Source: Myxococcota bacterium
Lineage (GTDB): Bacteria; Myxococcota; B64-G9
Length of the DNA stretch: 64,000 nt
Assembly (NCBI GenBank): GCA_022710975.1
Contig: JAKLGA010000018.1
Coordinates: 62,001 to 126,000, forward strand
Reading direction: 5' to 3'
Shown in pieces: positions 1 to 64,000 of this stretch (its first letter is position 1; every line of letters starts with the position of its first letter). Below the pieces are notes generated by a model. It did not search any database. It was given only the letters and a program-made list of their open reading frames with translations, and had not been told where the DNA came from. The translations under genes were made by a program, and so were the position numbers.

Positions 1-1
1 C

Positions 2-589
2 GGCCGCAAGACCAACGCGCTGAAGCCGGGCGAGCTGGTCGAGGTGCCCATCTACGACCGGGAGGCGCTGGCGGACACCGTCCAGAAGCGCCTGCAGCAG
101 TTCGAGGAGAAGCAGCGGCTGGAGGCCGAGGCGGCCCGCGAGCGCGCGCGCAAGGAGGCCCTCGCCAGGGCCAAGGAGCCGCCGGCCGGGACCGGCGGCG
201 CGGGCGCGGATCCGGCCGCGGCCGCGCTGACGCCCGAGGTGCGCGCGGCGCTGGGCGACGCCCCCGCGGAGGCCGCCAGCGTGCAGACCTCCTCGCGCGC
301 CGCGGAGCAGCTCCAGGAGGCCCTGGCCATGCTCCGGGAGGGCGACTTCGAGCTGACCCAGGCCACCCTCGACCGGCTGCTGCTCTCGGAGCGGCTGTCG
401 CGGACCGACGAGGCCGAGGCGCGCTACGCCCTGGCCGTGTGCCTGGTGGCCCTCGACCGCCTCAAGGAAGCCGAGCACGAGTTCGTGCGCCTGCTGATGA
501 TCGATCCCGAGCGCGACCGCAAGCTGGATCCGGCCATCACCTCGCCCAAGGTGCTCGATGTGATGCGCCGGGCCAAGGGTGGACGCTAG
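2..589 (+). CDS. C-terminal part of a repeat/TPR-like protein (5' truncated by window edge)
   Basis: The reading frame is open from the first bases of the window, so the true start lies upstream; the GTG at 44 is internal (ELVEVPIYD reads straight through). Visible parts are a charged Ala/Glu/Arg-rich segment with coiled-coil character (about bases 75-180), an Ala/Pro-rich linker, and a C-terminal helical region (about 290-580) in which EQLQEALAMLREGDFELTQA and ARYALAVCLVALDRLKEAEH look like tetratricopeptide-type helix pairs. The function is unknown; a scaffold or assembly role would fit TPR-like proteins in general. Its stop lies 20 nt before the start of the surface protein, so the two may be cotranscribed. 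That it is coding is well supported by the uninterrupted frame; the domain call is tentative. Confidence 0.7.
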   Translation, partial: GRKTNALKPGELVEVPIYDREALADTVQKRLQQFEEKQRLEAEAARERARKEALARAKEPPAGTGGAGADPAAAALTPEVRAALGDAPAEAASVQTSSRAAEQLQEALAMLREGDFELTQATLDRLLLSERLSRTDEAEARYALAVCLVALDRLKEAEHEFVRLLMIDPERDRKLDPAITSPKVLDVMRRAKGGR

Positions 590-609
590 CCGCTCGGGCG
601 GAGGTGGGC

Positions 610-2808
610 ATGCCGTCCCTGGCCCGCGCACCGCAGCCGCGCGCCTCCCGCTGGAGGCTCGTGGCGCTCGCGGCCACCGTGCTGGGCGCGTCGGGCGCCC
701 TGCCGGCCCGGGCGGCGCCAGGCGATCTGCTCATCACCGAGATCATGGCCAACCCCACCTGCGCGGATGACACCAACGGGGAGTGGGTCGAGCTCACCAA
801 CGCGAGCGCCGCGGACATCGATCTGGCTGGCTTCCACCTGGCCGACGAGGGCAGCGATGACTTCACCTTCCCGGCCAGCCTGGTGGTCGCGCCGGGCGGC
901 CGGGTGGTGTTGTGCCGCAAGGCCGATCCGGCCGTGAACGGCGGGGTGGCCTGCCACCTGGCCTACGCGGGCTTCCTGCTGGCCAACACCGAGGACGAGG
1001 TGCTGCTGCGCGACGCGGGCGGCGCGCTCGTCGATCGGGTGGCCTACTCGAGCGCGCTCGGCTTCAGCATCCCGGCCGGCGCCAGCCTGTCGCTGGATCC
1101 GGGCGCGGACGCCGCGGCCAACGACCTCCCGGGCGCCTGGTGCGCGGCCCAGGGCGGCGTGCCGGCGGGCTGCGGCGACAAGGGTAGCCCGGGCGCGCCG
1201 AACGACGACTGTCCGGCGGACTGTCCGGACGGGGACGCCGACGGCCACCGGTCCGCCGCCTGCGGCGGGGACGACTGCGATGACGCCCGCGCGGACGTGC
1301 ACCCCGGGGTCAGCGAGGCCTGCCTGGGCGGCCTGGACGAGGACTGCGACGGGCAGACCGACGCGGACGATCCCGACTGCCAGGGCACGGCCCGCTGCGG
1401 CGACGGGGTGGTGCAGACCGGAGAGGGCTGCGACGACGGCAACACCGCGGCCGCGGACGGCTGCTCCGACGCCTGCCAGCTCGAGCCGGGCTGGGCCTGC
1501 CGGCCCGGGGTCGCGCCCAGCCAGTGCGGCTCGGCCGCCGCGGCGGGCGAGCTGGTGGTGACCGAGATCCTGAACGACCCGAGCTGCGTGACGGACGACC
1601 GCGGGGAGTGGGTGGAGCTGTGGAACCCCACCCAGCGCGAGCTCGAGCTGCGCGGCTGGCGGCTGGGCGACGACATGGACACCTGGGAGATCCCCGGCCT
1701 GCGCCTGGCGCCGGGCGCGCGGACGGTGCTGTGCCGCCACGGGGACACGGCCGCCAACGGTGGGGTGAGCTGCGCGCTGGTGTTCACCGGCGTCCAGCTC
1801 AACAACTCCAGCGACTCGGTGAACCTGCTCGACCCGGCCGGGACGGTGGTGGATCGGGTGGCCTACGACGGCGGCCCGAGCTTCCCCTCCCCCAGCGGCG
1901 CGTCGCTCAGCCTGGAGCCGGGCTTCGACGCCGCAGCAAACGACGCCGGCGGCTCCTGGTGCGCCGCCCAGGCGCCCATCCCGGGCGGCTGCGGGGACCG
2001 CGGCTCGCCGGGCGCGGAGAACGAGTCCTGCCAGAGCCCCTGTCCGGACGGCGACGGCGACGACCACCGCTCCGCGGCCTGCGGCGGGGACGACTGCCAG
2101 GACGGCGATCCGGCCGTGCACCCCGGCGCGCCTGAGGTGTGCGGCGACGGGGTGGACCAGGACTGCGCGGGCGGGGACCTCACCTGCGCCTGCCCGGACG
2201 ACGACGACGACGGTCACCCGCAGACCGCCTGCGGCGGGGACGACTGCGACGACACCCAGGCCTTCGTCCACCCCGGCGCGGCCGAGGTGTGCGGCGACCG
2301 CCTGGACAACGACTGCGACAGCCAGGTGGACAGCGAGGATCCGGACTGCCGCCCGGCCTGCCAGGACCAGGACGCCGACGGCTTCGACGCCCTGGCCTGC
2401 GGTGGAGACGACTGCGACGACGGGGCCAGCGCGGTCAACCCGGACGCGGACGAGCGCTGCGCCGACGGGCTGGACAACGACTGCGACGGGCTGATGGATC
2501 GCTTCGATCCGGACTGTGGCTCGACCTGCCAGGACCTCGACGGCGACGGGCACCAGGACGCGACCTGCGGCGGCGACGACTGCGACGACACCGATCTGTT
2601 CGTCCACCCCGGTCAGGTCGAGGTGTGCGACGACGCCCTGGACAACGACTGCGACACCCTGGCCGACGCGCTCGACCCCGACTGCCAGGCGGCCAGCTCC
2701 GGCTGCGCGTACGCCGGCCCCGGCCCGGGCGCCGCGGGCGGCCTGACCGCGCTCGGGCTGGTGCTCGCGTGGGCGCTCGGCTGGCCGCGCCGCGGGAGCC
2801 GGCCTTGA
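610..2808 (+). CDS. Secreted surface protein with two lamin-tail domains, MopE-type repeats and a MYXO-CTERM-like tail
   Basis: A 732-aa protein. The ATG at 610 gives a signal peptide (Arg-rich start, hydrophobic LVALAATVLGASGALPARA). Order of parts: lamin-tail-type domain 1 (bases 712-1190, LLITEIMANPTC...EWVEL); a Cys/Asp repeat (1216-1380); a DUF4215-type module (1396-1500, CGDGVVQTGEGCDDGN); lamin-tail domain 2 (about 1540-2020, VVTEILNDPSC...GEWVEL), clearly a duplicate of the first; then four more Asp/Cys repeats (2041-2690) built on CGGDDCDD...PG..E.C.D..DNDCD, the putative metal-binding MopE pattern. The C-terminus has SGC, a hydrophobic helix and RRGSR, the layout of MYXO-CTERM signals that myxosortases process. 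Inferred to be cell-surface anchored and Ca/Cu-binding. An in-frame upstream extension to 439 exists but overlaps the previous gene and has no signal peptide, so 610 is preferred. Confidence 0.88.
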   Translation: MPSLARAPQPRASRWRLVALAATVLGASGALPARAAPGDLLITEIMANPTCADDTNGEWVELTNASAADIDLAGFHLADEGSDDFTFPASLVVAPGGRVVLCRKADPAVNGGVACHLAYAGFLLANTEDEVLLRDAGGALVDRVAYSSALGFSIPAGASLSLDPGADAAANDLPGAWCAAQGGVPAGCGDKGSPGAPNDDCPADCPDGDADGHRSAACGGDDCDDARADVHPGVSEACLGGLDEDCDGQTDADDPDCQGTARCGDGVVQTGEGCDDGNTAAADGCSDACQLEPGWACRPGVAPSQCGSAAAAGELVVTEILNDPSCVTDDRGEWVELWNPTQRELELRGWRLGDDMDTWEIPGLRLAPGARTVLCRHGDTAANGGVSCALVFTGVQLNNSSDSVNLLDPAGTVVDRVAYDGGPSFPSPSGASLSLEPGFDAAANDAGGSWCAAQAPIPGGCGDRGSPGAENESCQSPCPDGDGDDHRSAACGGDDCQDGDPAVHPGAPEVCGDGVDQDCAGGDLTCACPDDDDDGHPQTACGGDDCDDTQAFVHPGAAEVCGDRLDNDCDSQVDSEDPDCRPACQDQDADGFDALACGGDDCDDGASAVNPDADERCADGLDNDCDGLMDRFDPDCGSTCQDLDGDGHQDATCGGDDCDDTDLFVHPGQVEVCDDALDNDCDTLADALDPDCQAASSGCAYAGPGPGAAGGLTALGLVLAWALGWPRRGSRP

Positions 2809-4790
2809 AGCTCTCGCTGGCGACCAAGATCTTCCTGGGCTTCAGCCTGGTGGTGGCCGTGTTCGGCGGCGTGTCGGTGCTGGGGCTGACCCAGCTGCAC
2901 TCGGTGCGCGGGCTGGTGGGCGCGGTGAACCGCATCTACCTGCCGCTCAACCGGGTGGTGACCGAGCTCGACACGCTGCAGGAGTCGTCCCGCCGCAGCC
3001 TGGAGAACGGGCTGCAGATCGAGGATCGAGGCACCCAGCTGCAGCTCCTGCGGGCCAGCCGCCAGTCGCTCGGCCGCTCCATGCAGGCCCGCCTGGACCG
3101 GGCCCGCGACCTCATCCGCCGCGGCGAGGCGGAGCCGCTGGGGACGCGCGACGCGCGCATGCTGCAGGATCTCTTGGGCCGCCTGGACCGCATCCAGGAG
3201 GTGGCCGCCGGCCTGGACGAGGGCATCGGGCGCCTGCAGCAGGACGCCGAGGCGGCCACCCTGGGCCTGGAGCAGTTCGGTGACCTCAGCGAGCTGATGA
3301 AGCAGGCCCGCTCGCTGGCCAGGGAGGTGCGCCTGGCCCAACTCGCGCTGAAGAACGTCATCACCTCCCAGATGCTGACGGTCGAGCGCGAGGAGAGCGC
3401 GGCCATCGGGCTCACCCTGTGGCTGAGCATCGTGGCGGTGGTGCTGGGCATGGCGGTCACGGGGCTGGCGCTGCTGGCGCTCAGGCCGGTCAGGCGCCTG
3501 GCCGAGGCGGCCCGGCGCGTCTCCCGTGGGGACTACTCGCCGGTGGAGGTCGGCGCGCGGGACGAGTTCGGCCTGCTGGCCGAGGAGTTCAACCGCATGG
3601 CCCGCGCGCTCGGCCAGCGGGAGCAGGAGCAGGCCAGTCACCAGCAGCAGGTCGAGGCGGTCAACAGGGAGCTCAAGCAGTCGTCGATCGATCTGGCCCT
3701 GCTGAAGCTGTACAACGAGCACATCATCCGCTCCATCCCCAACGGGGTGGTGGTGGTCAACGCGCTGGGCACCGTCACCACGCTGAACCCGGCCGCGGTG
3801 GAGCTGTGGAGCCTGGAGCCCGCCGACACCATCGGCCGGCGCTTCAGCGATCTGCCCTTCGCCACCACCCTGCAGCGGCTGCTGCCCGAGTTCGAGGCCG
3901 TGGTGGCCGGACGCCAGCGGCGGGTGTTCGAGGCGGTCGCCTTCCCCTGCCCGGGCCGGGGCCCCCGCCTGGTGGACGTGCACCTCACCCCGGTGCTGGG
4001 GGCCGAGGGAGAAGCGCACGGGCTGCTGGTGCTCGGCGAGGAGGTCACCGAGCAGGTGCAGACCAAGCAGGCGCTCATCCAGTCCGAGCGCCTGGCGGCC
4101 ATCGGCCGCATGTCGGCCCTGGTGGCCCACGAGATCAGGAACCCGCTGTCCTCCATCGGGCTGAACACGGAGCTGCTCGAGGAGGCCCTGTCCGCCGAGG
4201 GGGCCGAGGGCGCCGAGCTGGTCCGGGCCATCGGGCGCGAGGTCGAGCGGCTGACCGAGGTGACCGAGGACTACCTGCGCTTCGCCCGCCTGCCCAAGCC
4301 CAGCCTGGTGCCCGAGGGGCTGAACGAGCTCCTGGACGAGCTGCTGCGCTTCATGCAGGGCGAGCTCACCGCCGCCGGCATCCGCGTCGAGCGCGAGCTC
4401 GCGCCGGAGGTCGGGCTGGTGGCGGCCGACGAGGGCCAGCTCCGCCAGGCCTTCCTGAACCTGCTCAGGAACTCGGCCGAGGCCATGCCCCAGGGCGGAA
4501 CCCTGGCGGTGCACACCGCGCGCGCGGACGGGCGGGTGAGCGTGCGCATCAGCGACACCGGCCAGGGCATCGCTGCCGACGCGCTCGCCCGCATCTTCGA
4601 GCCGTTCTTCTCCACCCGCGAGGGCGGCACCGGCCTGGGGCTGCCGCTGACCCAGCAGATCGTGCAGGAGCACGGCGGCCGCATCCACTGCGAGAGCCAG
4701 CCCGGCCGGGGCACGACCTTCACCGTCGAGCTGCCGGGTGCGCCAGGCCCTGCCGCAGCACCACCCGCAACCCAGGCGGAGCCCGGGTGA
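2805..4790 (+). CDS. Membrane sensor histidine kinase (HAMP-PAS-HisKA-HATPase)
   Basis: A 661-aa kinase starting at a TTG (2805) that overlaps the TGA of the surface-protein gene (TTGA), which suggests translational coupling. TM1 is at about residues 8-28, followed by a helical periplasmic sensor to about 200, TM2 (205-225), HAMP (226-280), a short coiled coil, PAS (310-410, SIPNGVVVVNALGTVTTLNP), and HisKA with His442 in ALVAHEIRNPLSS. The ATPase domain (535-645) has an N box (LNLLRNSAEAMPQGG), G1 (DTGQGI), F (FEPFFSTREGG) and G2 (TGLGLP). All catalytic motifs are intact. No response regulator lies next to it, so its partner is elsewhere. Its position between a surface protein and a protease/barrel fusion suggests it monitors the envelope, but the ligand is unknown. 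Confidence 0.93.
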   Translation: MKLSLATKIFLGFSLVVAVFGGVSVLGLTQLHSVRGLVGAVNRIYLPLNRVVTELDTLQESSRRSLENGLQIEDRGTQLQLLRASRQSLGRSMQARLDRARDLIRRGEAEPLGTRDARMLQDLLGRLDRIQEVAAGLDEGIGRLQQDAEAATLGLEQFGDLSELMKQARSLAREVRLAQLALKNVITSQMLTVEREESAAIGLTLWLSIVAVVLGMAVTGLALLALRPVRRLAEAARRVSRGDYSPVEVGARDEFGLLAEEFNRMARALGQREQEQASHQQQVEAVNRELKQSSIDLALLKLYNEHIIRSIPNGVVVVNALGTVTTLNPAAVELWSLEPADTIGRRFSDLPFATTLQRLLPEFEAVVAGRQRRVFEAVAFPCPGRGPRLVDVHLTPVLGAEGEAHGLLVLGEEVTEQVQTKQALIQSERLAAIGRMSALVAHEIRNPLSSIGLNTELLEEALSAEGAEGAELVRAIGREVERLTEVTEDYLRFARLPKPSLVPEGLNELLDELLRFMQGELTAAGIRVERELAPEVGLVAADEGQLRQAFLNLLRNSAEAMPQGGTLAVHTARADGRVSVRISDTGQGIAADALARIFEPFFSTREGGTGLGLPLTQQIVQEHGGRIHCESQPGRGTTFTVELPGAPGPAAAPPATQAEPG

Positions 4791-7681
4791 GCCCGCGGCC
4801 GCTCGCCCTGGCGCTGGCCGCCTGGGCCGTGCTCGCCTCCTCCGCGGCCGAGGGCCGCGACCCGCAGGCCGGCTGGCGCACGCTGTCCTCCCCCTCGCTC
4901 AGCATCCACTTCCACGCCGGCGAGCGGGAGCTCGCGGCGCGCGTGGCCCGCGAGGGCGAGGCGGCCCTCGAGCGGCTGGAGGCGCTGTACGGCTACCGCC
5001 CCGCGGCCCCGATCGAGGTGACCCTGGGGGACGAGTCCGACGCCGCCAACGGCCTGGCCAGCGTGCTGCCCTACAACCGCCTGGAGCTCCTGGCCGCGCT
5101 GCCGTCCGACGACAGCCAGCTCGCGGACTACGACGACGCCCTGCGGCTGCTGGTCATCCACGAGCTGGCGCACCTGGTGATCATGGACCACATCCGCGGG
5201 CTGCCCGCCTGGCTCAACCGCGTGCTCGGCCGGACGGTGTTCCCCAACGGTGCCCAGCCGAGCTGGTTCCTGGAGGGCCTGTCGGTGTACGCCGAGTCGC
5301 GCCTGGGCAGCGCCGGGCGCCTGCGCTCCTCGCTGTTCCGCATGTACCTGCGGGTGGCCGCCCTGGCGGGCACCATCCCGCCCCTCGACCGGCTGACGAA
5401 CACCAGCCGGGACTGGCCGCAGGGCAGCGCGCCCTACCTGTACGGCGCCTTCTTCATCGACTTCCTGGCCCGGCGCCACGGCGAGGAGGCCCTGGCCGAG
5501 CTGGCCGAGCGGATGGCCGGGCTGCTCTTCCCCTGGGCGCTGAACGCGCTCGCCCGGGAGGTGCTGGGCCAGGACTACCCGACCCTGTACGCCTGGTTCC
5601 GCGAGGAGGCCGAGGCCGAGGCGCGGGCCCTGGAGGCCCGGCTGGAGGCCGACGGGCTCACCGCGCCCGTGGCGCTCACCGCGCGCGGCCAGTTCCAGCT
5701 CCGCCCGCGCCTGTCGCCGGGCGGCGGGGTGATCCTGTACTACAGCTCGGACCGGGATCGCCCGCCGACCCTGCGCCTGCTCGGGCCCGACGGCCAGGAC
5801 GACCGGGCGCTGCTCGAGGTGAACGGCGACGGCGGCGCCTGCTTCAGCCCGGACGGGCGCGAGGTGATCTTCAGCCAGCCCGAGGTGGTGGACACGTTCC
5901 ACCTGGTCCAGGACCTCTACAGCCTGGAGCTGGTCACGGGCCGCGTCCGCCGCCTGTCCACCGGCCTGCGGGCGCGAGCACCCGACGTGTCGCCGGACGG
6001 CCGGCGCATCGTGTTCGTGCGCGCCGGGCTGGGCCAGGCCTGGCTGTCCGTCCTCGACCGCGAGCTCGGAGAGGTGCGCGAGCTCACCCCGCCCGATCCG
6101 GCCCGCCCCGCGGACAGCCCGCGCTGGTCGCCCGACGGGCGGCACGTGGTCTTCACCCAGGGGCTGCCGGGCGGGGGCCGCGGCCTGCGGCTGCTGGATC
6201 TCGAGGCGGGCACCAGCCGGGCGCTGACCGGCGGCGGTTTCATGGACCTGGAGCCGGTCTTCAGCCCGGACGGGCGCGCGGTGGTGTTCACCTCCGACCG
6301 CACCGGGCTCTACAACCTCTACCGCGTGGAGCTCGAGGACGGCGCGCTCACCCGCTTGACGAACGTGCTGGGCGGGGTGTTCTCGCCCCAGCCCCTGCCG
6401 GACGGGCGGGGCGCCCTGGTCTCGAGCTACGGGCCGGCGGGCTACGACCTGGCCCGGGTGGAGTGGCCCGCGGATCGGCTGCGAGCCGGGGGCTTCCCGC
6501 CGGACGAACGGCGCCCGCCCCGCCCTGCGCCGCCGGCCCCCGCGCCGGAGGTCGAGTCCCGGGAGCGCGCCTACCAGCCCTGGGGCAGCCTGCTGCCGCG
6601 CGCCTGGCTGCCGACCCTGTCGTCCGACTCCTGGGGTCCGGCGCTGGGGCTGACCTTCGGCGGCCAGGACGCGCTGGGCGTGCTCCGCTACCTGGTGGGG
6701 CTGAGCCTCGGGCTCGAGAGCCTGGAGCTGCAGGCCGACGCCAACCTGACCGCGCAGCTCGCCTACCCCCTGCTGGGGGTATACCTCGGCCGCCACTCCT
6801 ACCGCACCTCGGGGCTGGCGCGGGTGGACGGGCGGCCCTTCCCCGTCGAGCGTGAGGAGCTCGCCCTGTCGGCCGAGCTCAGCCTGCCCTTCGCGCGCGT
6901 GCTGCGCTACGACTCGCTCTACCTGTCCTACGATTTGCGCGTCTTCCGCCGCCGCACCGAGGTGCCGCTCGGCCCCGCGGACCTGAGCCCCGTGCTGCCC
7001 GACGATCGGCCGCGGGCCTACCTGTCGCTCGGTTGGTACGGCACGGACACACGCACCTCCCTGATGGCCATCAGCCCCGAGCAGGGCCTGTCCAGCTCGG
7101 TCTCCATGCGCTACTCGCACCCGGCGCTGGGCGCGGGCGGCCAGGTGGCGGAGCTGCGCGCGGCGCTGCGGGCCTACCTGCCGCTCGACCGCGAGCGCCA
7201 CCACGTGCTGGCGCTCGGGCTGCAGGGCGGCGTGGCGGTGGGGGACGAGACGCGCCGCAGCGCCTTCTGGGTGGGCGGGCTGCCGCTGCGCGACCCGCTC
7301 CAGGACAGCCTGTTCGGCTACCGCTACGGGGGGCTGTTCCTGCGCGGCTACCCCGAGTGGGCCTTCAGCGGCTCGGCCTACCTGCTGGGCTCGGTCGAGT
7401 ACCGCCTGCCGCTGGCCAGGTTCGAGACCGGCTTCAGCACCCTGCCGTTCTTCCTGGATCGCCTCCACCTGGCCTTCTTCGTGGACGTGGGCGGCGCCAG
7501 CCCCGACCCGGACCTGGACCGCTTCGTCGACGACTTCCTGAACGTGGGCCTGGGGCTGGAGCTCAGGCTGGAGCTGCTGCTCGGGTACTACCTGCCCAGC
7601 CTGGTGCGCCTGGGCATCGGCCGCGGGCTGATGGCCCAGGGCGTGGACAACTTCTACCTGACCGTGGGCTCGGGCTTCTGA
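4787..7681 (+). CDS. Gluzincin-like peptidase domain + TolB-type propeller + outer-membrane beta-barrel fusion
   Basis: A 964-aa protein starting at GTG 4787, overlapping the kinase stop by 4 nt (GTGA). Starting here gives a signal peptide (RPLALALAAWAVLASSAAEG). Residues about 30-290 resemble peptidase MA-type gluzincins: HELAH at 125-129 and the downstream Glu163 in FLEGLSVYAES supply a complete HExxH...E zinc site. Residues about 300-560 contain repeated blade motifs (FSPDGREVIFSQ, VSPDGRRIVFVR, WSPDGRHVVFTQ, FSPDGRAVVFTS) of a TolB/PD40 beta-propeller. From about 590 to the end there is amphipathic beta-strand sequence ending in FYLTVGSGF, typical of a BamA/Omp85-like barrel with a C-terminal Phe. 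It probably sits in the outer membrane with the peptidase in the periplasm. The substrate is unknown, and whether the peptidase is active is inferred only from the motif. Confidence 0.85.
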   Translation: MSPRPLALALAAWAVLASSAAEGRDPQAGWRTLSSPSLSIHFHAGERELAARVAREGEAALERLEALYGYRPAAPIEVTLGDESDAANGLASVLPYNRLELLAALPSDDSQLADYDDALRLLVIHELAHLVIMDHIRGLPAWLNRVLGRTVFPNGAQPSWFLEGLSVYAESRLGSAGRLRSSLFRMYLRVAALAGTIPPLDRLTNTSRDWPQGSAPYLYGAFFIDFLARRHGEEALAELAERMAGLLFPWALNALAREVLGQDYPTLYAWFREEAEAEARALEARLEADGLTAPVALTARGQFQLRPRLSPGGGVILYYSSDRDRPPTLRLLGPDGQDDRALLEVNGDGGACFSPDGREVIFSQPEVVDTFHLVQDLYSLELVTGRVRRLSTGLRARAPDVSPDGRRIVFVRAGLGQAWLSVLDRELGEVRELTPPDPARPADSPRWSPDGRHVVFTQGLPGGGRGLRLLDLEAGTSRALTGGGFMDLEPVFSPDGRAVVFTSDRTGLYNLYRVELEDGALTRLTNVLGGVFSPQPLPDGRGALVSSYGPAGYDLARVEWPADRLRAGGFPPDERRPPRPAPPAPAPEVESRERAYQPWGSLLPRAWLPTLSSDSWGPALGLTFGGQDALGVLRYLVGLSLGLESLELQADANLTAQLAYPLLGVYLGRHSYRTSGLARVDGRPFPVEREELALSAELSLPFARVLRYDSLYLSYDLRVFRRRTEVPLGPADLSPVLPDDRPRAYLSLGWYGTDTRTSLMAISPEQGLSSSVSMRYSHPALGAGGQVAELRAALRAYLPLDRERHHVLALGLQGGVAVGDETRRSAFWVGGLPLRDPLQDSLFGYRYGGLFLRGYPEWAFSGSAYLLGSVEYRLPLARFETGFSTLPFFLDRLHLAFFVDVGGASPDPDLDRFVDDFLNVGLGLELRLELLLGYYLPSLVRLGIGRGLMAQGVDNFYLTVGSGF

Positions 7682-7723
7682 GGCCGGGAGCCGTGGTATC
7701 CTGGGGACCCGAGGAGGTGCTGC

Positions 7724-7969
7724 ATGCGCATGTGGATTCTGGCCCTGGCGGCGCTCGCGTCCCTGGCGATCCTGGGCTGCAAGGACAAGGCCCCCCCGCC
7801 CGAGCCGGCCAAGGACGCACCCGCCGCGGGCGCGGCCGCGGCGCCGGGCACGGTGCAGATCGAGGAGCAGCAGGTCAAGGTGATGACCGACCCGAACCAG
7901 GTCAAGCAGGAGGTCGAGGGCACCATCGAGGCGGGCCTGAAGGCCCGCGAGCGCCAGATGGGCGAGTGA
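7724..7969 (+). CDS. Small lipoprotein, function unknown
   Basis: An 81-aa protein. ATG 7724 is preceded by a good Shine-Dalgarno sequence (gaggagg, 7711-7717). It has a type II signal peptide with lipobox LAILGC, then an Ala/Pro-rich linker and a short charged C-terminal helix (QQVKVMTDPNQVKQEVEGTI). It lies 42 nt after the barrel-fusion gene on the same strand and is probably cotranscribed. No domain is recognised. Confidence 0.75.
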   Translation: MRMWILALAALASLAILGCKDKAPPPEPAKDAPAAGAAAAPGTVQIEEQQVKVMTDPNQVKQEVEGTIEAGLKARERQMGE

Positions 7970-7976
7970 GCCGGGC

Positions 7977-9089
7977 TTGCGCCGCCCGCCGACCACGGCC
8001 GGACGCCTGGCCGTCCAGCTCGCCTGCCCGGTGGTCCTGGGTGTGGCGTGCCTGCTCGCCTGCGGCTGCACTGGGAGCGTGGGCTGGCCGGACTCAGGCC
8101 CGGCGGACGAGGACGCCGGCAGGGACGGCGCGGATGCGCTCGACGGCCAGGACGCCTCCGAGGGCGTCGACGACCCCGCCGCGGCGGACGCCGGGGACGG
8201 TGACGGAGACCCGGAGCCCGTCGCCATCCTGTTCGAGGAGCGCTTCGAGGACGCCGACTTCGCCGCCCGCGGCTGGTACGACGCTCCGCGCGGCGACCTG
8301 TCCACGGCCGAGCACCTGCCGGGCTCGGCGAGCTCGTTCGAGTGCTTCTTCGCGCAGGGCGCGACGGGCTGCCGCGGCGGCACCCCGGGCCGGCGCCAGT
8401 TCCCGGCCAGCGCCCGGGTCTACCTGAGCTACTGGGTCAAGTACTCGGCCGACTACGTCGGCTCCGGTCACCCCTACCACCCCCACGAGTTCCACTTCGT
8501 CACCAACCAGGACGACCGCTGGGTGGGCCCGAGCCACACCCGGCTGACCACCTACACCGAGCAGGTGGGCGGTGTGGTGCGCGTGGCGCTGCAGGACAGC
8601 CGCAACGTGGATCTGGCCTGCATCCTGCGAAACGACGACAGCTTCGTGGGCTGCGGCGGAGACTTCGAGAGCTATCCCTTCAGCGAGGCCCGCTCGGCCT
8701 GCGCCTGCAACGGGCTCCTGGGCGACCTCGACGGCCGGGACTGCTTCCCCAACGGCGACGGGACCTGGTACAGCGCGCGCTTCTGGGACTCGCCCGAGCG
8801 CATGTTCGACGATCAGCCCGGCCCGCGCTACAAGGGTGCCTGGCACCACGTGGAGTGCCTGTTCGCGCTCAACTCCATCGCCGGCGGGGTGGGCGTGCCG
8901 GACGGGGTCATCCAGTACTGGTACGACGGCCAGCCCGTGCTCGACCTGCACCACGTGCTGCTGCGCACCGGCGCCTTGCCGGACATGGCCTTCGACCAGT
9001 TCCTCATCGCCCCCTACATCGGCGACGGCTCACCCGTCGATCAGATCATGTGGGTGGACGACCTGATCGTCGCCACCGGCCGGCCCTGA
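7977..9089 (+). CDS. Secreted lipoprotein with a probable beta-sandwich domain, function unknown
   Basis: A 370-aa protein from TTG 7977, eight nt after the small lipoprotein; no clear Shine-Dalgarno sequence is visible, so translation may rely on coupling. The N-terminus has basic residues and a hydrophobic stretch ending LLACGC (lipobox), then an Asp/Ala-rich low-complexity linker (about residues 35-80), common in myxobacterial lipoproteins. The globular part (about 85-370) begins ILFEERFEDADFAARGWYD and contains aromatic-rich strands such as RVYLSYWVKYSADYVG and CLFALNS...GVIQYWYDGQPVLD. This resembles concanavalin/LamG-like sandwich domains of secreted carbohydrate-active or adhesive proteins, but I do not recognise a specific family. 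It is the last gene of the leftward + strand group before the AT-richer island. Confidence 0.72.
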   Translation: MRRPPTTAGRLAVQLACPVVLGVACLLACGCTGSVGWPDSGPADEDAGRDGADALDGQDASEGVDDPAAADAGDGDGDPEPVAILFEERFEDADFAARGWYDAPRGDLSTAEHLPGSASSFECFFAQGATGCRGGTPGRRQFPASARVYLSYWVKYSADYVGSGHPYHPHEFHFVTNQDDRWVGPSHTRLTTYTEQVGGVVRVALQDSRNVDLACILRNDDSFVGCGGDFESYPFSEARSACACNGLLGDLDGRDCFPNGDGTWYSARFWDSPERMFDDQPGPRYKGAWHHVECLFALNSIAGGVGVPDGVIQYWYDGQPVLDLHHVLLRTGALPDMAFDQFLIAPYIGDGSPVDQIMWVDDLIVATGRP

Positions 9090-9090
9090 G

Positions 9091-9107
9091 CCCCCGCGAG
9101 CTGGGGG
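9091..9107 (+). terminator. GC-rich hairpin after the lipoprotein stop
   Basis: CCCCC-gcgagct-GGGGG directly follows the TGA at 9089. There is no U tract, so it would be a weak intrinsic terminator at best. The large inverted repeat just downstream (9131-9275) may do the real work. Confidence 0.3.
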
Positions 9108-9130
9108 CCACCCCACCACAGGTGCGGGCG

Positions 9131-9275
9131 TTTGCTGATCCCGCGTGTGTGGATCACTCAGGGCAGTTCATGGAGGGTGAAGAACAGGAGGGAGAGCGGC
9201 AGCCTGGCTCTTGCCCTTCCCCAACTCCCAGATGAATGCCCGGAGTGATTCGCACACGGAAGGTCTGCCAACGCC
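9131..9275. repeat. Inverted repeat pair (copies A and B of a 21-bp-core repeat) between convergent genes
   Basis: Copy A runs forward (core 9145-9165, GTGTGTGGATCACTCAGGGC followed by A). Copy B runs in reverse (core 9237-9257). The two cores match at 18 of 21 positions when one is reverse-complemented, and similarity continues on both sides (TTCAT/ATGAA, purine-rich arms). Together they make a 145-bp imperfect palindrome lying exactly between the 3' ends of the lipoprotein gene (+) and the Cys-rich gene (-). A third copy (C) is at 10236-10310. The palindrome could act as a two-way terminator or mRNA-stabilising REP/BIME-like element, or be a MITE remnant. Copy number elsewhere in the genome is unknown. 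Confidence 0.6.
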
Positions 9276-9291
9276 ACCCAGTCGGGGCCAG

Positions 9292-10059
9292 CTACTGGCA
9301 CCTGCAATCGCCGCGGGTCCGGTCACCCACGCACGCCTGCGTCTGTCCGGCCGCCGCACAGGCTCCGCTGCATTCCTCTGGGAATCCCATCAGGCTCACT
9401 GCATCAGACGCGCACCTGGACCGGATCGCTGGAGTCAGACAGAAGGTCGCCCCTTCCTTCGAGCAGTTTTCCAGGCACGCCTCGACCCAGGAATACGCCA
9501 GGAGATCGGCGCATGCGTGGGATGCCATGACAAACAGGCACAAGTTCGAGAACCTTGCGGCCTCAGCCCTGGCCGAGCACCTCTCGACTGTGTCGTAGCC
9601 CGGCACCTGGCAGCGGGCCATGTTCTCGCACGCCTTCTGTATCGATGCCTTGCCAGGCCGCTGCATCCGACACACCCGTTCGCATCGCCGCACGGCCCAG
9701 AGCAGACCGACCTCATCCAGGTACCTGCAGGCGCCGCGGGCCTTCTCGGACAGGCAGCGGGATACATCCAGGTTCTTGACGATGCACCCTACGAAGCACT
9801 CCGTGGGAAGCGAGTCATCCACCTGGAAGTCACCGCATGACCCACCCGCAAAGAGATCCAGACAACCTTCTTCCCAGCCAAGGGACTCGACCAGCAGGAT
9901 GCACTCACCATTCCTGCCGGACATCTCGTGCTTGCACTTGGACACGCCCTTCCATTCCTCCTGGGTCGGGGCGGCGCCGTCCTGCAGCAGAGCGGCGCCA
10001 TCGCCGCAGGCGCAGGGCAAGGCCCCGAGAATCCCCAACAAGGCTCCGATGCAGCGCAC
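9292..10059 (-). CDS. Secreted Cys-rich repeat protein in an AT-richer island
   Basis: A 255-aa protein, reverse strand. I chose GTG 10059 because a strong Shine-Dalgarno sequence (gggagga) lies 5-6 nt upstream and the product then begins with a signal peptide (CIGALLGILGALPCACGD, possibly a lipobox). A longer in-frame start at 10275 would add a basic stretch running through repeat copy C. The mature part has about 20 Cys, spaced as roughly 45-60-residue units, each closing with CxxxC (CFVGC, CERVC, CLENC, CSGAC). This suggests four tandem disulfide-bonded modules. No family is recognised. Base composition is visibly lower in GC (about 60% over 9361-9420) than in the neighbours, consistent with transfer. 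It ends at 9292, beside repeat copy B. The opposite-strand frame 9211-9840 lacks a signal peptide and Cys pattern and was not chosen. Confidence 0.65.
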   Translation of the reverse strand: MRCIGALLGILGALPCACGDGAALLQDGAAPTQEEWKGVSKCKHEMSGRNGECILLVESLGWEEGCLDLFAGGSCGDFQVDDSLPTECFVGCIVKNLDVSRCLSEKARGACRYLDEVGLLWAVRRCERVCRMQRPGKASIQKACENMARCQVPGYDTVERCSARAEAARFSNLCLFVMASHACADLLAYSWVEACLENCSKEGATFCLTPAIRSRCASDAVSLMGFPEECSGACAAAGQTQACVGDRTRGDCRCQ

Positions 10060-10421
10060 GGCATCCTCCCTCGCCGAGCATATCATGGCCACTGCCACTC
10101 CAGGTGCCAGCCTCCTGCGCTGTGGTGGCTGGCCTAATGCCGAACACCTTCCTGGCGCCAGCCTCCTCGGGCCTCCAGCCTGCAGGTGGCTGGCACCCGC
10201 GAAAGGGGCTGCAACCCCCCCCCGCCGGGGACAGAGGCGATGGCAGATCCTCCGTGTGTGGATCGCTCCGGGCATTCTTCAGAAAGGTGGAGGACGGGCA
10301 AGGGACGAGCTGGATCGCCCTCCTGCCCTGACCTCCCCTCCTGCCCTCACCCAAAAAGAAACTCCGAAGAGAGCAGGCACGGAAGGTCAGCCAACGCTCG
10401 GCGGGCAGGCCGCCGGCCAGG
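10060..10421. other. 362-bp noncoding gap with repeats between the Cys-rich gene and the dehydratase gene
   Basis: Contains the Shine-Dalgarno sequence of the Cys-rich gene (gggagga, reverse strand, about 10065-10071), two direct copies of GCCAGCCTCCT (10106-10116, 10157-10167), a perfect 10-bp inverted repeat GGTGCCAGCC/GGCTGGCACC (10103-10112, 10188-10197), a run of nine C (10215-10223) flanked by G runs, and repeat copy C (10236-10310). A -10-like TATGCT on the reverse strand lies upstream of the Shine-Dalgarno sequence, without a convincing -35. No gene is seen; base composition is lower in GC than the surroundings. Confidence 0.55.
10236..10310 (+). repeat. Copy C of the 21-bp-core repeat
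   Basis: The core 10254-10274 (GTGTGTGGATCGCTCCGGGC then A) matches copy A (9145-9165) in the same orientation and the reverse complement of copy B (9237-9257). Similarity to B extends over about 70 bp, from GGCGATGGCAGATCC through CGGGCAAG. It lies upstream of the Cys-rich gene, so B and C bracket that gene as inverted repeats about 1 kb apart. Confidence 0.6.
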
Positions 10422-11378
10422 TCACCTGCACCACGGCAGGTGGTCCAGGTCGACGTTGCCGCCCGACAGGATCACCCCCACCCGCTTGCCAAACGCACCC
10501 GGCTCGGCCAGCAGCGCGGCCACGGGCACGGCCGAGGACGGCTCGATCAGGATCTTCAGCCGCTCCCACACCCGCCGCATGGCCCCCACGATGTCCTGCT
10601 CGGACACCGTGCGCATGCCCGCGAGCCGCGCGCGCAGGATGGCGAAGGTGCGCTCGGAGAGCGCCGTGCGCAGCCCGTCGGCCACCGTGATCGGCGGGCG
10701 CGGGGGCTGGAGCACGCCCGTCTCCAGCGAGCGGGCCGCGTCGTCCGCGAGCGCCGGCTCGACCCCGAACACCCTCGTCCCCGGCGCGGCCAGGGCCGCG
10801 GCCAGGCAGGTGCCGCTGGCCAGCCCCCCGCCGCCCACCGGCACCAGCACGGCGTCCAGCGGGCCTGCCTCCTCGCAGAGCTCGAGCGCGGCCGTGCCCT
10901 GGCCGGCGATCACCCGCGCGTCGTCGTAGGGGTGCACCACCTCGGCCCCGGTGCGCTCCACCACCTCCCGCAGCCCCGCCTCCCGGGCCGGGAGCGTGGG
11001 CGCGCAGCCCTGGATGGTCGCGCCGTAGCCGGCCACGGCCGCGCGCTTCACCGGCGGGGCGTTGTCCGGCATGACCACGTAGGCCGGCACCCCGCGCTGC
11101 CGGGCGGCCAGGGCCAGGGCCGCGGCGTGGTTCCCGGAGGAGTGGGTGGCCACCCCGCGCCGGGCCTGCGCGTCCGTGAGGGACCGCACCGCGTTCGTCG
11201 CCCCGCGGAACTTGAAGGCCCCCACGCTCTGGAAGTTCTCGCACTTGAGGAACACCTGGCAGCCGGCCCACCCGTCCAGGGTGCGCGAGGTGAGCACGGG
11301 GGTGCGCCGGACCAGGCCGCGCAGCCGCTCGGCGGCCTGGCGGACGTCCTCGGGTGCCGGCAAGCGGGGTGAGGTCAT
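10422..11378 (-). CDS. PLP-dependent serine/threonine dehydratase (fold type II; serine racemase alternative)
   Basis: A 318-aa enzyme starting at ATG 11378 (MTSPRLPAPEDVRQAAERL); in-frame sequence upstream to 11468 is low-complexity and not family-like. Visible are the PLP-lysine motif SVGAFKFRGA, the substrate loop SSGNHAAALA, the phosphate-cup Gly loop VPVGGGGLASG, and a C-terminal ILSGGNVDL. The length fits the catabolic-type catalytic domain with no ACT regulatory domain. Expected reaction: deamination of L-Thr or L-Ser to a 2-oxoacid and ammonia; serine racemases share all these motifs and cannot be excluded. It is divergent from the transporter gene at 11492. A TAGCTT -10-like element only 7 nt upstream of the ATG hints at a leaderless transcript, but its -35 is poor. 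Confidence 0.88.
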   Translation of the reverse strand: MTSPRLPAPEDVRQAAERLRGLVRRTPVLTSRTLDGWAGCQVFLKCENFQSVGAFKFRGATNAVRSLTDAQARRGVATHSSGNHAAALALAARQRGVPAYVVMPDNAPPVKRAAVAGYGATIQGCAPTLPAREAGLREVVERTGAEVVHPYDDARVIAGQGTAALELCEEAGPLDAVLVPVGGGGLASGTCLAAALAAPGTRVFGVEPALADDAARSLETGVLQPPRPPITVADGLRTALSERTFAILRARLAGMRTVSEQDIVGAMRRVWERLKILIEPSSAVPVAALLAEPGAFGKRVGVILSGGNVDLDHLPWCR

Positions 11379-11402
11379 CCTGGCGAAGCTAGCACGCCAG
11401 GG

Positions 11403-11454
11403 ACCCAAGGGACAGCAGGGGCCCAAGGGACTGCGGGGGGTGGACATTCCCCCC
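11403..11454. repeat. Direct repeat and G6/C6 hairpin in a divergent intergenic region
   Basis: The 113-bp gap between the divergent dehydratase and transporter genes holds two copies of CCCAAGGGAC (about 11404-11413 and 11422-11431) and a GGGGGG-tggacatt-CCCCCC palindrome (11435-11454). These could be operator sites or structured leader sequence; there is no direct evidence for either. Confidence 0.4.
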
Positions 11455-11491
11455 TCCCTGGCGGACACTCGGGACTCGGGAGGTCCACTCC

Positions 11492-14365
11492 TTGGCCAGC
11501 CCGGGGACCGTCCAGCGCCTGCTCGCCTCCGCCCTCCGCCTGCAGCCCGGCGAGGGTCGCAAGACCGCGTTGATGTTCGGCATCCTGATGTGCGCGGTGG
11601 GCTCGTTCATCATCTCGCGCGTGGCCCGCGACAGCCTGTTCCTCAGCCGCTACAGCCTGGACACCCTGCCCTTCCTGTACATCTGGGTCGCGGCCGGGGT
11701 GAGCCTGCAGTCCTACCTCTTCTCCCACGTGGCCGATCGCTTCCGCCGCGACCGCACCCTGCAGGCCACCCTGGTGGGCAGCGCGCTGGTGCTGCTGACC
11801 AGCCGGGGGGTGCTGTACGTCAGCGGCGACTGGTTCTACCCGGTGCTGTACGTGGTGGTGGAGCTCATCGGCAGCCTGCTGGTCATCCAGGTATGGACGC
11901 TGGCCAACGACGTGTTCACCGCGCGCGAGGCCAAGCGCCTGTTCGGGCTGGTGGGCGCCGGCGGGGTGCTGTCCTCGGTCGTGGTGGGCTTCACCATCAA
12001 GGGCGCCTCCCGCTGGATCGCCACCGAGGACATGCTCTACCTGGGCGCCGTGGTGCTACTCGGCGGCCTGGCGCTGGCCTCGCGCCTGTCCCGGGTGTGC
12101 CGCGACGAGCTGCTCTCCGCCGTGGCCGCCCCGCGCCGGGACATGCGCATGCGCATGGCGCTGGGCACGGACTGGCGCCGCATCCTGGGCAGCAAGCACC
12201 TGATCATGGTGGCCGGCCTGGTGGTCATGTTCGCCTTCGTGATGACCGTCTCCGACTACCTGTTCAAGGTGACGGCCAAGGGCAGCCACCTGGCCGAGGC
12301 CGATCTGGCCGCCTTCTTCGGGCTGTTCTACGGCCTGACCGGCATCGGCAGCCTGCTGGTCCAGCTGCTCGTCACCGGCCGGATGCTGGAGCGCTTCGGG
12401 ATCCTGGTGGCGCTGCTGATGCTGCCCGGCGCCCTGCTGGTGGGCAGCGCCGCCTGGCTCATCATCCCTGGCCTGGTGGCCGCCAGCATGCTGAAGGGCG
12501 CCGACACCATGCTGCGCTACACGGTCAACGACGCCACCATGCAGCTGCTGTACCTGCCGGTGCCCGTCTACCAGCGCGGCAAGGCCAAGGCCTTCGTGGA
12601 CGGCATCATCCGCCCGGTGTCCATCGGCCTGGCCGGCGTGGGCCTGGCCTGGGTGATCCCGGCCATGACCCCGGGCTCGCTCGGCTGGCTGCTCGTGGCC
12701 TGCCTGGTCACCTGGATGGCGCTGGCCTTCGGCGCGCGCCAGGAGTACCTGAGCTCCCTGGTGACCTCGTTGCGCAAGCACCGCCTGGACCTCGACGAGG
12801 ACATCAACCCGGTGCAGGACCAGACCGCCACCCAGGTGCTGCGCCGGGCGCTGGACGACGAGGACGAGGAGAGCGTGCTGCACGCGCTCGACATCCTGCC
12901 CCACACCCGGCGCCGGGACTGGTCCGAGGATCTCATGCGGCTGCTCAAGCACCCCGCGGTGGCGGTGCGCGCCCGGGCCCTCAGGCTGCTCGGGGAGATG
13001 GGCAGCCTGCAGCACGGCCCGCTGGTGGCGGCCTGCCTGCGCGAGGAGGACCCGCGCGTGCTGGCCGCCGCCATCGAGGCCTACTGCGCCATCGGCCGCG
13101 AGCGGGCCGTGCGCGCCATCGCGCAGTTCCTGGAGCACCCCGAGCTGGAGGTCCGCGCGGCCAGCGTGATCGGGCTGGTGCGCTACGGGGGCCTGGACGG
13201 CGTCATGAGCGCGGCGGAGCGGCTGAAGCGCTTCCTGGACAGCCCGCAGGCCGAGGAGCGCTCGCTGGGCGCGCGCATCCTGGGCGACATCCAGGTGAAG
13301 AACTTCTACCTGCCGCTGCTGCCGCTGATGACCGACGCCGATCCCCGGGTGCGCCTCTCCGCCATCCGCGCGGCCGGGGTGCTCAAGGCCCCCGAGCTCA
13401 TCCCCGCCCTGGTGTACCGCCTCGAGCAGCGCGACACCCGCTCCGCAGCGGCCGACGCGCTGGTGGCCATCGGAGAGCCCGCGCTCAGGGTGCTCGCGCG
13501 CGTGCTGGCGAACCCCAGGGAGGTCCCGGGCACGCGCCTGGCCATCCCTTCCATCCTGGGGCGCATCGGCGAGCAGGCCGGCCAGGACGGCCTGGTGGCG
13601 GTGCTCGAGGACCCGGACGAGGCCCTACGCACCCGGGTCCACGACGCCCTCCACCGTTTCAGGCTGCGCCGCCCCCACCTGCGACTGGAGCCCGGGCGGG
13701 TGCGCGCCGCGCTGCGGGCGGAGATCGCGCTGCTCTACCACCTCGCGGCCCTGGCGGCCGACCTGGATCTGACCCAGGATCCGCTGCGCTCCAGCGTCGG
13801 GCCGGAGGCGCCCCTGCTGGAGGACGCGCTGGTGCACCGCCGGCAGCGCGCGCTCCGGCGCATGTTCCGCCTGCTGACCTGCCTGTACCCGGTGCGGGCC
13901 GTGGACGCGGCCTACGCCAACCTGAGCGCGGCCTCCCGCCGCACCCGGGCGCACGCCCTGGAGCTCCTGGACAACCTGCTGGAGCCCGAGCACAAGCGCC
14001 TGGTGCTGCCCCTGCTCGACGAGGCGCAGGCCGGCCGCCGGCGGGAGAACGGCGTGGAGCTCTTCCAGCTGAAGCCGCGCACGGCGGGCGAACGCCTGCA
14101 GGAGCTCCTGGCGCAGGGCGACGCCTGGCTGCGGGTGTGCGCGGCCGCCGAGGTGGGCCGGCGCCTTTCGCGCGAGCTGACCGCGGACGTGCAGGCCCTG
14201 TCCAGCGCCCCGGCCGCCCTGGTGCGCGAGACGTCGCTGGCGACGCTGTGCCAGCTCCTGTCGCCCGAGGCGCTGCGCCCGGCCGCGGCGCGGCTGCTCG
14301 CCGACCCGGTCCCGCGGGTGCGGGACTTCGCGGCCTTCATCACCCGCTCCGCGGGAGCCGTCTGA
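11492..14365 (+). CDS. Nucleotide-transporter-like (NTT/MFS) protein with C-terminal HEAT repeats, copy 1
   Basis: A 957-aa protein from TTG 11492 with a gggaggt Shine-Dalgarno sequence. Residues about 25-425 hold some 12 hydrophobic helices and the block ANDVFTAREAKRLFGLVGAG, which resembles the ADP/ATP translocase (NTT, Tlc/Npt) family rather than ordinary MFS sugar carriers. Residues about 440-950 are Leu/Ala/Arg-rich helical repeats (HPAVAVRARALRLLGEMG, ADPRVRLSAIRAAGVLKAPE) typical of HEAT/PBS-lyase repeats, presumably cytoplasmic. In free-living bacteria such fusions are not ATP parasites as in Rickettsia or Chlamydia; the substrate is unknown. It is followed 16 nt later by a paralogue of the same architecture. 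Confidence 0.82.
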   Translation: MASPGTVQRLLASALRLQPGEGRKTALMFGILMCAVGSFIISRVARDSLFLSRYSLDTLPFLYIWVAAGVSLQSYLFSHVADRFRRDRTLQATLVGSALVLLTSRGVLYVSGDWFYPVLYVVVELIGSLLVIQVWTLANDVFTAREAKRLFGLVGAGGVLSSVVVGFTIKGASRWIATEDMLYLGAVVLLGGLALASRLSRVCRDELLSAVAAPRRDMRMRMALGTDWRRILGSKHLIMVAGLVVMFAFVMTVSDYLFKVTAKGSHLAEADLAAFFGLFYGLTGIGSLLVQLLVTGRMLERFGILVALLMLPGALLVGSAAWLIIPGLVAASMLKGADTMLRYTVNDATMQLLYLPVPVYQRGKAKAFVDGIIRPVSIGLAGVGLAWVIPAMTPGSLGWLLVACLVTWMALAFGARQEYLSSLVTSLRKHRLDLDEDINPVQDQTATQVLRRALDDEDEESVLHALDILPHTRRRDWSEDLMRLLKHPAVAVRARALRLLGEMGSLQHGPLVAACLREEDPRVLAAAIEAYCAIGRERAVRAIAQFLEHPELEVRAASVIGLVRYGGLDGVMSAAERLKRFLDSPQAEERSLGARILGDIQVKNFYLPLLPLMTDADPRVRLSAIRAAGVLKAPELIPALVYRLEQRDTRSAAADALVAIGEPALRVLARVLANPREVPGTRLAIPSILGRIGEQAGQDGLVAVLEDPDEALRTRVHDALHRFRLRRPHLRLEPGRVRAALRAEIALLYHLAALAADLDLTQDPLRSSVGPEAPLLEDALVHRRQRALRRMFRLLTCLYPVRAVDAAYANLSAASRRTRAHALELLDNLLEPEHKRLVLPLLDEAQAGRRRENGVELFQLKPRTAGERLQELLAQGDAWLRVCAAAEVGRRLSRELTADVQALSSAPAALVRETSLATLCQLLSPEALRPAAARLLADPVPRVRDFAAFITRSAGAV

Positions 14366-14381
14366 AGGGGGGCGGCCCGAG

Positions 14382-17207
14382 GTGCCCGAGAGGATCGCCA
14401 GCCTGTTCGGGATCCAGCGCGGCGAGGGCGGCCGGACCGCGGGCATGTTCCTGTACCTGATGCTGGCCGTGGGGGCCTTCATCACCGGACGGGTGTGCCG
14501 CGACGCCCTGTTCCTCAGCCGCTACGACGTGTCCTACCTGCCCTACATGTACGTGTGGGTGGCGGGGGCCATGTCGCTGCTGTCCTACACCTACTCGCGC
14601 TTCGCCGATCGCCTGCCGCGGGAGAGGCTGGTGCTGGGGGTGACCGGGCTGCTGCTGCTCGGCGTACTGGCCTCGCGCCTGCTCCTGGTGTTGGCCGGTG
14701 ACTGGTTCGCCGCGGTGCTGTACGTGTACGTCGAGGTGATGGGCGGGCTGCTGCTCATCCAGGCCTGGACCTTCGCCAACGACGTGTTCGACACACGCCA
14801 GGCCAAGCGCCTGTTCGGCCTGGTGGGCGCCGGCGGGGTGGTGGCCTCCATCGCGCTCGGCTCGGCCATCGGCACGCTCAGCCAGGCGCTCGGCACCGCG
14901 AATCTGCTGTTCCTGTGCGCCGGTCTGCTGCTCGGCTGCATGGGGACGATCACCTACCTGAGCCGCGCCTGCCGGCGCGAGCTGGCCCTGGCCGCCTCCG
15001 GCCAGTCCCGCCAGGCGATTTCGCTGGCCGGGGACTGGGGTCGGGTGTTCTCCAGCCGCCACCTCAAGGTGATCGCCTGGATCACCGTGCTCTGCTACCT
15101 GGCGGTCACGCTGGTGGACTACCAGTTCAAGATCCTGGCCCGCCTGGGCCACCTCAACCGGGAGGATCAGCTCTCGAGCTTCCTGGGCTGGTTCTACGCG
15201 ATCACCGGCCTGCTCAGCCTGGGGTTGCAGGTCCTGGTCACCGGCCGGCTGCTGCAGCGCTTCGGGGTGATCGCCGGCCTGCTGCTGCTGCCGCTCAGCC
15301 TGCTGGCCGGCAGCTTCGGCCTGCTGCTCGTACCCGGGCTGCTCGCGGCCGCGGCGGTGCGCGGCTCGGACCAGGTGCTGCGCTACACGGTGCACGACGC
15401 CACCCACCAGATCCTCTACCTGCCCGTGCCGGGCCGCCTGCGCGGGCGCGCCAAGGCGTTCATCGACGGCATCCTCAAGCCGCTGGCACAGGGGCTGGGC
15501 GGGCTGCTGATCGCCTGGCTGGGTCCGCTGTTCGGGCACCGCGTGCAGTGGCTGGGCGTGGGCGTGGTGCTGCTGTGCCTCGGCTGGGTGGGCCTGCTGC
15601 TCGGGCTCAAGCGCGAGTACCTGAGCTCGCTGGTCGCGACGCTGCGCCAGCGGCGCATCCACTTCGGGGAGTCCACCTTCGCCATCAGCGACTCCCAGAC
15701 CGTGGCGGCCCTCGAGCAGACCCTGGCCGACGAGGACGAGCACAACGTGCTGCACGCCCTGGAGATGCTGCCCTTCGTGCGCAACCGCGACTGGTCCAGC
15801 GAGCTCGGGCGCCTGCTGCAGCACGGCTCCAGCCAGGTCCGGGTCCAGGCCCTGCGCCAGGTGGGCGCCGACGGCGCCACGGCCCACCTGGGCGGCGCGC
15901 TCAAGCTGCTGGGCGACACCGACGAGGGGGTGCGCGCCGAGGCGGTCCGGGTGGTGTGCGTGGCGATCAAGGATCGCGCCATGGGCGCGGTGGAGCCCTT
16001 GCTGCTGGACGACTCGGTCCAGGTGCGCGCCAGCGCCGTGGTGGGGCTGATGCGCTACGGTGGCCTGGACGGCATCGTGCTGGCCGCCGAGACGCTGAAG
16101 GCGCTGCTGGGCTCCGCGGAGCCCAGCCACCGCCAGGCAGGCGCCTGGGCCGTGGGCAAGGTGGAGGTGCGCTCCTTCTTCCGCAGCCTCATGCCGCTCC
16201 TGGCGGACCCCGTCCTGGACGTGCGCCTGGAGGCGGTCCGGGCGGCCGGGCTGCTCAGGAGCCCGGAGCTCGTGCTGCCGCTGATCCACCGGCTCGAGGA
16301 TCCCAAGACCCGCCGGGCCGCCACCCTGGCGCTGGCCGCCCACGGCCCCGGGCTGACCCCCACGCTCCGCACCCTGCTGACCAACCCGCGCGAGTCCGTC
16401 GAGCTCCGCCGGGCGGTGCCGCAGGTGCTGGCGCGGGTCGGCGACCAGCTCGCCATGGACGTGCTGGCCGGCAGCCTGGACGCCGAGGACGACTGCCTGC
16501 GCGCGAGGCTCCTGGAGGCCATGGTTCACCTGCACCAGCGCGAGCCCCGCCTGCGCCGCGATCTGGCCATGCTCCGGCGGGCGCTGCACCGGGAGCTGAA
16601 GCTGGCCTACCAGCTGCTGACCACCGCGGCCGAGCTGGAGGAGCTCCAGGCCCCGCTGCTCCAGGAGGGCCTGGAGCGGCGCCAGTCCGAGTGCATCGAA
16701 CGCATCTTCAAGCTGCTGCGGCTGCTGCACCCGGGCCGCTCCCTGGAGGCCGTGCACCGCAACCTGGCCAACCCGGTGACCAGCGTGCGCGCCAACGCCC
16801 TGGAGGTGCTGGAGGCCACGGCCGAGCCCGAGACGCGTCGCTGCCTGCTGCCGCTGCTCGAGGCCCGCGACCGCCGCGCGCTGCGCGGGCTGGGCGACCA
16901 GCTCTTCCCCATCCTGCACCGCAGCCCGCTCGGCTGGCTGCAGGAGCTGCTGGCCGGCCAGGACGCCTGGCTGATGGCCTGCACCCTGGACGTGGCGCGC
17001 CGGCGGCGGGAGACCGCCCTGGAGCCGATGGCCCGCGCGCTCCTCAGGCACTCCTCGCCGCTGGTGCGGGAGTCGGCCGCCTTCTGCCTCGAGCGCCTCC
17101 AGCCGGCGGAGGGCACCGCCCGGGCGCTCGCGTCCCTGTGCGACGATCCGCACCCACGGGTGCAGCTGGCGGTGCGCTTCCTGTGCGCCCTGCCCGCGGC
17201 TGAATGA
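14382..17207 (+). CDS. Nucleotide-transporter-like (NTT/MFS) protein with C-terminal HEAT repeats, copy 2
   Basis: A 941-aa paralogue of the preceding gene, from GTG 14382. The match runs along the whole length: RYDVSYLPYMYVWVAGAMSL here against RYSLDTLPFLYIWVAAGVSL in copy 1, and ANDVFDTRQAKRLFGLVGAG against the equivalent block. The HEAT part likewise keeps VIGLVRYGGLDGV/VVGLMRYGGLDGI. Divergence is substantial, so the duplication is old. The tandem arrangement suggests the proteins may form a heteromer or have split substrates. Both keep long open HEAT regions with no frameshift, so both are probably functional. Confidence 0.82.
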   Translation: MPERIASLFGIQRGEGGRTAGMFLYLMLAVGAFITGRVCRDALFLSRYDVSYLPYMYVWVAGAMSLLSYTYSRFADRLPRERLVLGVTGLLLLGVLASRLLLVLAGDWFAAVLYVYVEVMGGLLLIQAWTFANDVFDTRQAKRLFGLVGAGGVVASIALGSAIGTLSQALGTANLLFLCAGLLLGCMGTITYLSRACRRELALAASGQSRQAISLAGDWGRVFSSRHLKVIAWITVLCYLAVTLVDYQFKILARLGHLNREDQLSSFLGWFYAITGLLSLGLQVLVTGRLLQRFGVIAGLLLLPLSLLAGSFGLLLVPGLLAAAAVRGSDQVLRYTVHDATHQILYLPVPGRLRGRAKAFIDGILKPLAQGLGGLLIAWLGPLFGHRVQWLGVGVVLLCLGWVGLLLGLKREYLSSLVATLRQRRIHFGESTFAISDSQTVAALEQTLADEDEHNVLHALEMLPFVRNRDWSSELGRLLQHGSSQVRVQALRQVGADGATAHLGGALKLLGDTDEGVRAEAVRVVCVAIKDRAMGAVEPLLLDDSVQVRASAVVGLMRYGGLDGIVLAAETLKALLGSAEPSHRQAGAWAVGKVEVRSFFRSLMPLLADPVLDVRLEAVRAAGLLRSPELVLPLIHRLEDPKTRRAATLALAAHGPGLTPTLRTLLTNPRESVELRRAVPQVLARVGDQLAMDVLAGSLDAEDDCLRARLLEAMVHLHQREPRLRRDLAMLRRALHRELKLAYQLLTTAAELEELQAPLLQEGLERRQSECIERIFKLLRLLHPGRSLEAVHRNLANPVTSVRANALEVLEATAEPETRRCLLPLLEARDRRALRGLGDQLFPILHRSPLGWLQELLAGQDAWLMACTLDVARRRRETALEPMARALLRHSSPLVRESAAFCLERLQPAEGTARALASLCDDPHPRVQLAVRFLCALPAAE

Positions 17208-17248
17208 GGCCCCGCCCCGGCGCGTCGATCCTGGAGGCGCGGGTCGGC

Positions 17249-17277
17249 TTGGCACCCCGCGCGCGGCTGTGATAGCG
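17249..17277 (+). promoter_or_regulatory. Sigma70-like promoter for the DUF1571-type gene
   Basis: TTGGCA (17249-17254), 17-nt spacer, ATAGCG (17272-17277), preceded by TGTG like an extended -10. It lies in the 111-bp gap before the gene, leaving a leader of about 35 nt with a ggagg Shine-Dalgarno sequence at 17305-17309. Confidence 0.45.
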
Positions 17278-17318
17278 TCCTGACCCAGATCCCAACCGCC
17301 ACGCGGAGGTCCCGAGTG

Positions 17319-18233
17319 ATGCGCGCCCTGAGCTTCGTACTTGCATCCGGCCTGAGCCTGCTGTGTCTGCTGACCGCCCCCCGGGCCCTGGCCGAGGAAC
17401 CGGCAGCGGCCGCGCCGGCCGCCAGCGCGGAGCCCGCCGCGCCCGGCCTGCCCACGGTGGACGAGCTGCTGGCCCAGGCCAAGGAGGCCATCGGCAAGGT
17501 CCAGGACTACACCGCCCACATGACCAAGCAGGAGCGCTTCAAGGACGGGGTGCTGCGCAAGGAGGTCATGCGCTTCAAGTTCGCCCGGCCCTTCAAGGTG
17601 TACATCAAGTTCCTCGAGCCCTACGTGGGCCGGGAGGTGATCTTCATCCAGGGGGCGAACGACAACGAGGTCCGGGTGCACAAGGGCTCGTTCCCCGACG
17701 TCACCGTGAACCTCGACCCCCGCGGCGGCATGGCCATGGAGAACAACCACCACCCGGTGGTCCACTTCGGCCTGGAGAACACCATCAAGCTGGCCGAGAT
17801 CAACCTGTCCCTGGCGCACAAGCGCGGCGAGGGCGAGTTCAAGGTCGCCGAGGGCGGTGACGTGGGCGGCCGGCCGACCTGGAAGATCGACGCGAGCTTC
17901 CCCATGGGCGGCTACTACACCGTGGCCAAAGACGACGAGACGCTGTGGAACATCTCCGAGCGCACCATGCAGGACATGTACCTGATCCTGTACACCAACA
18001 AGGAGCTCGAGGATCCCGACGATCCGGATGAGGGCGACAAGATCTTCATCCCGCGCTACTACGGCAAGCGGGCCGAGTTCTTCCTGGACAAGGAGACCAA
18101 GCTGCCCATCCGGGCGCGCATCTGGGACTGGAACGGCAAGGTGTACGAGGAGTTCGAGTACAAGGAGGTCAAGCTCAACCCGGGCCTGACCGCCAAGGAC
18201 TTCGACTCCAACAACCCCGAGTACAACTTCTGA
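17319..18233 (+). CDS. Periplasmic DUF1571-type protein (LolA/LppX-like fold expected)
   Basis: A 304-aa protein; ATG 17319 follows ggagg with 9-nt spacing, while an overlapping GTG at 17316 is equally possible. A signal peptide (MRALSFVLASGLSLLCLLTAPRALA) precedes an Ala/Pro linker. The body (about residues 48-300) begins LLAQAKEAIGKVQDYTAHMT and includes KVYIKFLEPYVGREVIFIQG, the pattern of DUF1571 proteins, which resemble outer-membrane lipoprotein-sorting carriers. It ends with many charged beta-strand residues and DFDSNNPEYNF. Probably exported to the periplasm; a hydrophobic-ligand carrier role is inferred from family resemblance only. Confidence 0.78.
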   Translation: MRALSFVLASGLSLLCLLTAPRALAEEPAAAAPAASAEPAAPGLPTVDELLAQAKEAIGKVQDYTAHMTKQERFKDGVLRKEVMRFKFARPFKVYIKFLEPYVGREVIFIQGANDNEVRVHKGSFPDVTVNLDPRGGMAMENNHHPVVHFGLENTIKLAEINLSLAHKRGEGEFKVAEGGDVGGRPTWKIDASFPMGGYYTVAKDDETLWNISERTMQDMYLILYTNKELEDPDDPDEGDKIFIPRYYGKRAEFFLDKETKLPIRARIWDWNGKVYEEFEYKEVKLNPGLTAKDFDSNNPEYNF

Positions 18234-18253
18234 GCGCGGTCAGGGGGCGGTCG

Positions 18254-19222
18254 ATGGGCGGACGATTCGCCATGGCCATCGACGTGGGCGTGACGAACGT
18301 CAAGGCGGCGCTGGTCGATCCGCGCGGCCAGCTCACCTGCATCATCTCCCGCCCCACCCCGCTGGCCTCGGGCGCCGCCGGCGTGTCCGGGGCCCTGGTC
18401 GAGACCTGCCGCGAGGTCCTGCAGCGCGGCGGGCTGCGCACCAAGGACCCGGTGGCCGTGGGTTGCGCGGTGCCGGGCTCGGTCAGCCCGGAGGACGGGG
18501 TGATCGTCTCCTCCGCCACGCCGAGCTGGGTGGGCGTGGACGTGCGCGACCCGCTCACCCGCTCCTTCGAACGCTCGGTCACCGTGGAGAGCGAGGGCAA
18601 CGCCGCCACGCTCGGGTTCTGCGCCTTCGGGCCCGCGCGCGGCCAGGACCACCTGCTCGGGCTGGTGCTCGGCACGGGTATCTCCTGCGGCTACGTGCAC
18701 GAGGGACGCCTGCTGAGGGGCGCCGGCCACACCGCCCTGGAGGCCGGGCACCTGCCGCTGTTCACCGACGGTCAGGTCTGCTCCTGCGGCCTGCGAGGCT
18801 GCTGGGAGGCGCACGCGGGCGGCGGGGCGCTGCGGTCCATCCTGGCCGCGCGGCGCGCGGCCGGCGACGAGCTCCCGGCCCTGCCCGAGGAGCTGGCCGA
18901 TCTGGCCGCGGCCGGCGACGCCCAGGCGCTCGGCCTGTGGGAGTCCCAGGGCGCGCTGCTGGGGCTGGGGATCGCGGCGCTGCTCAACGTGCTGAACCCC
19001 CGCTCGGTCATCCTGGGCGGAGGGTTCGCCAGCTCCTGGCGCTTCTTCAAGAAGGCGCTGCTGCGCACCGCCCGCGAGCGGGCCCTGCCGCGCGCGTCGG
19101 GCGCCGCCATTCTGTGCTCGCCCAACCCGGGCTGGGCCACGCTGCTGGGGGCCGCCGTGGCCGCCGTGCGCGCCCAGGGCCCGGCAGACTTTTTCGTTGA
19201 CGAGGTACCGAGCGGAACCTAG
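18254..19222 (+). CDS. ROK-family sugar-kinase-like protein (Asp-to-Glu at the catalytic position)
   Basis: A 322-aa protein with the ROK layout: phosphate-1 loop AIDVGVTNVKAALVD, VGCAVPGSV, a second phosphate motif LVLGTGISCGYV, and the ROK zinc-knuckle CSCGLRGCWE (Cys176, 178, 183) after the H of EAGHLPLF. These identify glucokinase-type ROK proteins phosphorylating hexoses or amino sugars with ATP. The usual NDAN motif, whose Asp is the catalytic base, reads SEGN here (Glu114), so activity or specificity could be altered. No helix-turn-helix is present, so it is not a ROK repressor. It lies 20 nt after the DUF1571 gene. Its last codons contain a promoter for the next gene. Confidence 0.85.
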   Translation: MGGRFAMAIDVGVTNVKAALVDPRGQLTCIISRPTPLASGAAGVSGALVETCREVLQRGGLRTKDPVAVGCAVPGSVSPEDGVIVSSATPSWVGVDVRDPLTRSFERSVTVESEGNAATLGFCAFGPARGQDHLLGLVLGTGISCGYVHEGRLLRGAGHTALEAGHLPLFTDGQVCSCGLRGCWEAHAGGGALRSILAARRAAGDELPALPEELADLAAAGDAQALGLWESQGALLGLGIAALLNVLNPRSVILGGGFASSWRFFKKALLRTARERALPRASGAAILCSPNPGWATLLGAAVAAVRAQGPADFFVDEVPSGT

Positions 19223-19225
19223 GCT
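19197..19225 (+). promoter_or_regulatory. Sigma70-like promoter overlapping the ROK gene stop
   Basis: TTGACG (19197-19202), 17-nt spacer, TAGGCT (19220-19225). The -10 contains the TAG stop of the ROK gene. It would drive the cyclic-nucleotide-binding gene with a leader of about 15-20 nt. Confidence 0.5.
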
Positions 19226-19246
19226 CGGGCCCCAGGGAGCCACGCC

Positions 19247-19684
19247 GTGATCTCGACCGTCGAGAAGGTACTCTTCCTCAAGTCGGTGGATCTCTTCGCC
19301 AAGATCCCCGGCGAGGATCTGGCCCAGATCGCCGGCATCGCCCAGGAGGTCAGCTTCGAGCAGGGGGAGCTGATCATCCAGGAGGGCGAGATGGGCGACT
19401 CCCTGTTCCTGATCATCGAAGGCCAGGTGCAGGTCCACCGCCTGGGCCGGGAGATCTCCAAGCTTGGGGAGCGCGACGCCTTCGGCGAGATGGCGCTGCT
19501 CGACCACGAGCCGCGCTCCGCCTCGGTCACCGCCCAGAGCGACGTCACCTGCCTGAAGGTCGAGCGGGAGGACTTCTTCGAGCTGATGTCGGAGAAGATC
19601 GAGATCGCCCACGGCATCATCCGGGTGCTGACCCACCGGCTGCGCGAGGCCAACGAGAAGCTGTCGGTGACCGAGGCGGGCTGA
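19247..19684 (+). CDS. Single cyclic-nucleotide-binding (cNMP) domain protein
   Basis: A 145-aa protein from GTG 19247 (agggag upstream). It is almost entirely one CRP-type cNMP domain: FAKIPGEDLAQIA at the start, beta-roll with GELIIQEGEMGDSLFLIIEG, and the phosphate-binding cassette FGEMALLDHEPRSASV with the key Glu and Arg present. There is no DNA-binding or catalytic domain, so it may act as a stand-alone sensor subunit or adaptor. A larger protein with two such domains is encoded at 52271. Whether it binds cAMP, cGMP or neither cannot be told from sequence. Confidence 0.85.
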   Translation: MISTVEKVLFLKSVDLFAKIPGEDLAQIAGIAQEVSFEQGELIIQEGEMGDSLFLIIEGQVQVHRLGREISKLGERDAFGEMALLDHEPRSASVTAQSDVTCLKVEREDFFELMSEKIEIAHGIIRVLTHRLREANEKLSVTEAG

Positions 19685-19692
19685 GGCGCCTG

Positions 19693-21738
19693 TCAGCGCG
19701 GGCGCCGCGTGCCCGTCCAGCGGTCCAGCCACTCCAGGACGGTGGCGTGCCACAGCCGGGAGTTCTGCGGCTTCAGCACCCAGTGGTTCTCGTCGGGGAA
19801 GTACAGCAGCTTCGAGGGCACACCCCGGCGCTGCAGGGCGTTGAAGGTGCTCAGGCCCTCGCTCTCGATCACCCGGAAGTCGAGCGCGCCCTGCACCACC
19901 AGCATGGGGGTCTTCCAGCGCTCCACGAAGCGCGAGGGCGAGTTGCGCTCGTACACCTCGCGCCTCTCCCAGGGCGTGCCGAGCATCTCCCACTCCGGGA
20001 ACCACAGCTCCTCGGTGTTGAAGTAGGCCCCCACCAGGTCGAAGTCGCCGTCGTGGTTGACCAGGCACTGGAAGGGGTGCTCCTGCCCGGCGATCCAGTT
20101 GATCATGTAGCCGCCGAAGGAGGCGCCTAGCGCGCACATGCGCTGGGGATCGATGTAGTCCGCGCTGGCCAGGGCGTGCTTCAGCCCGGCCATCAGATCG
20201 GAGTAGGGGCCCACGCCCCAGTCCCCGCGGATGGCGTCGGTGAAGGCCTGCCCGTAGGAGGTCGAGCCGCGGAAGTCGACCGCCAGGGTGGCGTAGCCGG
20301 CCCCGGCATAGAACTCCGGGTTCCAGCGGTAGTGGAAGTTGTCCTCCCAGCAGCCCTGCGGCCCGCCGTGCACCAGGAAGGCCAGCGGGTACTTCTTACC
20401 CTTCTGGAAGCCCACCGGCTTCAGCAGCCAGGCGTGCACCCGGCGCCCCTCGTGCTCGAACCACAGCTCCTCGGGCGCGGACAGCTCGACGCTCTTCAGC
20501 CGGGCCTCGTTCTCTCGCGTGAGCTGGCGCACCTGGCCGCGCACCGGGTCGTAGGCGAACAGCTCGGCCGGGTGGGTCATGCGCGAGCGGGCGAAGACCA
20601 GCGCGCCGAGCCGGGAGAGCGCCAGCGAGCCGTTCGTGCCCTCCTCGACCAACGGCCGCACCCGGCCGCCGGCGAGCTCCACGGAGAAGATCTTCCCGCG
20701 CGCGTGCTCCTCGGCCGCGGCGTACAGCGTCTTGCCGTCCGCGGCCCACACCAGCTGCGTGGGCGAGCGATCCCAGCCCGGCGCCACGGCGGTGCGTTTC
20801 CCGCCCGCCAGGTCGAGCACCTGGATGGTCAACCGGTCGGCCTCGAAGCCGGGGCGCGCCATGGCCAGGTAGGCCAGGCGGCCCCCGTCGGGGCTGAAGC
20901 GCGGGTGGGTGTCCCAGGCCGGGTTGTCGGCGGTCAGCAGCCTGGGTGGCGCCTTGCCGTCGGCCGGGGCCAGGTACAGCTCGACGTTGGTCGTCCAGGG
21001 CTCGTCCTTGGAGGGCTTGGAGGCGAAGGCCACCCGCTTGCCGTCCGGCGACCAGTCCAGCTCGTCCGCGCCGCCGAAGGGGCGCGTGGGCGCGTCCTGG
21101 TCCCAGCCCTGGGTGAGATCCACGGGCGCCCCGCCGGCCAGCGGCAGCACGAACAGGTGCTGGCGGCGCCCGTCCATCCAGGTGTCCCAGTGGCGTACGA
21201 AGGTGCGCTCGAACACCCTGGCCTGCACCTTGCTCGCGGCCCGCTCCTCCAGGCGCTTGGCCGTGCACTCCAGATCCTTGCAGTCGGGGAACACGAACGT
21301 CCAGAACAGCACCCGCCCGCCGTCGGGCGAGGGCTCGAAGCCCTCCAGGTCCAGGGGCAGGCGGGTGAGCTGCTCGGCCTCGCCACCGTCGGCCGGCAGC
21401 CGCCAGAGCTGCATGGAGCCGGAGCGGGCGGACAGGAACAGGATGGACCTGCCGTCCGCGCTCCAGCGGCCGTTGAGATCCGGGCCGGCGGCCGTGGTCA
21501 GCCGGCGCACCCGTCCGCTGCCGATCTCCACCCAGGCCAGATCGGCGTTCGCGCGGTTCTCCTCGACGTCGTAGCTGGTGCGGGTGAACAGCACCCGGGC
21601 GCCGTCCGGCGAGGGCTGGGGATCGCCCAACCGCAGCATGCCGAACATGTCCTCCCAGCCGAAGGGGTGGGTCACGGGTGCCGCGGAGGGGGCCGCGGCC
21701 AGGGCCAGCAGGGCAGCGGCCGCGCACGAGGTCAGCAT
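19693..21738 (-). CDS. S9 family prolyl-oligopeptidase-like serine peptidase, exported
   Basis: A 681-aa protein with signal peptide (CAAAALLALAAAPSAAP) and a clear gaaggagg Shine-Dalgarno sequence. The N-terminal half is a TolB-like beta-propeller (PSPDGARVLFTRT, WSADGRSILFLSA, WSPDGKRVAFAS). The C-terminal alpha/beta-hydrolase domain carries LAFLVHGGPQGCWEDNFHYR, nucleophile Ser540 in GASFGGYM, Asp in ALDFRV and His in DENHW, a complete triad. It resembles dipeptidyl-peptidase V/acylaminoacyl-peptidase enzymes that clip short peptides, here in the periplasm or outside. It is the last gene of a six-gene reverse-strand run, 21 nt after nadA, and converges with the cNMP gene (8-bp gap). Confidence 0.92.
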   Translation of the reverse strand: MLTSCAAAALLALAAAPSAAPVTHPFGWEDMFGMLRLGDPQPSPDGARVLFTRTSYDVEENRANADLAWVEIGSGRVRRLTTAAGPDLNGRWSADGRSILFLSARSGSMQLWRLPADGGEAEQLTRLPLDLEGFEPSPDGGRVLFWTFVFPDCKDLECTAKRLEERAASKVQARVFERTFVRHWDTWMDGRRQHLFVLPLAGGAPVDLTQGWDQDAPTRPFGGADELDWSPDGKRVAFASKPSKDEPWTTNVELYLAPADGKAPPRLLTADNPAWDTHPRFSPDGGRLAYLAMARPGFEADRLTIQVLDLAGGKRTAVAPGWDRSPTQLVWAADGKTLYAAAEEHARGKIFSVELAGGRVRPLVEEGTNGSLALSRLGALVFARSRMTHPAELFAYDPVRGQVRQLTRENEARLKSVELSAPEELWFEHEGRRVHAWLLKPVGFQKGKKYPLAFLVHGGPQGCWEDNFHYRWNPEFYAGAGYATLAVDFRGSTSYGQAFTDAIRGDWGVGPYSDLMAGLKHALASADYIDPQRMCALGASFGGYMINWIAGQEHPFQCLVNHDGDFDLVGAYFNTEELWFPEWEMLGTPWERREVYERNSPSRFVERWKTPMLVVQGALDFRVIESEGLSTFNALQRRGVPSKLLYFPDENHWVLKPQNSRLWHATVLEWLDRWTGTRRPR

Positions 21739-21759
21739 CGCAGTTCCTCCTTCTCGGGC

Positions 21760-22815
21760 TCAGAGCTCGAGCATGCGATCGAGGGCCGCCCGGGCGTCGC
21801 GCCGGACCTCCTCGGGCAAGCGGACCGGCTCCGCGTCCGGCAGCGCCCGCAGGGCGTCCAGCACCCGGGCCAGGCTCACCTTGAACATGTTGCCGCACAG
21901 CGAGCGCCGCAGCGGCAGGATGGTGCGATCGGGCAGCTCGCGCGCCAGGCGGGAGACCAGGTTCACCTCGGTGCCGATGACGAGCGTGCTGCCCGGCGCC
22001 GCGGCGCGGGCCTCGCGCACCAGGAAGGCGGTCGAGCCGGCGCCGTCCACGGCCAGCACCACCGGCTCGGGGCACTCGGGGTGCACCAGGATGCGCGCCC
22101 CGGGCAGCCGGGCGCGGGTGTAGGCCACGTCCTCCACGGTGAAGGCGGTGTGCACGTGGCAGTGCCCCTTCCACAGCAGCACCCGGGCCCGGGCGAGCCG
22201 CTCCTCGGCCAGGCCGCCGCCCGGGGAGTCCGGATCCCACAGCGCCACGTCCGCGCCGGTGAGCCCCAGCCCGCGGGCCGTGTTGCGGCCCAGGTGCTCG
22301 TCCGGCAGGAAGAGCAGCGCCCCGCGCGCCGCGAGCGCCCAGCCGAAGGCCCGCGGGGCGGTGGACGAGGTGCACACCGCCCCCCCGCGCCGGCCCACCA
22401 GGGCCTTCAGCTCGGCGGAGGAGTTCATGTACACCAGCGGCATCACCCCGTCCCGGCCGCGCACGGCCTCCAGCGCCGCCAGGGCCTCGGCCACGGACCC
22501 GGCGCTGGCGTAGTCGGCCAGCGGACAGCCCGACTCGGGCGCGGGGTGGATGACCACCTGCCCGTCCCGGCGCAGCACCTCGGCCGCCTCGGCCATGAAG
22601 CGCACGCCGCAGAACAGGATGAAGCGGGCGCGCGCGGCCTCACGGGCGTGGCGCGCCAGCTCGTAGGAGTCGCCCAGCCGATCGCTCAGCGCGGCCACCT
22701 CGGGCCGCTGGTAGTGGTGGGCGAGCAGCAGGAGTTGCTCGCCGAAGCGCACGCGCAGCGCCTGGATCTCCTCCAGCCTGGCGCGGTCGGCCTCGTCCGG
22801 GGCGTCGCTCGCCAT
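21760..22815 (-). CDS. nadA: Quinolinate synthase NadA
   Basis: A 351-aa enzyme from ATG 22815 (gaggagg Shine-Dalgarno); the in-frame extension to 23055 runs through moaB and is spurious. NadA condenses iminoaspartate with dihydroxyacetone phosphate to quinolinate, the de novo route to NAD, using a [4Fe-4S] cluster. Family motifs are present: LAHHYQRPEV, GDSYELARHA, CGVRFMAEAAEVL, MNSSAELKAL, AVCTSSTAP, FLPDEHLGRNTA, KGHCHVHTAF, HPECPEPV, GTEVNLVSRL and SLCGNMFKV. The Cys in CGVRF, VCTSS and HPEC supply the three cluster ligands. No nadB or nadC is seen nearby. Confidence 0.96.
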   Translation of the reverse strand: MASDAPDEADRARLEEIQALRVRFGEQLLLLAHHYQRPEVAALSDRLGDSYELARHAREAARARFILFCGVRFMAEAAEVLRRDGQVVIHPAPESGCPLADYASAGSVAEALAALEAVRGRDGVMPLVYMNSSAELKALVGRRGGAVCTSSTAPRAFGWALAARGALLFLPDEHLGRNTARGLGLTGADVALWDPDSPGGGLAEERLARARVLLWKGHCHVHTAFTVEDVAYTRARLPGARILVHPECPEPVVLAVDGAGSTAFLVREARAAAPGSTLVIGTEVNLVSRLARELPDRTILPLRRSLCGNMFKVSLARVLDALRALPDAEPVRLPEEVRRDARAALDRMLEL

Positions 22816-22835
22816 CGCCGCTCGCCTCCTCACGC

Positions 22836-23354
22836 TCAGCGGTTCAGCTCGAACACCAGGTGCCCGAGCTCGGGCAGCAGGACCTTCTCGAGCGCCAGGC
22901 GCACCGCGGCCGGCGAGCCCGGCAGCGCGACCACCAGCACCCGCCGCCCATCCGCGGCGACGCACACCGCGGCGGCCGCGCGCGACAGCATGGCGGCCGT
23001 GCCGATCTCGGCGTAGCTCAGCTGGCGGAAGAGCTCCCCCACCCCGGGCAACCACAGCTCGGCCAGCGGCTCCAGGGCTTGGAGGGTGAGGTCCTCGCGG
23101 GTGATGCCCGTGCCGCCGGACAGCAGCACGACCTGCACCCCGGGCAGCGCCAGCAGCTCCCGCACGGCCCGGCGGACGGGCTCCAGGCCGTCCTGGACGA
23201 GGCGGCGCTCGATCACCCCGTGGCCGGCGGCCTGCAGCAGCTCGGCCATGACCGGCCCGCTGCGATCCTCGGCCGGGGAGCGGGAGGTCGAGACGGTGAC
23301 CAGGCCGACGCCCACGCTGCGCGGGGCGTGCTCTCGGTGTTCATGGTGTCCCAT
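22836..23354 (-). CDS. moaB: MoaB/MogA-type molybdopterin biosynthesis protein
   Basis: A 172-aa protein from ATG 23354. It has the molybdenum-cofactor-biosynthesis fold motifs: VTVSTSRSPAEDRSG, VLLSGGTGITREDLT (the GGTG substrate loop) and GELFRQLSYAEIGTAAML, followed by VVALPGSPAAVRLAL. MoaB/Mog proteins adenylylate molybdopterin before metal insertion. The size and the ELFR.LSY.EIG block match MoaB better than MoeA. It lies 20 nt upstream of nadA on the same strand. No other Moco gene is in the window, so its presence in a NAD/lipoprotein cluster looks like chance. Confidence 0.92.
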   Translation of the reverse strand: MGHHEHREHAPRSVGVGLVTVSTSRSPAEDRSGPVMAELLQAAGHGVIERRLVQDGLEPVRRAVRELLALPGVQVVLLSGGTGITREDLTLQALEPLAELWLPGVGELFRQLSYAEIGTAAMLSRAAAAVCVAADGRRVLVVALPGSPAAVRLALEKVLLPELGHLVFELNR

Positions 23355-23408
23355 CGGGGGCCTCGCCTGAGGTGGAGCGGGTCCGGAGGAGCGGTGGCAG
23401 GGCGGGCC

Positions 23409-24929
23409 TCAGGGCGGGGCCACGTTGCAGCGCACCCGGAAGGTCCCGTCGGCCTCGGTGGTGGTCCAGGCCTCGTCGCAGCCGGTGTAGGAGCCCTCGG
23501 CCATGGGTTGCTCGTTGACCAGCAGCTTCACCTGCAACCCGGCCAGGCCCGCCCCCTGGGCGTCGGTCACCCTGCCGACGAAGGTCAGCATCTCGCCCAG
23601 GCCGAGCGAGATGTTCTTGGTCACGTCGGCGCTGACGATGGACTGGCTGGGCACCACGTACACCAGCGCGCCCTGCTGGAAGGCAGCGCCCGAGGGCACC
23701 ACGGTCAGCAGCCACTGCCCCGGCCGGAGCAGCACGCTGTAGATGCCGTCCGAGCCGGCCGAGGGCGAGAGCGCCAGGCGGGAGTCGGTCGACTTGACCA
23801 GCTCGAGCAGGCTGCCGGCCGCGCCCGTGCCGGCCGCGGTGCTCACCCGGCCCAGCAGGCTGAAGCCGTCCTTCAGCCGGGCGCTGCCCAGGTTGGTCGA
23901 GGCGCAGGCCTGGCCCGGGTGGCACACGTCCTCGTACAGCAGCTGCATGGGGAAGGCGCTGATGCCCGGCGGCAGGCCCAGGAGGTCGTAGGCCGGCCCC
24001 TCCTCGAGCGGCAGGCTGAACTCACCGTCCGCTGATGCCGGAGGCCCGTTCTGCACGCCCGCGTGGGCCAGCCGCCCCGCGTTCGCGCCGGTGCGGTACC
24101 AGGCCTGCACGGTCCAGCCGTTGACCGCCGGCACGCCGGTCTCGTAGACGGGTCCGCCCACCAGGGCGGCCGTGGCCGGGAGATCGATGTTCTGCGCGGC
24201 GTTGCCCTGCAGGTTGGCCACCCGCGCGTAGCCCACGCGGCCGTCGGCGGCCACCGCCTGGAGGTCGTACGGGCCGCCCGGCGGCAGGTACAGGCTGAAG
24301 CCGCTGCCGTCGGTCGTGGCCGTGGGCGGCACGCAGTCCGGCCGCGCGTGGAGCACGCTCACCCGCGCGCCGGTGAGCGGGCTGCCGCCGGCGCGCACCT
24401 GGCCGGTCAGGGTGACGCCGTTGACCAGCGTGGAGCTGGGCAGGCTGGGTCCCGCGTTGGCGGTGGGGTGCAGCCCGTCCAGGCACACGCTGGCGGCGCC
24501 GCCCGCGCCGGTCGGCCGCACGGCCAGGGTGAAGTTCAGCCGGGAGAAGTCGCGCTGGTCCTGGTCCTCGGGCGTGACCCCGTCGTCGCCGCCCTCGCCG
24601 TCGCCGTCATCCTGGGCGCCGTCGTCCCCGCCCTCGCCGTCCCCGTCGCCGCTCGAGCCGTCGGGCTCCTCCTGCGGCTCCTCGGTCACCAGGGTGCACA
24701 CGCCGTCCAGGCAGCGCTCCCCGATGAAGCACTGCAGCTCATTCGTGCAGGTGCGCACCCCGCTGTCCTCGGGGTACTGGCAGTTCCGGCCCACGCACAC
24801 CTGGCCCACGTCGCAGTCATCGTTGGTGACGCAGCCGACCTGCTGGCCTCCCCCGCCGTCGCAGGCCGAGAGCAAGAGCGCCAGCGCGAGCCCGGCGACC
24901 GTCCACATCCAGCGTCCGATGCGTTCCAT
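23409..24929 (-). CDS. Lipoprotein with Cys-rich head, acidic repeat linker and carboxypeptidase-regulatory-like domains
   Basis: A 506-aa protein with a ggaggt Shine-Dalgarno sequence and lipobox LLLSAC. After the lipid anchor come two Cys-rich motifs (CVTNDDCDVGQVCVGRNC; CTNELQCFIGERCLDGVC) of the kind frequent in myxobacterial secreted proteins. A Gly/Asp/Glu tract follows (about residues 90-118) that is an imperfect repeat of DGDGEGGDDG. The rest is beta-sandwich sequence with recurring LTGQVRAGGSPLTGARVSVL, LLGRVSTAAGTGAAGSLLEL and FVGRVTDAQGAGLAGLQVKL starts, typical of carboxypeptidase-regulatory/CNA-B-like domains in surface proteins. Inferred to be surface-exposed and structural or adhesive. 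Confidence 0.8.
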   Translation of the reverse strand: MERIGRWMWTVAGLALALLLSACDGGGGQQVGCVTNDDCDVGQVCVGRNCQYPEDSGVRTCTNELQCFIGERCLDGVCTLVTEEPQEEPDGSSGDGDGEGGDDGAQDDGDGEGGDDGVTPEDQDQRDFSRLNFTLAVRPTGAGGAASVCLDGLHPTANAGPSLPSSTLVNGVTLTGQVRAGGSPLTGARVSVLHARPDCVPPTATTDGSGFSLYLPPGGPYDLQAVAADGRVGYARVANLQGNAAQNIDLPATAALVGGPVYETGVPAVNGWTVQAWYRTGANAGRLAHAGVQNGPPASADGEFSLPLEEGPAYDLLGLPPGISAFPMQLLYEDVCHPGQACASTNLGSARLKDGFSLLGRVSTAAGTGAAGSLLELVKSTDSRLALSPSAGSDGIYSVLLRPGQWLLTVVPSGAAFQQGALVYVVPSQSIVSADVTKNISLGLGEMLTFVGRVTDAQGAGLAGLQVKLLVNEQPMAEGSYTGCDEAWTTTEADGTFRVRCNVAPP

Positions 24930-24947
24930 GGGACCTCCCTCTCGCCG

Positions 24948-25475
24948 TCAGTCTCGCAGCGTGGGCTTGAGGATCTCGTTGATCTGCCGCAGCGCGAACT
25001 TGTGGTCGCCCTCGGTCAGGCCCGCCACGCAGGTCTCCGGCACGATCACCCGGATGCCGCGCTGGAGCGCGTCCACCGCCGTGTACAGCACGCAAATGTT
25101 GGTCGGCAGCCCGCACAGCAGCACCTCGTCGATGTCCAGCTCGTCCAGCAGCTTCTCCAGCCCGGTGCGGAAGAACCCGGAGTAGCTCACCTTGGCGATC
25201 AGGTGATCGCCCGGCTGGGGGGCCAGCGCGTCGATCACCTCGGCCCCGCGCGTGCCCTTGACCGCGTGCCGCGGCAGGTGCTCGAACTCCGGATCGTCGG
25301 GCTCGTGCGCGTCGCAGATGTAGATGACCGGCCGACCCTTCTCGCGGGCGTAGCGGATCTCGCCCGCGATGTTCTCGATGATCCAGCGCCCGGGCGGGAT
25401 CTCGAGCGGGGCGCCCTCGTCCAGGTAGTCGCGCAGCATGTTGATGACGAACAACGCCTTGTGCTGGTTGGACAT
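24948..25475 (-). CDS. Isochorismatase/nicotinamidase-like cysteine hydrolase lacking the catalytic Asp
   Basis: A 175-aa protein with gaggag Shine-Dalgarno. The fold of the isochorismatase-like family is clear: N-terminal strand KALFVINMLRDYL, the nicotinamidase-type metal loop DAH...EHLPRHAVKGTRG, Lys in AKVSYSGFF, and the nucleophile Cys with its cis-peptide turn in CGLPTNICV. In active members the N-terminal strand reads (I/V)DxQxDF; here the catalytic Asp is Asn (codon AAC, in VINM). The Cys and Lys are kept. Either the Cys is activated differently or the protein is not a classical amidase. The metal loop and the nearby nadA make a nicotinamidase (PncA-like) origin likely. Confidence 0.85.
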   Translation of the reverse strand: MSNQHKALFVINMLRDYLDEGAPLEIPPGRWIIENIAGEIRYAREKGRPVIYICDAHEPDDPEFEHLPRHAVKGTRGAEVIDALAPQPGDHLIAKVSYSGFFRTGLEKLLDELDIDEVLLCGLPTNICVLYTAVDALQRGIRVIVPETCVAGLTEGDHKFALRQINEILKPTLRD

Positions 25476-25499
25476 CCGCGCCCGCTCCTCGCTCCCCCG

Positions 25500-25529
25500 A
25501 GTCTACCCGCACCCTGCCCGCGCGCACAA
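25500..25529 (-). promoter_or_regulatory. Sigma70-like promoter for the cysteine hydrolase gene
   Basis: On the reverse strand TTGTGC (25529-25524), 18-nt spacer, TAGACT (25505-25500). It lies in the 66-bp gap before the gene and would give the downstream genes a start independent of the HD gene. Confidence 0.45.
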
Positions 25530-25541
25530 CTGCCGCCTGGT

Positions 25542-26096
25542 TCACAGGCCGAGGGCGGGCCCGATGGCGCGCATGGCCTCCACGCCCAGCTCGATGAACC
25601 CATCCACGGGCACCCCCAGGCGTTCACTCTCGCGGATGATCTCGCGGTTCGCGCCGGCCGCGAAGCGCGGCTCCTTCATGCGCTTCAGCACGCTCTTCGC
25701 CTTGAGGTCCGCGATCTTCTTCGACGGCAGGATGAGCGCCGCGGCGGTCACCAGCCCGGTGAGCGTCTCGGCTGCGGCCAGCCCGTGCTCGAGCGGCGTG
25801 GACCGGGTGAGCCCCAGGTGCTCGCCGTTGTGGGCGCGGATGGCCTGCACCGCCTCGGTCGGGAGCTTGCCCTCCAGCCAGCCCGCCGCCAGCAGGGCGT
25901 GCTGCGCGGGGTCGGCGCCCCCGGACTCGAGGTCGATGTCGTGCACCAGGCCGGTCAGCCCCCACAGCTCCTCGTCCTGGCCGAGCCTGCGGGCCAGCGC
26001 CCGCATGACCGCCTCGGTGGCCAGCATGTGTCGGCGCAGGTTGAGGTTCTGGATCTTCTCTTCGACGAGCGCGAGGGCCTCGGAGTGGGTGAGCAC
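25542..26096 (-). CDS. HD-domain phosphohydrolase-like protein
   Basis: A 184-aa protein from GTG 26096, with cgggaggtc placed 7 nt upstream; the frame to 26195 would cross the promoter. It has the HD-superfamily arrangement: RRHMLATEAVMRALARRL, then GLVHDIDLESGG with the metal-binding His-Asp, then HNGEHLG and a helical C-terminus. HD proteins of this size cleave phosphoester bonds in nucleotides or unknown metabolites; the substrate is unknown. It is first in the reverse-strand run leading to nadA and is divergent from the antiporter gene. Confidence 0.85.
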   Translation of the reverse strand: MLTHSEALALVEEKIQNLNLRRHMLATEAVMRALARRLGQDEELWGLTGLVHDIDLESGGADPAQHALLAAGWLEGKLPTEAVQAIRAHNGEHLGLTRSTPLEHGLAAAETLTGLVTAAALILPSKKIADLKAKSVLKRMKEPRFAAGANREIIRESERLGVPVDGFIELGVEAMRAIGPALGL

Positions 26097-26124
26097 GGCG
26101 CGACCTCCCGATGAGTCGCAGGGA

Positions 26125-26153
26125 GGAGTAGCATGCCCCCCTACACCGGTCAA
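26125..26153 (-). promoter_or_regulatory. Sigma70-like promoter for the HD-domain gene
   Basis: Reverse strand TTGACC (26153-26148), 17-nt spacer, TACTCC (26130-26125), about 29 nt before the GTG start at 26096. Good -35, fair -10. Confidence 0.5.
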
Positions 26154-26226
26154 CCGGCTTCGCGGCCCGCCCTCGCGGTGGAGCCTGCCCGCCATCGCCA
26201 GGCCCGGGCGGGCCAGGCCGACGCTC

Positions 26227-26254
26227 TTCCAAAAACGAGGCGAGGTGCTATCGT
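26227..26254 (+). promoter_or_regulatory. Weak sigma70-like promoter for the antiporter gene
   Basis: TTCCAA (26227-26232), 16-nt spacer, TATCGT (26249-26254). The -10 is good, the -35 poor. A leader of about 60 nt follows, with aggag before the ATG at 26324. Confidence 0.35.
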
Positions 26255-26323
26255 GGCCAGGATCCGCCCCGCGCGCCAGCCACCCGTCGGCCGAGGCGGA
26301 GAGGGAGGCCGCAGGAGTCGCCC

Positions 26324-28033
26324 ATGCATGACCTCGGAATCCTCCTGACCTTCACCGGCGGACTGGCCGGGGCCCTGGCGCTCGGTTTCCTGGCCCACCG
26401 CCTCAAGCTGTCCCCCATCGTCGGATACCTGCTGGCCGGGGTGCTCGTCGGACCGTTCACCCCCGGCTTCGTGGCGGATCGGGCCATCGCCGAGCAGTTC
26501 GCGGAGATCGGCGTCATCCTCCTGCTGTTCGGCGTCGGGCTGCGGTTCCAGCTGCGCGAGCTCCTGGCGGTCTGGCGCGTGGCCATCCCGGGGGCGCTCA
26601 TCCAGAGCACGCTGTCCACGCTCGTGCTGGCGGCGACGCTGCGGCTGTTCGGCTGGAGCTGGACCTCGGGGATCATCCTGGGCATGGGCATCTCGGTCGC
26701 GAGCACCGTGGTGATGGCCCTGGTGCTGGCCGAGCGCCATGACCTGCACGCGACGATCGGGCACATCGCGATCGGCTGGACCGTGGTGGAGGACCTGCTG
26801 ACGGTCGCCCTGCTGCTGCTGCTGCCCATCCTGTTCGGCCCGAGCGCCGGGGAGCACAGCTCCGGCGCGGCGCTCGGCCTGGCCGGCCTGAAGGTCGTCG
26901 GGCTCGTCGCGGTCGTGGTCGTCCTGGGCAGGTGGGTGATCCCCTGGGCCCTCGAGCGGATCGAGAAGACCCGCCTGCGCGAGCTCTTCACCCTGGCCGT
27001 GCTGGTGCTGGCGGTCGGCATCGCGGTCGGCTCGGCCGAGGTCTTCGGCGTCTCGATGGCCCTGGGCGCGTTCCTGGCCGGGCTGGCGGTGGGCCGCTCC
27101 GAGTTCGCGGCCCGCGCCGCGGGCGACGCGGTGCCGATGCGCGACGCCTTCGCCGTGCTCTTCTTCGTCTCCGTGGGCATGCTCTTCGATCCGCGCAGCC
27201 TGGTGCAGAACCCCCTGCTGATCGCCGTCGTCCTCGCCGTGGTGGTCATCGTCAAGCCGCTGGTGGCCCTGGGGACGGTGCGGCTGCTCGGTGTGCCGCT
27301 GGCCACGGCCGTGCCGGTCGGGGCCGCGTTCTCCCAGGTGGGCGAGTTCAGCTTCATCCTGGGCACGGTGGCGCGGCAGCTCGGGCTGCTCGACGACGCG
27401 GGCTGGAACGCGCTGGTCGCGGTCTCCATCCTCTCGATCTCCCTCAACCCGACGATCTACCGCGTGGCGCGCAGGCTCTCGTCCTCGGCGCCCACGCTGG
27501 CGCCGGCGCCCCCCGGCGAGCGCCCCGCGGTCGACAGGAGCCGCTGCATCCTGGTGGGCTACGGCCCGGTCGGCAAGATCGTCCATCGGCTCCTCAGCGA
27601 CCGCGGCGCGGCGGTCACGGTGATCGACCTCAACCTCGACACCGTGCGTGCGCTGAAGTCCGAGGGGCTGGCCGCCCTGTACGGCGACGTGCTGCGGCCG
27701 GGGACGCTCGAGGAGGCCGGCATCGCCACGGCCGGGAGCCTCATCCTGAGCGCGGACGTCGAGGACGCGGCGGAGATCATCCGGCAGGCGCGCATGCTCA
27801 ACCCGGAGCTGCGCGTCCTGGTGCGCTGCACGCACCTGCGCGACGCGCCGGCGCTCAGGCGCGCGGGGGCCAGCGTGGTGGCGGCGGGCGAGGCCGAGGT
27901 CGGCGTGGCGCTCGTCGAGGCGATGACCGCCGATCAGCTGACCGACGGCGGGGCGCAGGCGGATCAGCGCAGCGCCGTCCGCGCGCGGCTCTACGGCACG
28001 GCCCCGCCCGCGCCGCCGTCGACCGAGGCCTGA
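26324..28033 (+). CDS. KefB/YbaL-type monovalent cation:proton antiporter (CPA2) with TrkA-N domain
   Basis: A 569-aa protein. Residues 1-385 hold about 12 hydrophobic helices with CPA2 motifs: LKLSPIVGYLLAGVLVGP, FAEIGVILLLFGVGLRF, GWTVVEDLLTVALLLLLP, VSMALGAFLAGLAVGRSEF and GAAFSQVGEFSFILG. Residues about 400-520 form a TrkA-N/RCK nucleotide-binding domain: CILVGYGPVGKIVHRLL (Gly-x-Gly-x-x-Gly), the acidic VIDLN at the end of strand 2, and ALYGDVLRPGTLEEAGI. It exchanges K+ (or Na+) for H+ across the inner membrane, gated by NAD(H) or another nucleotide. The arrangement matches E. coli YbaL/KefB. It converges with the Usp gene (13-bp gap). Confidence 0.93.
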   Translation: MHDLGILLTFTGGLAGALALGFLAHRLKLSPIVGYLLAGVLVGPFTPGFVADRAIAEQFAEIGVILLLFGVGLRFQLRELLAVWRVAIPGALIQSTLSTLVLAATLRLFGWSWTSGIILGMGISVASTVVMALVLAERHDLHATIGHIAIGWTVVEDLLTVALLLLLPILFGPSAGEHSSGAALGLAGLKVVGLVAVVVVLGRWVIPWALERIEKTRLRELFTLAVLVLAVGIAVGSAEVFGVSMALGAFLAGLAVGRSEFAARAAGDAVPMRDAFAVLFFVSVGMLFDPRSLVQNPLLIAVVLAVVVIVKPLVALGTVRLLGVPLATAVPVGAAFSQVGEFSFILGTVARQLGLLDDAGWNALVAVSILSISLNPTIYRVARRLSSSAPTLAPAPPGERPAVDRSRCILVGYGPVGKIVHRLLSDRGAAVTVIDLNLDTVRALKSEGLAALYGDVLRPGTLEEAGIATAGSLILSADVEDAAEIIRQARMLNPELRVLVRCTHLRDAPALRRAGASVVAAGEAEVGVALVEAMTADQLTDGGAQADQRSAVRARLYGTAPPAPPSTEA

Positions 28034-28046
28034 GCGGCGGCTCGAC

Positions 28047-28949
28047 TCAGCCGGGGTCCACGACGAGAACGTCCGCGCGGGCGGCGCGGACGACCTGCTT
28101 GGTGATGCCGCCCAGGAAGAGCCCCTCGAGCCTCGACTGGTTCTTCCCCACGACGATGACGTCCGCGCCGTGACGCACGGCCGCGCCCGGGATCATGGTC
28201 GCGGGCCCCCCGTACCCTCCGTACCGGACGTGGAGCTCGAGGCGTCGATCGCCCGGAAGCGGGCAGCGCGCGAGCAGCTCGGCCAGGCCCTGGATGGCCT
28301 CGGCCTTCGCCGCCGCGCGGTACGCCGCGAGGGTCTGCCCGGACGCCTGATGGCTGAGGAGCTTCAGCTCGAACAGCGGCTCGTAGGCATGCAGGACGTG
28401 GAAACGGGCCTGCCCGGACAGCGCCACCGCGGACCTCAACACCGAGCACGAGACGGGCGCGAGCGACACACAGGCCAGGATCGTCCCGTAGTCCTCCCGC
28501 GGCGCGCGCTTCACCACCAGGGTGTCGCCGCGCCAGCGCTCCAGGACCCGCTCGGCCGTCGTGCCGATGAGCGCGTCCTTCAGCGAGCGCTCCCCGCGGC
28601 AGCCGAGCACGACGAGGTCAGCGGACAGGCGCGCAGCTTCCCGCGTCAGCGCCGCGGGGGCGCCACCCTTCAGCAGCCTGACGGTGGCGGTCACGCCCCG
28701 CGAGTAGGCGAGGTCCTGCGCCTGGGCCAGGCGCGCCGCACACAGCTCGCCCGCGCAGGCGCCCGCCAGGCCACCGAGGCCGAGCCGCCTGAGTCGGGCG
28801 CGGTCCACGCGCGGGGCGACGTGGACGATCTCGAGATCCGCCGAGTGCTCGGCCGCGAGCATCACCGCGCGGAGCACCGCCTGCGACGCCGGGCGGGAGA
28901 AGTCGGTCCCGGCCAGGATCCGCCTGATCGCCTTCGGCTGGGCCGCCAT
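28047..28949 (-). CDS. Universal stress protein with two Usp domains
   Basis: A 300-aa protein from ATG 28949 (aggagga Shine-Dalgarno); the longer frame to 29135 is low-complexity. Domain 1 (about residues 6-150) starts IRRILAGTDFSRPASQAVLR and keeps the ATP-binding signature G-x2-G-x9-G-T in GCRGERSLKDALIGT. Domain 2 (about 155-300) starts YGTILACVSLAPVSCS and has a degraded motif (GKNQSRLEGLFLGG). One ATP-binding and one non-binding Usp domain is a common arrangement. Likely a cytoplasmic stress-response protein. The neighbouring antiporter suggests an envelope- or ion-stress link, but that is inference. Confidence 0.9.
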   Translation of the reverse strand: MAAQPKAIRRILAGTDFSRPASQAVLRAVMLAAEHSADLEIVHVAPRVDRARLRRLGLGGLAGACAGELCAARLAQAQDLAYSRGVTATVRLLKGGAPAALTREAARLSADLVVLGCRGERSLKDALIGTTAERVLERWRGDTLVVKRAPREDYGTILACVSLAPVSCSVLRSAVALSGQARFHVLHAYEPLFELKLLSHQASGQTLAAYRAAAKAEAIQGLAELLARCPLPGDRRLELHVRYGGYGGPATMIPGAAVRHGADVIVVGKNQSRLEGLFLGGITKQVVRAARADVLVVDPG

Positions 28950-29048
28950 GGGCTTCACGTCCTCCTGCAGACGGGCATCCGCGCGGGCGGCGGGCGGTGC
29001 GCGCCGGCCCGATCCGGGCCCCGCGCCGTGACGAGCCCCGCCGCCTCG

Positions 29049-29077
29049 AGTATCGCGGTCCACGCTGTCACGGTCAA
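29049..29077 (-). promoter_or_regulatory. Sigma70-like promoter for the Usp gene
   Basis: Reverse strand TTGACC (29077-29072), 17-nt spacer, GATACT (29054-29049). One of the best matches in the window. It leaves a leader of about 95 nt before ATG 28949. Confidence 0.55.
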
Positions 29078-29094
29078 CCCGACGCCCGCGGGGC

Positions 29095-29122
29095 TTGCCG
29101 TCCCCGCGCGGGCCGGGTAAGG
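29095..29122 (+). promoter_or_regulatory. Sigma70-like promoter for rph
   Basis: TTGCCG (29095-29100), 16-nt spacer, GTAAGG (29117-29122), about 28 nt before the ATG at 29150 with gaggagg in between. Divergent from the Usp promoter. Confidence 0.4.
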
Positions 29123-29149
29123 TCCCAGGCACCACCGAGGAGGGCCCGC

Positions 29150-29875
<726 letters not shown>

Positions 29876-31180
29876 TACTTGAACTCCAGGTAATAGAAGT
29901 TCGGGTAGGTGCCGAACTCGCTCTGCAGCCCGGGCTGGAGCGCGCTCGGCCCGGTCGGCCGGGCGCCGAAGGCGATCAGCGCGCCCGCGACCAGCTCCGC
30001 CTCGTCGGACACGCTCGCGCTGAGGCCAGGCTGCAGCAGGCTGGAGCCGTCCGAGGCGGACACCAGGAAGGCCAGCGAGCCCTTGACCAGCCCGGTCAGC
30101 TCGTAGCTCACCGACAGGCCGAGCAGGTGGGTGCCCAGGTGGAGCGCGTTCCCGTCCGCCACGCGTAGCAGCGCGGTGAGCAGCTCGCCCGGTGCGCCGG
30201 CGCCGTTGTAGAGGTACTCGAGCTGCAGGCTCAGGCTGCAGTCGAAGGTGTGCCCGAGCCCGGCCACCGCGCTGCCGTGGCTGGGGGCCGGGAACAGCTC
30301 GACCGGCCCGTCCAGGGCGAAGTGGTAGCCCCCCTCGGCGCGCACCTCGAGCGGCCCGAGCTCCCCGGCCAGGCCCCCGGCCACCTGGTAGCCGCCGTAC
30401 ACCTTGCCGCCCTGGAGGGTGAAGTCCCAGTCCCAGAAGGTGGCGTAGGCCCGCAGCAGCACGGCCGAGCCGTACCAGTCGACCCCCACCTCCTCCACCA
30501 CCCGGGTGCGCGCCCCGGGTGGATCGAGCAGGATGGCGTCGCGGGACGGCGAGCGCCCGAACGCTCCCACCAGGGTGAGGCCCGCCGTGTCGCCCAGCGG
30601 CACGTCCAGGCGGGCGGCGTCCACGCCCGGCTTGTAGTCGCGATCGAACTGGCGCGGATCGAACCCCTGGAATACGTCCAGCGGGTTCCAGAAGTAGGTC
30701 TTGCCGAAGGAGATCGCCTGCCGGCCGAGGGTCAGATCGAAGTAGGCGGTGGAGAGCCTGACGGCCAGCCGGTCGAGGCTCAGCGCCGCGGTCACGTCGC
30801 CCTCCTCGCCCCAAGCCCAGCGCCCGTCCCACGCACGGTAGCGGCCGGCGGCGCCTCCGCCGGCGCCGGGGAACCCGAGCCCGGACTGGCCACCGCTCTG
30901 GAGCCCCACCTCCTGGAGGCCGTGCACCTCGAAGGCGAGCCAGTCGAGCGGCCGACCGGCGCACACCAGCCGGAGCAGCAGCTGGCCCAGCCCGTCGGCC
31001 CTGTTCGCCCCACCGTCCGCGCCCTGGCCGAACAGCGGGTGGTCGTACAGCACGGCCGCGGCGGTGGTGGCACGCACGCTGCCCTCGAGCCCCACCGGGC
31101 CCTGGGTATCACCCCACAGGGCGCGCGCGGGCGCCGGCCAGAGCAGCGTGGCGCCCAGCAGCCCGCCCAGCAGGCAAGTC

Positions 31181-31897
<717 letters not shown>

Positions 31898-31905
31898 GGC
31901 GATCC

Positions 31906-33138
31906 TCAGCGCAGGACATCGGCCACGGGGATGCGCTTCACGCGCCCCATGGGCAGCAGGGTGACCAGCAGGGTGGCGGCCAGCACCGCCGCGCCCAGGC
32001 CGGCCAGCAGGCCCCAGGTGAGCCGGGCCCGCAGCTCGAAGTCAACCATCACCCCGGAGACGGTCACCCCCTCGTCGAAGAAGCGGCGGATGTCGATGCC
32101 CTCGACCTGCGACCAGTAGGCCAGCCCGCCGCCCAGCCCGAGACCCAGGGCGCAGCCGAGCAGGGCCAGCATGGCCGACTCGGCCAGGAGCTGGCTCTGG
32201 ATGCGGCCGGTCGGGGTGCCCAGCGCCAGCAGCACGGCGAACTCCCGCTGGCGCTCCATGGCCGACATCATGACGGTGTTGAAGATGGTGAACATGACCA
32301 GGAACAGGATCAGGCCGTTGATCACGTAGTTCGTGCCACCGTCGGCGCGGATGTAGGCCGCCAGATCGGGCAACACCTCCTGCCAGGAGCGGACCGCCGC
32401 GCGGGAGCCGGACAGCCACCCGCGGACCTCCGCAGCCACCTCGTCCTCGAGCCCGGGTGGCGAGAGCACCAGACCGAGCTGGGTGGCCTGATCGGGGCCC
32501 ATGCCGGTGAGCCGCCGGGCGAAGCCGATCGGCACCTGCACCAGGTAACCGTCGATCTCCTCGACCCGGGTGGCGAAGAGGCCCTTCACCCGCACCAGCT
32601 CCTCGACCAGCTGCCCGGAGACGTCGTTGGAGGTCAGCACCAGCTTCTTGCCCACCCCCACCCCCAGACGCTCGGCCAGGTCCTCTCCCACCACCACGGC
32701 GCGCTCCTCGAGATCCTCCAGGTAGGCGCCGGCGGTCAGCTTGGCCACCAGCGGCGAGGAGCGCCGCTCGGACGCGGGCTCCACCCCCAGGATGGCCACG
32801 CCGATCGAGTCGCGGCCGCTCTTGGCCACCCCCTGGGCGACCACCAGGGGCTTGGTGGCCTCGACCCCGGGCAGCTCCGCCAGCCGCTCCCTGAGCGCGC
32901 GCACCCCGTCCACCACCAGATCCACCGAGGGCGCGTCGCGGTACTCGGCGTGCTCCAGGGTCAGGTGGCCCGCCTGCATGCGCACGGCCTGATCGATCAT
33001 CATGGAGTACATGCCGTCGGCCAGCGCGATGAAGAACACCGAGATCGTGAGCGCCAGGCCGATTGAGGCCGCGCTGATCAGGGTCCGCCGGCGGTTGCGC
33101 CAGAGGCTCCGCCAGGCGAGCTTGAGGAGCAGGATCAC
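31906..33138 (-). CDS. FtsX-type ABC permease (LolC/E-like), second of two
   Basis: A 410-aa permease: N-terminal helix after a short basic segment (RSLWRNRRRTLISAASIGLA), a large periplasmic domain (about residues 45-270), then three C-terminal helices (NYVINGLILFLVMFTIFNTV, LLALLGCALGLGLGGG, LLAGLGAAVLAATLLVTLLP). This is the MacB/LolC/LolE layout. The periplasmic domain contains NDVSGQLVEELVRVKGLF. It differs strongly from the other permease, so the pair is probably a heterodimer, as in LolCE. Spacing is 10 nt from the upstream permease gene. Confidence 0.92.
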   Translation of the reverse strand: MILLLKLAWRSLWRNRRRTLISAASIGLALTISVFFIALADGMYSMMIDQAVRMQAGHLTLEHAEYRDAPSVDLVVDGVRALRERLAELPGVEATKPLVVAQGVAKSGRDSIGVAILGVEPASERRSSPLVAKLTAGAYLEDLEERAVVVGEDLAERLGVGVGKKLVLTSNDVSGQLVEELVRVKGLFATRVEEIDGYLVQVPIGFARRLTGMGPDQATQLGLVLSPPGLEDEVAAEVRGWLSGSRAAVRSWQEVLPDLAAYIRADGGTNYVINGLILFLVMFTIFNTVMMSAMERQREFAVLLALGTPTGRIQSQLLAESAMLALLGCALGLGLGGGLAYWSQVEGIDIRRFFDEGVTVSGVMVDFELRARLTWGLLAGLGAAVLAATLLVTLLPMGRVKRIPVADVLR

Positions 33139-33148
33139 CGCGCGCCTC

Positions 33149-34408
33149 CTACACGTGGGTCATGGCCCGCACGGGGTCGATGCGGGCCGCCTTGGCCGCC
33201 GGGTAGAGCGCCGCCAGCACGCAGGCCAGCCACATGGCCAGCACCGGCAGGATCACGTCGGCCGGCGTCAGGGACGCGCGCCACACGCTCTGCATCGCCA
33301 TGCCCTGCACCACCAGGTCCCCGCCGCCCGACAGGTCGATGCCCACGCGGGTCAGGTACCAGGTGCCGGCCAGACCCAGGCACGACCCGGCCAGCGAGGC
33401 CAGCATGCCCAGCAGCAGGGCTTCGCCCGTCACCCCCCCGAGGATGCGCCAGGGGCTCGCGCCGAGCGCCTTGAGCACGCCGAACTCGCGCATGCGCTCG
33501 TAGGTGGCCATCAACATGGTGTTGGTCACCCCCAGGCCGGCGGCCAGCAGGAAGACCAGCGCGAACAGCCACATGACGCCGTCGAACATCCTCACCATGT
33601 CCGCGATGGCGGGCAGGAGCTCCCCCCAGGTCTGCAGCTCGAGCCCGGCCGAGATCGGGCCCAGGCGCGCCGCCACCTCCTCGGCCGGCAGGGCACCGCG
33701 CGAGCTCAGCGCGAGCTCGTGCACCCGCCCCTGCGCCACGAACAGCTCGTCGAAGTCCTGGCGGTGGACGAGGGCCCCGGCCCGATCGATCTCCTCGCCC
33801 ACCCCGGCGAGGACCCCGGTCACGGTGAACAGCTCGTTGCCCAGCGAGCCGTCGCCGGCCTGGACCACGGCCACGAGCTCGCTGCCCACCTCGGCGTGCA
33901 GCGTCTTGGCCAGCTTGCGGCCGAGCACGATCTCGCGCACCGGCCGGCCGAGGTAGGAGCGGCCCTCGACGCGGTCGGCCAGGAACTGGCCCCGGGCGAT
34001 CCGGCCGGGCAGCCCGAAGGCCCGCCGCTCCGCAACCGGGTCCACCCCCCAGAACATGGCCCCGGCCGACTTGGGTCCGGAGGACACCAGGCCGAAGCCG
34101 AACGAGCGCGGGGCGGCCAGCACACCGGCGGTCGTCGCCTGGGCGAGCAGCGCATCCAGGGCGGCAGGCGGAATGGCCTTGTAGAAGGAGCGCGCGGCGC
34201 GAAAGCCCTGGGCGTGCACCTGCGCGTCGCCCACGCTGATCGTCGTGATCTGGCGCACCATGTCCACCACGATGCCGTGCATCAGCCCGAAGGAGACGAT
34301 CAGCACAGCGGTGTTGAGCGCGATGGCCGCGGCGGTGATACCCGTCCGCCGGCCATTGCGCCACAGGTTGCGCCAGGCGATGCGCAGGCCAGCCACGATC
34401 CGCCCCAT
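33149..34408 (-). CDS. FtsX-type ABC permease (LolC/E-like), first of two
   Basis: A 419-aa permease with the same topology as its partner: RIAWRNLWRNGRRTGITAAA start and TM1, a periplasmic domain (about residues 45-280), and C-terminal helices (FALVFLLAAGLGVTNTMLMA, LLLGMLASLAGSCLGLAGTW, VILPVLAMWLACVLAALYPA). It ends AKAARIDPVRAMTHV, the usual C-terminus of this family. It starts 1 nt after the stop of the LolA-like gene. Together with the LolD-like ATPase it should form an inner-membrane complex that extracts a lipid or lipoprotein and passes it to the periplasmic carrier. Confidence 0.92.
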   Translation of the reverse strand: MGRIVAGLRIAWRNLWRNGRRTGITAAAIALNTAVLIVSFGLMHGIVVDMVRQITTISVGDAQVHAQGFRAARSFYKAIPPAALDALLAQATTAGVLAAPRSFGFGLVSSGPKSAGAMFWGVDPVAERRAFGLPGRIARGQFLADRVEGRSYLGRPVREIVLGRKLAKTLHAEVGSELVAVVQAGDGSLGNELFTVTGVLAGVGEEIDRAGALVHRQDFDELFVAQGRVHELALSSRGALPAEEVAARLGPISAGLELQTWGELLPAIADMVRMFDGVMWLFALVFLLAAGLGVTNTMLMATYERMREFGVLKALGASPWRILGGVTGEALLLGMLASLAGSCLGLAGTWYLTRVGIDLSGGGDLVVQGMAMQSVWRASLTPADVILPVLAMWLACVLAALYPAAKAARIDPVRAMTHV

Positions 34409-34409
34409 C

Positions 34410-35168
34410 CTAGCGCTGCAGCGAACGCAGCGAGAAGAGACCGGCGTCCAGGTCCAGATCGAACTCGACCTCGTCGTAGCGCACCTCGGTGGCCTCCCGG
34501 GGCTTGTCCGCCGGCACCACGCGCATCAGGCTGGGGACGCGGCGGCCGCCCAGGAGACGCACCTCGCCGAAGGTCATCGTCCGGGCCAGCTCGAGATCCT
34601 CGTCGTGGTAGTCGGAGCGCAGGGGCAGCTCGCTGGCCCGGTCCAGCACGACCACCACCTTGCCCCACACCACGGCCGCCTCGGGCCTGGGTGTGCAGGT
34701 GATCTCGATGATCTCGAGGCCCTCCCGGGCCCCCTCGAAGGTGACGGCGAAATCGAAGTCCTCGGCCATGCGGCTCTCCTTCACCAGGTCGTCGTTGGTG
34801 AAGTGGCTGCCCATCCAGGAGCCGCCCATCATGGAGGAGGGCACCTTGATCACCCGGTTCACCTTGGGCAGGTAGTTCCAGATGCTGTTGCCCGACTTGA
34901 GCGTGGCCGTGCCCTTCTCCTTGAGCGGGGCGAGGATGCGCACCAGGGACTGGTCCTTGCCCTGGCTCCAGAACTCGAGCTTCATCTCCCGTGTCCAGTG
35001 CTCGGTCACCACCCGCATGCTCATCTTGCCGTGGGAGGAGGCGCCCCGGTAGAGGTCGTCGACCTTGTCCAGCAGCTCCTTGGCCGAGTGGCCCGCCCCC
35101 GGAGCGGGCCCCGCGGCCCAGGCCGCCGCGGACCACAGCAGGCCGGCAGTCAGCAACCAGACGCGCAT
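34410..35168 (-). CDS. Outer-membrane lipoprotein-sorting (LolA-like) periplasmic carrier
   Basis: A 252-aa protein from ATG 35168 with signal peptide (RVWLLTAGLLWSAAAWAAG) and gaggtgagg Shine-Dalgarno; the frame to 35297 has no export signal. The body matches the LolA-like COG2834 group: ELLDKVDDLYRGASSHGKMS, LVRILAPLKEKGTATLKSGN, NSIWNYLPKVNRVIKVPSSM and WMGSHFTNDDLVKESRMAED. Proteins of this group have the half-barrel fold of LolA and are usually encoded with RND or ABC exporters. It is the first gene of the five-gene operon running to the barrel. The cargo is unknown. Confidence 0.9.
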   Translation of the reverse strand: MRVWLLTAGLLWSAAAWAAGPAPGAGHSAKELLDKVDDLYRGASSHGKMSMRVVTEHWTREMKLEFWSQGKDQSLVRILAPLKEKGTATLKSGNSIWNYLPKVNRVIKVPSSMMGGSWMGSHFTNDDLVKESRMAEDFDFAVTFEGAREGLEIIEITCTPRPEAAVVWGKVVVVLDRASELPLRSDYHDEDLELARTMTFGEVRLLGGRRVPSLMRVVPADKPREATEVRYDEVEFDLDLDAGLFSLRSLQR

Positions 35169-35259
35169 GCTCCTCACCTCGCCTTCCAGGGGCCGGAGGC
35201 CCCCCTGACTCTCCCAGATTCCGCGCATTTCGCAAGGGCCAGGCGCCGCCCGGCCGGCC

Positions 35260-35289
35260 TTGACCCCCGGCGGGGCCCGATGGGATGCT
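35260..35289 (+). promoter_or_regulatory. Sigma70-like promoter for the transglycosylase gene (possibly leaderless)
   Basis: TTGACC (35260-35265), 18-nt spacer, GATGCT (35284-35289). The ATG at 35296 follows only 6 nt later, about where transcription should begin. Confidence 0.45.
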
Positions 35290-35295
35290 GCCCGC

Positions 35296-37422
35296 ATGCG
35301 TAGCGCTCGCCGTGTCGCCGTCCTGGGGGCCCTGCTCGGCCTGGCGTGCGCGCCGGGCTGCTCGGACCCGAAGCCTCCGGCCGCGCCACCGCCGCCCCCG
35401 AGCGCGGCTCCGGCGCCGGCGCCCGAGCCGGCGGCCCCGGAGGATCCGCGCTACACGGGCGATCTCGACGCGCTGGAGGGCCGGGGGGTGCTGCGCATCC
35501 TGGTGCCCCAGCAGCTCCAGCCCGACCGCCTGCCGCGCGGCGATCTCAGCCTGGACTACGAGCGCCGCCTGGCCGCGGGCTTCGCCGAGGCCGCGGGGCT
35601 CAAGGCGCGCATCATCTACCTGCCGCGCTACGCGGAGCTCCTGCCCGCGCTGCTCGACGGCCGTGGCGACCTGGTCGTGGCGCGCCTGACCGTGACACCG
35701 GAGCGCCGGCGCCAGGTGGCCTTCAGCCTGCCGCTCCAGCTCGTGCGCGAGCAGGTGATCACCCGGGCGGACGACGCCACGCTCAAGCTGCCCCCGCAGC
35801 TCGCCGGGCGGAAGCTGCACGTGCGCGCCTCCTCGTCCTACTTCCAGACCCTCACCGAGCTCCGGGCCCGCGTGCCCGGGCTGGAGATCGTCCCCGCCGA
35901 CGAGACCCTGGACACGGAGCGGCTGCTGCAACGGGTCGCGGTGGGAGAGCTCGACCTCACCCTGGCCGACAGCGACATCGCCGCCGAGGTGCAGCGCTAC
36001 CAGCCCGGCCTGCGCGTGGCCATGCCGCTCACCGAGGCCCGGCCGGTGGCCTGGGCCGTGCGCCCGGACGCGCCCGAGCTCCTGCGAGCGCTGAACGCGT
36101 ATCTGGAGAAGACCATGGTCCGGGGCGGGGCCGACCAGGCCTACCGCGAGGACCTGGACGGGCTCGCGCGCCGGAAGCTCCTGCGGGTGCTGACCCGCAA
36201 CACCCCCACCAACTACTTCCTGCACCGCGGCGAGCTGGCGGGCTTCGAGTACGATCTGATGCGCGCGTTCGCCAAGCGGCACGGGCTGCACGTCCAGCTC
36301 GTCGTGCCGCCAGCCCGCGAGGATCTCATCCCCTGGCTGCTGGCCGGTCGCGGAGACGTGGTGGCCGCCTCCCTCACCCCCACCCCGGCCCGCGACAGGA
36401 GCGGCGCGGCCTTCAGCCGGCCGTACGACTACACCGGCCGGGTGGTGGTCGGGCGCCTGGGCGACAAGCCGCTCGAGGGGCCGGCCGCGCTCGCCGGCCG
36501 GCGGCTGGCCGTGCGCCGCTCGAGCTCGTACTGGGTCCAGCTCTCGAAGCTCGCGGAGCAGGGCGTGGCCCTCGAGCTCCAGGCCGTGCCCGAGGAGATG
36601 GAGACCGAGGAGATCCTCGACCGGGTGGCCCGCGGGGAGTACGACCTGACGCTCGCCGACCAGCGCATCGTCGACCTGGAGCTGACCTACCGCGACGACC
36701 TCAGGACGCTCCTCGCCCTGGGCGAGCCGGTGCCCAAGGTCTGGGCCGTGCACCCGGAGAACCGGGCGCTGCACCAGGCGCTGGACGCCTTCCTCTCCGA
36801 GGAGTACCGGGGCACCTTCTACAACGTCACCCGCAACAAGTACTTCAAGAGCCCCAAGCGCATCCGCAGCGCGGCCCTGGAGTCCCCGGCCCGCACCGGC
36901 ACCCTGTCGCCCTACGACGGGCTGGTGCGCCGCTTCGCCGGCCAGTACGGCTTCGACTGGCGGCTGCTGGTGGCGCAGATGTTCACCGAGAGCCGCTTCG
37001 ACCCCCGGGCCCGCTCGTGGGTCGGGGCCAGGGGCCTGATGCAGGTCATGCCGCGCACGGGGCGCGAGCTGGGCTTCCGCGATCTGGAGGATCCCCGGAG
37101 CGGCATCCACGCCGGGGTGAAGTACATGAGCTGGCTCGAGCAGCGCTTCGAGCCCGGGCTGGACCGCGAGACGCGCCTGTGGATGTCGCTGGCGGCCTAT
37201 AACGCCGGCCTGGGCCACGTGCAGGACGCCCGCCTGCTGGCCCGCGAGCTGGGCCTCGACCCCGCCAGGTGGTTCGGGAACACCGAGACCGCCATGGGGC
37301 TCCTGTCCCGTCCGGAGCACGCCCGCAAGGCCCGCTTCGGCTACTGCCGGGGCACCGAGCCGGTCAAGTACGTGCTGGACATCCGCGAGCGCTTCGAGGC
37401 CTACCGCCGCACCGCCCAGTAG
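35296..37422 (+). CDS. MltF-like lytic transglycosylase lipoprotein with two substrate-binding domains
   Basis: A 708-aa protein with lipobox LACAPGC, then a Pro/Ala linker. Residues about 58-285 form a type-3 solute-binding domain (GVLRILVPQQLQPDRLPRGD, RYAELLPALLDGRGDLVVAR). Residues about 295-525 form a second copy (KLLRVLTRNTPTNYFLHRGE, PWLLAGRGDVVAASLTPTPA, EYDLTLADQRI). Residues about 545-690 form the SLT domain: catalytic Glu565 in FTESRFDPRARSWVGARGLM, QVMPRTGRELG, and SLAAYNAGLGHV. E. coli MltF has one binding domain that senses muropeptides. Two in tandem is unusual and could allow sensing of two ligands. Cleaves peptidoglycan glycan strands to anhydromuropeptides. The start ATG has no clear Shine-Dalgarno sequence. 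Confidence 0.9.
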   Translation: MRSARRVAVLGALLGLACAPGCSDPKPPAAPPPPPSAAPAPAPEPAAPEDPRYTGDLDALEGRGVLRILVPQQLQPDRLPRGDLSLDYERRLAAGFAEAAGLKARIIYLPRYAELLPALLDGRGDLVVARLTVTPERRRQVAFSLPLQLVREQVITRADDATLKLPPQLAGRKLHVRASSSYFQTLTELRARVPGLEIVPADETLDTERLLQRVAVGELDLTLADSDIAAEVQRYQPGLRVAMPLTEARPVAWAVRPDAPELLRALNAYLEKTMVRGGADQAYREDLDGLARRKLLRVLTRNTPTNYFLHRGELAGFEYDLMRAFAKRHGLHVQLVVPPAREDLIPWLLAGRGDVVAASLTPTPARDRSGAAFSRPYDYTGRVVVGRLGDKPLEGPAALAGRRLAVRRSSSYWVQLSKLAEQGVALELQAVPEEMETEEILDRVARGEYDLTLADQRIVDLELTYRDDLRTLLALGEPVPKVWAVHPENRALHQALDAFLSEEYRGTFYNVTRNKYFKSPKRIRSAALESPARTGTLSPYDGLVRRFAGQYGFDWRLLVAQMFTESRFDPRARSWVGARGLMQVMPRTGRELGFRDLEDPRSGIHAGVKYMSWLEQRFEPGLDRETRLWMSLAAYNAGLGHVQDARLLARELGLDPARWFGNTETAMGLLSRPEHARKARFGYCRGTEPVKYVLDIRERFEAYRRTAQ

Positions 37423-37442
37423 CCCGGGGCTCCCGAAAAGCG

Positions 37443-37471
37443 TTGCATGGCCGCGCCCGGACGGGCATGAT
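37443..37471 (+). promoter_or_regulatory. Sigma70-like promoter for the DedA gene
   Basis: TTGCAT (37443-37448), 17-nt spacer, CATGAT (37466-37471), in the 90-bp gap after the transglycosylase gene. Confidence 0.4.
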
Positions 37472-37512
37472 CGCGGTCACTTGGCCCCCGGGGAGAAGGC
37501 GGACGGCACGCC

Positions 37513-38148
37513 TTGGACCTGCTCCAATCGTTCGTGCATGACTTCCTCACGCCCTTCGGCGGCAATCCGCACCTGGGGCTGTTCCTGATCGTGTGGTTCT
37601 CGGCCGTCTTCCCCCTGGCCCCGCCCGAGGAGGCCTTCACCCTGCTGGGCGGCGCCTGCGTGGCGGGGGGGTTCCTGAACTGGTTCTGGGGCAGCCTGGC
37701 CATCCTGGGCGGCATCATCGCCACCAACGTCACCCAGTACTGGATCGGCCGGGGCGGGCTCAAGCTTCTCTCGGGCACGGGCCTGGGCAACCGCATCCTC
37801 CACTCCAAGGGCTTCCGCAAGGCCCGCACGGCCATGCTGGAGCGGGGCATCTGGGCCATCGTAGGCTGCCGCTTCTTCTTCGGCACCCGCGCGCCCACCT
37901 ACCTGGCCACCGGCTTCTTCCGCTACCGCTTCTGGAAGTTCTTCGCCGTGGACTCCAGCGTGGTGGTGCTGCACGGCGTCCTCTTCATCCTGATCGGCTA
38001 CTCCTTCTCCGACCAGATCGGCGGGGTGCTGAGCTTCATGGAAGAGCTCGGCCTGTGGAGCCTGCTGCTGCTCGTGGTCGCGGTGGCCGCGTTCCTCGGT
38101 GTGCGCCTCTACCTGGCCCGCCGGAGGGCGGCCAGGGCCGAGCCTTGA
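37513..38148 (+). CDS. DedA/SNARE-associated family membrane protein
   Basis: A 211-aa protein from TTG 37513 with ggggagaagg upstream. Hydrophobic helices and the family motif are visible: FPLAPPEEAFTLLGGACVAG, NWFWGSLAILGGIIATNVTQ, YWIGRGGLKLLSG, and the conserved GCRFFFGTRAPTYLATGFF with FRYRFWKFFAVDS. DedA-family proteins act as flippases for undecaprenyl phosphate or phospholipids and need an acidic pair in the first re-entrant loop; here PPEE is present. The location next to a peptidoglycan hydrolase fits lipid-carrier recycling, which is inference. Confidence 0.88.
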   Translation: MDLLQSFVHDFLTPFGGNPHLGLFLIVWFSAVFPLAPPEEAFTLLGGACVAGGFLNWFWGSLAILGGIIATNVTQYWIGRGGLKLLSGTGLGNRILHSKGFRKARTAMLERGIWAIVGCRFFFGTRAPTYLATGFFRYRFWKFFAVDSSVVVLHGVLFILIGYSFSDQIGGVLSFMEELGLWSLLLLVVAVAAFLGVRLYLARRRAARAEP

Positions 38149-38172
38149 CACGCCGCGTCAGGAGCGTACGAT
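38145..38172 (+). promoter_or_regulatory. Strong sigma70-like promoter for the MmgE/PrpD gene, overlapping the DedA stop
   Basis: TTGACA (38145-38150, a perfect -35 that contains the TGA stop of the DedA gene), 16-nt spacer, TACGAT (38167-38172). Leader of about 30 nt with ggagg before ATG 38210. Confidence 0.6.
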
Positions 38173-38209
38173 AGCTGCGGAGAGCCACCGGGGGGCCGGA
38201 GGCGACCGC

Positions 38210-39889
38210 ATGGGCACCACCCTGGAACGCATCGCGAGCTGGACCAGCGGGCTGCGGTACGAGGACATCCCCCCGCGCGTGGTAGCCAAGGCCAAGCTGC
38301 AGCTCCTGTCCATGCTGGCGGCGGTCTTCGCCGGCAGCACCACCCGCGCCGCGCGCGCCGTGCGCCAGGTGGCGCTCTCGAGCCGGGCGGCCGGCCGGGC
38401 CACGGCGCTGCCGTTCGCCGACAGGTGCTCCCCCACCGTGGCCACGGTGGCCAACGCGGCCGCCTCGATGGCCCTCGACTACGACGACTACCTGTTCCTG
38501 GCCCACACCGGCCACTCGGCCGTGCTGGCCAGCCTGGCCCAGGCCGAGGAACGCGGGCTCTCCGGCCGGGAGCTCCTGCGCGCCCAGATCATCGCCAACG
38601 AGGTCGGCGGCCGGCTGGGGGCGAGCGTCATCTTCGGGCCGCAGAACGGCCAGCTCTGGACCCACGTGCACGCGCTCGGCGCGGCCGCCGCCGGGGCCGC
38701 GCTGCTCGGGCTGGACGCGCGCGCCACGGCCCACGCCATGGCCATCTCCCTCTACCAGCCGCCCATGGCCATGTGGCCGGGCTTCATGGGACCGGACTCC
38801 AAGCTGCTGTCGGCGGCCCTGCCGGCCCGCGACGGGCTGATGGCCGCGGCCCTGGCTTCCTGGGAGCTGACCGGCCCGCTCGACATCCTCGATCACCCCC
38901 TGGGCTTCGGCAGCCGCTTCGCCCACCAGTTCCTTCCCCAGATGCTGACGGGCTTCGGCGCGAGCTGGGTCACCGACACGCTCAGCTTCAAGCTCATCCC
39001 GGGCTGCGCCTACGTGGACGCGTCCATCGAGGCCCTGCTCGAGCTGGCCGGCCGGTTCCAGGTCCAGCAGGGCCGCCGCCTGGAGCCCGCGGACGTGCAG
39101 GCCATCCGGGTGCGCACCACCCTGCTCGGGGCGGAGATGGACCGGCTGAACCCGTTCGACCGGCCCGGGCCGCTCTCGGCCGTGCGGGTGAACTTCTCCC
39201 TGCCGCTCAGCCTGTCGGTGGCGCTGCGGGCCGGCCGCCTGACCCCGGCCGAGCTGGACGAGGCCGCGCTGTCCGCGGGCCGGGAGGAGCTCCTGGCGCT
39301 GGCCGGCCGGATCGAGGTGCGGCACGACTGGTCCATGACGCTGGAGATGCTCGAGCGCCTCTCCGCGCACCTGCCGCTCGGCGCGCTGGCCGGCGAGCTC
39401 GACCTGCGGCGGCTGCTGGAGCTGCGCCCCGAGCTGGGCCGCACCTTCGGAGGGCTGATCGAGCTCGGCCCGCGCGATGTGCTGCGCCTGGCGGCCTTCC
39501 TGTGGGAGCGCGCCCCGAGGCTGATGCGCCAGGCCGGCCGGGCCACGCTCCACGGGCTGGGGCGCCTGGTGGCCGACGAACGCGAGGGCGGCGAGGCCCG
39601 CTTCGACCTCGCGCAGGCTCGCCTCGAGGACATGCCGCTGCCCTTCCCGGCCGAGGTGGAGCTCGAGCTGCGCGGGGATCGCCGCCTGAGCGCCCGGGTC
39701 GACCTCCCGCGGGGCGCCGCCGGCCGCGATCAGGCCGAGACCCGGGGGCTGGTGCGCAAGAAGTTCCGCGAGGCGGCCCTGCCGTTCCTGGCTGAGGAGC
39801 GGGTCGAGCTGGCCCTCGAGCGCGTCGATCGGCTGGAGCTCCTCGACCAGGTGGGCGCGCTGACCGAGCTGCTGACCTCGCCAGCCTGA
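38210..39889 (+). CDS. MmgE/PrpD family protein (2-methylcitrate dehydratase-like)
   Basis: A 559-aa protein from ATG 38210 (ggagg upstream). It has the MmgE/PrpD layout: LERIASWTSGLRYEDIPPRV, then VANAAASMALDYDDYLFLAH with HTGHSAVLASLA, EVGGRLGASVIFGPQNGQLW, and SFKLIPGCAYVDASIEALLE. The family includes PrpD (2-methylcitrate dehydratase) and cis-aconitate decarboxylase, but most members, including those of this length (about 100 aa longer than PrpD), have unknown substrates. No prpB or prpC is adjacent, so I do not assign the methylcitrate cycle. Confidence 0.82.
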   Translation: MGTTLERIASWTSGLRYEDIPPRVVAKAKLQLLSMLAAVFAGSTTRAARAVRQVALSSRAAGRATALPFADRCSPTVATVANAAASMALDYDDYLFLAHTGHSAVLASLAQAEERGLSGRELLRAQIIANEVGGRLGASVIFGPQNGQLWTHVHALGAAAAGAALLGLDARATAHAMAISLYQPPMAMWPGFMGPDSKLLSAALPARDGLMAAALASWELTGPLDILDHPLGFGSRFAHQFLPQMLTGFGASWVTDTLSFKLIPGCAYVDASIEALLELAGRFQVQQGRRLEPADVQAIRVRTTLLGAEMDRLNPFDRPGPLSAVRVNFSLPLSLSVALRAGRLTPAELDEAALSAGREELLALAGRIEVRHDWSMTLEMLERLSAHLPLGALAGELDLRRLLELRPELGRTFGGLIELGPRDVLRLAAFLWERAPRLMRQAGRATLHGLGRLVADEREGGEARFDLAQARLEDMPLPFPAEVELELRGDRRLSARVDLPRGAAGRDQAETRGLVRKKFREAALPFLAEERVELALERVDRLELLDQVGALTELLTSPA

Positions 39890-39896
39890 GGCCGGC

Positions 39897-40895
39897 TCAG
39901 CCCTTCGCCGCGGCCAGGGCGTCGAAACCCGCGATCAGCTTGTCCGCGTCCAGCTTGAGCAGGCGGGCCAGCAAGCGCAGGTAACCGCGCACGTAGACCG
40001 GCGCCGGGAGCTGGCTGAGGTCGTTCTCCTCCATGCGCCGCAGGTAGAAGATGTTGATCTTGGTCAGGTTGGCCAGCCGCTCGAGGTCCAGCCCGCGCGC
40101 CTCGCGCACCTGCCGCAGCAGGCGCCCGTCGTACACCGTGCGCTCGTCGAGCTCGGGCATGGGCGGCGGGCACTGCCCGGCGGGCGGAGGCTGGCTGGCC
40201 GCCGGCGGCGCGCTGGACTGCGTGGGCGCCGCGCTCGGCGGCGGGCCGGGCTGCGCGCCCGCCGCGGGGGGCGGCGCTTCCGGGGCGGTCGGCGCGACCG
40301 CGGGGGGCAGGGAGGCGGGATGCGCCTGCGCGGCCGGCTCCGGCGCGACGCGGGCCGGGGCGGAGGGCTCGACGGCCGCGGTCCCTCCGCCCGGCTCGGA
40401 CAGCGCGGGGGCCGATCCGGGCTGGGCCGGTCCGTCCGCGGGCGGCTGGCTGGAGGGCCGCTGGAAGAGCGGCAGCCCCTCCACGCCGGCCGGAGCCGCC
40501 GGCTCCTCCTTCGGCGGCGGAGAGCTGGCGTGCGGCGCGGCGGCGTCAGCCGGCGCGGGCGCCGCGCCGGGTCCGGCGGCGGCCTCGGGGCAGGCCGGGC
40601 TGGGTCCCGGCGCGGGGGCATCCTCGGGCGGAGGCTCCCAGAGCGTCCCGTCCAGCTTGGACAGCTCCTCGTCGTACCGCTTGCGGTGCTCGAGGTTCGA
40701 CAGGGTGCGGTAGGCCTCCTCGATGCGGCGGCTGAGCAACGCCAGCTCCTCGGGCTGGAACAGGGCGTAGGTCACCACCGAGCCGGGGCTGAAGATGCGT
40801 CGCGCCCGCTGGTAGGCGACCTCGAGCTCCTGCTGGCTGGCGTGCGGCGCCAGCTCGAGCAGCTCGTAGTAGTTCTGCTCGCGGAAGTCCTTCAT
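39897..40895 (-). CDS. J-like domain fused to a RodZ-type helix-turn-helix domain
   Basis: A 332-aa protein. ATG 40895 overlaps the stop of the MinD-like gene (ATGA), implying coupled translation. Residues 1-75 (NYYELLELAPHASQQELEVA...HRKRYDEEL) have the helix pattern of a J domain, but the HPD motif required to stimulate DnaK is missing. A Pro/Ala-rich disordered linker follows (about 85-255). The C-terminal 75 residues (GRLLRQVREARGLDLERLAN, INIFYLRRMEENDLSQLPAP, YVRGYLRLLARLL) match the RodZ-type HTH domain, but no transmembrane segment is present. It is likely a cytoplasmic adaptor for the neighbouring ATPase rather than a transcription factor; that is inference. Confidence 0.82.
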   Translation of the reverse strand: MKDFREQNYYELLELAPHASQQELEVAYQRARRIFSPGSVVTYALFQPEELALLSRRIEEAYRTLSNLEHRKRYDEELSKLDGTLWEPPPEDAPAPGPSPACPEAAAGPGAAPAPADAAAPHASSPPPKEEPAAPAGVEGLPLFQRPSSQPPADGPAQPGSAPALSEPGGGTAAVEPSAPARVAPEPAAQAHPASLPPAVAPTAPEAPPPAAGAQPGPPPSAAPTQSSAPPAASQPPPAGQCPPPMPELDERTVYDGRLLRQVREARGLDLERLANLTKINIFYLRRMEENDLSQLPAPVYVRGYLRLLARLLKLDADKLIAGFDALAAAKG

Positions 40896-41884
40896 CCCGC
40901 GGCCCCTTGCGCCAGCCGCGGCTCCAGCTCGCGGATCCGCTCCAGGACCTGGTTGGCGATGCCCCACACGCTGCTGATGGTGGCGCTCTCGCCGCCCTCC
41001 GCCAGCAGCGCCGTGCGACGGCGCACCGCGCGCCAGACGGAGTCGTCGTAGGCGATGTGGCCCAGGTAGTCCAGATCGATGCCGAAGTACTTGCGGCAGG
41101 CCGCGCGCACCGCGGGCCCCAGCTCCTCGTCGTCCTTGCTGCGCACCTGGTTGATGACCAGCAGCGGCCGGAAGGCCAGCATCCAGGCCCGGTACATGTC
41201 GCCGCGCTCGGGGTCCATGCGCGAGACCACCCGGATGAGGTCGTACGGGGTGCGGATGTGGTGCTCGTTGCGCTGCTCCATGGCCTCTTCGATCACCTTG
41301 CGGAAGGGCTCGCTCTTCTCCCGATGCCGTAGCGAGCGGTAGAAGGCGCTCTTGATGAAGCGGTAGGAGTTCTCGAGCGAGGTCGGCTCGGGCACCATCA
41401 TCACCAGGCCGTAGTCGGCCAGCAGGAAGAAGTCGAGCACGTTGAAGGAGGTGCCGCTGCCCAGATCCATGAGCACCACGTCCGTGTCGATGGTCAGGAT
41501 GGTGCGCAGGATGCGCATCTTCTGGGTGTACTTGATGTTGGCCGAGCCCAGGAAGTCCTGGGCGCCGCTGATCAGCCCCAGGCCCTCCACGCCGGTCTCG
41601 GTGATGGTGTCCTCGATGCGCTCCGCCCGGCGGCCGACGAAGTCGGACAGGTTGACCTCGGGCAGCTCCATGCCCAGGCAGGTGTGCAGGTTCGAGCCGC
41701 CCAGATCGGCGTCCACCAGCACGACCTTCAGCGCGGAGCGGGCCAGCGCGATGCCCAGGTTGGCCGTCAGCAGGGTCTTGCCGATGCCGCCCTTGCCGCC
41801 GCCCACGGCCAGCACCACGGTGCGCCGTCCGGAGCCCCGGCGCATCCAGGGGAAGTCGAACGCCGACTGGTTCTCGGACTCCAT
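40892..41884 (-). CDS. MinD/ParA-family ATPase (FlhG-like)
   Basis: A 330-aa protein from ATG 41884. It shows the deviant Walker A AVGGGKGGIGKTLLTANLGI, switch I VDADLGGSNLHTCLG, and MDLGSGTSFNVLDFFLLADY in the Walker B region. LVMMVPEPTSLENSYRFIKS and LLVINQVRSKDDEELGPAVR follow. These identify the MinD/FlhG branch, ATPases that dimerise on ATP and position other structures (septum, flagella, chemoreceptors). No MinE, MinC, FlhF or flagellar gene is near. No clear amphipathic C-terminal membrane helix is visible (it ends ERIRELEPRLAQGAAG). The immediate partner is the J-like/HTH protein downstream. Confidence 0.92.
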   Translation of the reverse strand: MESENQSAFDFPWMRRGSGRRTVVLAVGGGKGGIGKTLLTANLGIALARSALKVVLVDADLGGSNLHTCLGMELPEVNLSDFVGRRAERIEDTITETGVEGLGLISGAQDFLGSANIKYTQKMRILRTILTIDTDVVLMDLGSGTSFNVLDFFLLADYGLVMMVPEPTSLENSYRFIKSAFYRSLRHREKSEPFRKVIEEAMEQRNEHHIRTPYDLIRVVSRMDPERGDMYRAWMLAFRPLLVINQVRSKDDEELGPAVRAACRKYFGIDLDYLGHIAYDDSVWRAVRRRTALLAEGGESATISSVWGIANQVLERIRELEPRLAQGAAG

Positions 41885-41901
41885 CGCGCCTCCGCCCCTG
41901 C

Positions 41902-43293
41902 TCACGCCAGGGCCCGGGCCACGGCCGCGGCCAGCTCGGCCACCTCTCCCTCGCCCACCAGGGTGCGCACGTCGAGTAGCACCCGCTCCTCGTGCACCCG
42001 GCCGAGCACGGCCGGCTCGCCCGCGCGCAACCGCGTCGCCAGCTCGGCCGCGCTGCCCGCGCCGGGGCGCACGGCCACCGCGAAGCTCGGCAGGCGCAAC
42101 AGCGGCAGGGCGCCGCCGCCCACCTGGGCCTCGCTCGCCACCACCTCGGCCGCGCCGCAGACCGGCGCCAGGGCGGCCCGCAGGGCCTGCGCCCGCCGGG
42201 CCAGGGCCTCGGGCTCGGCCAGCAGCATGGCCACCAGCGGGATGGCCCGGGCCCCCTGCTCCCCGCCGCGGTACGCGTCCAGGGTGGCCTCCAGGGCCGC
42301 CAGGGTCAGCTTGCCCACCCGCAGCGCCCGGGCCATCGGATCCTTCGCCAGCCGGGCGATGAGCGCCGCGCGGCCGAGCAGCACGCCGCACTGCGGGCCG
42401 CCGAGCAGCTTGTCCCCGCTGAAGCAGATCAGGTCGGGACCCTGGCCCAGCGCCGCCGCGGCGTCGGGCACCCCCGCCAGCTCTGGCGGCAGCCCGGGCA
42501 GCAGGCACGCCGCGCCCATGTCCCACAGGAACGGCACCCCGCGCTCGCGCGCCAGGCCGGCCAGCGCCCGGGGCTCCACCTCCTCGGTGAAGCCCACGAT
42601 CTCGAAGTTCGAGCGGTGCACCTTGAGGAGCAGGCCGGTCTCCGGGCCCATGGCCCGGGCGTAGTCCTCCAGGCGCGTCCGGTTGGTGGTGCCGACCTCC
42701 ACCAGGCGCGCGCCCGAGGCGGCCATCACGTCCGGCACGCGGAAGGACCCGCCGATCTCGACCAGCTCGCCGCGCGAGACGAGCACCTCGCGGCCTGCGG
42801 CCAGCGCCCTCAGCGCCAGGTAGACCGCGGCGGCGCAGTTGTTGACCACCAGCCCGGCCTCGGCCCCGGTGCGCTCGAGCAGCAGCGCGCGCACCGCGTC
42901 CATGCGCGAGCCGCGCTCCCCGCTGCCCAGGTCGAGCTCCAGATTCGAGTAGCCCGCGGCCGTCGCGGCCAGGCGCTCCACGGCCGCGGCCGACAGCGGG
43001 GCGCGGCCCAGGTTGGTGTGCAGCAGGATCCCGGTGGCGTTGAGCACCCGCCGGAGCCGGGCCCGCCGCCAGCCCGCCAGGGCCGCCGCCACGGCCGGCC
43101 CGTCCACCTCCCCGCCCCCGCCCCCGTCCCCACCGGCCAGGAGGGCCTGGCGCCGGGCGTCGATGGCCCGCCGCACGGCCTCGACCACCAGGGGGCGCGG
43201 GTGCTCCCTCAGCAGGGCGGCCAGGTCGGGTCGCGCCAGCACCTCGTCCACCGAGGGCAGCGAGCGCAGCAACGGGTTGCGGTCCTGTGGCAA
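41902..43293 (-). CDS. selA: L-seryl-tRNA(Sec) selenium transferase SelA
   Basis: A 463-aa enzyme. The reverse-strand sequence ggaggagtgTTG makes TTG 43293 the likely start (GTG 43296 touches the Shine-Dalgarno sequence); product begins with NPLLRSLPSVDEVLARPDLA, as in other SelA. Motifs: VLNATGILLHTNLGRAPLS, YSNLELDLGSGERGSR, VVNNCAAAVYLAL, VSRGELVEIGGSFRVPDVM, GTTNRTRLEDY, LLKVHRSNFEIVGF, LWDMGAACLL and the PLP-Lys in CFSGDKLLGGPQCG. It converts Ser-tRNA(Sec) to Sec-tRNA(Sec) with selenophosphate. selB, selD and the tRNA(Sec) gene are not in the window. It heads an operon with the MinD-like and J-like/HTH genes (17-nt gap). Confidence 0.95.
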   Translation of the reverse strand: MPQDRNPLLRSLPSVDEVLARPDLAALLREHPRPLVVEAVRRAIDARRQALLAGGDGGGGGEVDGPAVAAALAGWRRARLRRVLNATGILLHTNLGRAPLSAAAVERLAATAAGYSNLELDLGSGERGSRMDAVRALLLERTGAEAGLVVNNCAAAVYLALRALAAGREVLVSRGELVEIGGSFRVPDVMAASGARLVEVGTTNRTRLEDYARAMGPETGLLLKVHRSNFEIVGFTEEVEPRALAGLARERGVPFLWDMGAACLLPGLPPELAGVPDAAAALGQGPDLICFSGDKLLGGPQCGVLLGRAALIARLAKDPMARALRVGKLTLAALEATLDAYRGGEQGARAIPLVAMLLAEPEALARRAQALRAALAPVCGAAEVVASEAQVGGGALPLLRLPSFAVAVRPGAGSAAELATRLRAGEPAVLGRVHEERVLLDVRTLVGEGEVAELAAAVARALA

Positions 43294-43316
43294 CACTCCT
43301 CCGGAACCTACGGCAA

Positions 43317-43343
43317 GTATTACGCTTTGGACGAAATGATCAA
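43317..43343 (-). promoter_or_regulatory. Sigma70-like promoter for the selA operon
   Basis: Reverse strand TTGATC (43343-43338), 15-nt spacer, TAATAC (43322-43317), about 24 nt before TTG 43293. This gap is notably AT-rich for the window and also holds the divergent kinase promoter. Confidence 0.45.
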
Positions 43344-43362
43344 GGTTTCGACCCGGCTCGCC

Positions 43363-43390
43363 TTGTGCGGTCCGGGTGGCCTCTGATACA
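43363..43390 (+). promoter_or_regulatory. Sigma70-like promoter for the sensor kinase (possibly leaderless)
   Basis: TTGTGC (43363-43368), 16-nt spacer, GATACA (43385-43390). The GTG start at 43400 is 9 nt after the -10, close to the expected transcription start, and no Shine-Dalgarno sequence is present. Confidence 0.5.
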
Positions 43391-43399
43391 ACGGCGGGC

Positions 43400-45496
43400 G
43401 TGAACCTGGGCGCCCAGAGCGGGCTGCTGGCCGCCATGGTGGCCGGGGCCGTGGCCATCTCGGTGCTGCTGCGCGTGCGGCGGGGCCTGCTGAGCGCGCT
43501 CTTCACCCTGTTCTCCGCCAACCTGTTCCTGCACTACCTGACCGCCTTCTTCCAGAACCTCTCGGACAGCCCCTTCTGGTTCCGGCTGGACATGGTGGCG
43601 GCCAGCCTGTTGCCCGCCAGCGCGCTGCTCTTCTTCGCGCACTTCCTGTGGCCCGAGCCGACCCCGAACCGCTTCCTGCGGCTGGCCTCCATCCTGTCGG
43701 GCCTGCTGGCCGCCTTCCAGCTCACGCCCTGGGGCGGGACCCAGGTCACCACCGTCCTGGTCCTGGCCTACACCTTCTCCGGCCTGTTCCTGTGCGCGCT
43801 GCTCATGGTGCGCCGCTACCGGGAGCTCGACTCGCGCCGCGAGCGCACCCGGCTGCAGTACCTGACGGTGTTCCTGCTGGTGGCGCTGGTCATCATGCTG
43901 ATCGGCGTCTTCCCCCCGCTGGCCTTCCTGCGAAGCTGGGCCGACCTGATCTCGGTCTTCTTCCTGTACTTCCTCAGCCAGAGCCTGATCAAGTACCGGC
44001 TGCTCGATCTCCAGGAATTGCTCGGCCGCATGCTCACCCTCAGCCTGGTGGGGCTGCTGCTGGCGCTCATCTCGAGCCTGCTGGCGGTGTGGGCGGGCGG
44101 CTCGGCCAGCGTGCCCCTGTTCCACACCTTCCTGGCGGCCATGGTCATCTTCATCCTGTTCGAGCCGCTGCGGGACCGGGTCGAGGTGGTAACCGGACGG
44201 CTGTTCTTCCAGGAGCGCATGGAGCTGCGGCAGAAGCTCGAGGACCTGCGCCGCGAGGTCGCCAACATCCTCGAGCTGCCGCGCATGGCGAACGTGCTGC
44301 TGGACACGCTGTACGACGCCATGCGGGTGAGCCACGCCTCGCTGTACCTGGCCGAGGAGGCCGGCACGGGCTACCGCCTGGTGGACCACCGGGGCACGCC
44401 ACCGCCCGAGCGCCTGGACGCCGCGGCCCACCGGGCCTTCATCGAGCAGCTCAAGAAGACCCCCACCGTGGTGCTGGCCGAGACCTTCGAGCGGCGCCTC
44501 GAGCAGGCCCCGGTGCCGGCCTCGGAGCCGGCGCCCGAGGTCCAGCGCGCCCAGCAGGTGCTCGCCAGCATGCGCGCGGTGCCGGCCGGCATCTGCATCC
44601 CGCTGGTGGTCTCCAACGAGATCGTCGGCCTGTGGATGCTGCACGACGACAAGGGCCTGGAGAACTACTCGACCGAGGAGATCGCCCGGCTGATGGCGGT
44701 GGGCGAGCAGGCCGCCATCAACATCGAGAACTCGCAGCTCTTCGAGCGGGTGCGCGAGCGCGATCGGCTGGCGGTGCTGGGCGAGATGGCCGCCGGCCTG
44801 GCCCACGAGATCCGCAACCCGCTCGGCGCCATCAAGGGCGCGGCCCAGTACCTGCAGCCCGAGGCCGCCGACGAGGGCTCGGCGGAGATGCTGCGGGTGA
44901 TCGTGGAGGAGACCGATCGGCTGAACCAGGTGGTCGATCAGTTCCTGGACTACACCCGGCCGTCCAAGGCCAACTTCGCGCCCATCGACGTCAACAAGGT
45001 GACCGATCACTGCCTGCGGCTGATCGCCCCCGATCTCGAGGCGCGCCGCATCACCTCCGAGATCCAGCTGGCCCCGGAGCTGCCGCTGGTGGACGGCAGC
45101 GAGCAGCAGCTCGCCCAGGTGCTGCTCAACCTCCTCAAGAACGCCATGGAGGCCATGGCCGGGGGCGGCAAGCTCGGGGTGCGGACCAGCCTGCGCCCGG
45201 TCTCCCCCTTCCTCCGGCTGGCGGCCCCGCGCCGGCCGGCCACCCTGCAGCTCGAGGTCAGCGACACCGGTCCGGGCATCCCGGCCGACATGCTGGCCCG
45301 CATCTTCGTGCCCTTCTTCACCACCAAGGAGAAGGGCACCGGGCTGGGGCTGGCCATCTCCCAGCGCATCGTCGAGGCCCACGGCGGCACCATCCGCATC
45401 CGCTCGAAACCCGGCGAGGGCACCACCTTCTCGGTGCTGCTGCCCTGCCCGGCCCCCAGCGAACGCCCGGCCGACAAGCCCGCCGAGGCGCCCTGA
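43400..45496 (+). CDS. Sensor histidine kinase with multi-helix membrane domain and GAF domain
   Basis: A 698-aa kinase. GTG 43400 is preferred to GTG 43376, which would lie upstream of the -10 element. Residues about 1-260 contain 7-8 hydrophobic helices. A GAF-type domain follows (about 290-440, MRVSHASLYLAEEAGTGYRL; ICIPLVVSNEIVGLWMLHD). HisKA has His469 in GLAHEIRNPLGAIKG. The ATPase domain has LLNLLKNAMEAMAGGGK, DTGPGIPADM, FVPFFTTKEKGTGLGLAIS. The layout is like PrsK-type kinases of exosortase systems, which pair with sigma54 regulators, as this one does with the next gene; no exosortase is seen here, so only the architecture is comparable. The signal is unknown. Confidence 0.92.
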   Translation: MNLGAQSGLLAAMVAGAVAISVLLRVRRGLLSALFTLFSANLFLHYLTAFFQNLSDSPFWFRLDMVAASLLPASALLFFAHFLWPEPTPNRFLRLASILSGLLAAFQLTPWGGTQVTTVLVLAYTFSGLFLCALLMVRRYRELDSRRERTRLQYLTVFLLVALVIMLIGVFPPLAFLRSWADLISVFFLYFLSQSLIKYRLLDLQELLGRMLTLSLVGLLLALISSLLAVWAGGSASVPLFHTFLAAMVIFILFEPLRDRVEVVTGRLFFQERMELRQKLEDLRREVANILELPRMANVLLDTLYDAMRVSHASLYLAEEAGTGYRLVDHRGTPPPERLDAAAHRAFIEQLKKTPTVVLAETFERRLEQAPVPASEPAPEVQRAQQVLASMRAVPAGICIPLVVSNEIVGLWMLHDDKGLENYSTEEIARLMAVGEQAAINIENSQLFERVRERDRLAVLGEMAAGLAHEIRNPLGAIKGAAQYLQPEAADEGSAEMLRVIVEETDRLNQVVDQFLDYTRPSKANFAPIDVNKVTDHCLRLIAPDLEARRITSEIQLAPELPLVDGSEQQLAQVLLNLLKNAMEAMAGGGKLGVRTSLRPVSPFLRLAAPRRPATLQLEVSDTGPGIPADMLARIFVPFFTTKEKGTGLGLAISQRIVEAHGGTIRIRSKPGEGTTFSVLLPCPAPSERPADKPAEAP

Positions 45497-45501
45497 GCCG
45501 C

Positions 45502-45529
45502 TTGCCGTTTGGGCGGGACCGTGGTACGT
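45502..45529 (+). promoter_or_regulatory. Sigma70-like promoter for the NtrC-type regulator (possibly leaderless)
   Basis: TTGCCG (45502-45507), 16-nt spacer, GTACGT (45524-45529). ATG 45539 follows 9 nt later, with only a weak AGG before it. The regulator may thus be transcribed separately from the kinase. Confidence 0.4.
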
Positions 45530-45538
45530 CCTCAGGCC

Positions 45539-46981
<1,443 letters not shown>

Positions 46982-46983
46982 TC

Positions 46984-47013
46984 TTGACTTCTTGCGGATG
47001 CTGTTGATATTTT
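46984..47013 (+). promoter_or_regulatory. Sigma70-like promoter for the outer-membrane protein gene
   Basis: TTGACT (46984-46989) and an AT-rich -10 region, best read as ATATTT (47007-47012, 17-nt spacer) or TATTTT (47008-47013). The surrounding GATATTTTT stretch is exceptional for this GC-rich window. Leader of about 40 nt with ggagg at 47047-47051. Confidence 0.55.
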
Positions 47014-47057
47014 TGGGCAAATTCGTGACTCGGGAACGGGTCCTTCGGAGGCGCCCC

Positions 47058-48302
47058 ATGCGTGGATGGATCGTCGTCTCAACGTTGCTGGCCTGGTGTT
47101 GGGCCTCGAGCCCTGGCGCGCTCCGCGCGGCCGAGGTGACCGAGGTGTGCGACGCCGCCGATGGCGACGACCCCTTCGACATCGACATCGACGTGACCTT
47201 CCACTCGCTCTACAACCGCTCGCAGATCGCCCGCGAGTACTGGCCGCTGTGGGACGCGACCCGCAGCGACATCTCCCAGCTCGACTTCAAGCGGGTGGTG
47301 TACGACATGGTGTACAAGGTCGAGATCGGCCTGTACCACGACGTGGCCCTGTACATCGACCTGCCCTGGATCATCCAGGACAAGCGCGAGATCAAGAAGA
47401 AGGATGGCCTGGGGACCCTGTGGACCCCCGATCCGGCCAACCCCCCGGCCCAGCTCACCGGCGCCTACCCGGGCAACGCGCTGGCGGAGGATCCGGCCGG
47501 GCACCCGAGCTCGACCCGCGCGGGCATCGGGGACATGCACCTGGGCGTCAAGTGGGCCGCCTTCAGCGACGAGCGGGACGACACCAAGAGCCAGTTCGTC
47601 ATCGGCCTCGAGTACACCATCCCCTCGGGCAGCCTGTACCGGCCCGAGCAGATCATCAACGGCAACGAGGGCGAGGTGGGCATGGGCCACCACATCCTCA
47701 CGCCCTTCTTCCTGTTCTCCCACCGCTTCAGCATCCTCGATCCCTACATCGGCCTCAACGGCTCCGTCCCCTTCCAGAGCAAGGCCGCCAAGGACGCCGG
47801 CCTGAAGCTGCCCTACTACGGCGGCTTCCTGGCAGGCACCGAGGTGGTGCCCTGGGAGAGCAAGGACGGGATGCAGAAGTTTTCCATCGACATCGGCCTG
47901 TGGACCACCTTCTTCACGGAGGTGGACAGCAAGGGCAAGAGCAGCCAGCGCGGCGTACCCAGCGAGGTGTCGGACTTCCTGGTCGCGGCGGACGGCACCG
48001 GCCGCCAGCTCCAGTACACCGGCCAGTACGCCCAGTTCGGCGCCAAGCTGGCCTTCCAGTTCAAGGCCCACGAGTACTTCCGCTTCCAGATGGGGGTCAG
48101 CCTGGCCCACAACACCGAGCACTTCGTGACCGGCGCGGACCCCTGCCGGGACGGGAACGGCGACGGCACGTGCAGCGCGGATCACACCGTGGACCCCCCC
48201 AACCCCTACTACAGCAGCGTCTACGACTTCCCCGGCTTCCGCCTGCGCGTCGAGGAGACCACCCTGCTGCAGTGGTGGATCACCTTGATGGCGACGTTCT
48301 AA
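47058..48302 (+). CDS. Outer-membrane beta-barrel-like protein, function unknown
   Basis: A 414-aa protein from ATG 47058 (cggagg 6 nt upstream) with signal peptide (RGWIVVSTLLAWCWASSPGA...RAAE). The mature part opens with an acidic segment (DAADGDDPFDIDIDVTFHSL). It continues with aromatic, alternating strands such as KVEIGLYHDVALYIDLPWII, FVIGLEYTIPSGSLY, HHILTPFFLFSHRFSILDPY and LKLPYYGGFLAGTEVVPW. It ends LLQWWITLMATF with terminal Phe. These features indicate a transmembrane barrel, possibly transporter-like. It has its own AT-rich promoter and codons similar to its neighbours. A possible target of the upstream two-component system. No specific family is recognised. Confidence 0.8.
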   Translation: MRGWIVVSTLLAWCWASSPGALRAAEVTEVCDAADGDDPFDIDIDVTFHSLYNRSQIAREYWPLWDATRSDISQLDFKRVVYDMVYKVEIGLYHDVALYIDLPWIIQDKREIKKKDGLGTLWTPDPANPPAQLTGAYPGNALAEDPAGHPSSTRAGIGDMHLGVKWAAFSDERDDTKSQFVIGLEYTIPSGSLYRPEQIINGNEGEVGMGHHILTPFFLFSHRFSILDPYIGLNGSVPFQSKAAKDAGLKLPYYGGFLAGTEVVPWESKDGMQKFSIDIGLWTTFFTEVDSKGKSSQRGVPSEVSDFLVAADGTGRQLQYTGQYAQFGAKLAFQFKAHEYFRFQMGVSLAHNTEHFVTGADPCRDGNGDGTCSADHTVDPPNPYYSSVYDFPGFRLRVEETTLLQWWITLMATF

Positions 48303-48320
48303 GACTCCTGACCCAGCATC

Positions 48321-48432
48321 CCTCGCCCGCGAAGCGGGAGAGGGTGGCCCGCCGAAGGCGGGACGGGTGAGGGAGGGACAGCCTCGTCCGGCCCCTCACC
48401 CCCCGCCCTCTCCCGCGGTGCGAGAGGGGCCC
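48321..48432. repeat. Complex palindromic REP-like element between convergent genes, overlapping the exporter stop
   Basis: Nested inverted repeats: CCCGC-gaa-GCGGG (48326-48338), CGGGAGAGGG (48335-48344) pairing with CCCTCTCCCG (48406-48415), and GGGTGAGGG (48365-48373) pairing with CCCTCACCC (48393-48401). It resembles the widely scattered intergenic CCCTCACCC...CCTCTCCC...GGGAGAGGG palindromes. It may terminate transcription from both sides. The stop and last codons of the MsbA-like gene (48396 onward) lie inside it. Confidence 0.65.
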
Positions 48433-50240
48433 GGGTTCGCGGGCTGTTCCTGGAACTGCAGATCGTACAGCCGGCGGTAGAGCCCGTTCAGCGCCAGCAG
48501 CTCGGCGTGGGTGCCCTGCTCCACGATCCGCCCCTGGTCCATGACCAGGATGCGATCCGCCCGGTAGATGGTCGACAGCCGGTGGGCGATGACCAGCACG
48601 GTGCGGGCCTGCATCAGCTCCTCGAGGGCCGCCTGCACCTCACGCTCGCTCTCGGTGTCGAGCGCCGAGGTGGCCTCGTCCAGGATCAGGATGGGCGCGT
48701 CCTTCATCAGCGCCCGGGCGATGGCGATGCGCTGCCGCTGCCCGCCGGAGAGCAGGATGCCGCCCTCGCCGATGCGCGCGTCGAAGCCGCCCGGGAGCGC
48801 CTCGATGAAGCCGAGCGCGTGCGCCCGCCGGGCCACCTCCCGCAGGCGCGCCTCGTCACCCGGCCGCGGCGGGTAGGCGATGTTGCGCCGCACGCTGTCG
48901 TTGAACAGGATGGTCTCCTGGGTCACCAGGCCGATGTGCGCGCGCAGCGACGGGAGCCGCAGGCCGCGCACGTCCCGTCCGTCGACCAGCAGCCTGCCCG
49001 CCTGGGGATCGAAGAAGCGCGGGATGAGCCCGGCCAGGGTGGACTTGCCTGCCCCGCTGGGCCCGACCACGGCCACCACCTCGCCCTTGCGGGCGGTGAA
49101 GCTCACCCCCCGCAGCACCTCCTCGGAGCCGTAGGCGAAGCGCACGTCTTCGAACACGAGCGCCACCTCGAAGGGCGGCATGTCGGTGGCGCCGGGGGCG
49201 TCCTGGACCGCGACCGGCTCGTCCAGGAGCTGGAACACGCGCTCGGCGCCTGCCAGGCCCGCGGCCGTCTCGTTGCCCATGCGCCCGAGGCTCTTGAGGG
49301 GGCCGTACATCATCATCACCGCGGCGAAGAAGGAGATGAAGTGCCCGCCGTCCAGGCTGCCTGACACCACCCGGCTGCCGGCGTAGGCGATGAGCGCGGC
49401 CAGGCCGATCGCCCCCAGGAACTCCATGACCGGGGACTGCAGGGCGCGCACGGCGAAGGAGCGCAGCATGATGCGCAGGTAGCCCTCGTTCTCCGTCCGG
49501 AAACGCTCGCGCTCGTGATCCTCGGCCCCGAACACCTGCACGATGCGCATGCCCGTGACCGCCTCGTGCAGCCTGTGGGCGATGGCCCCCAGGGACACCT
49601 GGCTGTCGGTGGACACGCGCTTGATGCGCCGCCCGAAGTGCACGATGGGCACCACCGCGGCCGGCATGGCCACGAAGGCGATCAGCGCCAGCTGCCAGTC
49701 CAGGGCGAAGCACAGGCCGGTGAGCACCAGCACCTGCAACCCGTCCCGCAGGTAGGAGGCCAGCGCGTAGGTGACCGCCTGCTCCACCGCCAGCACGTCG
49801 CTGGTGAACCGCGAGATGAGCGGTCCGGTGGGGCTGCGCTGGAAGTAGGCCGGGCTCTGGCCGCACAGCTTGTCGAACATGCGCGCGCGGAGATCGGCCA
49901 CCACCCGCTGGCCCACCTGGCCCATGAGGAAGAACTGCCCGAAGTACGACAGGCCCTTGAGCGCGGCCACGGCCAGGATGATCACCGGCAGCAGCACGAT
50001 CATCGCCCCGCGATCGAACGCGCCGGGCGCGAGCCACGGCAGTGCGGACAGGATCTCCTCGCCGCCGGAGGCGCCCTGCGAGACCAGGAACTTGAGCAGC
50101 GGCCCGACCAGGTAGGCGTACAGGCCCGTGGTGGCCGCCAGGCACAGCATGCACGCGAGCGCCAGCAGGAGCCGGCCGGCGTGCGGCCGCACCACCCGCA
50201 GCAGCCGACCGTAGGTGCGGAGGTTCCCGGGGTTCCTCAT
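48396..50240 (-). CDS. MsbA-like ABC exporter (fused permease-ATPase)
   Basis: A 614-aa half-transporter starting at ATG 50240. Residues about 20-320 form the six-helix type-1 exporter domain (LYAYLVGPLLKFLV, QLALIAFVAMPAAVVPIVHF, HFISFFAAVMMMYGPLKSLG). The NBD (about 350-590) has Walker A GPSGAGKST, Q-loop LVTQETILFNDSVRRNIAYP, signature LSGGQRQRIAIARAL, Walker B ILILDEATSALD and H-loop VIAHRLSTI. The ETILFND and transmembrane pattern match lipid A/lipid flippases of the MsbA group. The last residues (PGPSRTAGEGGG) come from the REP-like palindrome, so the natural C-terminus was probably extended or replaced by repeat insertion. It has no Shine-Dalgarno sequence; a TACACT -10-like element ends 8 nt before the ATG. 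Confidence 0.93.
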   Translation of the reverse strand: MRNPGNLRTYGRLLRVVRPHAGRLLLALACMLCLAATTGLYAYLVGPLLKFLVSQGASGGEEILSALPWLAPGAFDRGAMIVLLPVIILAVAALKGLSYFGQFFLMGQVGQRVVADLRARMFDKLCGQSPAYFQRSPTGPLISRFTSDVLAVEQAVTYALASYLRDGLQVLVLTGLCFALDWQLALIAFVAMPAAVVPIVHFGRRIKRVSTDSQVSLGAIAHRLHEAVTGMRIVQVFGAEDHERERFRTENEGYLRIMLRSFAVRALQSPVMEFLGAIGLAALIAYAGSRVVSGSLDGGHFISFFAAVMMMYGPLKSLGRMGNETAAGLAGAERVFQLLDEPVAVQDAPGATDMPPFEVALVFEDVRFAYGSEEVLRGVSFTARKGEVVAVVGPSGAGKSTLAGLIPRFFDPQAGRLLVDGRDVRGLRLPSLRAHIGLVTQETILFNDSVRRNIAYPPRPGDEARLREVARRAHALGFIEALPGGFDARIGEGGILLSGGQRQRIAIARALMKDAPILILDEATSALDTESEREVQAALEELMQARTVLVIAHRLSTIYRADRILVMDQGRIVEQGTHAELLALNGLYRRLYDLQFQEQPANPGPSRTAGEGGG

Positions 50241-50248
50241 CGCCGCGC

Positions 50249-50254
50249 AGTGTA
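50249..50254 (-). promoter_or_regulatory. -10-like element for the MsbA-like gene (possibly leaderless)
   Basis: Reverse strand TACACT (50254-50249), 8 nt before ATG 50240; the -35 position (TGGCCT) is poor. No Shine-Dalgarno sequence precedes the ATG. Confidence 0.3.
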
Positions 50255-50282
50255 CCCCGGGCCCGGGGCGCAGGCCAGCCGC

Positions 50283-50310
50283 TTGCGCCAGGGCCGGTTC
50301 CAGGTATCAT
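50283..50310 (+). promoter_or_regulatory. Sigma70-like promoter for the glutaredoxin-like lipoprotein (possibly leaderless)
   Basis: TTGCGC (50283-50288), 16-nt spacer, TATCAT (50305-50310). ATG 50319 is 8 nt beyond the -10, and the sequence between (ccttaccc) holds no Shine-Dalgarno sequence. Confidence 0.5.
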
Positions 50311-50318
50311 CCTTACCC

Positions 50319-51017
50319 ATGAGCCACCCCCTCCAGCGCGCGGCCGTGACCCTGCTGATGGCCCTCGGGTTGACCGGCTGCCCCGACCCGCAGGCCTCAC
50401 CGCCGGACGCCGGCACCGAGGAGTTCGCCCCGCTGCGCATCACCGACGACGCCGAGTCGCTGCTCTTCACCTACCTGCTGGCGGACGGGAGCTTCCAGAC
50501 GGTCGAGCGCGTGGCCAACGTGCCCGAGGCCGCCCGCGGCCAGGTCGTGGTCGTGGACACCGGCCTGAGCCCCGAGAAGCGGCGCTCGGGGCAGGTGCTG
50601 TACGTGGCCGACCTGACCGCCAGGCGCGAGGACGGCACCTACCCCTACAGCCTGGTCAGCCGCTTCAAGTTCGAGCGCGAGCTCCTGCGGGCGCCCGGGG
50701 ATCACTCGAAGGCGCTGCCGGCGGAGTGCGCCGAGCTGGCCGCCTCGCCCGCGGACCGGGTGGTGCTCTACTCGACCGAGTGGTGCAGCGTGTGCAAGAC
50801 CGCGGCCGCCTTCATGCGCCGGGAGGGCATCCCCTTCCAGGAGAAGGACGTGGAGAAGGACCCCGCCGCGCAGCAGGAGCTGGCCTGCAAGGCGCTCAAG
50901 GCCGGCAAGCAGCTCCAGGGCGTGCCGGTGCTGGACGTGGCCGGCAGCCTCATGGTGGGCTTCGACCGCGACACGCTCGTGCAGCTCGCCGCCAGGCTCC
51001 CGCGCCAGCGCACCTGA
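50319..51017 (+). CDS. Lipoprotein with a glutaredoxin-like domain
   Basis: A 232-aa protein with lipobox ALGLTGC, a short Pro/Ala linker, a middle region of unknown type (residues about 40-145) and a C-terminal glutaredoxin/thioredoxin-like domain (about 145-225). The last has strand RVVLYSTEWCSVCKTAAAFM with a CxxC pair, the middle helices, and QGVPVLDVAGSLMVGFD containing the cis-Pro. It is presumably a membrane-attached periplasmic thiol oxidoreductase. It neighbours a TauE/SafE permease on the opposite strand, which could hint at sulfur metabolism, but the two are convergent and not an operon. Confidence 0.85.
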   Translation: MSHPLQRAAVTLLMALGLTGCPDPQASPPDAGTEEFAPLRITDDAESLLFTYLLADGSFQTVERVANVPEAARGQVVVVDTGLSPEKRRSGQVLYVADLTARREDGTYPYSLVSRFKFERELLRAPGDHSKALPAECAELAASPADRVVLYSTEWCSVCKTAAAFMRREGIPFQEKDVEKDPAAQQELACKALKAGKQLQGVPVLDVAGSLMVGFDRDTLVQLAARLPRQRT

Positions 51018-51020
51018 GGC

Positions 51021-51365
51021 TCACACCCCCGCCCAGGCGAGCCCCAGCCCCAGGCCGCCCAGCGCCAGGATCCCCAGGGCCAGGGCCAGGACGCGTCCGC
51101 GCCGAGCGCGCGCGGCGGTCACCAGGACCACCAGCAGCATGGCCGAAGGGGTCGCGGCCAGCGCCCACAGCCCGAGGCTCGCCAGGGCTCGCAGCCAGGG
51201 CCGGCTCCCCTCCCACCCGAGGCCGAGCCCGAGCGGACAGGGGTGGAGCGGCTCGCCCAGGGCCGCCAGGGCCAGCACGGACGCGCAGGTCAGCCCCACG
51301 CCGCACAGCGCCCCGAAGCGCAGCACCCGGGCCAGCCGGAGCTCGAGGGCGCTCGGGGCGGTCAC
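51021..51365 (-). CDS. DUF1634-type small membrane protein
   Basis: A 114-aa protein. GTG 51365 overlaps the TauE/SafE stop (GTGA); GTG 51368 is also possible. Three hydrophobic helices are visible (VLRFGALCGVGLTCASVLAL, ALASLGLWALAATPSAMLLV, VLALALGILALGGLGLGLAW) with a short loop between the first two. This is the DUF1634 pattern, a small membrane protein commonly encoded beside TauE/SafE permeases. Likely an accessory subunit of the permease; the biochemical role is unknown. Confidence 0.75.
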   Translation of the reverse strand: MTAPSALELRLARVLRFGALCGVGLTCASVLALAALGEPLHPCPLGLGLGWEGSRPWLRALASLGLWALAATPSAMLLVVLVTAARARRGRVLALALGILALGGLGLGLAWAGV

Positions 51366-52147
51366 CACGAGGCCACCCCCTGGCGCACCAGCTGGACCGC
51401 GGTGGCCGCGAGCAGCAGGCCGAAGGCCAGCTGCAGCCAGCGGGCGCGCACCCGCGGCATGAGCCAGGCGCCGAGGCTCGCGCCCGCGAGCACCCCCGCC
51501 GCCAGCGGCCCGACCAGGCCCAGCTCGACGTGGCCGTGGGCGACGTGGGCACCGAGCGCGGGCAGCACGATCAGGCCCATCAGGAAGTTGCTGGTGGCCG
51601 AGGCGGCCTTGAAGGGCAGGCACAGCAGCAGGTGCAGGATGGGCACGTACATCATCCCGCCGCCGATGCCCAGCAGCCCGGCCAGCACGCCGGCGCCCAG
51701 GCTCGCGCCCAGGGCCAGCGCCCGGCGGCCAGGTCCGGGCCGGCGGCAGTCGCCCGCCTCCTGCCCGGTCCGGGGCCAGACGACCTCGCGGCCGATCTGG
51801 ACGGCCGCGAGCACCAGCACGCCGGCGAACACGAGCTGCAGCAGCGGTCCGGCCAGCCAGCCCGAGGCCAGGCCGCCCAGCAGGCTCCCCAGGGCCGCGC
51901 CCAGGGCCAGCTCGAGGCCCAGCTCGACCTCGACCAGCCCGCCCTGGCGCAGGAATCGGCCGGCCGCGATGGAGGAGGTGGCCAGGGTGGACACCAGCCC
52001 GGCCGAAGCGGCCACCTGCATGGGCAGGCCGAGCACCAGGTTGACGAAGGGCACGGCCACCAGCCCGCCGCCCAGGCCCATCAGCGCGCCCACCAGCCCC
52101 GCCAGGAACCCGCCCGCGCACACCAGCAGCAGCTCGAGCAGCACCAT
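51362..52147 (-). CDS. TauE/SafE-family sulfite/anion exporter-like permease
   Basis: A 261-aa membrane protein from ATG 52147; the frame to 52192 has no support. Two repeats of the TauE/SafE unit are visible: FLAGLVGALMGLGGGLVAVP with VSTLATSSIAAGRF in the first half, and LAGLLGIGGGMMYVPILHLL with SATSNFLMGLI in the second. The Gly-Gly-Gly-x-x-x-x-P motif is typical. Members move sulfite, sulfoacetate or similar organosulfur anions, but many are of unknown specificity. It is coupled to the DUF1634 gene. There is no Shine-Dalgarno sequence; a GTACGG -10-like element ends 8 nt before the ATG. Confidence 0.9.
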   Translation of the reverse strand: MVLLELLLVCAGGFLAGLVGALMGLGGGLVAVPFVNLVLGLPMQVAASAGLVSTLATSSIAAGRFLRQGGLVEVELGLELALGAALGSLLGGLASGWLAGPLLQLVFAGVLVLAAVQIGREVVWPRTGQEAGDCRRPGPGRRALALGASLGAGVLAGLLGIGGGMMYVPILHLLLCLPFKAASATSNFLMGLIVLPALGAHVAHGHVELGLVGPLAAGVLAGASLGAWLMPRVRARWLQLAFGLLLAATAVQLVRQGVASW

Positions 52148-52155
52148 GGCCGGGA

Positions 52156-52184
52156 CCGTACCCCCGGCGTGCGGCCGCGCACAA
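52156..52184 (-). promoter_or_regulatory. Sigma70-like promoter for tauE/safE-like gene (possibly leaderless)
   Basis: Reverse strand TTGTGC (52184-52179), 17-nt spacer, GTACGG (52161-52156), with the ATG at 52147 only 8 nt downstream. Confidence 0.4.
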
Positions 52185-52212
52185 GCCTCCACCGCGCGTC
52201 TCCCTTTTTCTC

Positions 52213-52241
52213 TTGCGTTTCCGGGCCCATTTTGCTAGCAG
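52213..52241 (+). promoter_or_regulatory. Sigma70-like promoter for the double-cNMP gene
   Basis: TTGCGT (52213-52218), 17-nt spacer, TAGCAG (52236-52241). Leader of about 25 nt with gaggagcggag before ATG 52271. Confidence 0.45.
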
Positions 52242-52270
52242 GGAAGCACCCAGGAGAACGAGGAGCGGAG

Positions 52271-53578
52271 ATGACGCAGAGGTTGAGCGAGGTCTACCGG
52301 CAAGCCGACAGCAACCTGCTGGCCGGCGAGTTGGACAGAGCCCTGGCCGGCTTCACGGCCATCATCAAGACGGACGGACAGCAGATCTGGCCACGGCTCA
52401 AGATCGGCATGGTGCTCGAGCAGCAAAAGGACGTGAACCGTGCCTGCGAGGTGTACAAGGCCGTGGCCTGGCACTGCATCAAGTCCGGCTTCCCGCTGAT
52501 GGGCCTGCTGTGCACCAAGCGCGCCTCGCGCCTGCAGGGCGGGTCCGAGGAGACCCTGGGCATCCTGGCCGAGCTGTACGGCCTGGAGTCCGACCGCGTG
52601 GTGCAGGACCTGCCCATCCCCGAGCTGCCCCTGCCCAACCCCGACCTGCCCGTGGACGTCGGCAGCCTCACCGGCGAGAAGATCTCCGCGCTGGCCACCC
52701 AGGTGGCCCGTGACTTTCCGGACCCACGCTACCCCCGCGAGCTGCCGGCCATCCCGCTGTTCTCCCTGCTGACCGCGGAGGCCTTCTACCCGATCCTGGA
52801 GATCCTGGATCTGAAGACCTTCCTGCCGGGCGAGTTCATCGTCAAGCAGGGCGAGCCGTGCGACGCGATCTACATGCTCGCCCACGGCGAGGTGGAGGTG
52901 GTGGAGGGGCTGGGCGGCCAGGACGGCCGCACGCTGGCGCGCCTGACCAGCGGCGCGGTGTTCGGCGAGATGGCGCTGATCACCGACGCCCCGCGCCTGG
53001 CCTCGGCGCGCGCCGTGCGCGAGAGCGAGGTGCTCATCTTGCGGCGGGAAGACCTGGACGCGGCCGCCGAGGACCTCGACGACCTCACCTGGGCCATGGC
53101 CAAGTTCACCCGCCAGCGTTTCCTGCAGCACGTGCTGCTCACCACGCCGGTCTTCGCGCCCTTCGGCGCCGCCGAGCGCAAGGAGATCCTGGAGCGCTTC
53201 ACCTCCGTGGGCGTGCCCACCGACGAGGTGGTCATCCAGGAGGGCACCCCCGGCCCCGGGCTGTACATCATCCTGGGCGGTGAGGTGGAGGTCTCCAAGT
53301 TCGAGGGCGGCACCCGGGTGCACCTGACCCGCCTGGCCGAGGGCGCCGTATTCGGGGAGATCTCCCTGATCCATGACGCCCCCACCACGGCCACCGTCCA
53401 GGCCGTGCGCGGCGGCGAGTTCCTGTTCCTGTCCCGCGAGGACTTCCAGACCCTGGTGGCCAGCCGGCCGGCCATCCGGGATTCCCTGCGGTCGCTGGGC
53501 GAGGCGCGCCTGGCCGAGCAGTCCAAGGCCATGCAGGACGCCGGGCTGGTGTCCAAGGACGGATCGGTGATCTTCTGA
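52271..53578 (+). CDS. Protein with helical N-terminal region and two cyclic-nucleotide-binding domains
   Basis: A 435-aa protein. The N-terminus (about residues 1-110) is helical with TPR-like character (YRQADSNLLAGELDRALAGF, LKIGMVLEQQKDVNRACEVY). Two cNMP domains follow: one at about 165-285 with FLPGEFIVKQGEPCDAIYML and FGEMALITDAPRLASARAV, the second at about 300-415 with DEVVIQEGTPGPGLYIILGG and FGEISLIHDAPTTATVQAV. In each the phosphate cassette keeps the Glu; the Arg of the canonical RTA is present in neither clearly (PRLASA; PTTATV), so ligand binding may be altered. There is no output domain. A structural or regulatory scaffold is likely. Confidence 0.85.
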   Translation: MTQRLSEVYRQADSNLLAGELDRALAGFTAIIKTDGQQIWPRLKIGMVLEQQKDVNRACEVYKAVAWHCIKSGFPLMGLLCTKRASRLQGGSEETLGILAELYGLESDRVVQDLPIPELPLPNPDLPVDVGSLTGEKISALATQVARDFPDPRYPRELPAIPLFSLLTAEAFYPILEILDLKTFLPGEFIVKQGEPCDAIYMLAHGEVEVVEGLGGQDGRTLARLTSGAVFGEMALITDAPRLASARAVRESEVLILRREDLDAAAEDLDDLTWAMAKFTRQRFLQHVLLTTPVFAPFGAAERKEILERFTSVGVPTDEVVIQEGTPGPGLYIILGGEVEVSKFEGGTRVHLTRLAEGAVFGEISLIHDAPTTATVQAVRGGEFLFLSREDFQTLVASRPAIRDSLRSLGEARLAEQSKAMQDAGLVSKDGSVIF

Positions 53579-53608
53579 TCCGCCCGCCGCCCCGGCCGCC
53601 TCTGGTAG

Positions 53609-55960
53609 CTACTTGACCGTGAAGGGGAACGGTACCGACTTCGGCCCGCCGCCGAAGGCCGGGAACTTGATGCGCTTGATGGTCTGGGAGATGCAGTCGG
53701 CCACGAAGGTGCCCTTGAACTCGGCCGTCTTGGCGTCCAGGCCGATCGTGCTGACCCGACCGTCGGGCTGGATGGTGAAGTTCACCACCATCTTGCCCTG
53801 CACCGAGGCGTCGCGCTTCTTCTGCTCCTTGTTGCAGGCCTTGAACTCCTCGATGTGCTGCTTCATCACCTCCAGCACGTCGCCGTTGGACAGGGGCGGC
53901 AGCTCCGTCTTCTTCGGTTCCGCCTTGGGCGCGTCCTTGGCGGTGTTCTTGATGCCCATGTCCGCGGCCAGCGCGCGATCGTCCTCGTCCTCGAAGTCCA
54001 GCAAGCCCTTGCCCGACGCCTTGACTGGCTTCGGCGGCTCCTCGGGCTTGGCGCGGACCGGCTCGTCCTCCTCGGCGAAGTCGTCGCGGCCCTTGGGGGG
54101 CTCCCTGACGGGCGCCGGCTTGGGATCGGTGCGCCTGACCACAGGCTTGCCCGGGACCGGCTTCGGCGGCTTGACCGGAGCGGGGACGGCTGGCTTGGCC
54201 GTCCCGGGCTCCCCGGGCACCGGCGCGGGCTGCACACCGGCCACCGCGACCGGGTTCGGGCCCGGGGTGGGCTGGACGCCCACCCCCTCGGCCGGGGCCG
54301 CGGGTGGCGCCGCGCCCGGCTCGCCAGGCGCCGGGGCCACGGCGACCTCGGGGGCCGGCTTGGGCTCCGGCTGGGCCGGGGCCGGCGGCGGCGTGACGCG
54401 CTCCGCGGGCCCCAGGGGCTGCATCTGGTCACGGCCCGCCTCCGGCTCCTTCTGCGAGGAGGCCAGGATGTAGCCCACCAGCCCGACCAGGACGAGCAGC
54501 ATCAGCCCGCCCCCGGCCATCAGGCCGATGGCCCACTTGGGCAGCACCGCCCGCGGCGGCACGGGCTCGGGCGGAGGGGCGATGGAGCGTGGGCGCTCCT
54601 CCTCCAGCTCCCGCCTCGCGGCGGCGTGGGCCGCGGCGGCCTCCTCCTCCTCGCGCTGGCGCTTGAGCTCGGCGGCACGCTCCTCCTCCTGGCGCTGGGC
54701 CTCGGCCTGGCGGGCCTTGGCCTCCTCCTCGGCCGCGATCTGCCCGATCAGCGAGGAGTCGCCGTCGTCCATGTCGCCGGCGGCGTCGTCTTCGCTGCTG
54801 TCAGCGCCCAGGAGCGCTTCCTCCTCGGCCTTCGGCTCGGGCTCGGGATCGGAGGGCCGGAGGCTGGCCAGCTCCTCCTCGGCCAGGCTGCTCAGCGCGC
54901 TGACGGCCGAGGGCTTCCAGTCGACATCCGCCCCGGCGAAGGCCTGGGATGAGGCCCCGCTCGAGGTCTCCTGGTCGCCGGGCTCGCCGGCGTCATTCCA
55001 GGCCTGGTCGGTGTGGCCGTCGTCCTCGCCGCCGCCGAACGCGTCCTGCTCCTCGCCAGCCCGGCGGCTGTCGGGCTCCGCGGCCTCGTCGCCCTCGCCC
55101 CAGCCCCCGGCGCTCGCCCGCGGGGACCAGCCCTCGGCCTCCTCACCGGCGCCACCCGCCGCGTCCGCGGCCGGCGCCTCGTCCTGCAGTGCGCCGCTCT
55201 CGGCCAGGAGCGCGTGTACCTCGGGCACCTCGATGGCCGGCAGCCAGTCGGTGAAGCCCGACTTCCACACCAGCGTCTCCCGGTCCAGCTCGCCGCGCTG
55301 CACCCGGCCGGCGAAGTCCTCCAGGCTCATCGGGCCGACCTGCTGATCGTCCACCGCGGCGTACCACTCGACCCGCTCGCGATCCGCGCTCGCGGCGGCC
55401 GGCTCGGCCGGCGCGAGACCCGAGGCTCGCGCCCCGTCGATCAGGCTGGCGAACGAGTCGCTGGCGGCCGCCGGCGCCTGCACGGCCTTCTCGCGCTCGG
55501 CCTGCACGGCCTGCATCTCCTCCACGTTGAACACCCGGGTCGAGGCCCGGTCGAGGTCGCCGTCGTCCTCTTCTTGCTTGGCCTGCTCGCTCCCGCCGCC
55601 GGGGGCTTCATCCCCGAGGATGTTGTCCAGGGCGCTGCGGAGCTCCTCCTCCTCGTGGTGGGAGGCGGCCCCGGCGCCGGCCTCCTCCCCTGCCCCTGCC
55701 CCTGCCCCTGCCCCTGCCTCGCCGGGAGTGGGCTCGGAGGGCCGGCTGGCGGCGTCCACGCCGCTGCGATCCACGGCGGTCGGCTCGCGCTGCTCCTCGG
55801 GCGAGGGCTGGGGCAGAGGCGCCTCGGCGGCCGCGGGCACCTCGGGGCGCACGGTGATCACCTCACCGCACTTCTTGCACTTGACCTTGACGCCCCGCTT
55901 GCCGACCTTCTCGTCCGAAATGGCGTACTGGGCCCCGCAGGATTCGCACCGAAATTTCAT
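53609..55960 (-). CDS. GltJ/AgmX-like protein: zinc ribbon, GYF-like domain, TM helix, TonB-like C-terminus
   Basis: A 783-aa protein. ATG 55960 is preferred (gaggtg upstream; MKFRCESCGAQY) over ATG 55969. Residues 1-40 form a zinc ribbon (CESC...CKKCG). Residues about 205-260 form a GYF_2/DUF4339-like domain (VEWYAAVDDQQVGPMSLEDF). A long acidic region (about 260-410) precedes an Arg/Glu coiled coil (about 410-470), one TM helix (about 475-500) and Pro/Ala/Lys-rich periplasmic sequence. The last ~95 residues are TonB-like (VNFTIQPDGRVSTIGLDAKT). This is the AgmX/GltJ arrangement of the myxobacterial gliding/focal-adhesion machinery. Other gliding genes are not in the window, so the role could also be in TonB-like energy coupling. 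A (CCCCTG)5 run encodes an Ala-Gly repeat. Confidence 0.82.
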   Translation of the reverse strand: MKFRCESCGAQYAISDEKVGKRGVKVKCKKCGEVITVRPEVPAAAEAPLPQPSPEEQREPTAVDRSGVDAASRPSEPTPGEAGAGAGAGAGEEAGAGAASHHEEEELRSALDNILGDEAPGGGSEQAKQEEDDGDLDRASTRVFNVEEMQAVQAEREKAVQAPAAASDSFASLIDGARASGLAPAEPAAASADRERVEWYAAVDDQQVGPMSLEDFAGRVQRGELDRETLVWKSGFTDWLPAIEVPEVHALLAESGALQDEAPAADAAGGAGEEAEGWSPRASAGGWGEGDEAAEPDSRRAGEEQDAFGGGEDDGHTDQAWNDAGEPGDQETSSGASSQAFAGADVDWKPSAVSALSSLAEEELASLRPSDPEPEPKAEEEALLGADSSEDDAAGDMDDGDSSLIGQIAAEEEAKARQAEAQRQEEERAAELKRQREEEEAAAAHAAARRELEEERPRSIAPPPEPVPPRAVLPKWAIGLMAGGGLMLLVLVGLVGYILASSQKEPEAGRDQMQPLGPAERVTPPPAPAQPEPKPAPEVAVAPAPGEPGAAPPAAPAEGVGVQPTPGPNPVAVAGVQPAPVPGEPGTAKPAVPAPVKPPKPVPGKPVVRRTDPKPAPVREPPKGRDDFAEEDEPVRAKPEEPPKPVKASGKGLLDFEDEDDRALAADMGIKNTAKDAPKAEPKKTELPPLSNGDVLEVMKQHIEEFKACNKEQKKRDASVQGKMVVNFTIQPDGRVSTIGLDAKTAEFKGTFVADCISQTIKRIKFPAFGGGPKSVPFPFTVK
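55687..55716. repeat. Five tandem CCCCTG hexamers inside the GltJ-like gene
   Basis: CCCCTG repeated five times at 55687-55716, coding on the reverse strand for an Ala-Gly dipeptide repeat in the linker (EAGAGAGAGAGEE). Expansion or contraction keeps the reading frame, so length variation between strains is expected. Confidence 0.85.
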
Positions 55961-56061
55961 GCCATGCACCTCGGGCTCGGTTCACGTCTCCGTGGATGGT
56001 CGCCCTGTCGCCGCATTCGACGCGCCCGAACCACCGGGGGATCTGACCAGGTGCGCCGAGA

Positions 56062-56089
56062 AGTTACCAAGCGCATTGATTTCCCTCAA
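56062..56089 (-). promoter_or_regulatory. Sigma70-like promoter for the GltJ-like gene
   Basis: Reverse strand TTGAGG (56089-56084), 16-nt spacer, GTAACT (56067-56062), in the 148-bp gap after the CpXC gene; the gap is AT-richer than its surroundings. Leader of about 95 nt. Confidence 0.4.
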
Positions 56090-56108
56090 GATTCCTATAC
56101 TACCCCGC

Positions 56109-57710
56109 TCACTGCCTGACAAGATTTTTCCCGTCCGGACCCACCTCGGGCAACCCGTCCAGCGCCTGGCTGACCGCGCGCTCGCCTTCCCCGGCCTCGA
56201 GGGGCAGGAGCCCCGCGCCTGCCGCGGGCGCGCGGCGCGCCAGCCTCAGCAGCTCGTCGTCCACGGGCACGCCCAGGAGGCGGGCGTCACGCAGCAACTG
56301 CTCCCAGTTCTCGGCCTGACTGGCCGGGTCCAGATCGTTCTGGCGCAGCCCCAGGCACACCTCGGAGAAGTTGCCGAGCAGCGCGCGGAGCAGCTCCGGT
56401 TCGCCCTGCGCCAGCCCCAGCTCGACCGTCAACCGGCGCATCTTGGTGGTCATGGCCAGGCCGAAGTGCACCGCCCGGGTCAGCACCGCCGCCAGGATGG
56501 CGTGGAAACGGGCCAGCGGGAAGGAGCGGATGAAGATGAGGTACTCGGCCTTGTCCCGGCTGGACCAGTAGGTCAGGATGTCCAGCGCCAGGCGGGCCAC
56601 CGACGGGCTGTGCAGCTCGCGGAAGGCCCCCGGATCCAGGGTGGCGGCGCTGGTGCCCAGTCGCTCGTAGCCCGAGGAGTCGAACTTGCTGGCGGCCAGG
56701 AAGAAGTTCCGCCGCTTGGGCTCGATGCGGTCGTACCAGCGCCGCGCCTCGCCCAGCGCGTAAGTCACGTTGGGCTCGAGCGGCGGGGACAGGACCAGCC
56801 CGCGGAGCGGCCGGTAGCTCATGTCGAACAGGTGCACCCGCACCTCGAAGCGCCGGGTGAGCGCCTCGAGCATGGCGGCGTCCTCCGCGCTGTCCAGGTT
56901 GAAGAGCCACACCAGCGAGCGCGCGGGGCCCTCGCCGCCGCCGGCCACCAGCACCAGGGCGATGAGCGGGAAGTTCTCCAGCCGGTGGAGCTGGAAGAAC
57001 AGGTCCACCCGCGGCCCGAGCGCCTCGGCGCCGGACTGGAGCTGGAAGAGGTGCAGCACGCCCTGATCCAGGAAGGCGTGGTGGTCCAGGCCACCCTCCC
57101 GCCAGCGCTCCAGCGCCTCGGCCTGCTGGGTGGGCGCGCCGTCCTGCACCTCCAGCCCGGTAAAGTCGAGCTCACCCGGCTCGAAGGCCCCCTCCTCGCC
57201 GCGCTCCCCCCGCTCGGCGGCCGCGCCGAGCGGCGCCACCACCCAGGCCTCACCGGGCTCCCCGTCCTCGGGCGAGGCGCCCAGCGGCAGCGACTCGTCG
57301 CGGCCGGTGGTCCAGGGCGAGGGCGGCAAGGCCCGCTCCAGGGCCTGGGCGCAGGCCCGCGCGCCGAAGGCGAAGGAGGCCGCGCGCACGTAGCCTGGCA
57401 CCGGTCCACCCTGCCCGAGCAGCTCCTGGTAGAACTGGATGCGCAGCTCCAGCTCCTGGGAGCGCCAGGCGGAGGGGAAGCTGCACACGTAGCGGCCCCG
57501 GACCGGGTCGTGCACGAAGACCGGGGTGTCCGCGCCGAACTCCCGCCCGCACACCGCGCAGCGCACCAGGTTGAGGCGGCTGGCCAACAGGCTGTCGAGC
57601 AGCTCCCCGTGGGTGGACAGGTTGAGCACCCGCAGCACGTTGGCGCCGAAGCTCGCGCCGCAGTCGCAGGTCAGGCGCTCCTGCTGCCAGCCGGTGTCGA
57701 TGAGGTTCAC
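56109..57710 (-). CDS. CpXC-domain protein, function unknown
   Basis: A 533-aa protein from GTG 57710. The N-terminus carries the CpXC pattern: CDCGASFGANV...(about 35 residues)...CAVCGREFGAD, two Cys pairs predicted to bind zinc. A Pro/Glu/Gly-rich variable segment follows (about residues 130-190). The rest (about 195-530) is mostly helical and beta sequence of no recognised family (VDLFFQLHRLENFPLIALVL, VHLFDMSYRPLRGLVLSPPL, RRNFFLAASKFDSS). No signal peptide or TM helix is evident, so it is probably cytoplasmic. It sits between MTA phosphorylase (25-nt gap) and the GltJ-like gene on the same strand. Confidence 0.75.
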   Translation of the reverse strand: MNLIDTGWQQERLTCDCGASFGANVLRVLNLSTHGELLDSLLASRLNLVRCAVCGREFGADTPVFVHDPVRGRYVCSFPSAWRSQELELRIQFYQELLGQGGPVPGYVRAASFAFGARACAQALERALPPSPWTTGRDESLPLGASPEDGEPGEAWVVAPLGAAAERGERGEEGAFEPGELDFTGLEVQDGAPTQQAEALERWREGGLDHHAFLDQGVLHLFQLQSGAEALGPRVDLFFQLHRLENFPLIALVLVAGGGEGPARSLVWLFNLDSAEDAAMLEALTRRFEVRVHLFDMSYRPLRGLVLSPPLEPNVTYALGEARRWYDRIEPKRRNFFLAASKFDSSGYERLGTSAATLDPGAFRELHSPSVARLALDILTYWSSRDKAEYLIFIRSFPLARFHAILAAVLTRAVHFGLAMTTKMRRLTVELGLAQGEPELLRALLGNFSEVCLGLRQNDLDPASQAENWEQLLRDARLLGVPVDDELLRLARRAPAAGAGLLPLEAGEGERAVSQALDGLPEVGPDGKNLVRQ

Positions 57711-57735
57711 GCCTGCGAGCCTCCCCGGACACCCG

Positions 57736-58602
57736 CTAGCCGCGGAAGAACCGCCCGGCCAGCAGCTCGAGCCGGGCCCGGGTCTCGGGAGGCACGTGCT
57801 CGAGCGACGAGATGATGGCGCCCTCGAGGGCGCGCTGGCAGCCGCACTTCCCGGCCGGCGGGAAGCGCGTGACCAGCCCCTGGATGGCCCGCTTGGCCAT
57901 GGCCACGTTCTGCTCGAAGACCTTCAACACCGCGTCCACGCTGACCTCGGCCTCGCTCGCGTGCCAGCAGTCGTAGTCGGTGGCGAGCGCCAGCGTCGCG
58001 TAGCACATCTCCGCCTCGCGGGCCAGCTTGGCCTCCGGGAGGTTGGTCATGCCGATCACCGCCGCGCCCAGCGAGCGGTAGAAGTTCGATTCGGCCCGGG
58101 TGGAGAACACCGGCCCCTCCATGCACACGTAGGTCCCGCCGCGGTGGTAGCGCCCCCCCAGCCCGTCCAGCACCCCGGCCACGGCCGCGGACATGACCGG
58201 GCAGATCGGCTCGCCGAAGGTCACGTGGGCCACCAGGCCATCGCCGAAGAACGAGGCCGGGCGGCCCTTGGTGCGGTCGAAGAACTGGTCCGGTAGCACC
58301 ATGTCGCCCGGGCGGATGTCCTCCTTCAGGCTGCCCACGGCCGAGAAGGACAGCAGGTGGCGCACCCCGAGCTGGCGGAAGCCGTGGATGTTGGCCCGGT
58401 AGTTGACCTCGGAGGGCGTGAGCCGGTGGCCGGCCCCGTGGCGCGACAGGAACACCACGCGCACGCCGCCGAGCACGCCGGTCTGGTAGGCGTCGGAGGG
58501 TCGGCCGAAGGGCGTCTCCAGCTCCACGGCCCGCCTGTCTGCGAGCCCCTCGATGCCGTACAGCCCGCTCCCGCCGATGATGCCCAGGATCTGCTCGCCC
58601 AC
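57736..58602 (-). CDS. mtnP: S-methyl-5'-thioadenosine phosphorylase family enzyme
   Basis: A 288-aa enzyme. GTG 58602 follows ggagaggtgg; extension to 58638 is not family-like. Motifs of the nucleoside phosphorylase (MTAP/PNP) family: GIIGGSGLYGIEGL (phosphate-binding Gly loop), SRHGAGHRLTPSEVNYRANI, SFSAVGSLKEDIRPGDMVLP, YVCMEGPVFSTRAES and IGMTNLPEAKLAREAEMCYA, then TDYDCWH. MEGP.FSTRAES and TN.PEA.LARE are standard for MTA phosphorylase, which splits methylthioadenosine into adenine and methylthioribose-1-phosphate. Specificity between MTA and inosine is not fully certain from sequence. It lies 72 nt after the kinase gene and has its own promoter. Confidence 0.9.
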   Translation of the reverse strand: MGEQILGIIGGSGLYGIEGLADRRAVELETPFGRPSDAYQTGVLGGVRVVFLSRHGAGHRLTPSEVNYRANIHGFRQLGVRHLLSFSAVGSLKEDIRPGDMVLPDQFFDRTKGRPASFFGDGLVAHVTFGEPICPVMSAAVAGVLDGLGGRYHRGGTYVCMEGPVFSTRAESNFYRSLGAAVIGMTNLPEAKLAREAEMCYATLALATDYDCWHASEAEVSVDAVLKVFEQNVAMAKRAIQGLVTRFPPAGKCGCQRALEGAIISSLEHVPPETRARLELLAGRFFRG

Positions 58603-58650
58603 GTGCCACCTCTCCCCGGCCCGCAGCGACCGCGCCACCGGGCCTTGCCA

Positions 58651-58678
58651 GCGTACTCCCGCGTGCGAACAGGGTCAA
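58651..58678 (-). promoter_or_regulatory. Sigma70-like promoter for the MTA phosphorylase gene
   Basis: Reverse strand TTGACC (58678-58673), 16-nt spacer, GTACGC (58656-58651). It overlaps the stop codon of the upstream kinase gene. Confidence 0.45.
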
Positions 58679-60147
58679 CGGCCGGGCGCTGGCGGGGCGG
58701 CGCAGGGGCCAGTCAGGACGACCTCCAGGCCGCCGTGGGCGGACGGCGCGAGCCCCAGCGCCCAGCCGTGCAGCCTGGCCAGCTCCTGGGTGATGCGCAG
58801 CCCGAGTCCGTGGCCCGACGGGCCGCGCCGGCGGGCCTGGTTGCCGTTCGCGAGATCGGTCCGCAGCTGCTCCAGCTCCTCCGCGCCCAGCCCGGGCCCG
58901 TCGTCGACCACGCGCAGCACGAAATGTCCCCGCGGTCCGTGCTCCAGGACCACGGCCACGTGGCCGTCGCGGCGGTTGTGGCGGATGGCGTTGTAGACCA
59001 CATTGCCCACGGCCTGCTCGAGCGCGGTCAGGTCGCCCCGCACGGGCACCGGCTCCGGGGGCAGCGCGTGCTCCAGCGCCACGCCCGCCTGCCGCGCGAT
59101 GGATTGGTGCCTGCCCATCACCCGTCCGAGCACCTCGCGCAGATCGAGATCCTCGAGCTGCAGGCCAGGCTGGCCGGCCTCGATCCTGGCGGCGGCCGAC
59201 AGGTTGCGCAGCAGCGAGGCGATGTAGTTCGTCTCGGCCATGGCCGCCGCGACTCGGGCACCGTCCACGGGCTCACCGGCGCGCAGCCGCTCCATGACCG
59301 AAGACAGCTCGCCTTGCAGGACCGTAAGCGGGATGGCCACGTCATGGGAGGTGTTCTCGACGAACTCGCGCAGCGCCGTCTCGCGCTGCTCGAGCGCCGA
59401 GAGATGGGCGCGCAGCTCGCGGCCAGCCTCCTCGAAGGTGCGTGACAGCTCGGCGATCTCGTCCCTGCCCTGCGTCGAGAGTTGCGCCGGCAGACGCGCG
59501 AGCGCCGTGCCCCGCACCTCGCGGGTCAGCCGCCGCACGCGCCGGACCACCGGCTCGGCCGCCAGCAGGAGCCCGGCCACGAACGAGCCGAGGATGATCA
59601 GCCACACGTACACCGGCGGGCCGAACAGGTGGCCTCCCTCGAAGGCTGGCGGCGTGGGGTGACCTACCAGCACGAGGGCGCAGGGGCCGTCGTCCCAGGG
59701 CATGCGCACCAGCAGGGGCTGGTGGTGCGGCTCCGCGCTGAGTCCGCCTGGCAAGATGAGCCCTGTGCCCGGGCGGAGGCCCCTGACCTGCTCCGCGTCC
59801 AGCCTGGGTGCGTCCGGGTCCCGGGAGGTGCCGTCGCTGCGGTAGACGTACCGCCTGGGCGGCGGGGGAGCGCGCCGGCCGCCCTCAGGCGGGGACCCTG
59901 GCGGAGCAGGAGGTGGCCCCACGGCGCAGTCCCCGGGCGGCTCATGGGCGGCACGCCCCGAGGAGAAGGTCACCGGGTCCGCCTCGCACGCCGTCCGGTC
60001 GCCCTGCTGCATCGCCTCGATCACGAACTGGACCCGGGCGTCCACCCAGGCGCGCTCCTCGAGGGCGCGGCCCAGCCAGGCCAGCGCCACGGCGATGGGC
60101 ATGGCCACCGCGACGGTCGTCAGCAGCAGGCGCAGGCGCAGTTTCAC
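58675..60147 (-). CDS. Membrane sensor histidine kinase partnered with the OmpR-type regulator
   Basis: A 490-aa kinase. GTG 60147 overlaps the regulator's stop (GTGA), typical of coupled two-component genes. TM1 (LLLTTVAVAMPIAVALAWLG), a Pro-rich periplasmic domain (about residues 35-185) with Asp/Glu and two Cys, TM2 (about 187-207, VWLIILGSFVAGLLLA) and HAMP follow. HisKA has the His in NTSHDVAIPLTVLQG. The ATPase domain keeps the N box (VGNVVYNAIRHN), G1 (DDGPGL) and G2 (GHGLGLRI); the F box is not obvious. Size and operon match QseC/PmrB-type sensors of metals or cationic compounds, consistent with the PmrA-type box upstream. Confidence 0.92.
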   Translation of the reverse strand: MKLRLRLLLTTVAVAMPIAVALAWLGRALEERAWVDARVQFVIEAMQQGDRTACEADPVTFSSGRAAHEPPGDCAVGPPPAPPGSPPEGGRRAPPPPRRYVYRSDGTSRDPDAPRLDAEQVRGLRPGTGLILPGGLSAEPHHQPLLVRMPWDDGPCALVLVGHPTPPAFEGGHLFGPPVYVWLIILGSFVAGLLLAAEPVVRRVRRLTREVRGTALARLPAQLSTQGRDEIAELSRTFEEAGRELRAHLSALEQRETALREFVENTSHDVAIPLTVLQGELSSVMERLRAGEPVDGARVAAAMAETNYIASLLRNLSAAARIEAGQPGLQLEDLDLREVLGRVMGRHQSIARQAGVALEHALPPEPVPVRGDLTALEQAVGNVVYNAIRHNRRDGHVAVVLEHGPRGHFVLRVVDDGPGLGAEELEQLRTDLANGNQARRRGPSGHGLGLRITQELARLHGWALGLAPSAHGGLEVVLTGPCAAPPAPGR

Positions 60148-60815
60148 CTGGGCGAGCCTCCACGCAGGCGGTAGCCGATGCCCCACACGGTCTCGATCAG
60201 CTCCTCCCCCTCCAGTTTCTTGCGCAGCCGCGAGACGTGCACGTCCAGGGTGCGCTCGGTGCCCTCCTTGTCGGGATCCAGCACGTTGTCGGCCAGCCAC
60301 TTGCGGGTGACGGCCTCTCCGGTCCGCTGCGCCAGCGCGGCCAGCAGATCGAACTCGACCCGGGTCAACTCCACGGGCTTGCCCCGCACGCTCGCCAGCC
60401 GGGCGCCGAGATCGAGCTCCAGGCCTCCGAAGCGCAGGGGCTCCCCGCGCTGCATGGCGGGCCGCCGCAGGCGCGCGCGCACCCGCTCGATCAGCTCCTC
60501 GGGCCAGAACGGCTTGGTCAGGTAGTCGTCCGCCCCCAACTTGAACGCGCGCACCTTGTCGGCGCTGCTGGTGCGTGCGCTGAGGACCAGCACCGGCACC
60601 TGAGAGTAGGTGCGCAGGTGCTTGAGGATGTCGAGCCCGTGCTTGCCCGGCAGCATCAGATCGAGCACCAGCAGCGAGAACCCCGGCAGGGCGCCGGGCA
60701 GGATCAGCTCCCCGGCGGTGCGCCAGAGGGTCTCGAAGCCGGCCTCGCGCAGGTGCTCGACGATCTGCGTCCCGAGGCGCTGGTCGTCTTCGATCACCAG
60801 GATCCTGTCCGTCAT
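60144..60815 (-). CDS. OmpR/PhoB-family response regulator (QseB/PmrA-like)
   Basis: A 223-aa regulator from ATG 60815. Receiver domain (1-115): acidic pair in VIEDDQRLG, phospho-acceptor Asp in LLVLDLMLPGKHG, Ser/Thr in VLSARTSSADK, Lys in YLTKPFWPEE. C-terminal winged helix (about 130-220): VELTRVEFDLLAALAQRTGE, TLDVHVSRLRKKL and VWGIGYRL. It probably activates its own operon: a tandem CTTAAG box lies just upstream. Targets elsewhere are unknown. In PmrA/QseB systems these include lipid A and surface genes; that is known for enterobacteria and only inferred here. Confidence 0.95.
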   Translation of the reverse strand: MTDRILVIEDDQRLGTQIVEHLREAGFETLWRTAGELILPGALPGFSLLVLDLMLPGKHGLDILKHLRTYSQVPVLVLSARTSSADKVRAFKLGADDYLTKPFWPEELIERVRARLRRPAMQRGEPLRFGGLELDLGARLASVRGKPVELTRVEFDLLAALAQRTGEAVTRKWLADNVLDPDKEGTERTLDVHVSRLRKKLEGEELIETVWGIGYRLRGGSPR

Positions 60816-60850
60816 GAGCCCACCTCGATAGGCGGCATGCCTGGCCGCCC

Positions 60851-60883
60851 ACGCTACTCGCGATCGCTTAAGGGCATCTTAAG
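60851..60883 (-). promoter_or_regulatory. PmrA-type tandem CTTAAG box and -10 for the OmpR-type regulator
   Basis: On the reverse strand, CTTAAG (60883-60878), 5 nt, CTTAAG (60872-60867), then 10 nt to TAGCGT (60856-60851). The half-sites are 11 bp apart, one helical turn, and the downstream one occupies the -35 region. This exactly fits the PmrA-box pattern (CTTAA-N6-CTTAA) and the usual geometry of an OmpR-family activator, suggesting autoregulation. CTTAAG is palindromic and rare in such GC-rich DNA. Confidence 0.65.
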
Positions 60884-61022
60884 GAGGGGGTGGTAGGCAT
60901 GGCAAGGTGCCAGCTCGTGCCGGCGCGATGACCGATGATGCACGTGCGATGAGGTCCAGGTTGCCATGCGAGTGCTCCAGGCCCAGGGCTCATCCTGCGT
61001 CCCCGAACCAAAGGGAGTTACC

Positions 61023-61967
61023 ATGCCCAAGGCCCCCTGGCAGTGCCTCCTGGTCGGCCTGTTCGCCGTGCAGGCCTGCGCCTGCGGATCTTCCGCCGGC
61101 GGTCCGGATGGCTCCGACGAGGCGATCGGCAACTTCCAGGTCACGCTGATGCAGCCGGACCTCTATCCCCCCGGCTACACCACGGTGGTCGGCAAGATCT
61201 TCGATGGACCGACGCCCTCGGCGCTGGTCTGGGAGGAGACCGTCGCGGACGGACCCTGCCAGCTCCTCACCCCGAGGGTGCCCTACTGCGAGGAGGACTG
61301 CGGCGGCGACGCCCTGTGCGTGGAGGACGGCCAGTGCCGGGCCTACCCCGCGGTCCAGGAGGTGGGCGAGGTGCTGGTCCAGGGGATCCACACCAGCTCC
61401 GGGGCGACCCAGTTCAGCATGCAGCCCATCGCCGGGAACTACCAGCCGGCTGAGGAGCTGCCCTACCCCCCGTTCGCCGAGGGGGACGTGATCACCTTCG
61501 CGGCCGCGGGCAGCGCCTTCGCCCCGGCCTTCACCCTCGAGGCCGTCGGCATCGCTCCCTTCTCCCTGGCGAGCGCGGACATCGTCCTCGAGGACGGCCA
61601 GGACGTGACCCTGACCTGGACCCCGCCGGCCGCGGCCGGGAGCTCTCGCATCGCGCTCAAGCTCGACATCAGCCACCACGGCGGCACCAAGGGCAAGATC
61701 GTGTGCGACGCCCCGGACAGCGGGTCGCTCACCCTCCCGGCGGCCATGCTGAGCCAGCTCCTGGACCTCGGCGTGGCCGGCTTCCCCACCATCGTGGTCA
61801 CCCGCAAGTCGACCGGCTCTGCGACCGTCCCCGCGGGTGTCGTCACCCTGGAGTTGCTCTCCGGGGTGGTGCAGGCGGTGTCCATCCCCGGGCTCGTCTC
61901 GTGCAACGACGACGAAGACTGCCCCGTGGAGCAGACTTGCCAGGACGACCTGTCCTGCGGCCCATAG
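61023..61967 (+). CDS. Secreted lipoprotein, function unknown
   Basis: A 314-aa protein from ATG 61023 (aaagggag 8 nt upstream), with lipobox VQACAC. The mature part begins with GNFQVTLMQPDLYPPGYTTV, then a Cys-rich loop (CQLLTPRVPYCEEDCGGDAL...DGQC), then beta-rich sequence (LEDGQDVTLTWTPPAAAGSS, IALKLDISHHGGTKGKIVCD) and a C-terminal CNDDEDCPVEQTCQDDLSC motif. The last resembles the Cys motifs in the 24-kb lipoprotein and the next gene. Related proteins appear to be common in myxobacteria, but no function is known to me. It is the first of a three-gene group on the + strand, divergent from the two-component operon. Confidence 0.78.
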   Translation: MPKAPWQCLLVGLFAVQACACGSSAGGPDGSDEAIGNFQVTLMQPDLYPPGYTTVVGKIFDGPTPSALVWEETVADGPCQLLTPRVPYCEEDCGGDALCVEDGQCRAYPAVQEVGEVLVQGIHTSSGATQFSMQPIAGNYQPAEELPYPPFAEGDVITFAAAGSAFAPAFTLEAVGIAPFSLASADIVLEDGQDVTLTWTPPAAAGSSRIALKLDISHHGGTKGKIVCDAPDSGSLTLPAAMLSQLLDLGVAGFPTIVVTRKSTGSATVPAGVVTLELLSGVVQAVSIPGLVSCNDDEDCPVEQTCQDDLSCGP

Positions 61968-61986
61968 GCCCGAGGAGGAGGCGCGC

Positions 61987-63504
61987 ATGCGCAAGGGACA
62001 CGGTTCGCTGCTGGTGGCCGCGGTGGTCTGCGCCCTGCCGCTGGCGCAGTGCGAGTCCAACTCGGGCACCTGCACCCCGCATGAGATGACCTACTGCATG
62101 GCCGGTTCGCTGTACTGGATGAACAGCTGCGGCAGCCTGGAGGAGCTCCTCCAGACCTGCCCGCTGGGCTGCAACGCGCTGGAGACCGGCTGCCAGGACG
62201 GCGGCGCCTGCACCACGGCGGCGGACTGCAGCCTGGGCCAGGTGTGCCACGCCAGCGCGTGCTGCACGCCCGCCTGCCAGGACCGCTGCTGCGGCGACGA
62301 CGCCTGCGGCGGCGCCTGCCCCGACACCTGCGCCGGCGGCCAGGTCTGCGGCGGGTCCTGCACCTGCCAGACGGTGTGTGACCCGCACGCCGCCCGGGTG
62401 TGCGCGGCCGGGGTCCTGTTCTGGCAGGACTCCTGCGGCAACCGTGAGGAGGACATCGAGAGTTGCCTGCTGGGCTGCAACCCCGCCGGCACGGCCTGCC
62501 TCGAGCAGACCGGCTGCTCCTCCTCGGACCAGTGCAGCACCGGTCAGGTGTGCTTCGATGGCTCCTGCTGTGCGCCGGCGTGTGAGGGCCGCTGCTGCGA
62601 CGACGACGGGTGCGGCGGCACCTGCCCGGACACGTGCGCCGCCAGCGGCCTGGTGTGCAACCTGCTGTGCCTGTGCGAGGCCGGCTGCCAGGCGGAGACC
62701 TGCGGCACGCTCGGCCGGGAGTGCGGCGCGGCCGACGACGGCTGCGGCCAGACCCTCCAGTGTGGCGCCTGCGACGCGGATGAGACCTGCGACGCGAACG
62801 GCCGGTGCCAGGCGACGCTGGCGCGCTTCAGCTTCTTCGTCACCAGCCTGCGGGCCTTGCGGGACCTCTCGGACAGCCAGGACGGTTTCGGCGGCAACCT
62901 CACCTATGGCCACACCGGCGATAGGGCGGGCCTGGACGGCGCGGACGCCCTGTGCGCGGCGATCGCCGAGCGCAGCATGACCGGCGCCTCGACCAAGCGC
63001 TGGCGCGCCTTCCTGTGCACCAGCTACGAGGACGCCATCGACCGCGTCGGCGAGGGTCCCTGGTATGACCGGAGAGGCCGGGTCCTGGCCCCCAGCAAGG
63101 CGGATCTCCTGAACTCGCGCCCGCTGAACGGCAGCGCCATCATCCGGAACGACTTTCCCAACGAGGACGGCGTGCTCAACCACGATCCCGATCTCACCGG
63201 AGACGTCGACAACCACGACATGCTGACCGGCTGCGACGAGGACGGGCGGCTGTACTCCGGCAGCGCGGCCTGCCTGGACTGGACCAGCGCCGGCAGCCAG
63301 GTGGGAAGGCCGAGAGTGGGCCACTCCTGGCCGAGGACCGGCGGGCGCGAACCGGGAGACCAGGACCCAGCCCACTGGATATCCGCCATGGAAGCCAATG
63401 GTTGCGCTCCGGGCGTCAACCTGACGGAGTCCATGGGGAACGAGCCCACCGTGGGCGCGTCGGGCGGCTACGGCGGCTTCTACTGCTTCTCGCTCGATCC
63501 CTGA
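61987..63504 (+). CDS. Cys-rich secreted protein with duplicated modules and a DUF1554/endostatin-like domain
   Basis: A 505-aa protein from ATG 61987 (gaggaggag upstream), with signal peptide/lipobox LPLAQC. Residues about 28-225 are two copies of a roughly 100-residue Cys module, each with a C...CxxGxLxWxxSCG...LLGCN segment followed by GQVC...CCxPAC..RCC.DD.CGG.CPDTC. A further Cys segment runs to about 280. The C-terminal domain (about 283-505) begins FSFFVTSLRALRDL and includes AGLDGADALCAAIAERS, RWRAFLCTS and many aromatic/Asp turns, like DUF1554/endostatin-type lectin-fold domains found in secreted bacterial proteins. Inferred to be a disulfide-rich surface or spore/matrix protein. It lies 19 nt after the preceding lipoprotein. 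Confidence 0.8.
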   Translation: MRKGHGSLLVAAVVCALPLAQCESNSGTCTPHEMTYCMAGSLYWMNSCGSLEELLQTCPLGCNALETGCQDGGACTTAADCSLGQVCHASACCTPACQDRCCGDDACGGACPDTCAGGQVCGGSCTCQTVCDPHAARVCAAGVLFWQDSCGNREEDIESCLLGCNPAGTACLEQTGCSSSDQCSTGQVCFDGSCCAPACEGRCCDDDGCGGTCPDTCAASGLVCNLLCLCEAGCQAETCGTLGRECGAADDGCGQTLQCGACDADETCDANGRCQATLARFSFFVTSLRALRDLSDSQDGFGGNLTYGHTGDRAGLDGADALCAAIAERSMTGASTKRWRAFLCTSYEDAIDRVGEGPWYDRRGRVLAPSKADLLNSRPLNGSAIIRNDFPNEDGVLNHDPDLTGDVDNHDMLTGCDEDGRLYSGSAACLDWTSAGSQVGRPRVGHSWPRTGGREPGDQDPAHWISAMEANGCAPGVNLTESMGNEPTVGASGGYGGFYCFSLDP

Positions 63505-63519
63505 CGAGAGGACCCGGCC

Positions 63520-64000
63520 ATGCCCCGCAGGCTGCACTGGACTGCGTTCCTGGTCACGGGTGCGCTCTGCGCCCTGGTCCCGGGCTGCTCCGAGGCAGGC
63601 GGTGGAGAGCCGATCGCCTGGGAGTGCCAGCTGCCGGCCGGCGACCCGCCGGACTACCTCTCCGCGCTCGGCTGCGAGGACGACTTCCTGGCCCTGGCCT
63701 CGATCCCGGCGGACTCCAGCATCCCCGGCGCGCGCTCGGTGAAGACGGTCATCGACCGGGAAGACGGTGACGCGCTCTACTTCCAGAACAGCCAACGCTA
63801 CGCCATCCACTGGGAGTTCGCCCGCGCCGTCCTGTCGGGCGGCAGCCTGCCCTACGTGCCCGAGCTCGGTGAGTTCAACACCTCCGAGTACTACAAGCCC
63901 ACGCGCCGGTTCCTGCTGGGCGCGGTCACCCACTACGAGGGCGCCGGGGCCTGGGTGTACGAGATCGCCCCCTACGACACCGCGGAGGCGGATTTCATCG
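63520..64000 (+). CDS. Secreted lipoprotein, unknown (3' truncated by window edge)
   Basis: The frame runs from ATG 63520 to the edge of the window with no stop (160 codons). It has lipobox LVPGC after a hydrophobic signal segment, then WECQLPAGDPPDYLSALGCE, LYFQNSQRYAIHWEFARAVL and RRFLLGAVTHYEGAGAWVYE. The pattern suggests a globular extracytoplasmic domain; I do not recognise its family. It follows the Cys-rich gene by 15 nt and probably belongs to the same transcription unit. The C-terminal half lies outside the window. Confidence 0.72.
   Translation, partial: MPRRLHWTAFLVTGALCALVPGCSEAGGGEPIAWECQLPAGDPPDYLSALGCEDDFLALASIPADSSIPGARSVKTVIDREDGDALYFQNSQRYAIHWEFARAVLSGGSLPYVPELGEFNTSEYYKPTRRFLLGAVTHYEGAGAWVYEIAPYDTAEADFI

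Follow-up and report, generated by a model that had tools for sequence, protein, structure and literature searches.

A paired CTTAAG box beside an OmpR/PhoB-type two-component system in a Myxococcota genome is a probable operator that may also serve a divergent lipoprotein cluster

What does a short, paired CTTAAG element do between a two-component system and a divergently transcribed gene cluster, and which regulator reads it? The question arises in a 64,000-nucleotide stretch of a Myxococcota genome (hereafter the window). On the minus strand lie a response regulator gene (RR, 60144..60815) and a sensor histidine kinase gene (HK, 58675..60147). Pfam recognised in the RR the receiver domain (Response_reg, 71 bits against a cut-off of 30.2) and the C-terminal winged-helix domain (Trans_reg_C, 82.9 bits against 26.2) expected of the OmpR/PhoB family; the HK matched HATPase_c (64.9 bits), and its HisKA score of 22.6 bits was below the cut-off of 26.9. 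The divergent cluster, on the plus strand, begins with LP1 (61023..61967), which we read as a lipoprotein from its signal-like N terminus, and continues with LP2 (61987..63504) and the start of LP3 (63520..64000), a 673-amino-acid open reading frame (ORF) with a PPDK_N domain. Neither LP1 nor LP2 had a Pfam or NCBIfam match. The cluster extends past the window in the order LP1, LP2, LP3, CotH, porin-like ORF, second CotH, VTC and DUF4956 (L116, G000:C10:118001-138000); the porin-like ORF is without a Pfam match, and its label, like all gene labels beyond Pfam hits, is our own. Counting this genome, LP1 homologues were present in 28 of 195 genomes of the phylum. Downstream of the HK is an ORF (57736-58638, minus strand) that, by the look of its sequence, we take to encode S-methyl-5'-thioadenosine phosphorylase.

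The candidate operator, CTTAAG-GGCAT-CTTAAG (CTTAAGGGCATCTTAAG, 60867..60883, no strand assigned), consists of two palindromic half-sites (60867-60872 and 60878-60883) whose starts are 11 bp apart. A sequence-only reading had described this pair as lying 10 nt from a TAGCGT in the direction of the regulator, exactly as the letters read. It also expected CTTAAG to be very rare in this DNA, but the single hexamer is only mildly so: the window has two copies where 0.88 would be expected, a number matched in 20 of 100 shuffles, whereas about 1e-3 copies of the spaced pair are expected genome-wide (our arithmetic, from the squared window shuffle rate). The improbable element is the spaced pair, not the hexamer. 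The genome scan that the same reading had proposed found a single exact copy in 7,132,103 bases (7.13 Mb), none with one mismatch and six with two mismatches, making seven places at up to two mismatches. The backwards control pattern gave no exact occurrence in the same scan and 46 places at up to two mismatches against these 7, so the pattern is not enriched by count in this genome; in the other genomes scanned, too, box-type sites were not more numerous than the control. Within the window itself, two matches at up to two mismatches were observed against 0.09 expected. The second of them, CTGAAGCCGTCCTTCAG at 23860-23876 (L002), had no cluster homologue beside it by comparison. Nor did the other five two-mismatch sites in the genome (L198-L201, L004) adjoin cluster-protein matches, with the exception of L199, where an RR-like stretch (34.7%) lies 1.7 kb from the site.

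We compared the region upstream of the RR with that of its relatives. A contig search yielded 133 stretches encoding relatives, of which 80 loci were kept, their RR relatives being 54-74% identical. Seven more and the window brought the total to 88, from which we took 54 representatives sharing less than 85% RR identity and scanned up to 250 nt upstream with spacers of 0-15. A CTTAAG-like pair with a spacer of 5 lay upstream of the RR in 11, 22 and 38 of the 54 representatives at up to 1, 2 and 3 mismatches, respectively, whereas any other spacer gave at most 0, 2 and 11. Shuffle means for spacer 5 were 0, 0.02 and 1.09, in a control that took L008, L011 and L013 on the wrong strand (the observed counts use the right strand). 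No box within three mismatches was found upstream of the RR in 16 of the 54 representatives; among these, L007, L009 and L038, for instance, have the box in front of an upstream gene of the same operon. RR orthologues with the conserved spacer and −10 distance came from records titled Myxococcota, Planctomycetota and Acidobacteriota groups. The exact variant CTTACG-N5-CTTACG occurred once in each of four Polyangium genomes and one Myxococcaceae metagenome-assembled genome, and all five copies were at the RR box. This comparison supports the reading that the box is very probably the operator of the adjacent RR.

The spacing toward the RR start is conserved as well. Beyond the box, the minus strand reads CGATCGCGAG (10 nt, 60866-60857) and then the −10-like TAGCGT (60856-60851), ahead of the RR start at 60815. 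Of the 22 representatives with boxes at up to two mismatches, 14 have NANNNT at offset 10 on the RR side and 8 have it there on the opposite side; at the remaining offsets between 0 and 30 the count is never more than 3. The stricter TANNNT occurred at offset 10 in 7 toward the RR and 7 on the other side, with at most 1 at any remaining offset. By direct reading, the window has no TTGACA-like hexamer at the usual spacing. Because a half-site sits where a −35 would be, with a set distance of 10 nt to the −10 and no TTGACA-like hexamer, these promoters look activator-dependent. The RR operon has a class-II, autoregulated layout, with the predicted operator in the −35 place. The activation geometry claimed by the sequence-only reading thus holds for an OmpR/PhoB-type regulator, with both the 5-bp spacer (22 of 54) and the 10-nt distance (14 of 22) conserved, and it agrees with PmrA activation from the −35 place, which PMC4660055 models on PhoB. 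That the RR is instead a repressor blocking one or both promoters seems improbable to us. Repression by some OmpR-family regulators has precedent, as CopR represses at pcoA2 while activating cusRS (PMC11195947), but the half-site at a fixed 10 nt and the missing −35 hexamer argue for activation.

The paired hexamers had been called a PmrA-type box, with PmrA/QseB as the model. For PmrA (BasR) of Salmonella and Klebsiella, the likeness is clear: the published box, CTTAAG-N5-XTTAAT (PMC3973317), also has two CTTAAG-like hexamers and a 5-bp spacer, and PmrA binds its hexamers head to tail with the −35 at a half-site (PMC3973317, PMC4660055). The published second half-site is XTTAAT, whereas that in the window ends in G, making both half-sites palindromic. 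The regulator itself does not fit. We rejected both PmrA (NCBIfam model 144 bits, cut-off 330) and QseB (135.8 bits, cut-off 345) as its identity. The MtrA, BaeR and PhoB models outscored these two, yet remained below their own cut-offs (for PhoB, 155.9 against 296.2 bits); the heavy-metal regulator model reached 152.8 bits against a cut-off of 279.2, and all scores were below cut-off among the 25 NCBIfam models listed. The pho box half-site sequence also differs from CTTAAG. Alignment of the RR with BasR gave 85 identities over 228 columns, and its recognition helix, RTLDVHVSRLRKKL, differs from that of E. coli BasR/PmrA, NTLEVHIHNLRDKV, departing from it at R188, D191, S195 and R196. These helix positions are well conserved among the RR representatives (R188, D191 and H193 in 54/54, S195 in 53/54 and R196 in 51/54). 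No lipid-A modification genes were recognised at the sites read, where some flanking genes are unassigned. Since the genes recognised there were lipoprotein-cluster, dioxygenase and regulator genes, a polymyxin or metal response is without support. The box resembles a PmrA box but, judged by the model scores and helix residues of the regulator, belongs to no PmrA system, and a PmrA-like box need not imply a PmrA-like regulator.

Does the box also act on the cluster behind it, as the sequence-only reading had proposed? On the plus strand, 10 nt from the box, lies an imperfect −10-like TAGGCA (60894..60899), the final base of which is A, not T. This imperfection favours a reading in which the box serves RR/HK autoregulation alone and LP1 is a mere neighbour with its own promoter. 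Against that reading stands L036, which shares the window's layout (LP1, LP2 and LP3 are 51.6, 59.5 and 53.8% identical where they align) and in which the LP1 side carries TACATT, 10 nt from the box, in place of TAGGCA.

The position of the box follows the head of the operon. Where a dioxygenase gene precedes the RR, a box at up to two mismatches lay before the dioxygenase gene in all 12 loci compared (L007, L009, L047, L051-L053, L055-L057 and L060-L062), and in the Polyangium loci L063 and L065-L067 the dioxygenase gene and the RR diverge across the box. No dioxygenase homologue was found in the window's own genome, by a search that carries low weight when empty. LP2 homologues adjoin LP1 in L036, L038, L043, L054 and L072. 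L054 and L072 have the order LP2-LP1-RR-HK and a divergent VTC-DUF4956, and their box precedes LP2; the box of L038 and L043 separates LP2 from VTC-DUF4956, and that of L050 separates the RR from a divergently oriented DUF4956 gene. We scored positions 2 (A) and 6 (T) of the −10 in eight divergent boxes flanked on both sides by a cluster or dioxygenase gene. Six of the eight (L036, L050, L054, L072, L038 and L043, the last four being related) carry both bases at offset 10 on both sides. The window's box has A and T on the RR side and A alone on the LP1 side, and the −10 of L063 is imperfect toward both sides. As CTTAAG is palindromic, one box could be used toward either side; this property and the two-sided −10 elements in six of eight divergent boxes make the divergent cluster a probable target.

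Other loci have two boxes rather than one. Where the half-sites are non-palindromic (of the CTTCAG-N5-CGCAAG type), there are often two boxes pointing apart, in 13 of 54 representatives; in 12 of 54, a class that may overlap with the first, one box matches both directions. Both classes were counted at up to one mismatch to an IUPAC form picked after the sites had been seen, and each numbered 0 in 50 shuffle sets. These two arrangements suggest that divergent control may be achieved either by a symmetrical half-site or by a second box. In further lineages (L077, L084, L105, L111, L079, L080, L090, L098 and L113) the RR-divergent gene presumably encodes a different exported protein: lipoprotein-like ORFs, EF-hand-like or cytochrome-c-peroxidase-like.

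Sites unlinked to the RR provide a separate view of the targets. In the 14 Myxococcaceae-like genomes (family f8) where LP1 and the RR occur together, 42 sites at up to one mismatch were listed. By our sorting, RR, dioxygenase or LP1/LP2 genes account for 27 of the 42: 10 at the RR operon (two of these headed by a dioxygenase gene), 5 at the dioxygenase gene, 4 at a dioxygenase paralogue and 8 at LP1/LP2. The remainder comprise 10 of a separate LysR/ADH-type family and 5 others. In this sorting, the G121 and G154 sites were read as those of G066 and G064, with identical coordinates; two G146 sites (RR and LP2) were assigned via identical boxes in G145/G147; the G147 LP2 stretch starts just past its box; and two of the ten LysR/ADH-type sites (L187 and L285) were assigned by flank alone. 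Each of these 14 genomes had at least one site, and none of the f8 genomes of the same set without the RR did (0/5; G127, G128, G130, G200 and G202). This contrast fails outside f8: G031 has the RR and lacks any one-mismatch site, and among genomes without the RR, G003, G028 and G042 had none, G005, G016 and G023 one each, and G034 eleven.

LP1 itself was compared in the 27 genomes besides the window's own. Of the 15 that have the RR, 9 carry a box at up to two mismatches in the 500 nt upstream of LP1, against 0 of the 12 that lack the RR (Fisher p 0.0011, tree-uncorrected); by genus, the counts were 4/5 versus 0/9 (p ~0.005, our arithmetic, also tree-uncorrected). The six RR-bearing genomes that had no box within 500 nt of LP1 include L217, with a box 1.4 kb upstream, and L216, with a box before the preceding LP2, both counted as box-less. 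The LP clusters of L174 and L175 had no adjacent CTTAAG-N5-CTTAAG or CTTACG-N5-CTTACG within two mismatches. Box-less LP clusters such as these are consistent with autoregulation alone, whereas unlinked boxes before LP1 or LP2 homologues, and the restriction of LP1 boxes to RR-bearing genomes, argue against it, and we regard autoregulation alone as unlikely here, although it is the strongest of the alternatives. The earlier proposal that the divergent cluster is a target accordingly stands as probable, despite the imperfect −10 on the LP1 side of the window's box. DUF4956/VTC as targets by themselves were rejected: fetched DUF4956 stretches without LP genes carry no box at up to two mismatches. 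DUF4956 was present in 21 of 25 genomes, and target sets vary among lineages.

The pattern alone is not specific, because the separate family makes up 10 of the 42 Myxococcaceae sites. These are palindromic GTTAAGCACCGCTTAAG-like sites with the flank AGCCTATTG, in which A(G/A)CCTATTG is shared, and most adjoin what we take to be LysR-like and alcohol-dehydrogenase-like genes (L267, L270, L275, L281, L284, L289 and L300). The GTTAAGCACCGCTTAAG-like family looks like the operator of another regulator. Its existence is the point in favour of reading the window's box as the site of a different protein (a LysR-type regulator, for instance) or as a chance palindrome, although the conservation of spacer and −10 distance at RR orthologues across the Myxococcota, Planctomycetota and Acidobacteriota records makes this highly improbable.

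Taken as a whole, it is likely in our view that the box is the operator of the RR/HK pair and probably also activates the divergent cluster. Triggered by some envelope signal, the HK would pass phosphate to the RR, a dimer of which would bind both CTTAAG half-sites in place of the missing −35. The bound RR would recruit RNA polymerase to the −10 element 10 nt away, and RR/HK expression would rise by positive autoregulation; read the opposite way, the same box would probably activate the LP1-LP2-LP3-CotH-VTC-DUF4956 cluster. As only 37 bp separate the two −10 elements, a distance that a single polymerase would cover, two polymerases could hardly reside there together, and the RR/HK and LP1 promoters would be mutually exclusive. 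We tentatively propose, at somewhat less than even confidence, a two-way class-II operator, in which a single RR-dimer site launches either the RR/HK operon or the divergent cluster, not both, and in which feedback and output compete.

Several known systems share parts of this arrangement. Similar to the box proposed here, one intergenic OmpR-family site lets CusR control both the operon that encodes it and a target operon facing the other way, between cusRS and pcoA2 in Pseudomonas or cusCFBA in E. coli (PMC11195947, PMC8249747). The CusR site is a single inverted repeat, whereas the window has two palindromic hexamers in tandem and, toward either side, 10 nt to the −10. Another metal regulator that has sites in divergent regions is AgrR of Cupriavidus (PMC7380067). 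PhoB, the docking model for PmrA, is an activator of the OmpR/PhoB family that has tandem half-sites in the −35 place (PMC4660055). Bidirectional promoters of E. coli likewise drive divergent transcription from one short stretch, and polymerases compete at them once activated, a precedent for the competition proposed here; in those promoters the −10 is the symmetrical element that both directions share, whereas in the window it would be the putative activator box, with two separate −10 elements (PMC12825309). We did not find the present system described in the open-licence literature searched. For the two-component system, the comparison supplies a candidate operator, a precise promoter geometry and a small set of candidate targets, and the system is tied to CotH, VTC and DUF4956 and to lipoprotein/dioxygenase genes. 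If the box does work in both directions, it would be a compact natural system for testing how a single activator site splits its output between divergent promoters.

Some further features of these loci were seen. The window's own genome contains a second LP1-like stretch (G000:C12:149169-149690, L230; 37% identity); the 3.5 kb read there held no box at up to two mismatches. One Hyalangium genome has a box (position 3424 of L188, G064:C8:5000-12000) ahead of a different RR/HK pair, the RR of which is 39% identical, and a dioxygenase gene is nearby. In the HK, two periplasmic cysteines, C54 (CE..P) and C156 (W..GPC), flank a proline-rich stretch and are conserved in 39/40 and 36/40 adjacent HK homologues, respectively, the window's own HK included; they possibly form a disulfide or a metal site.
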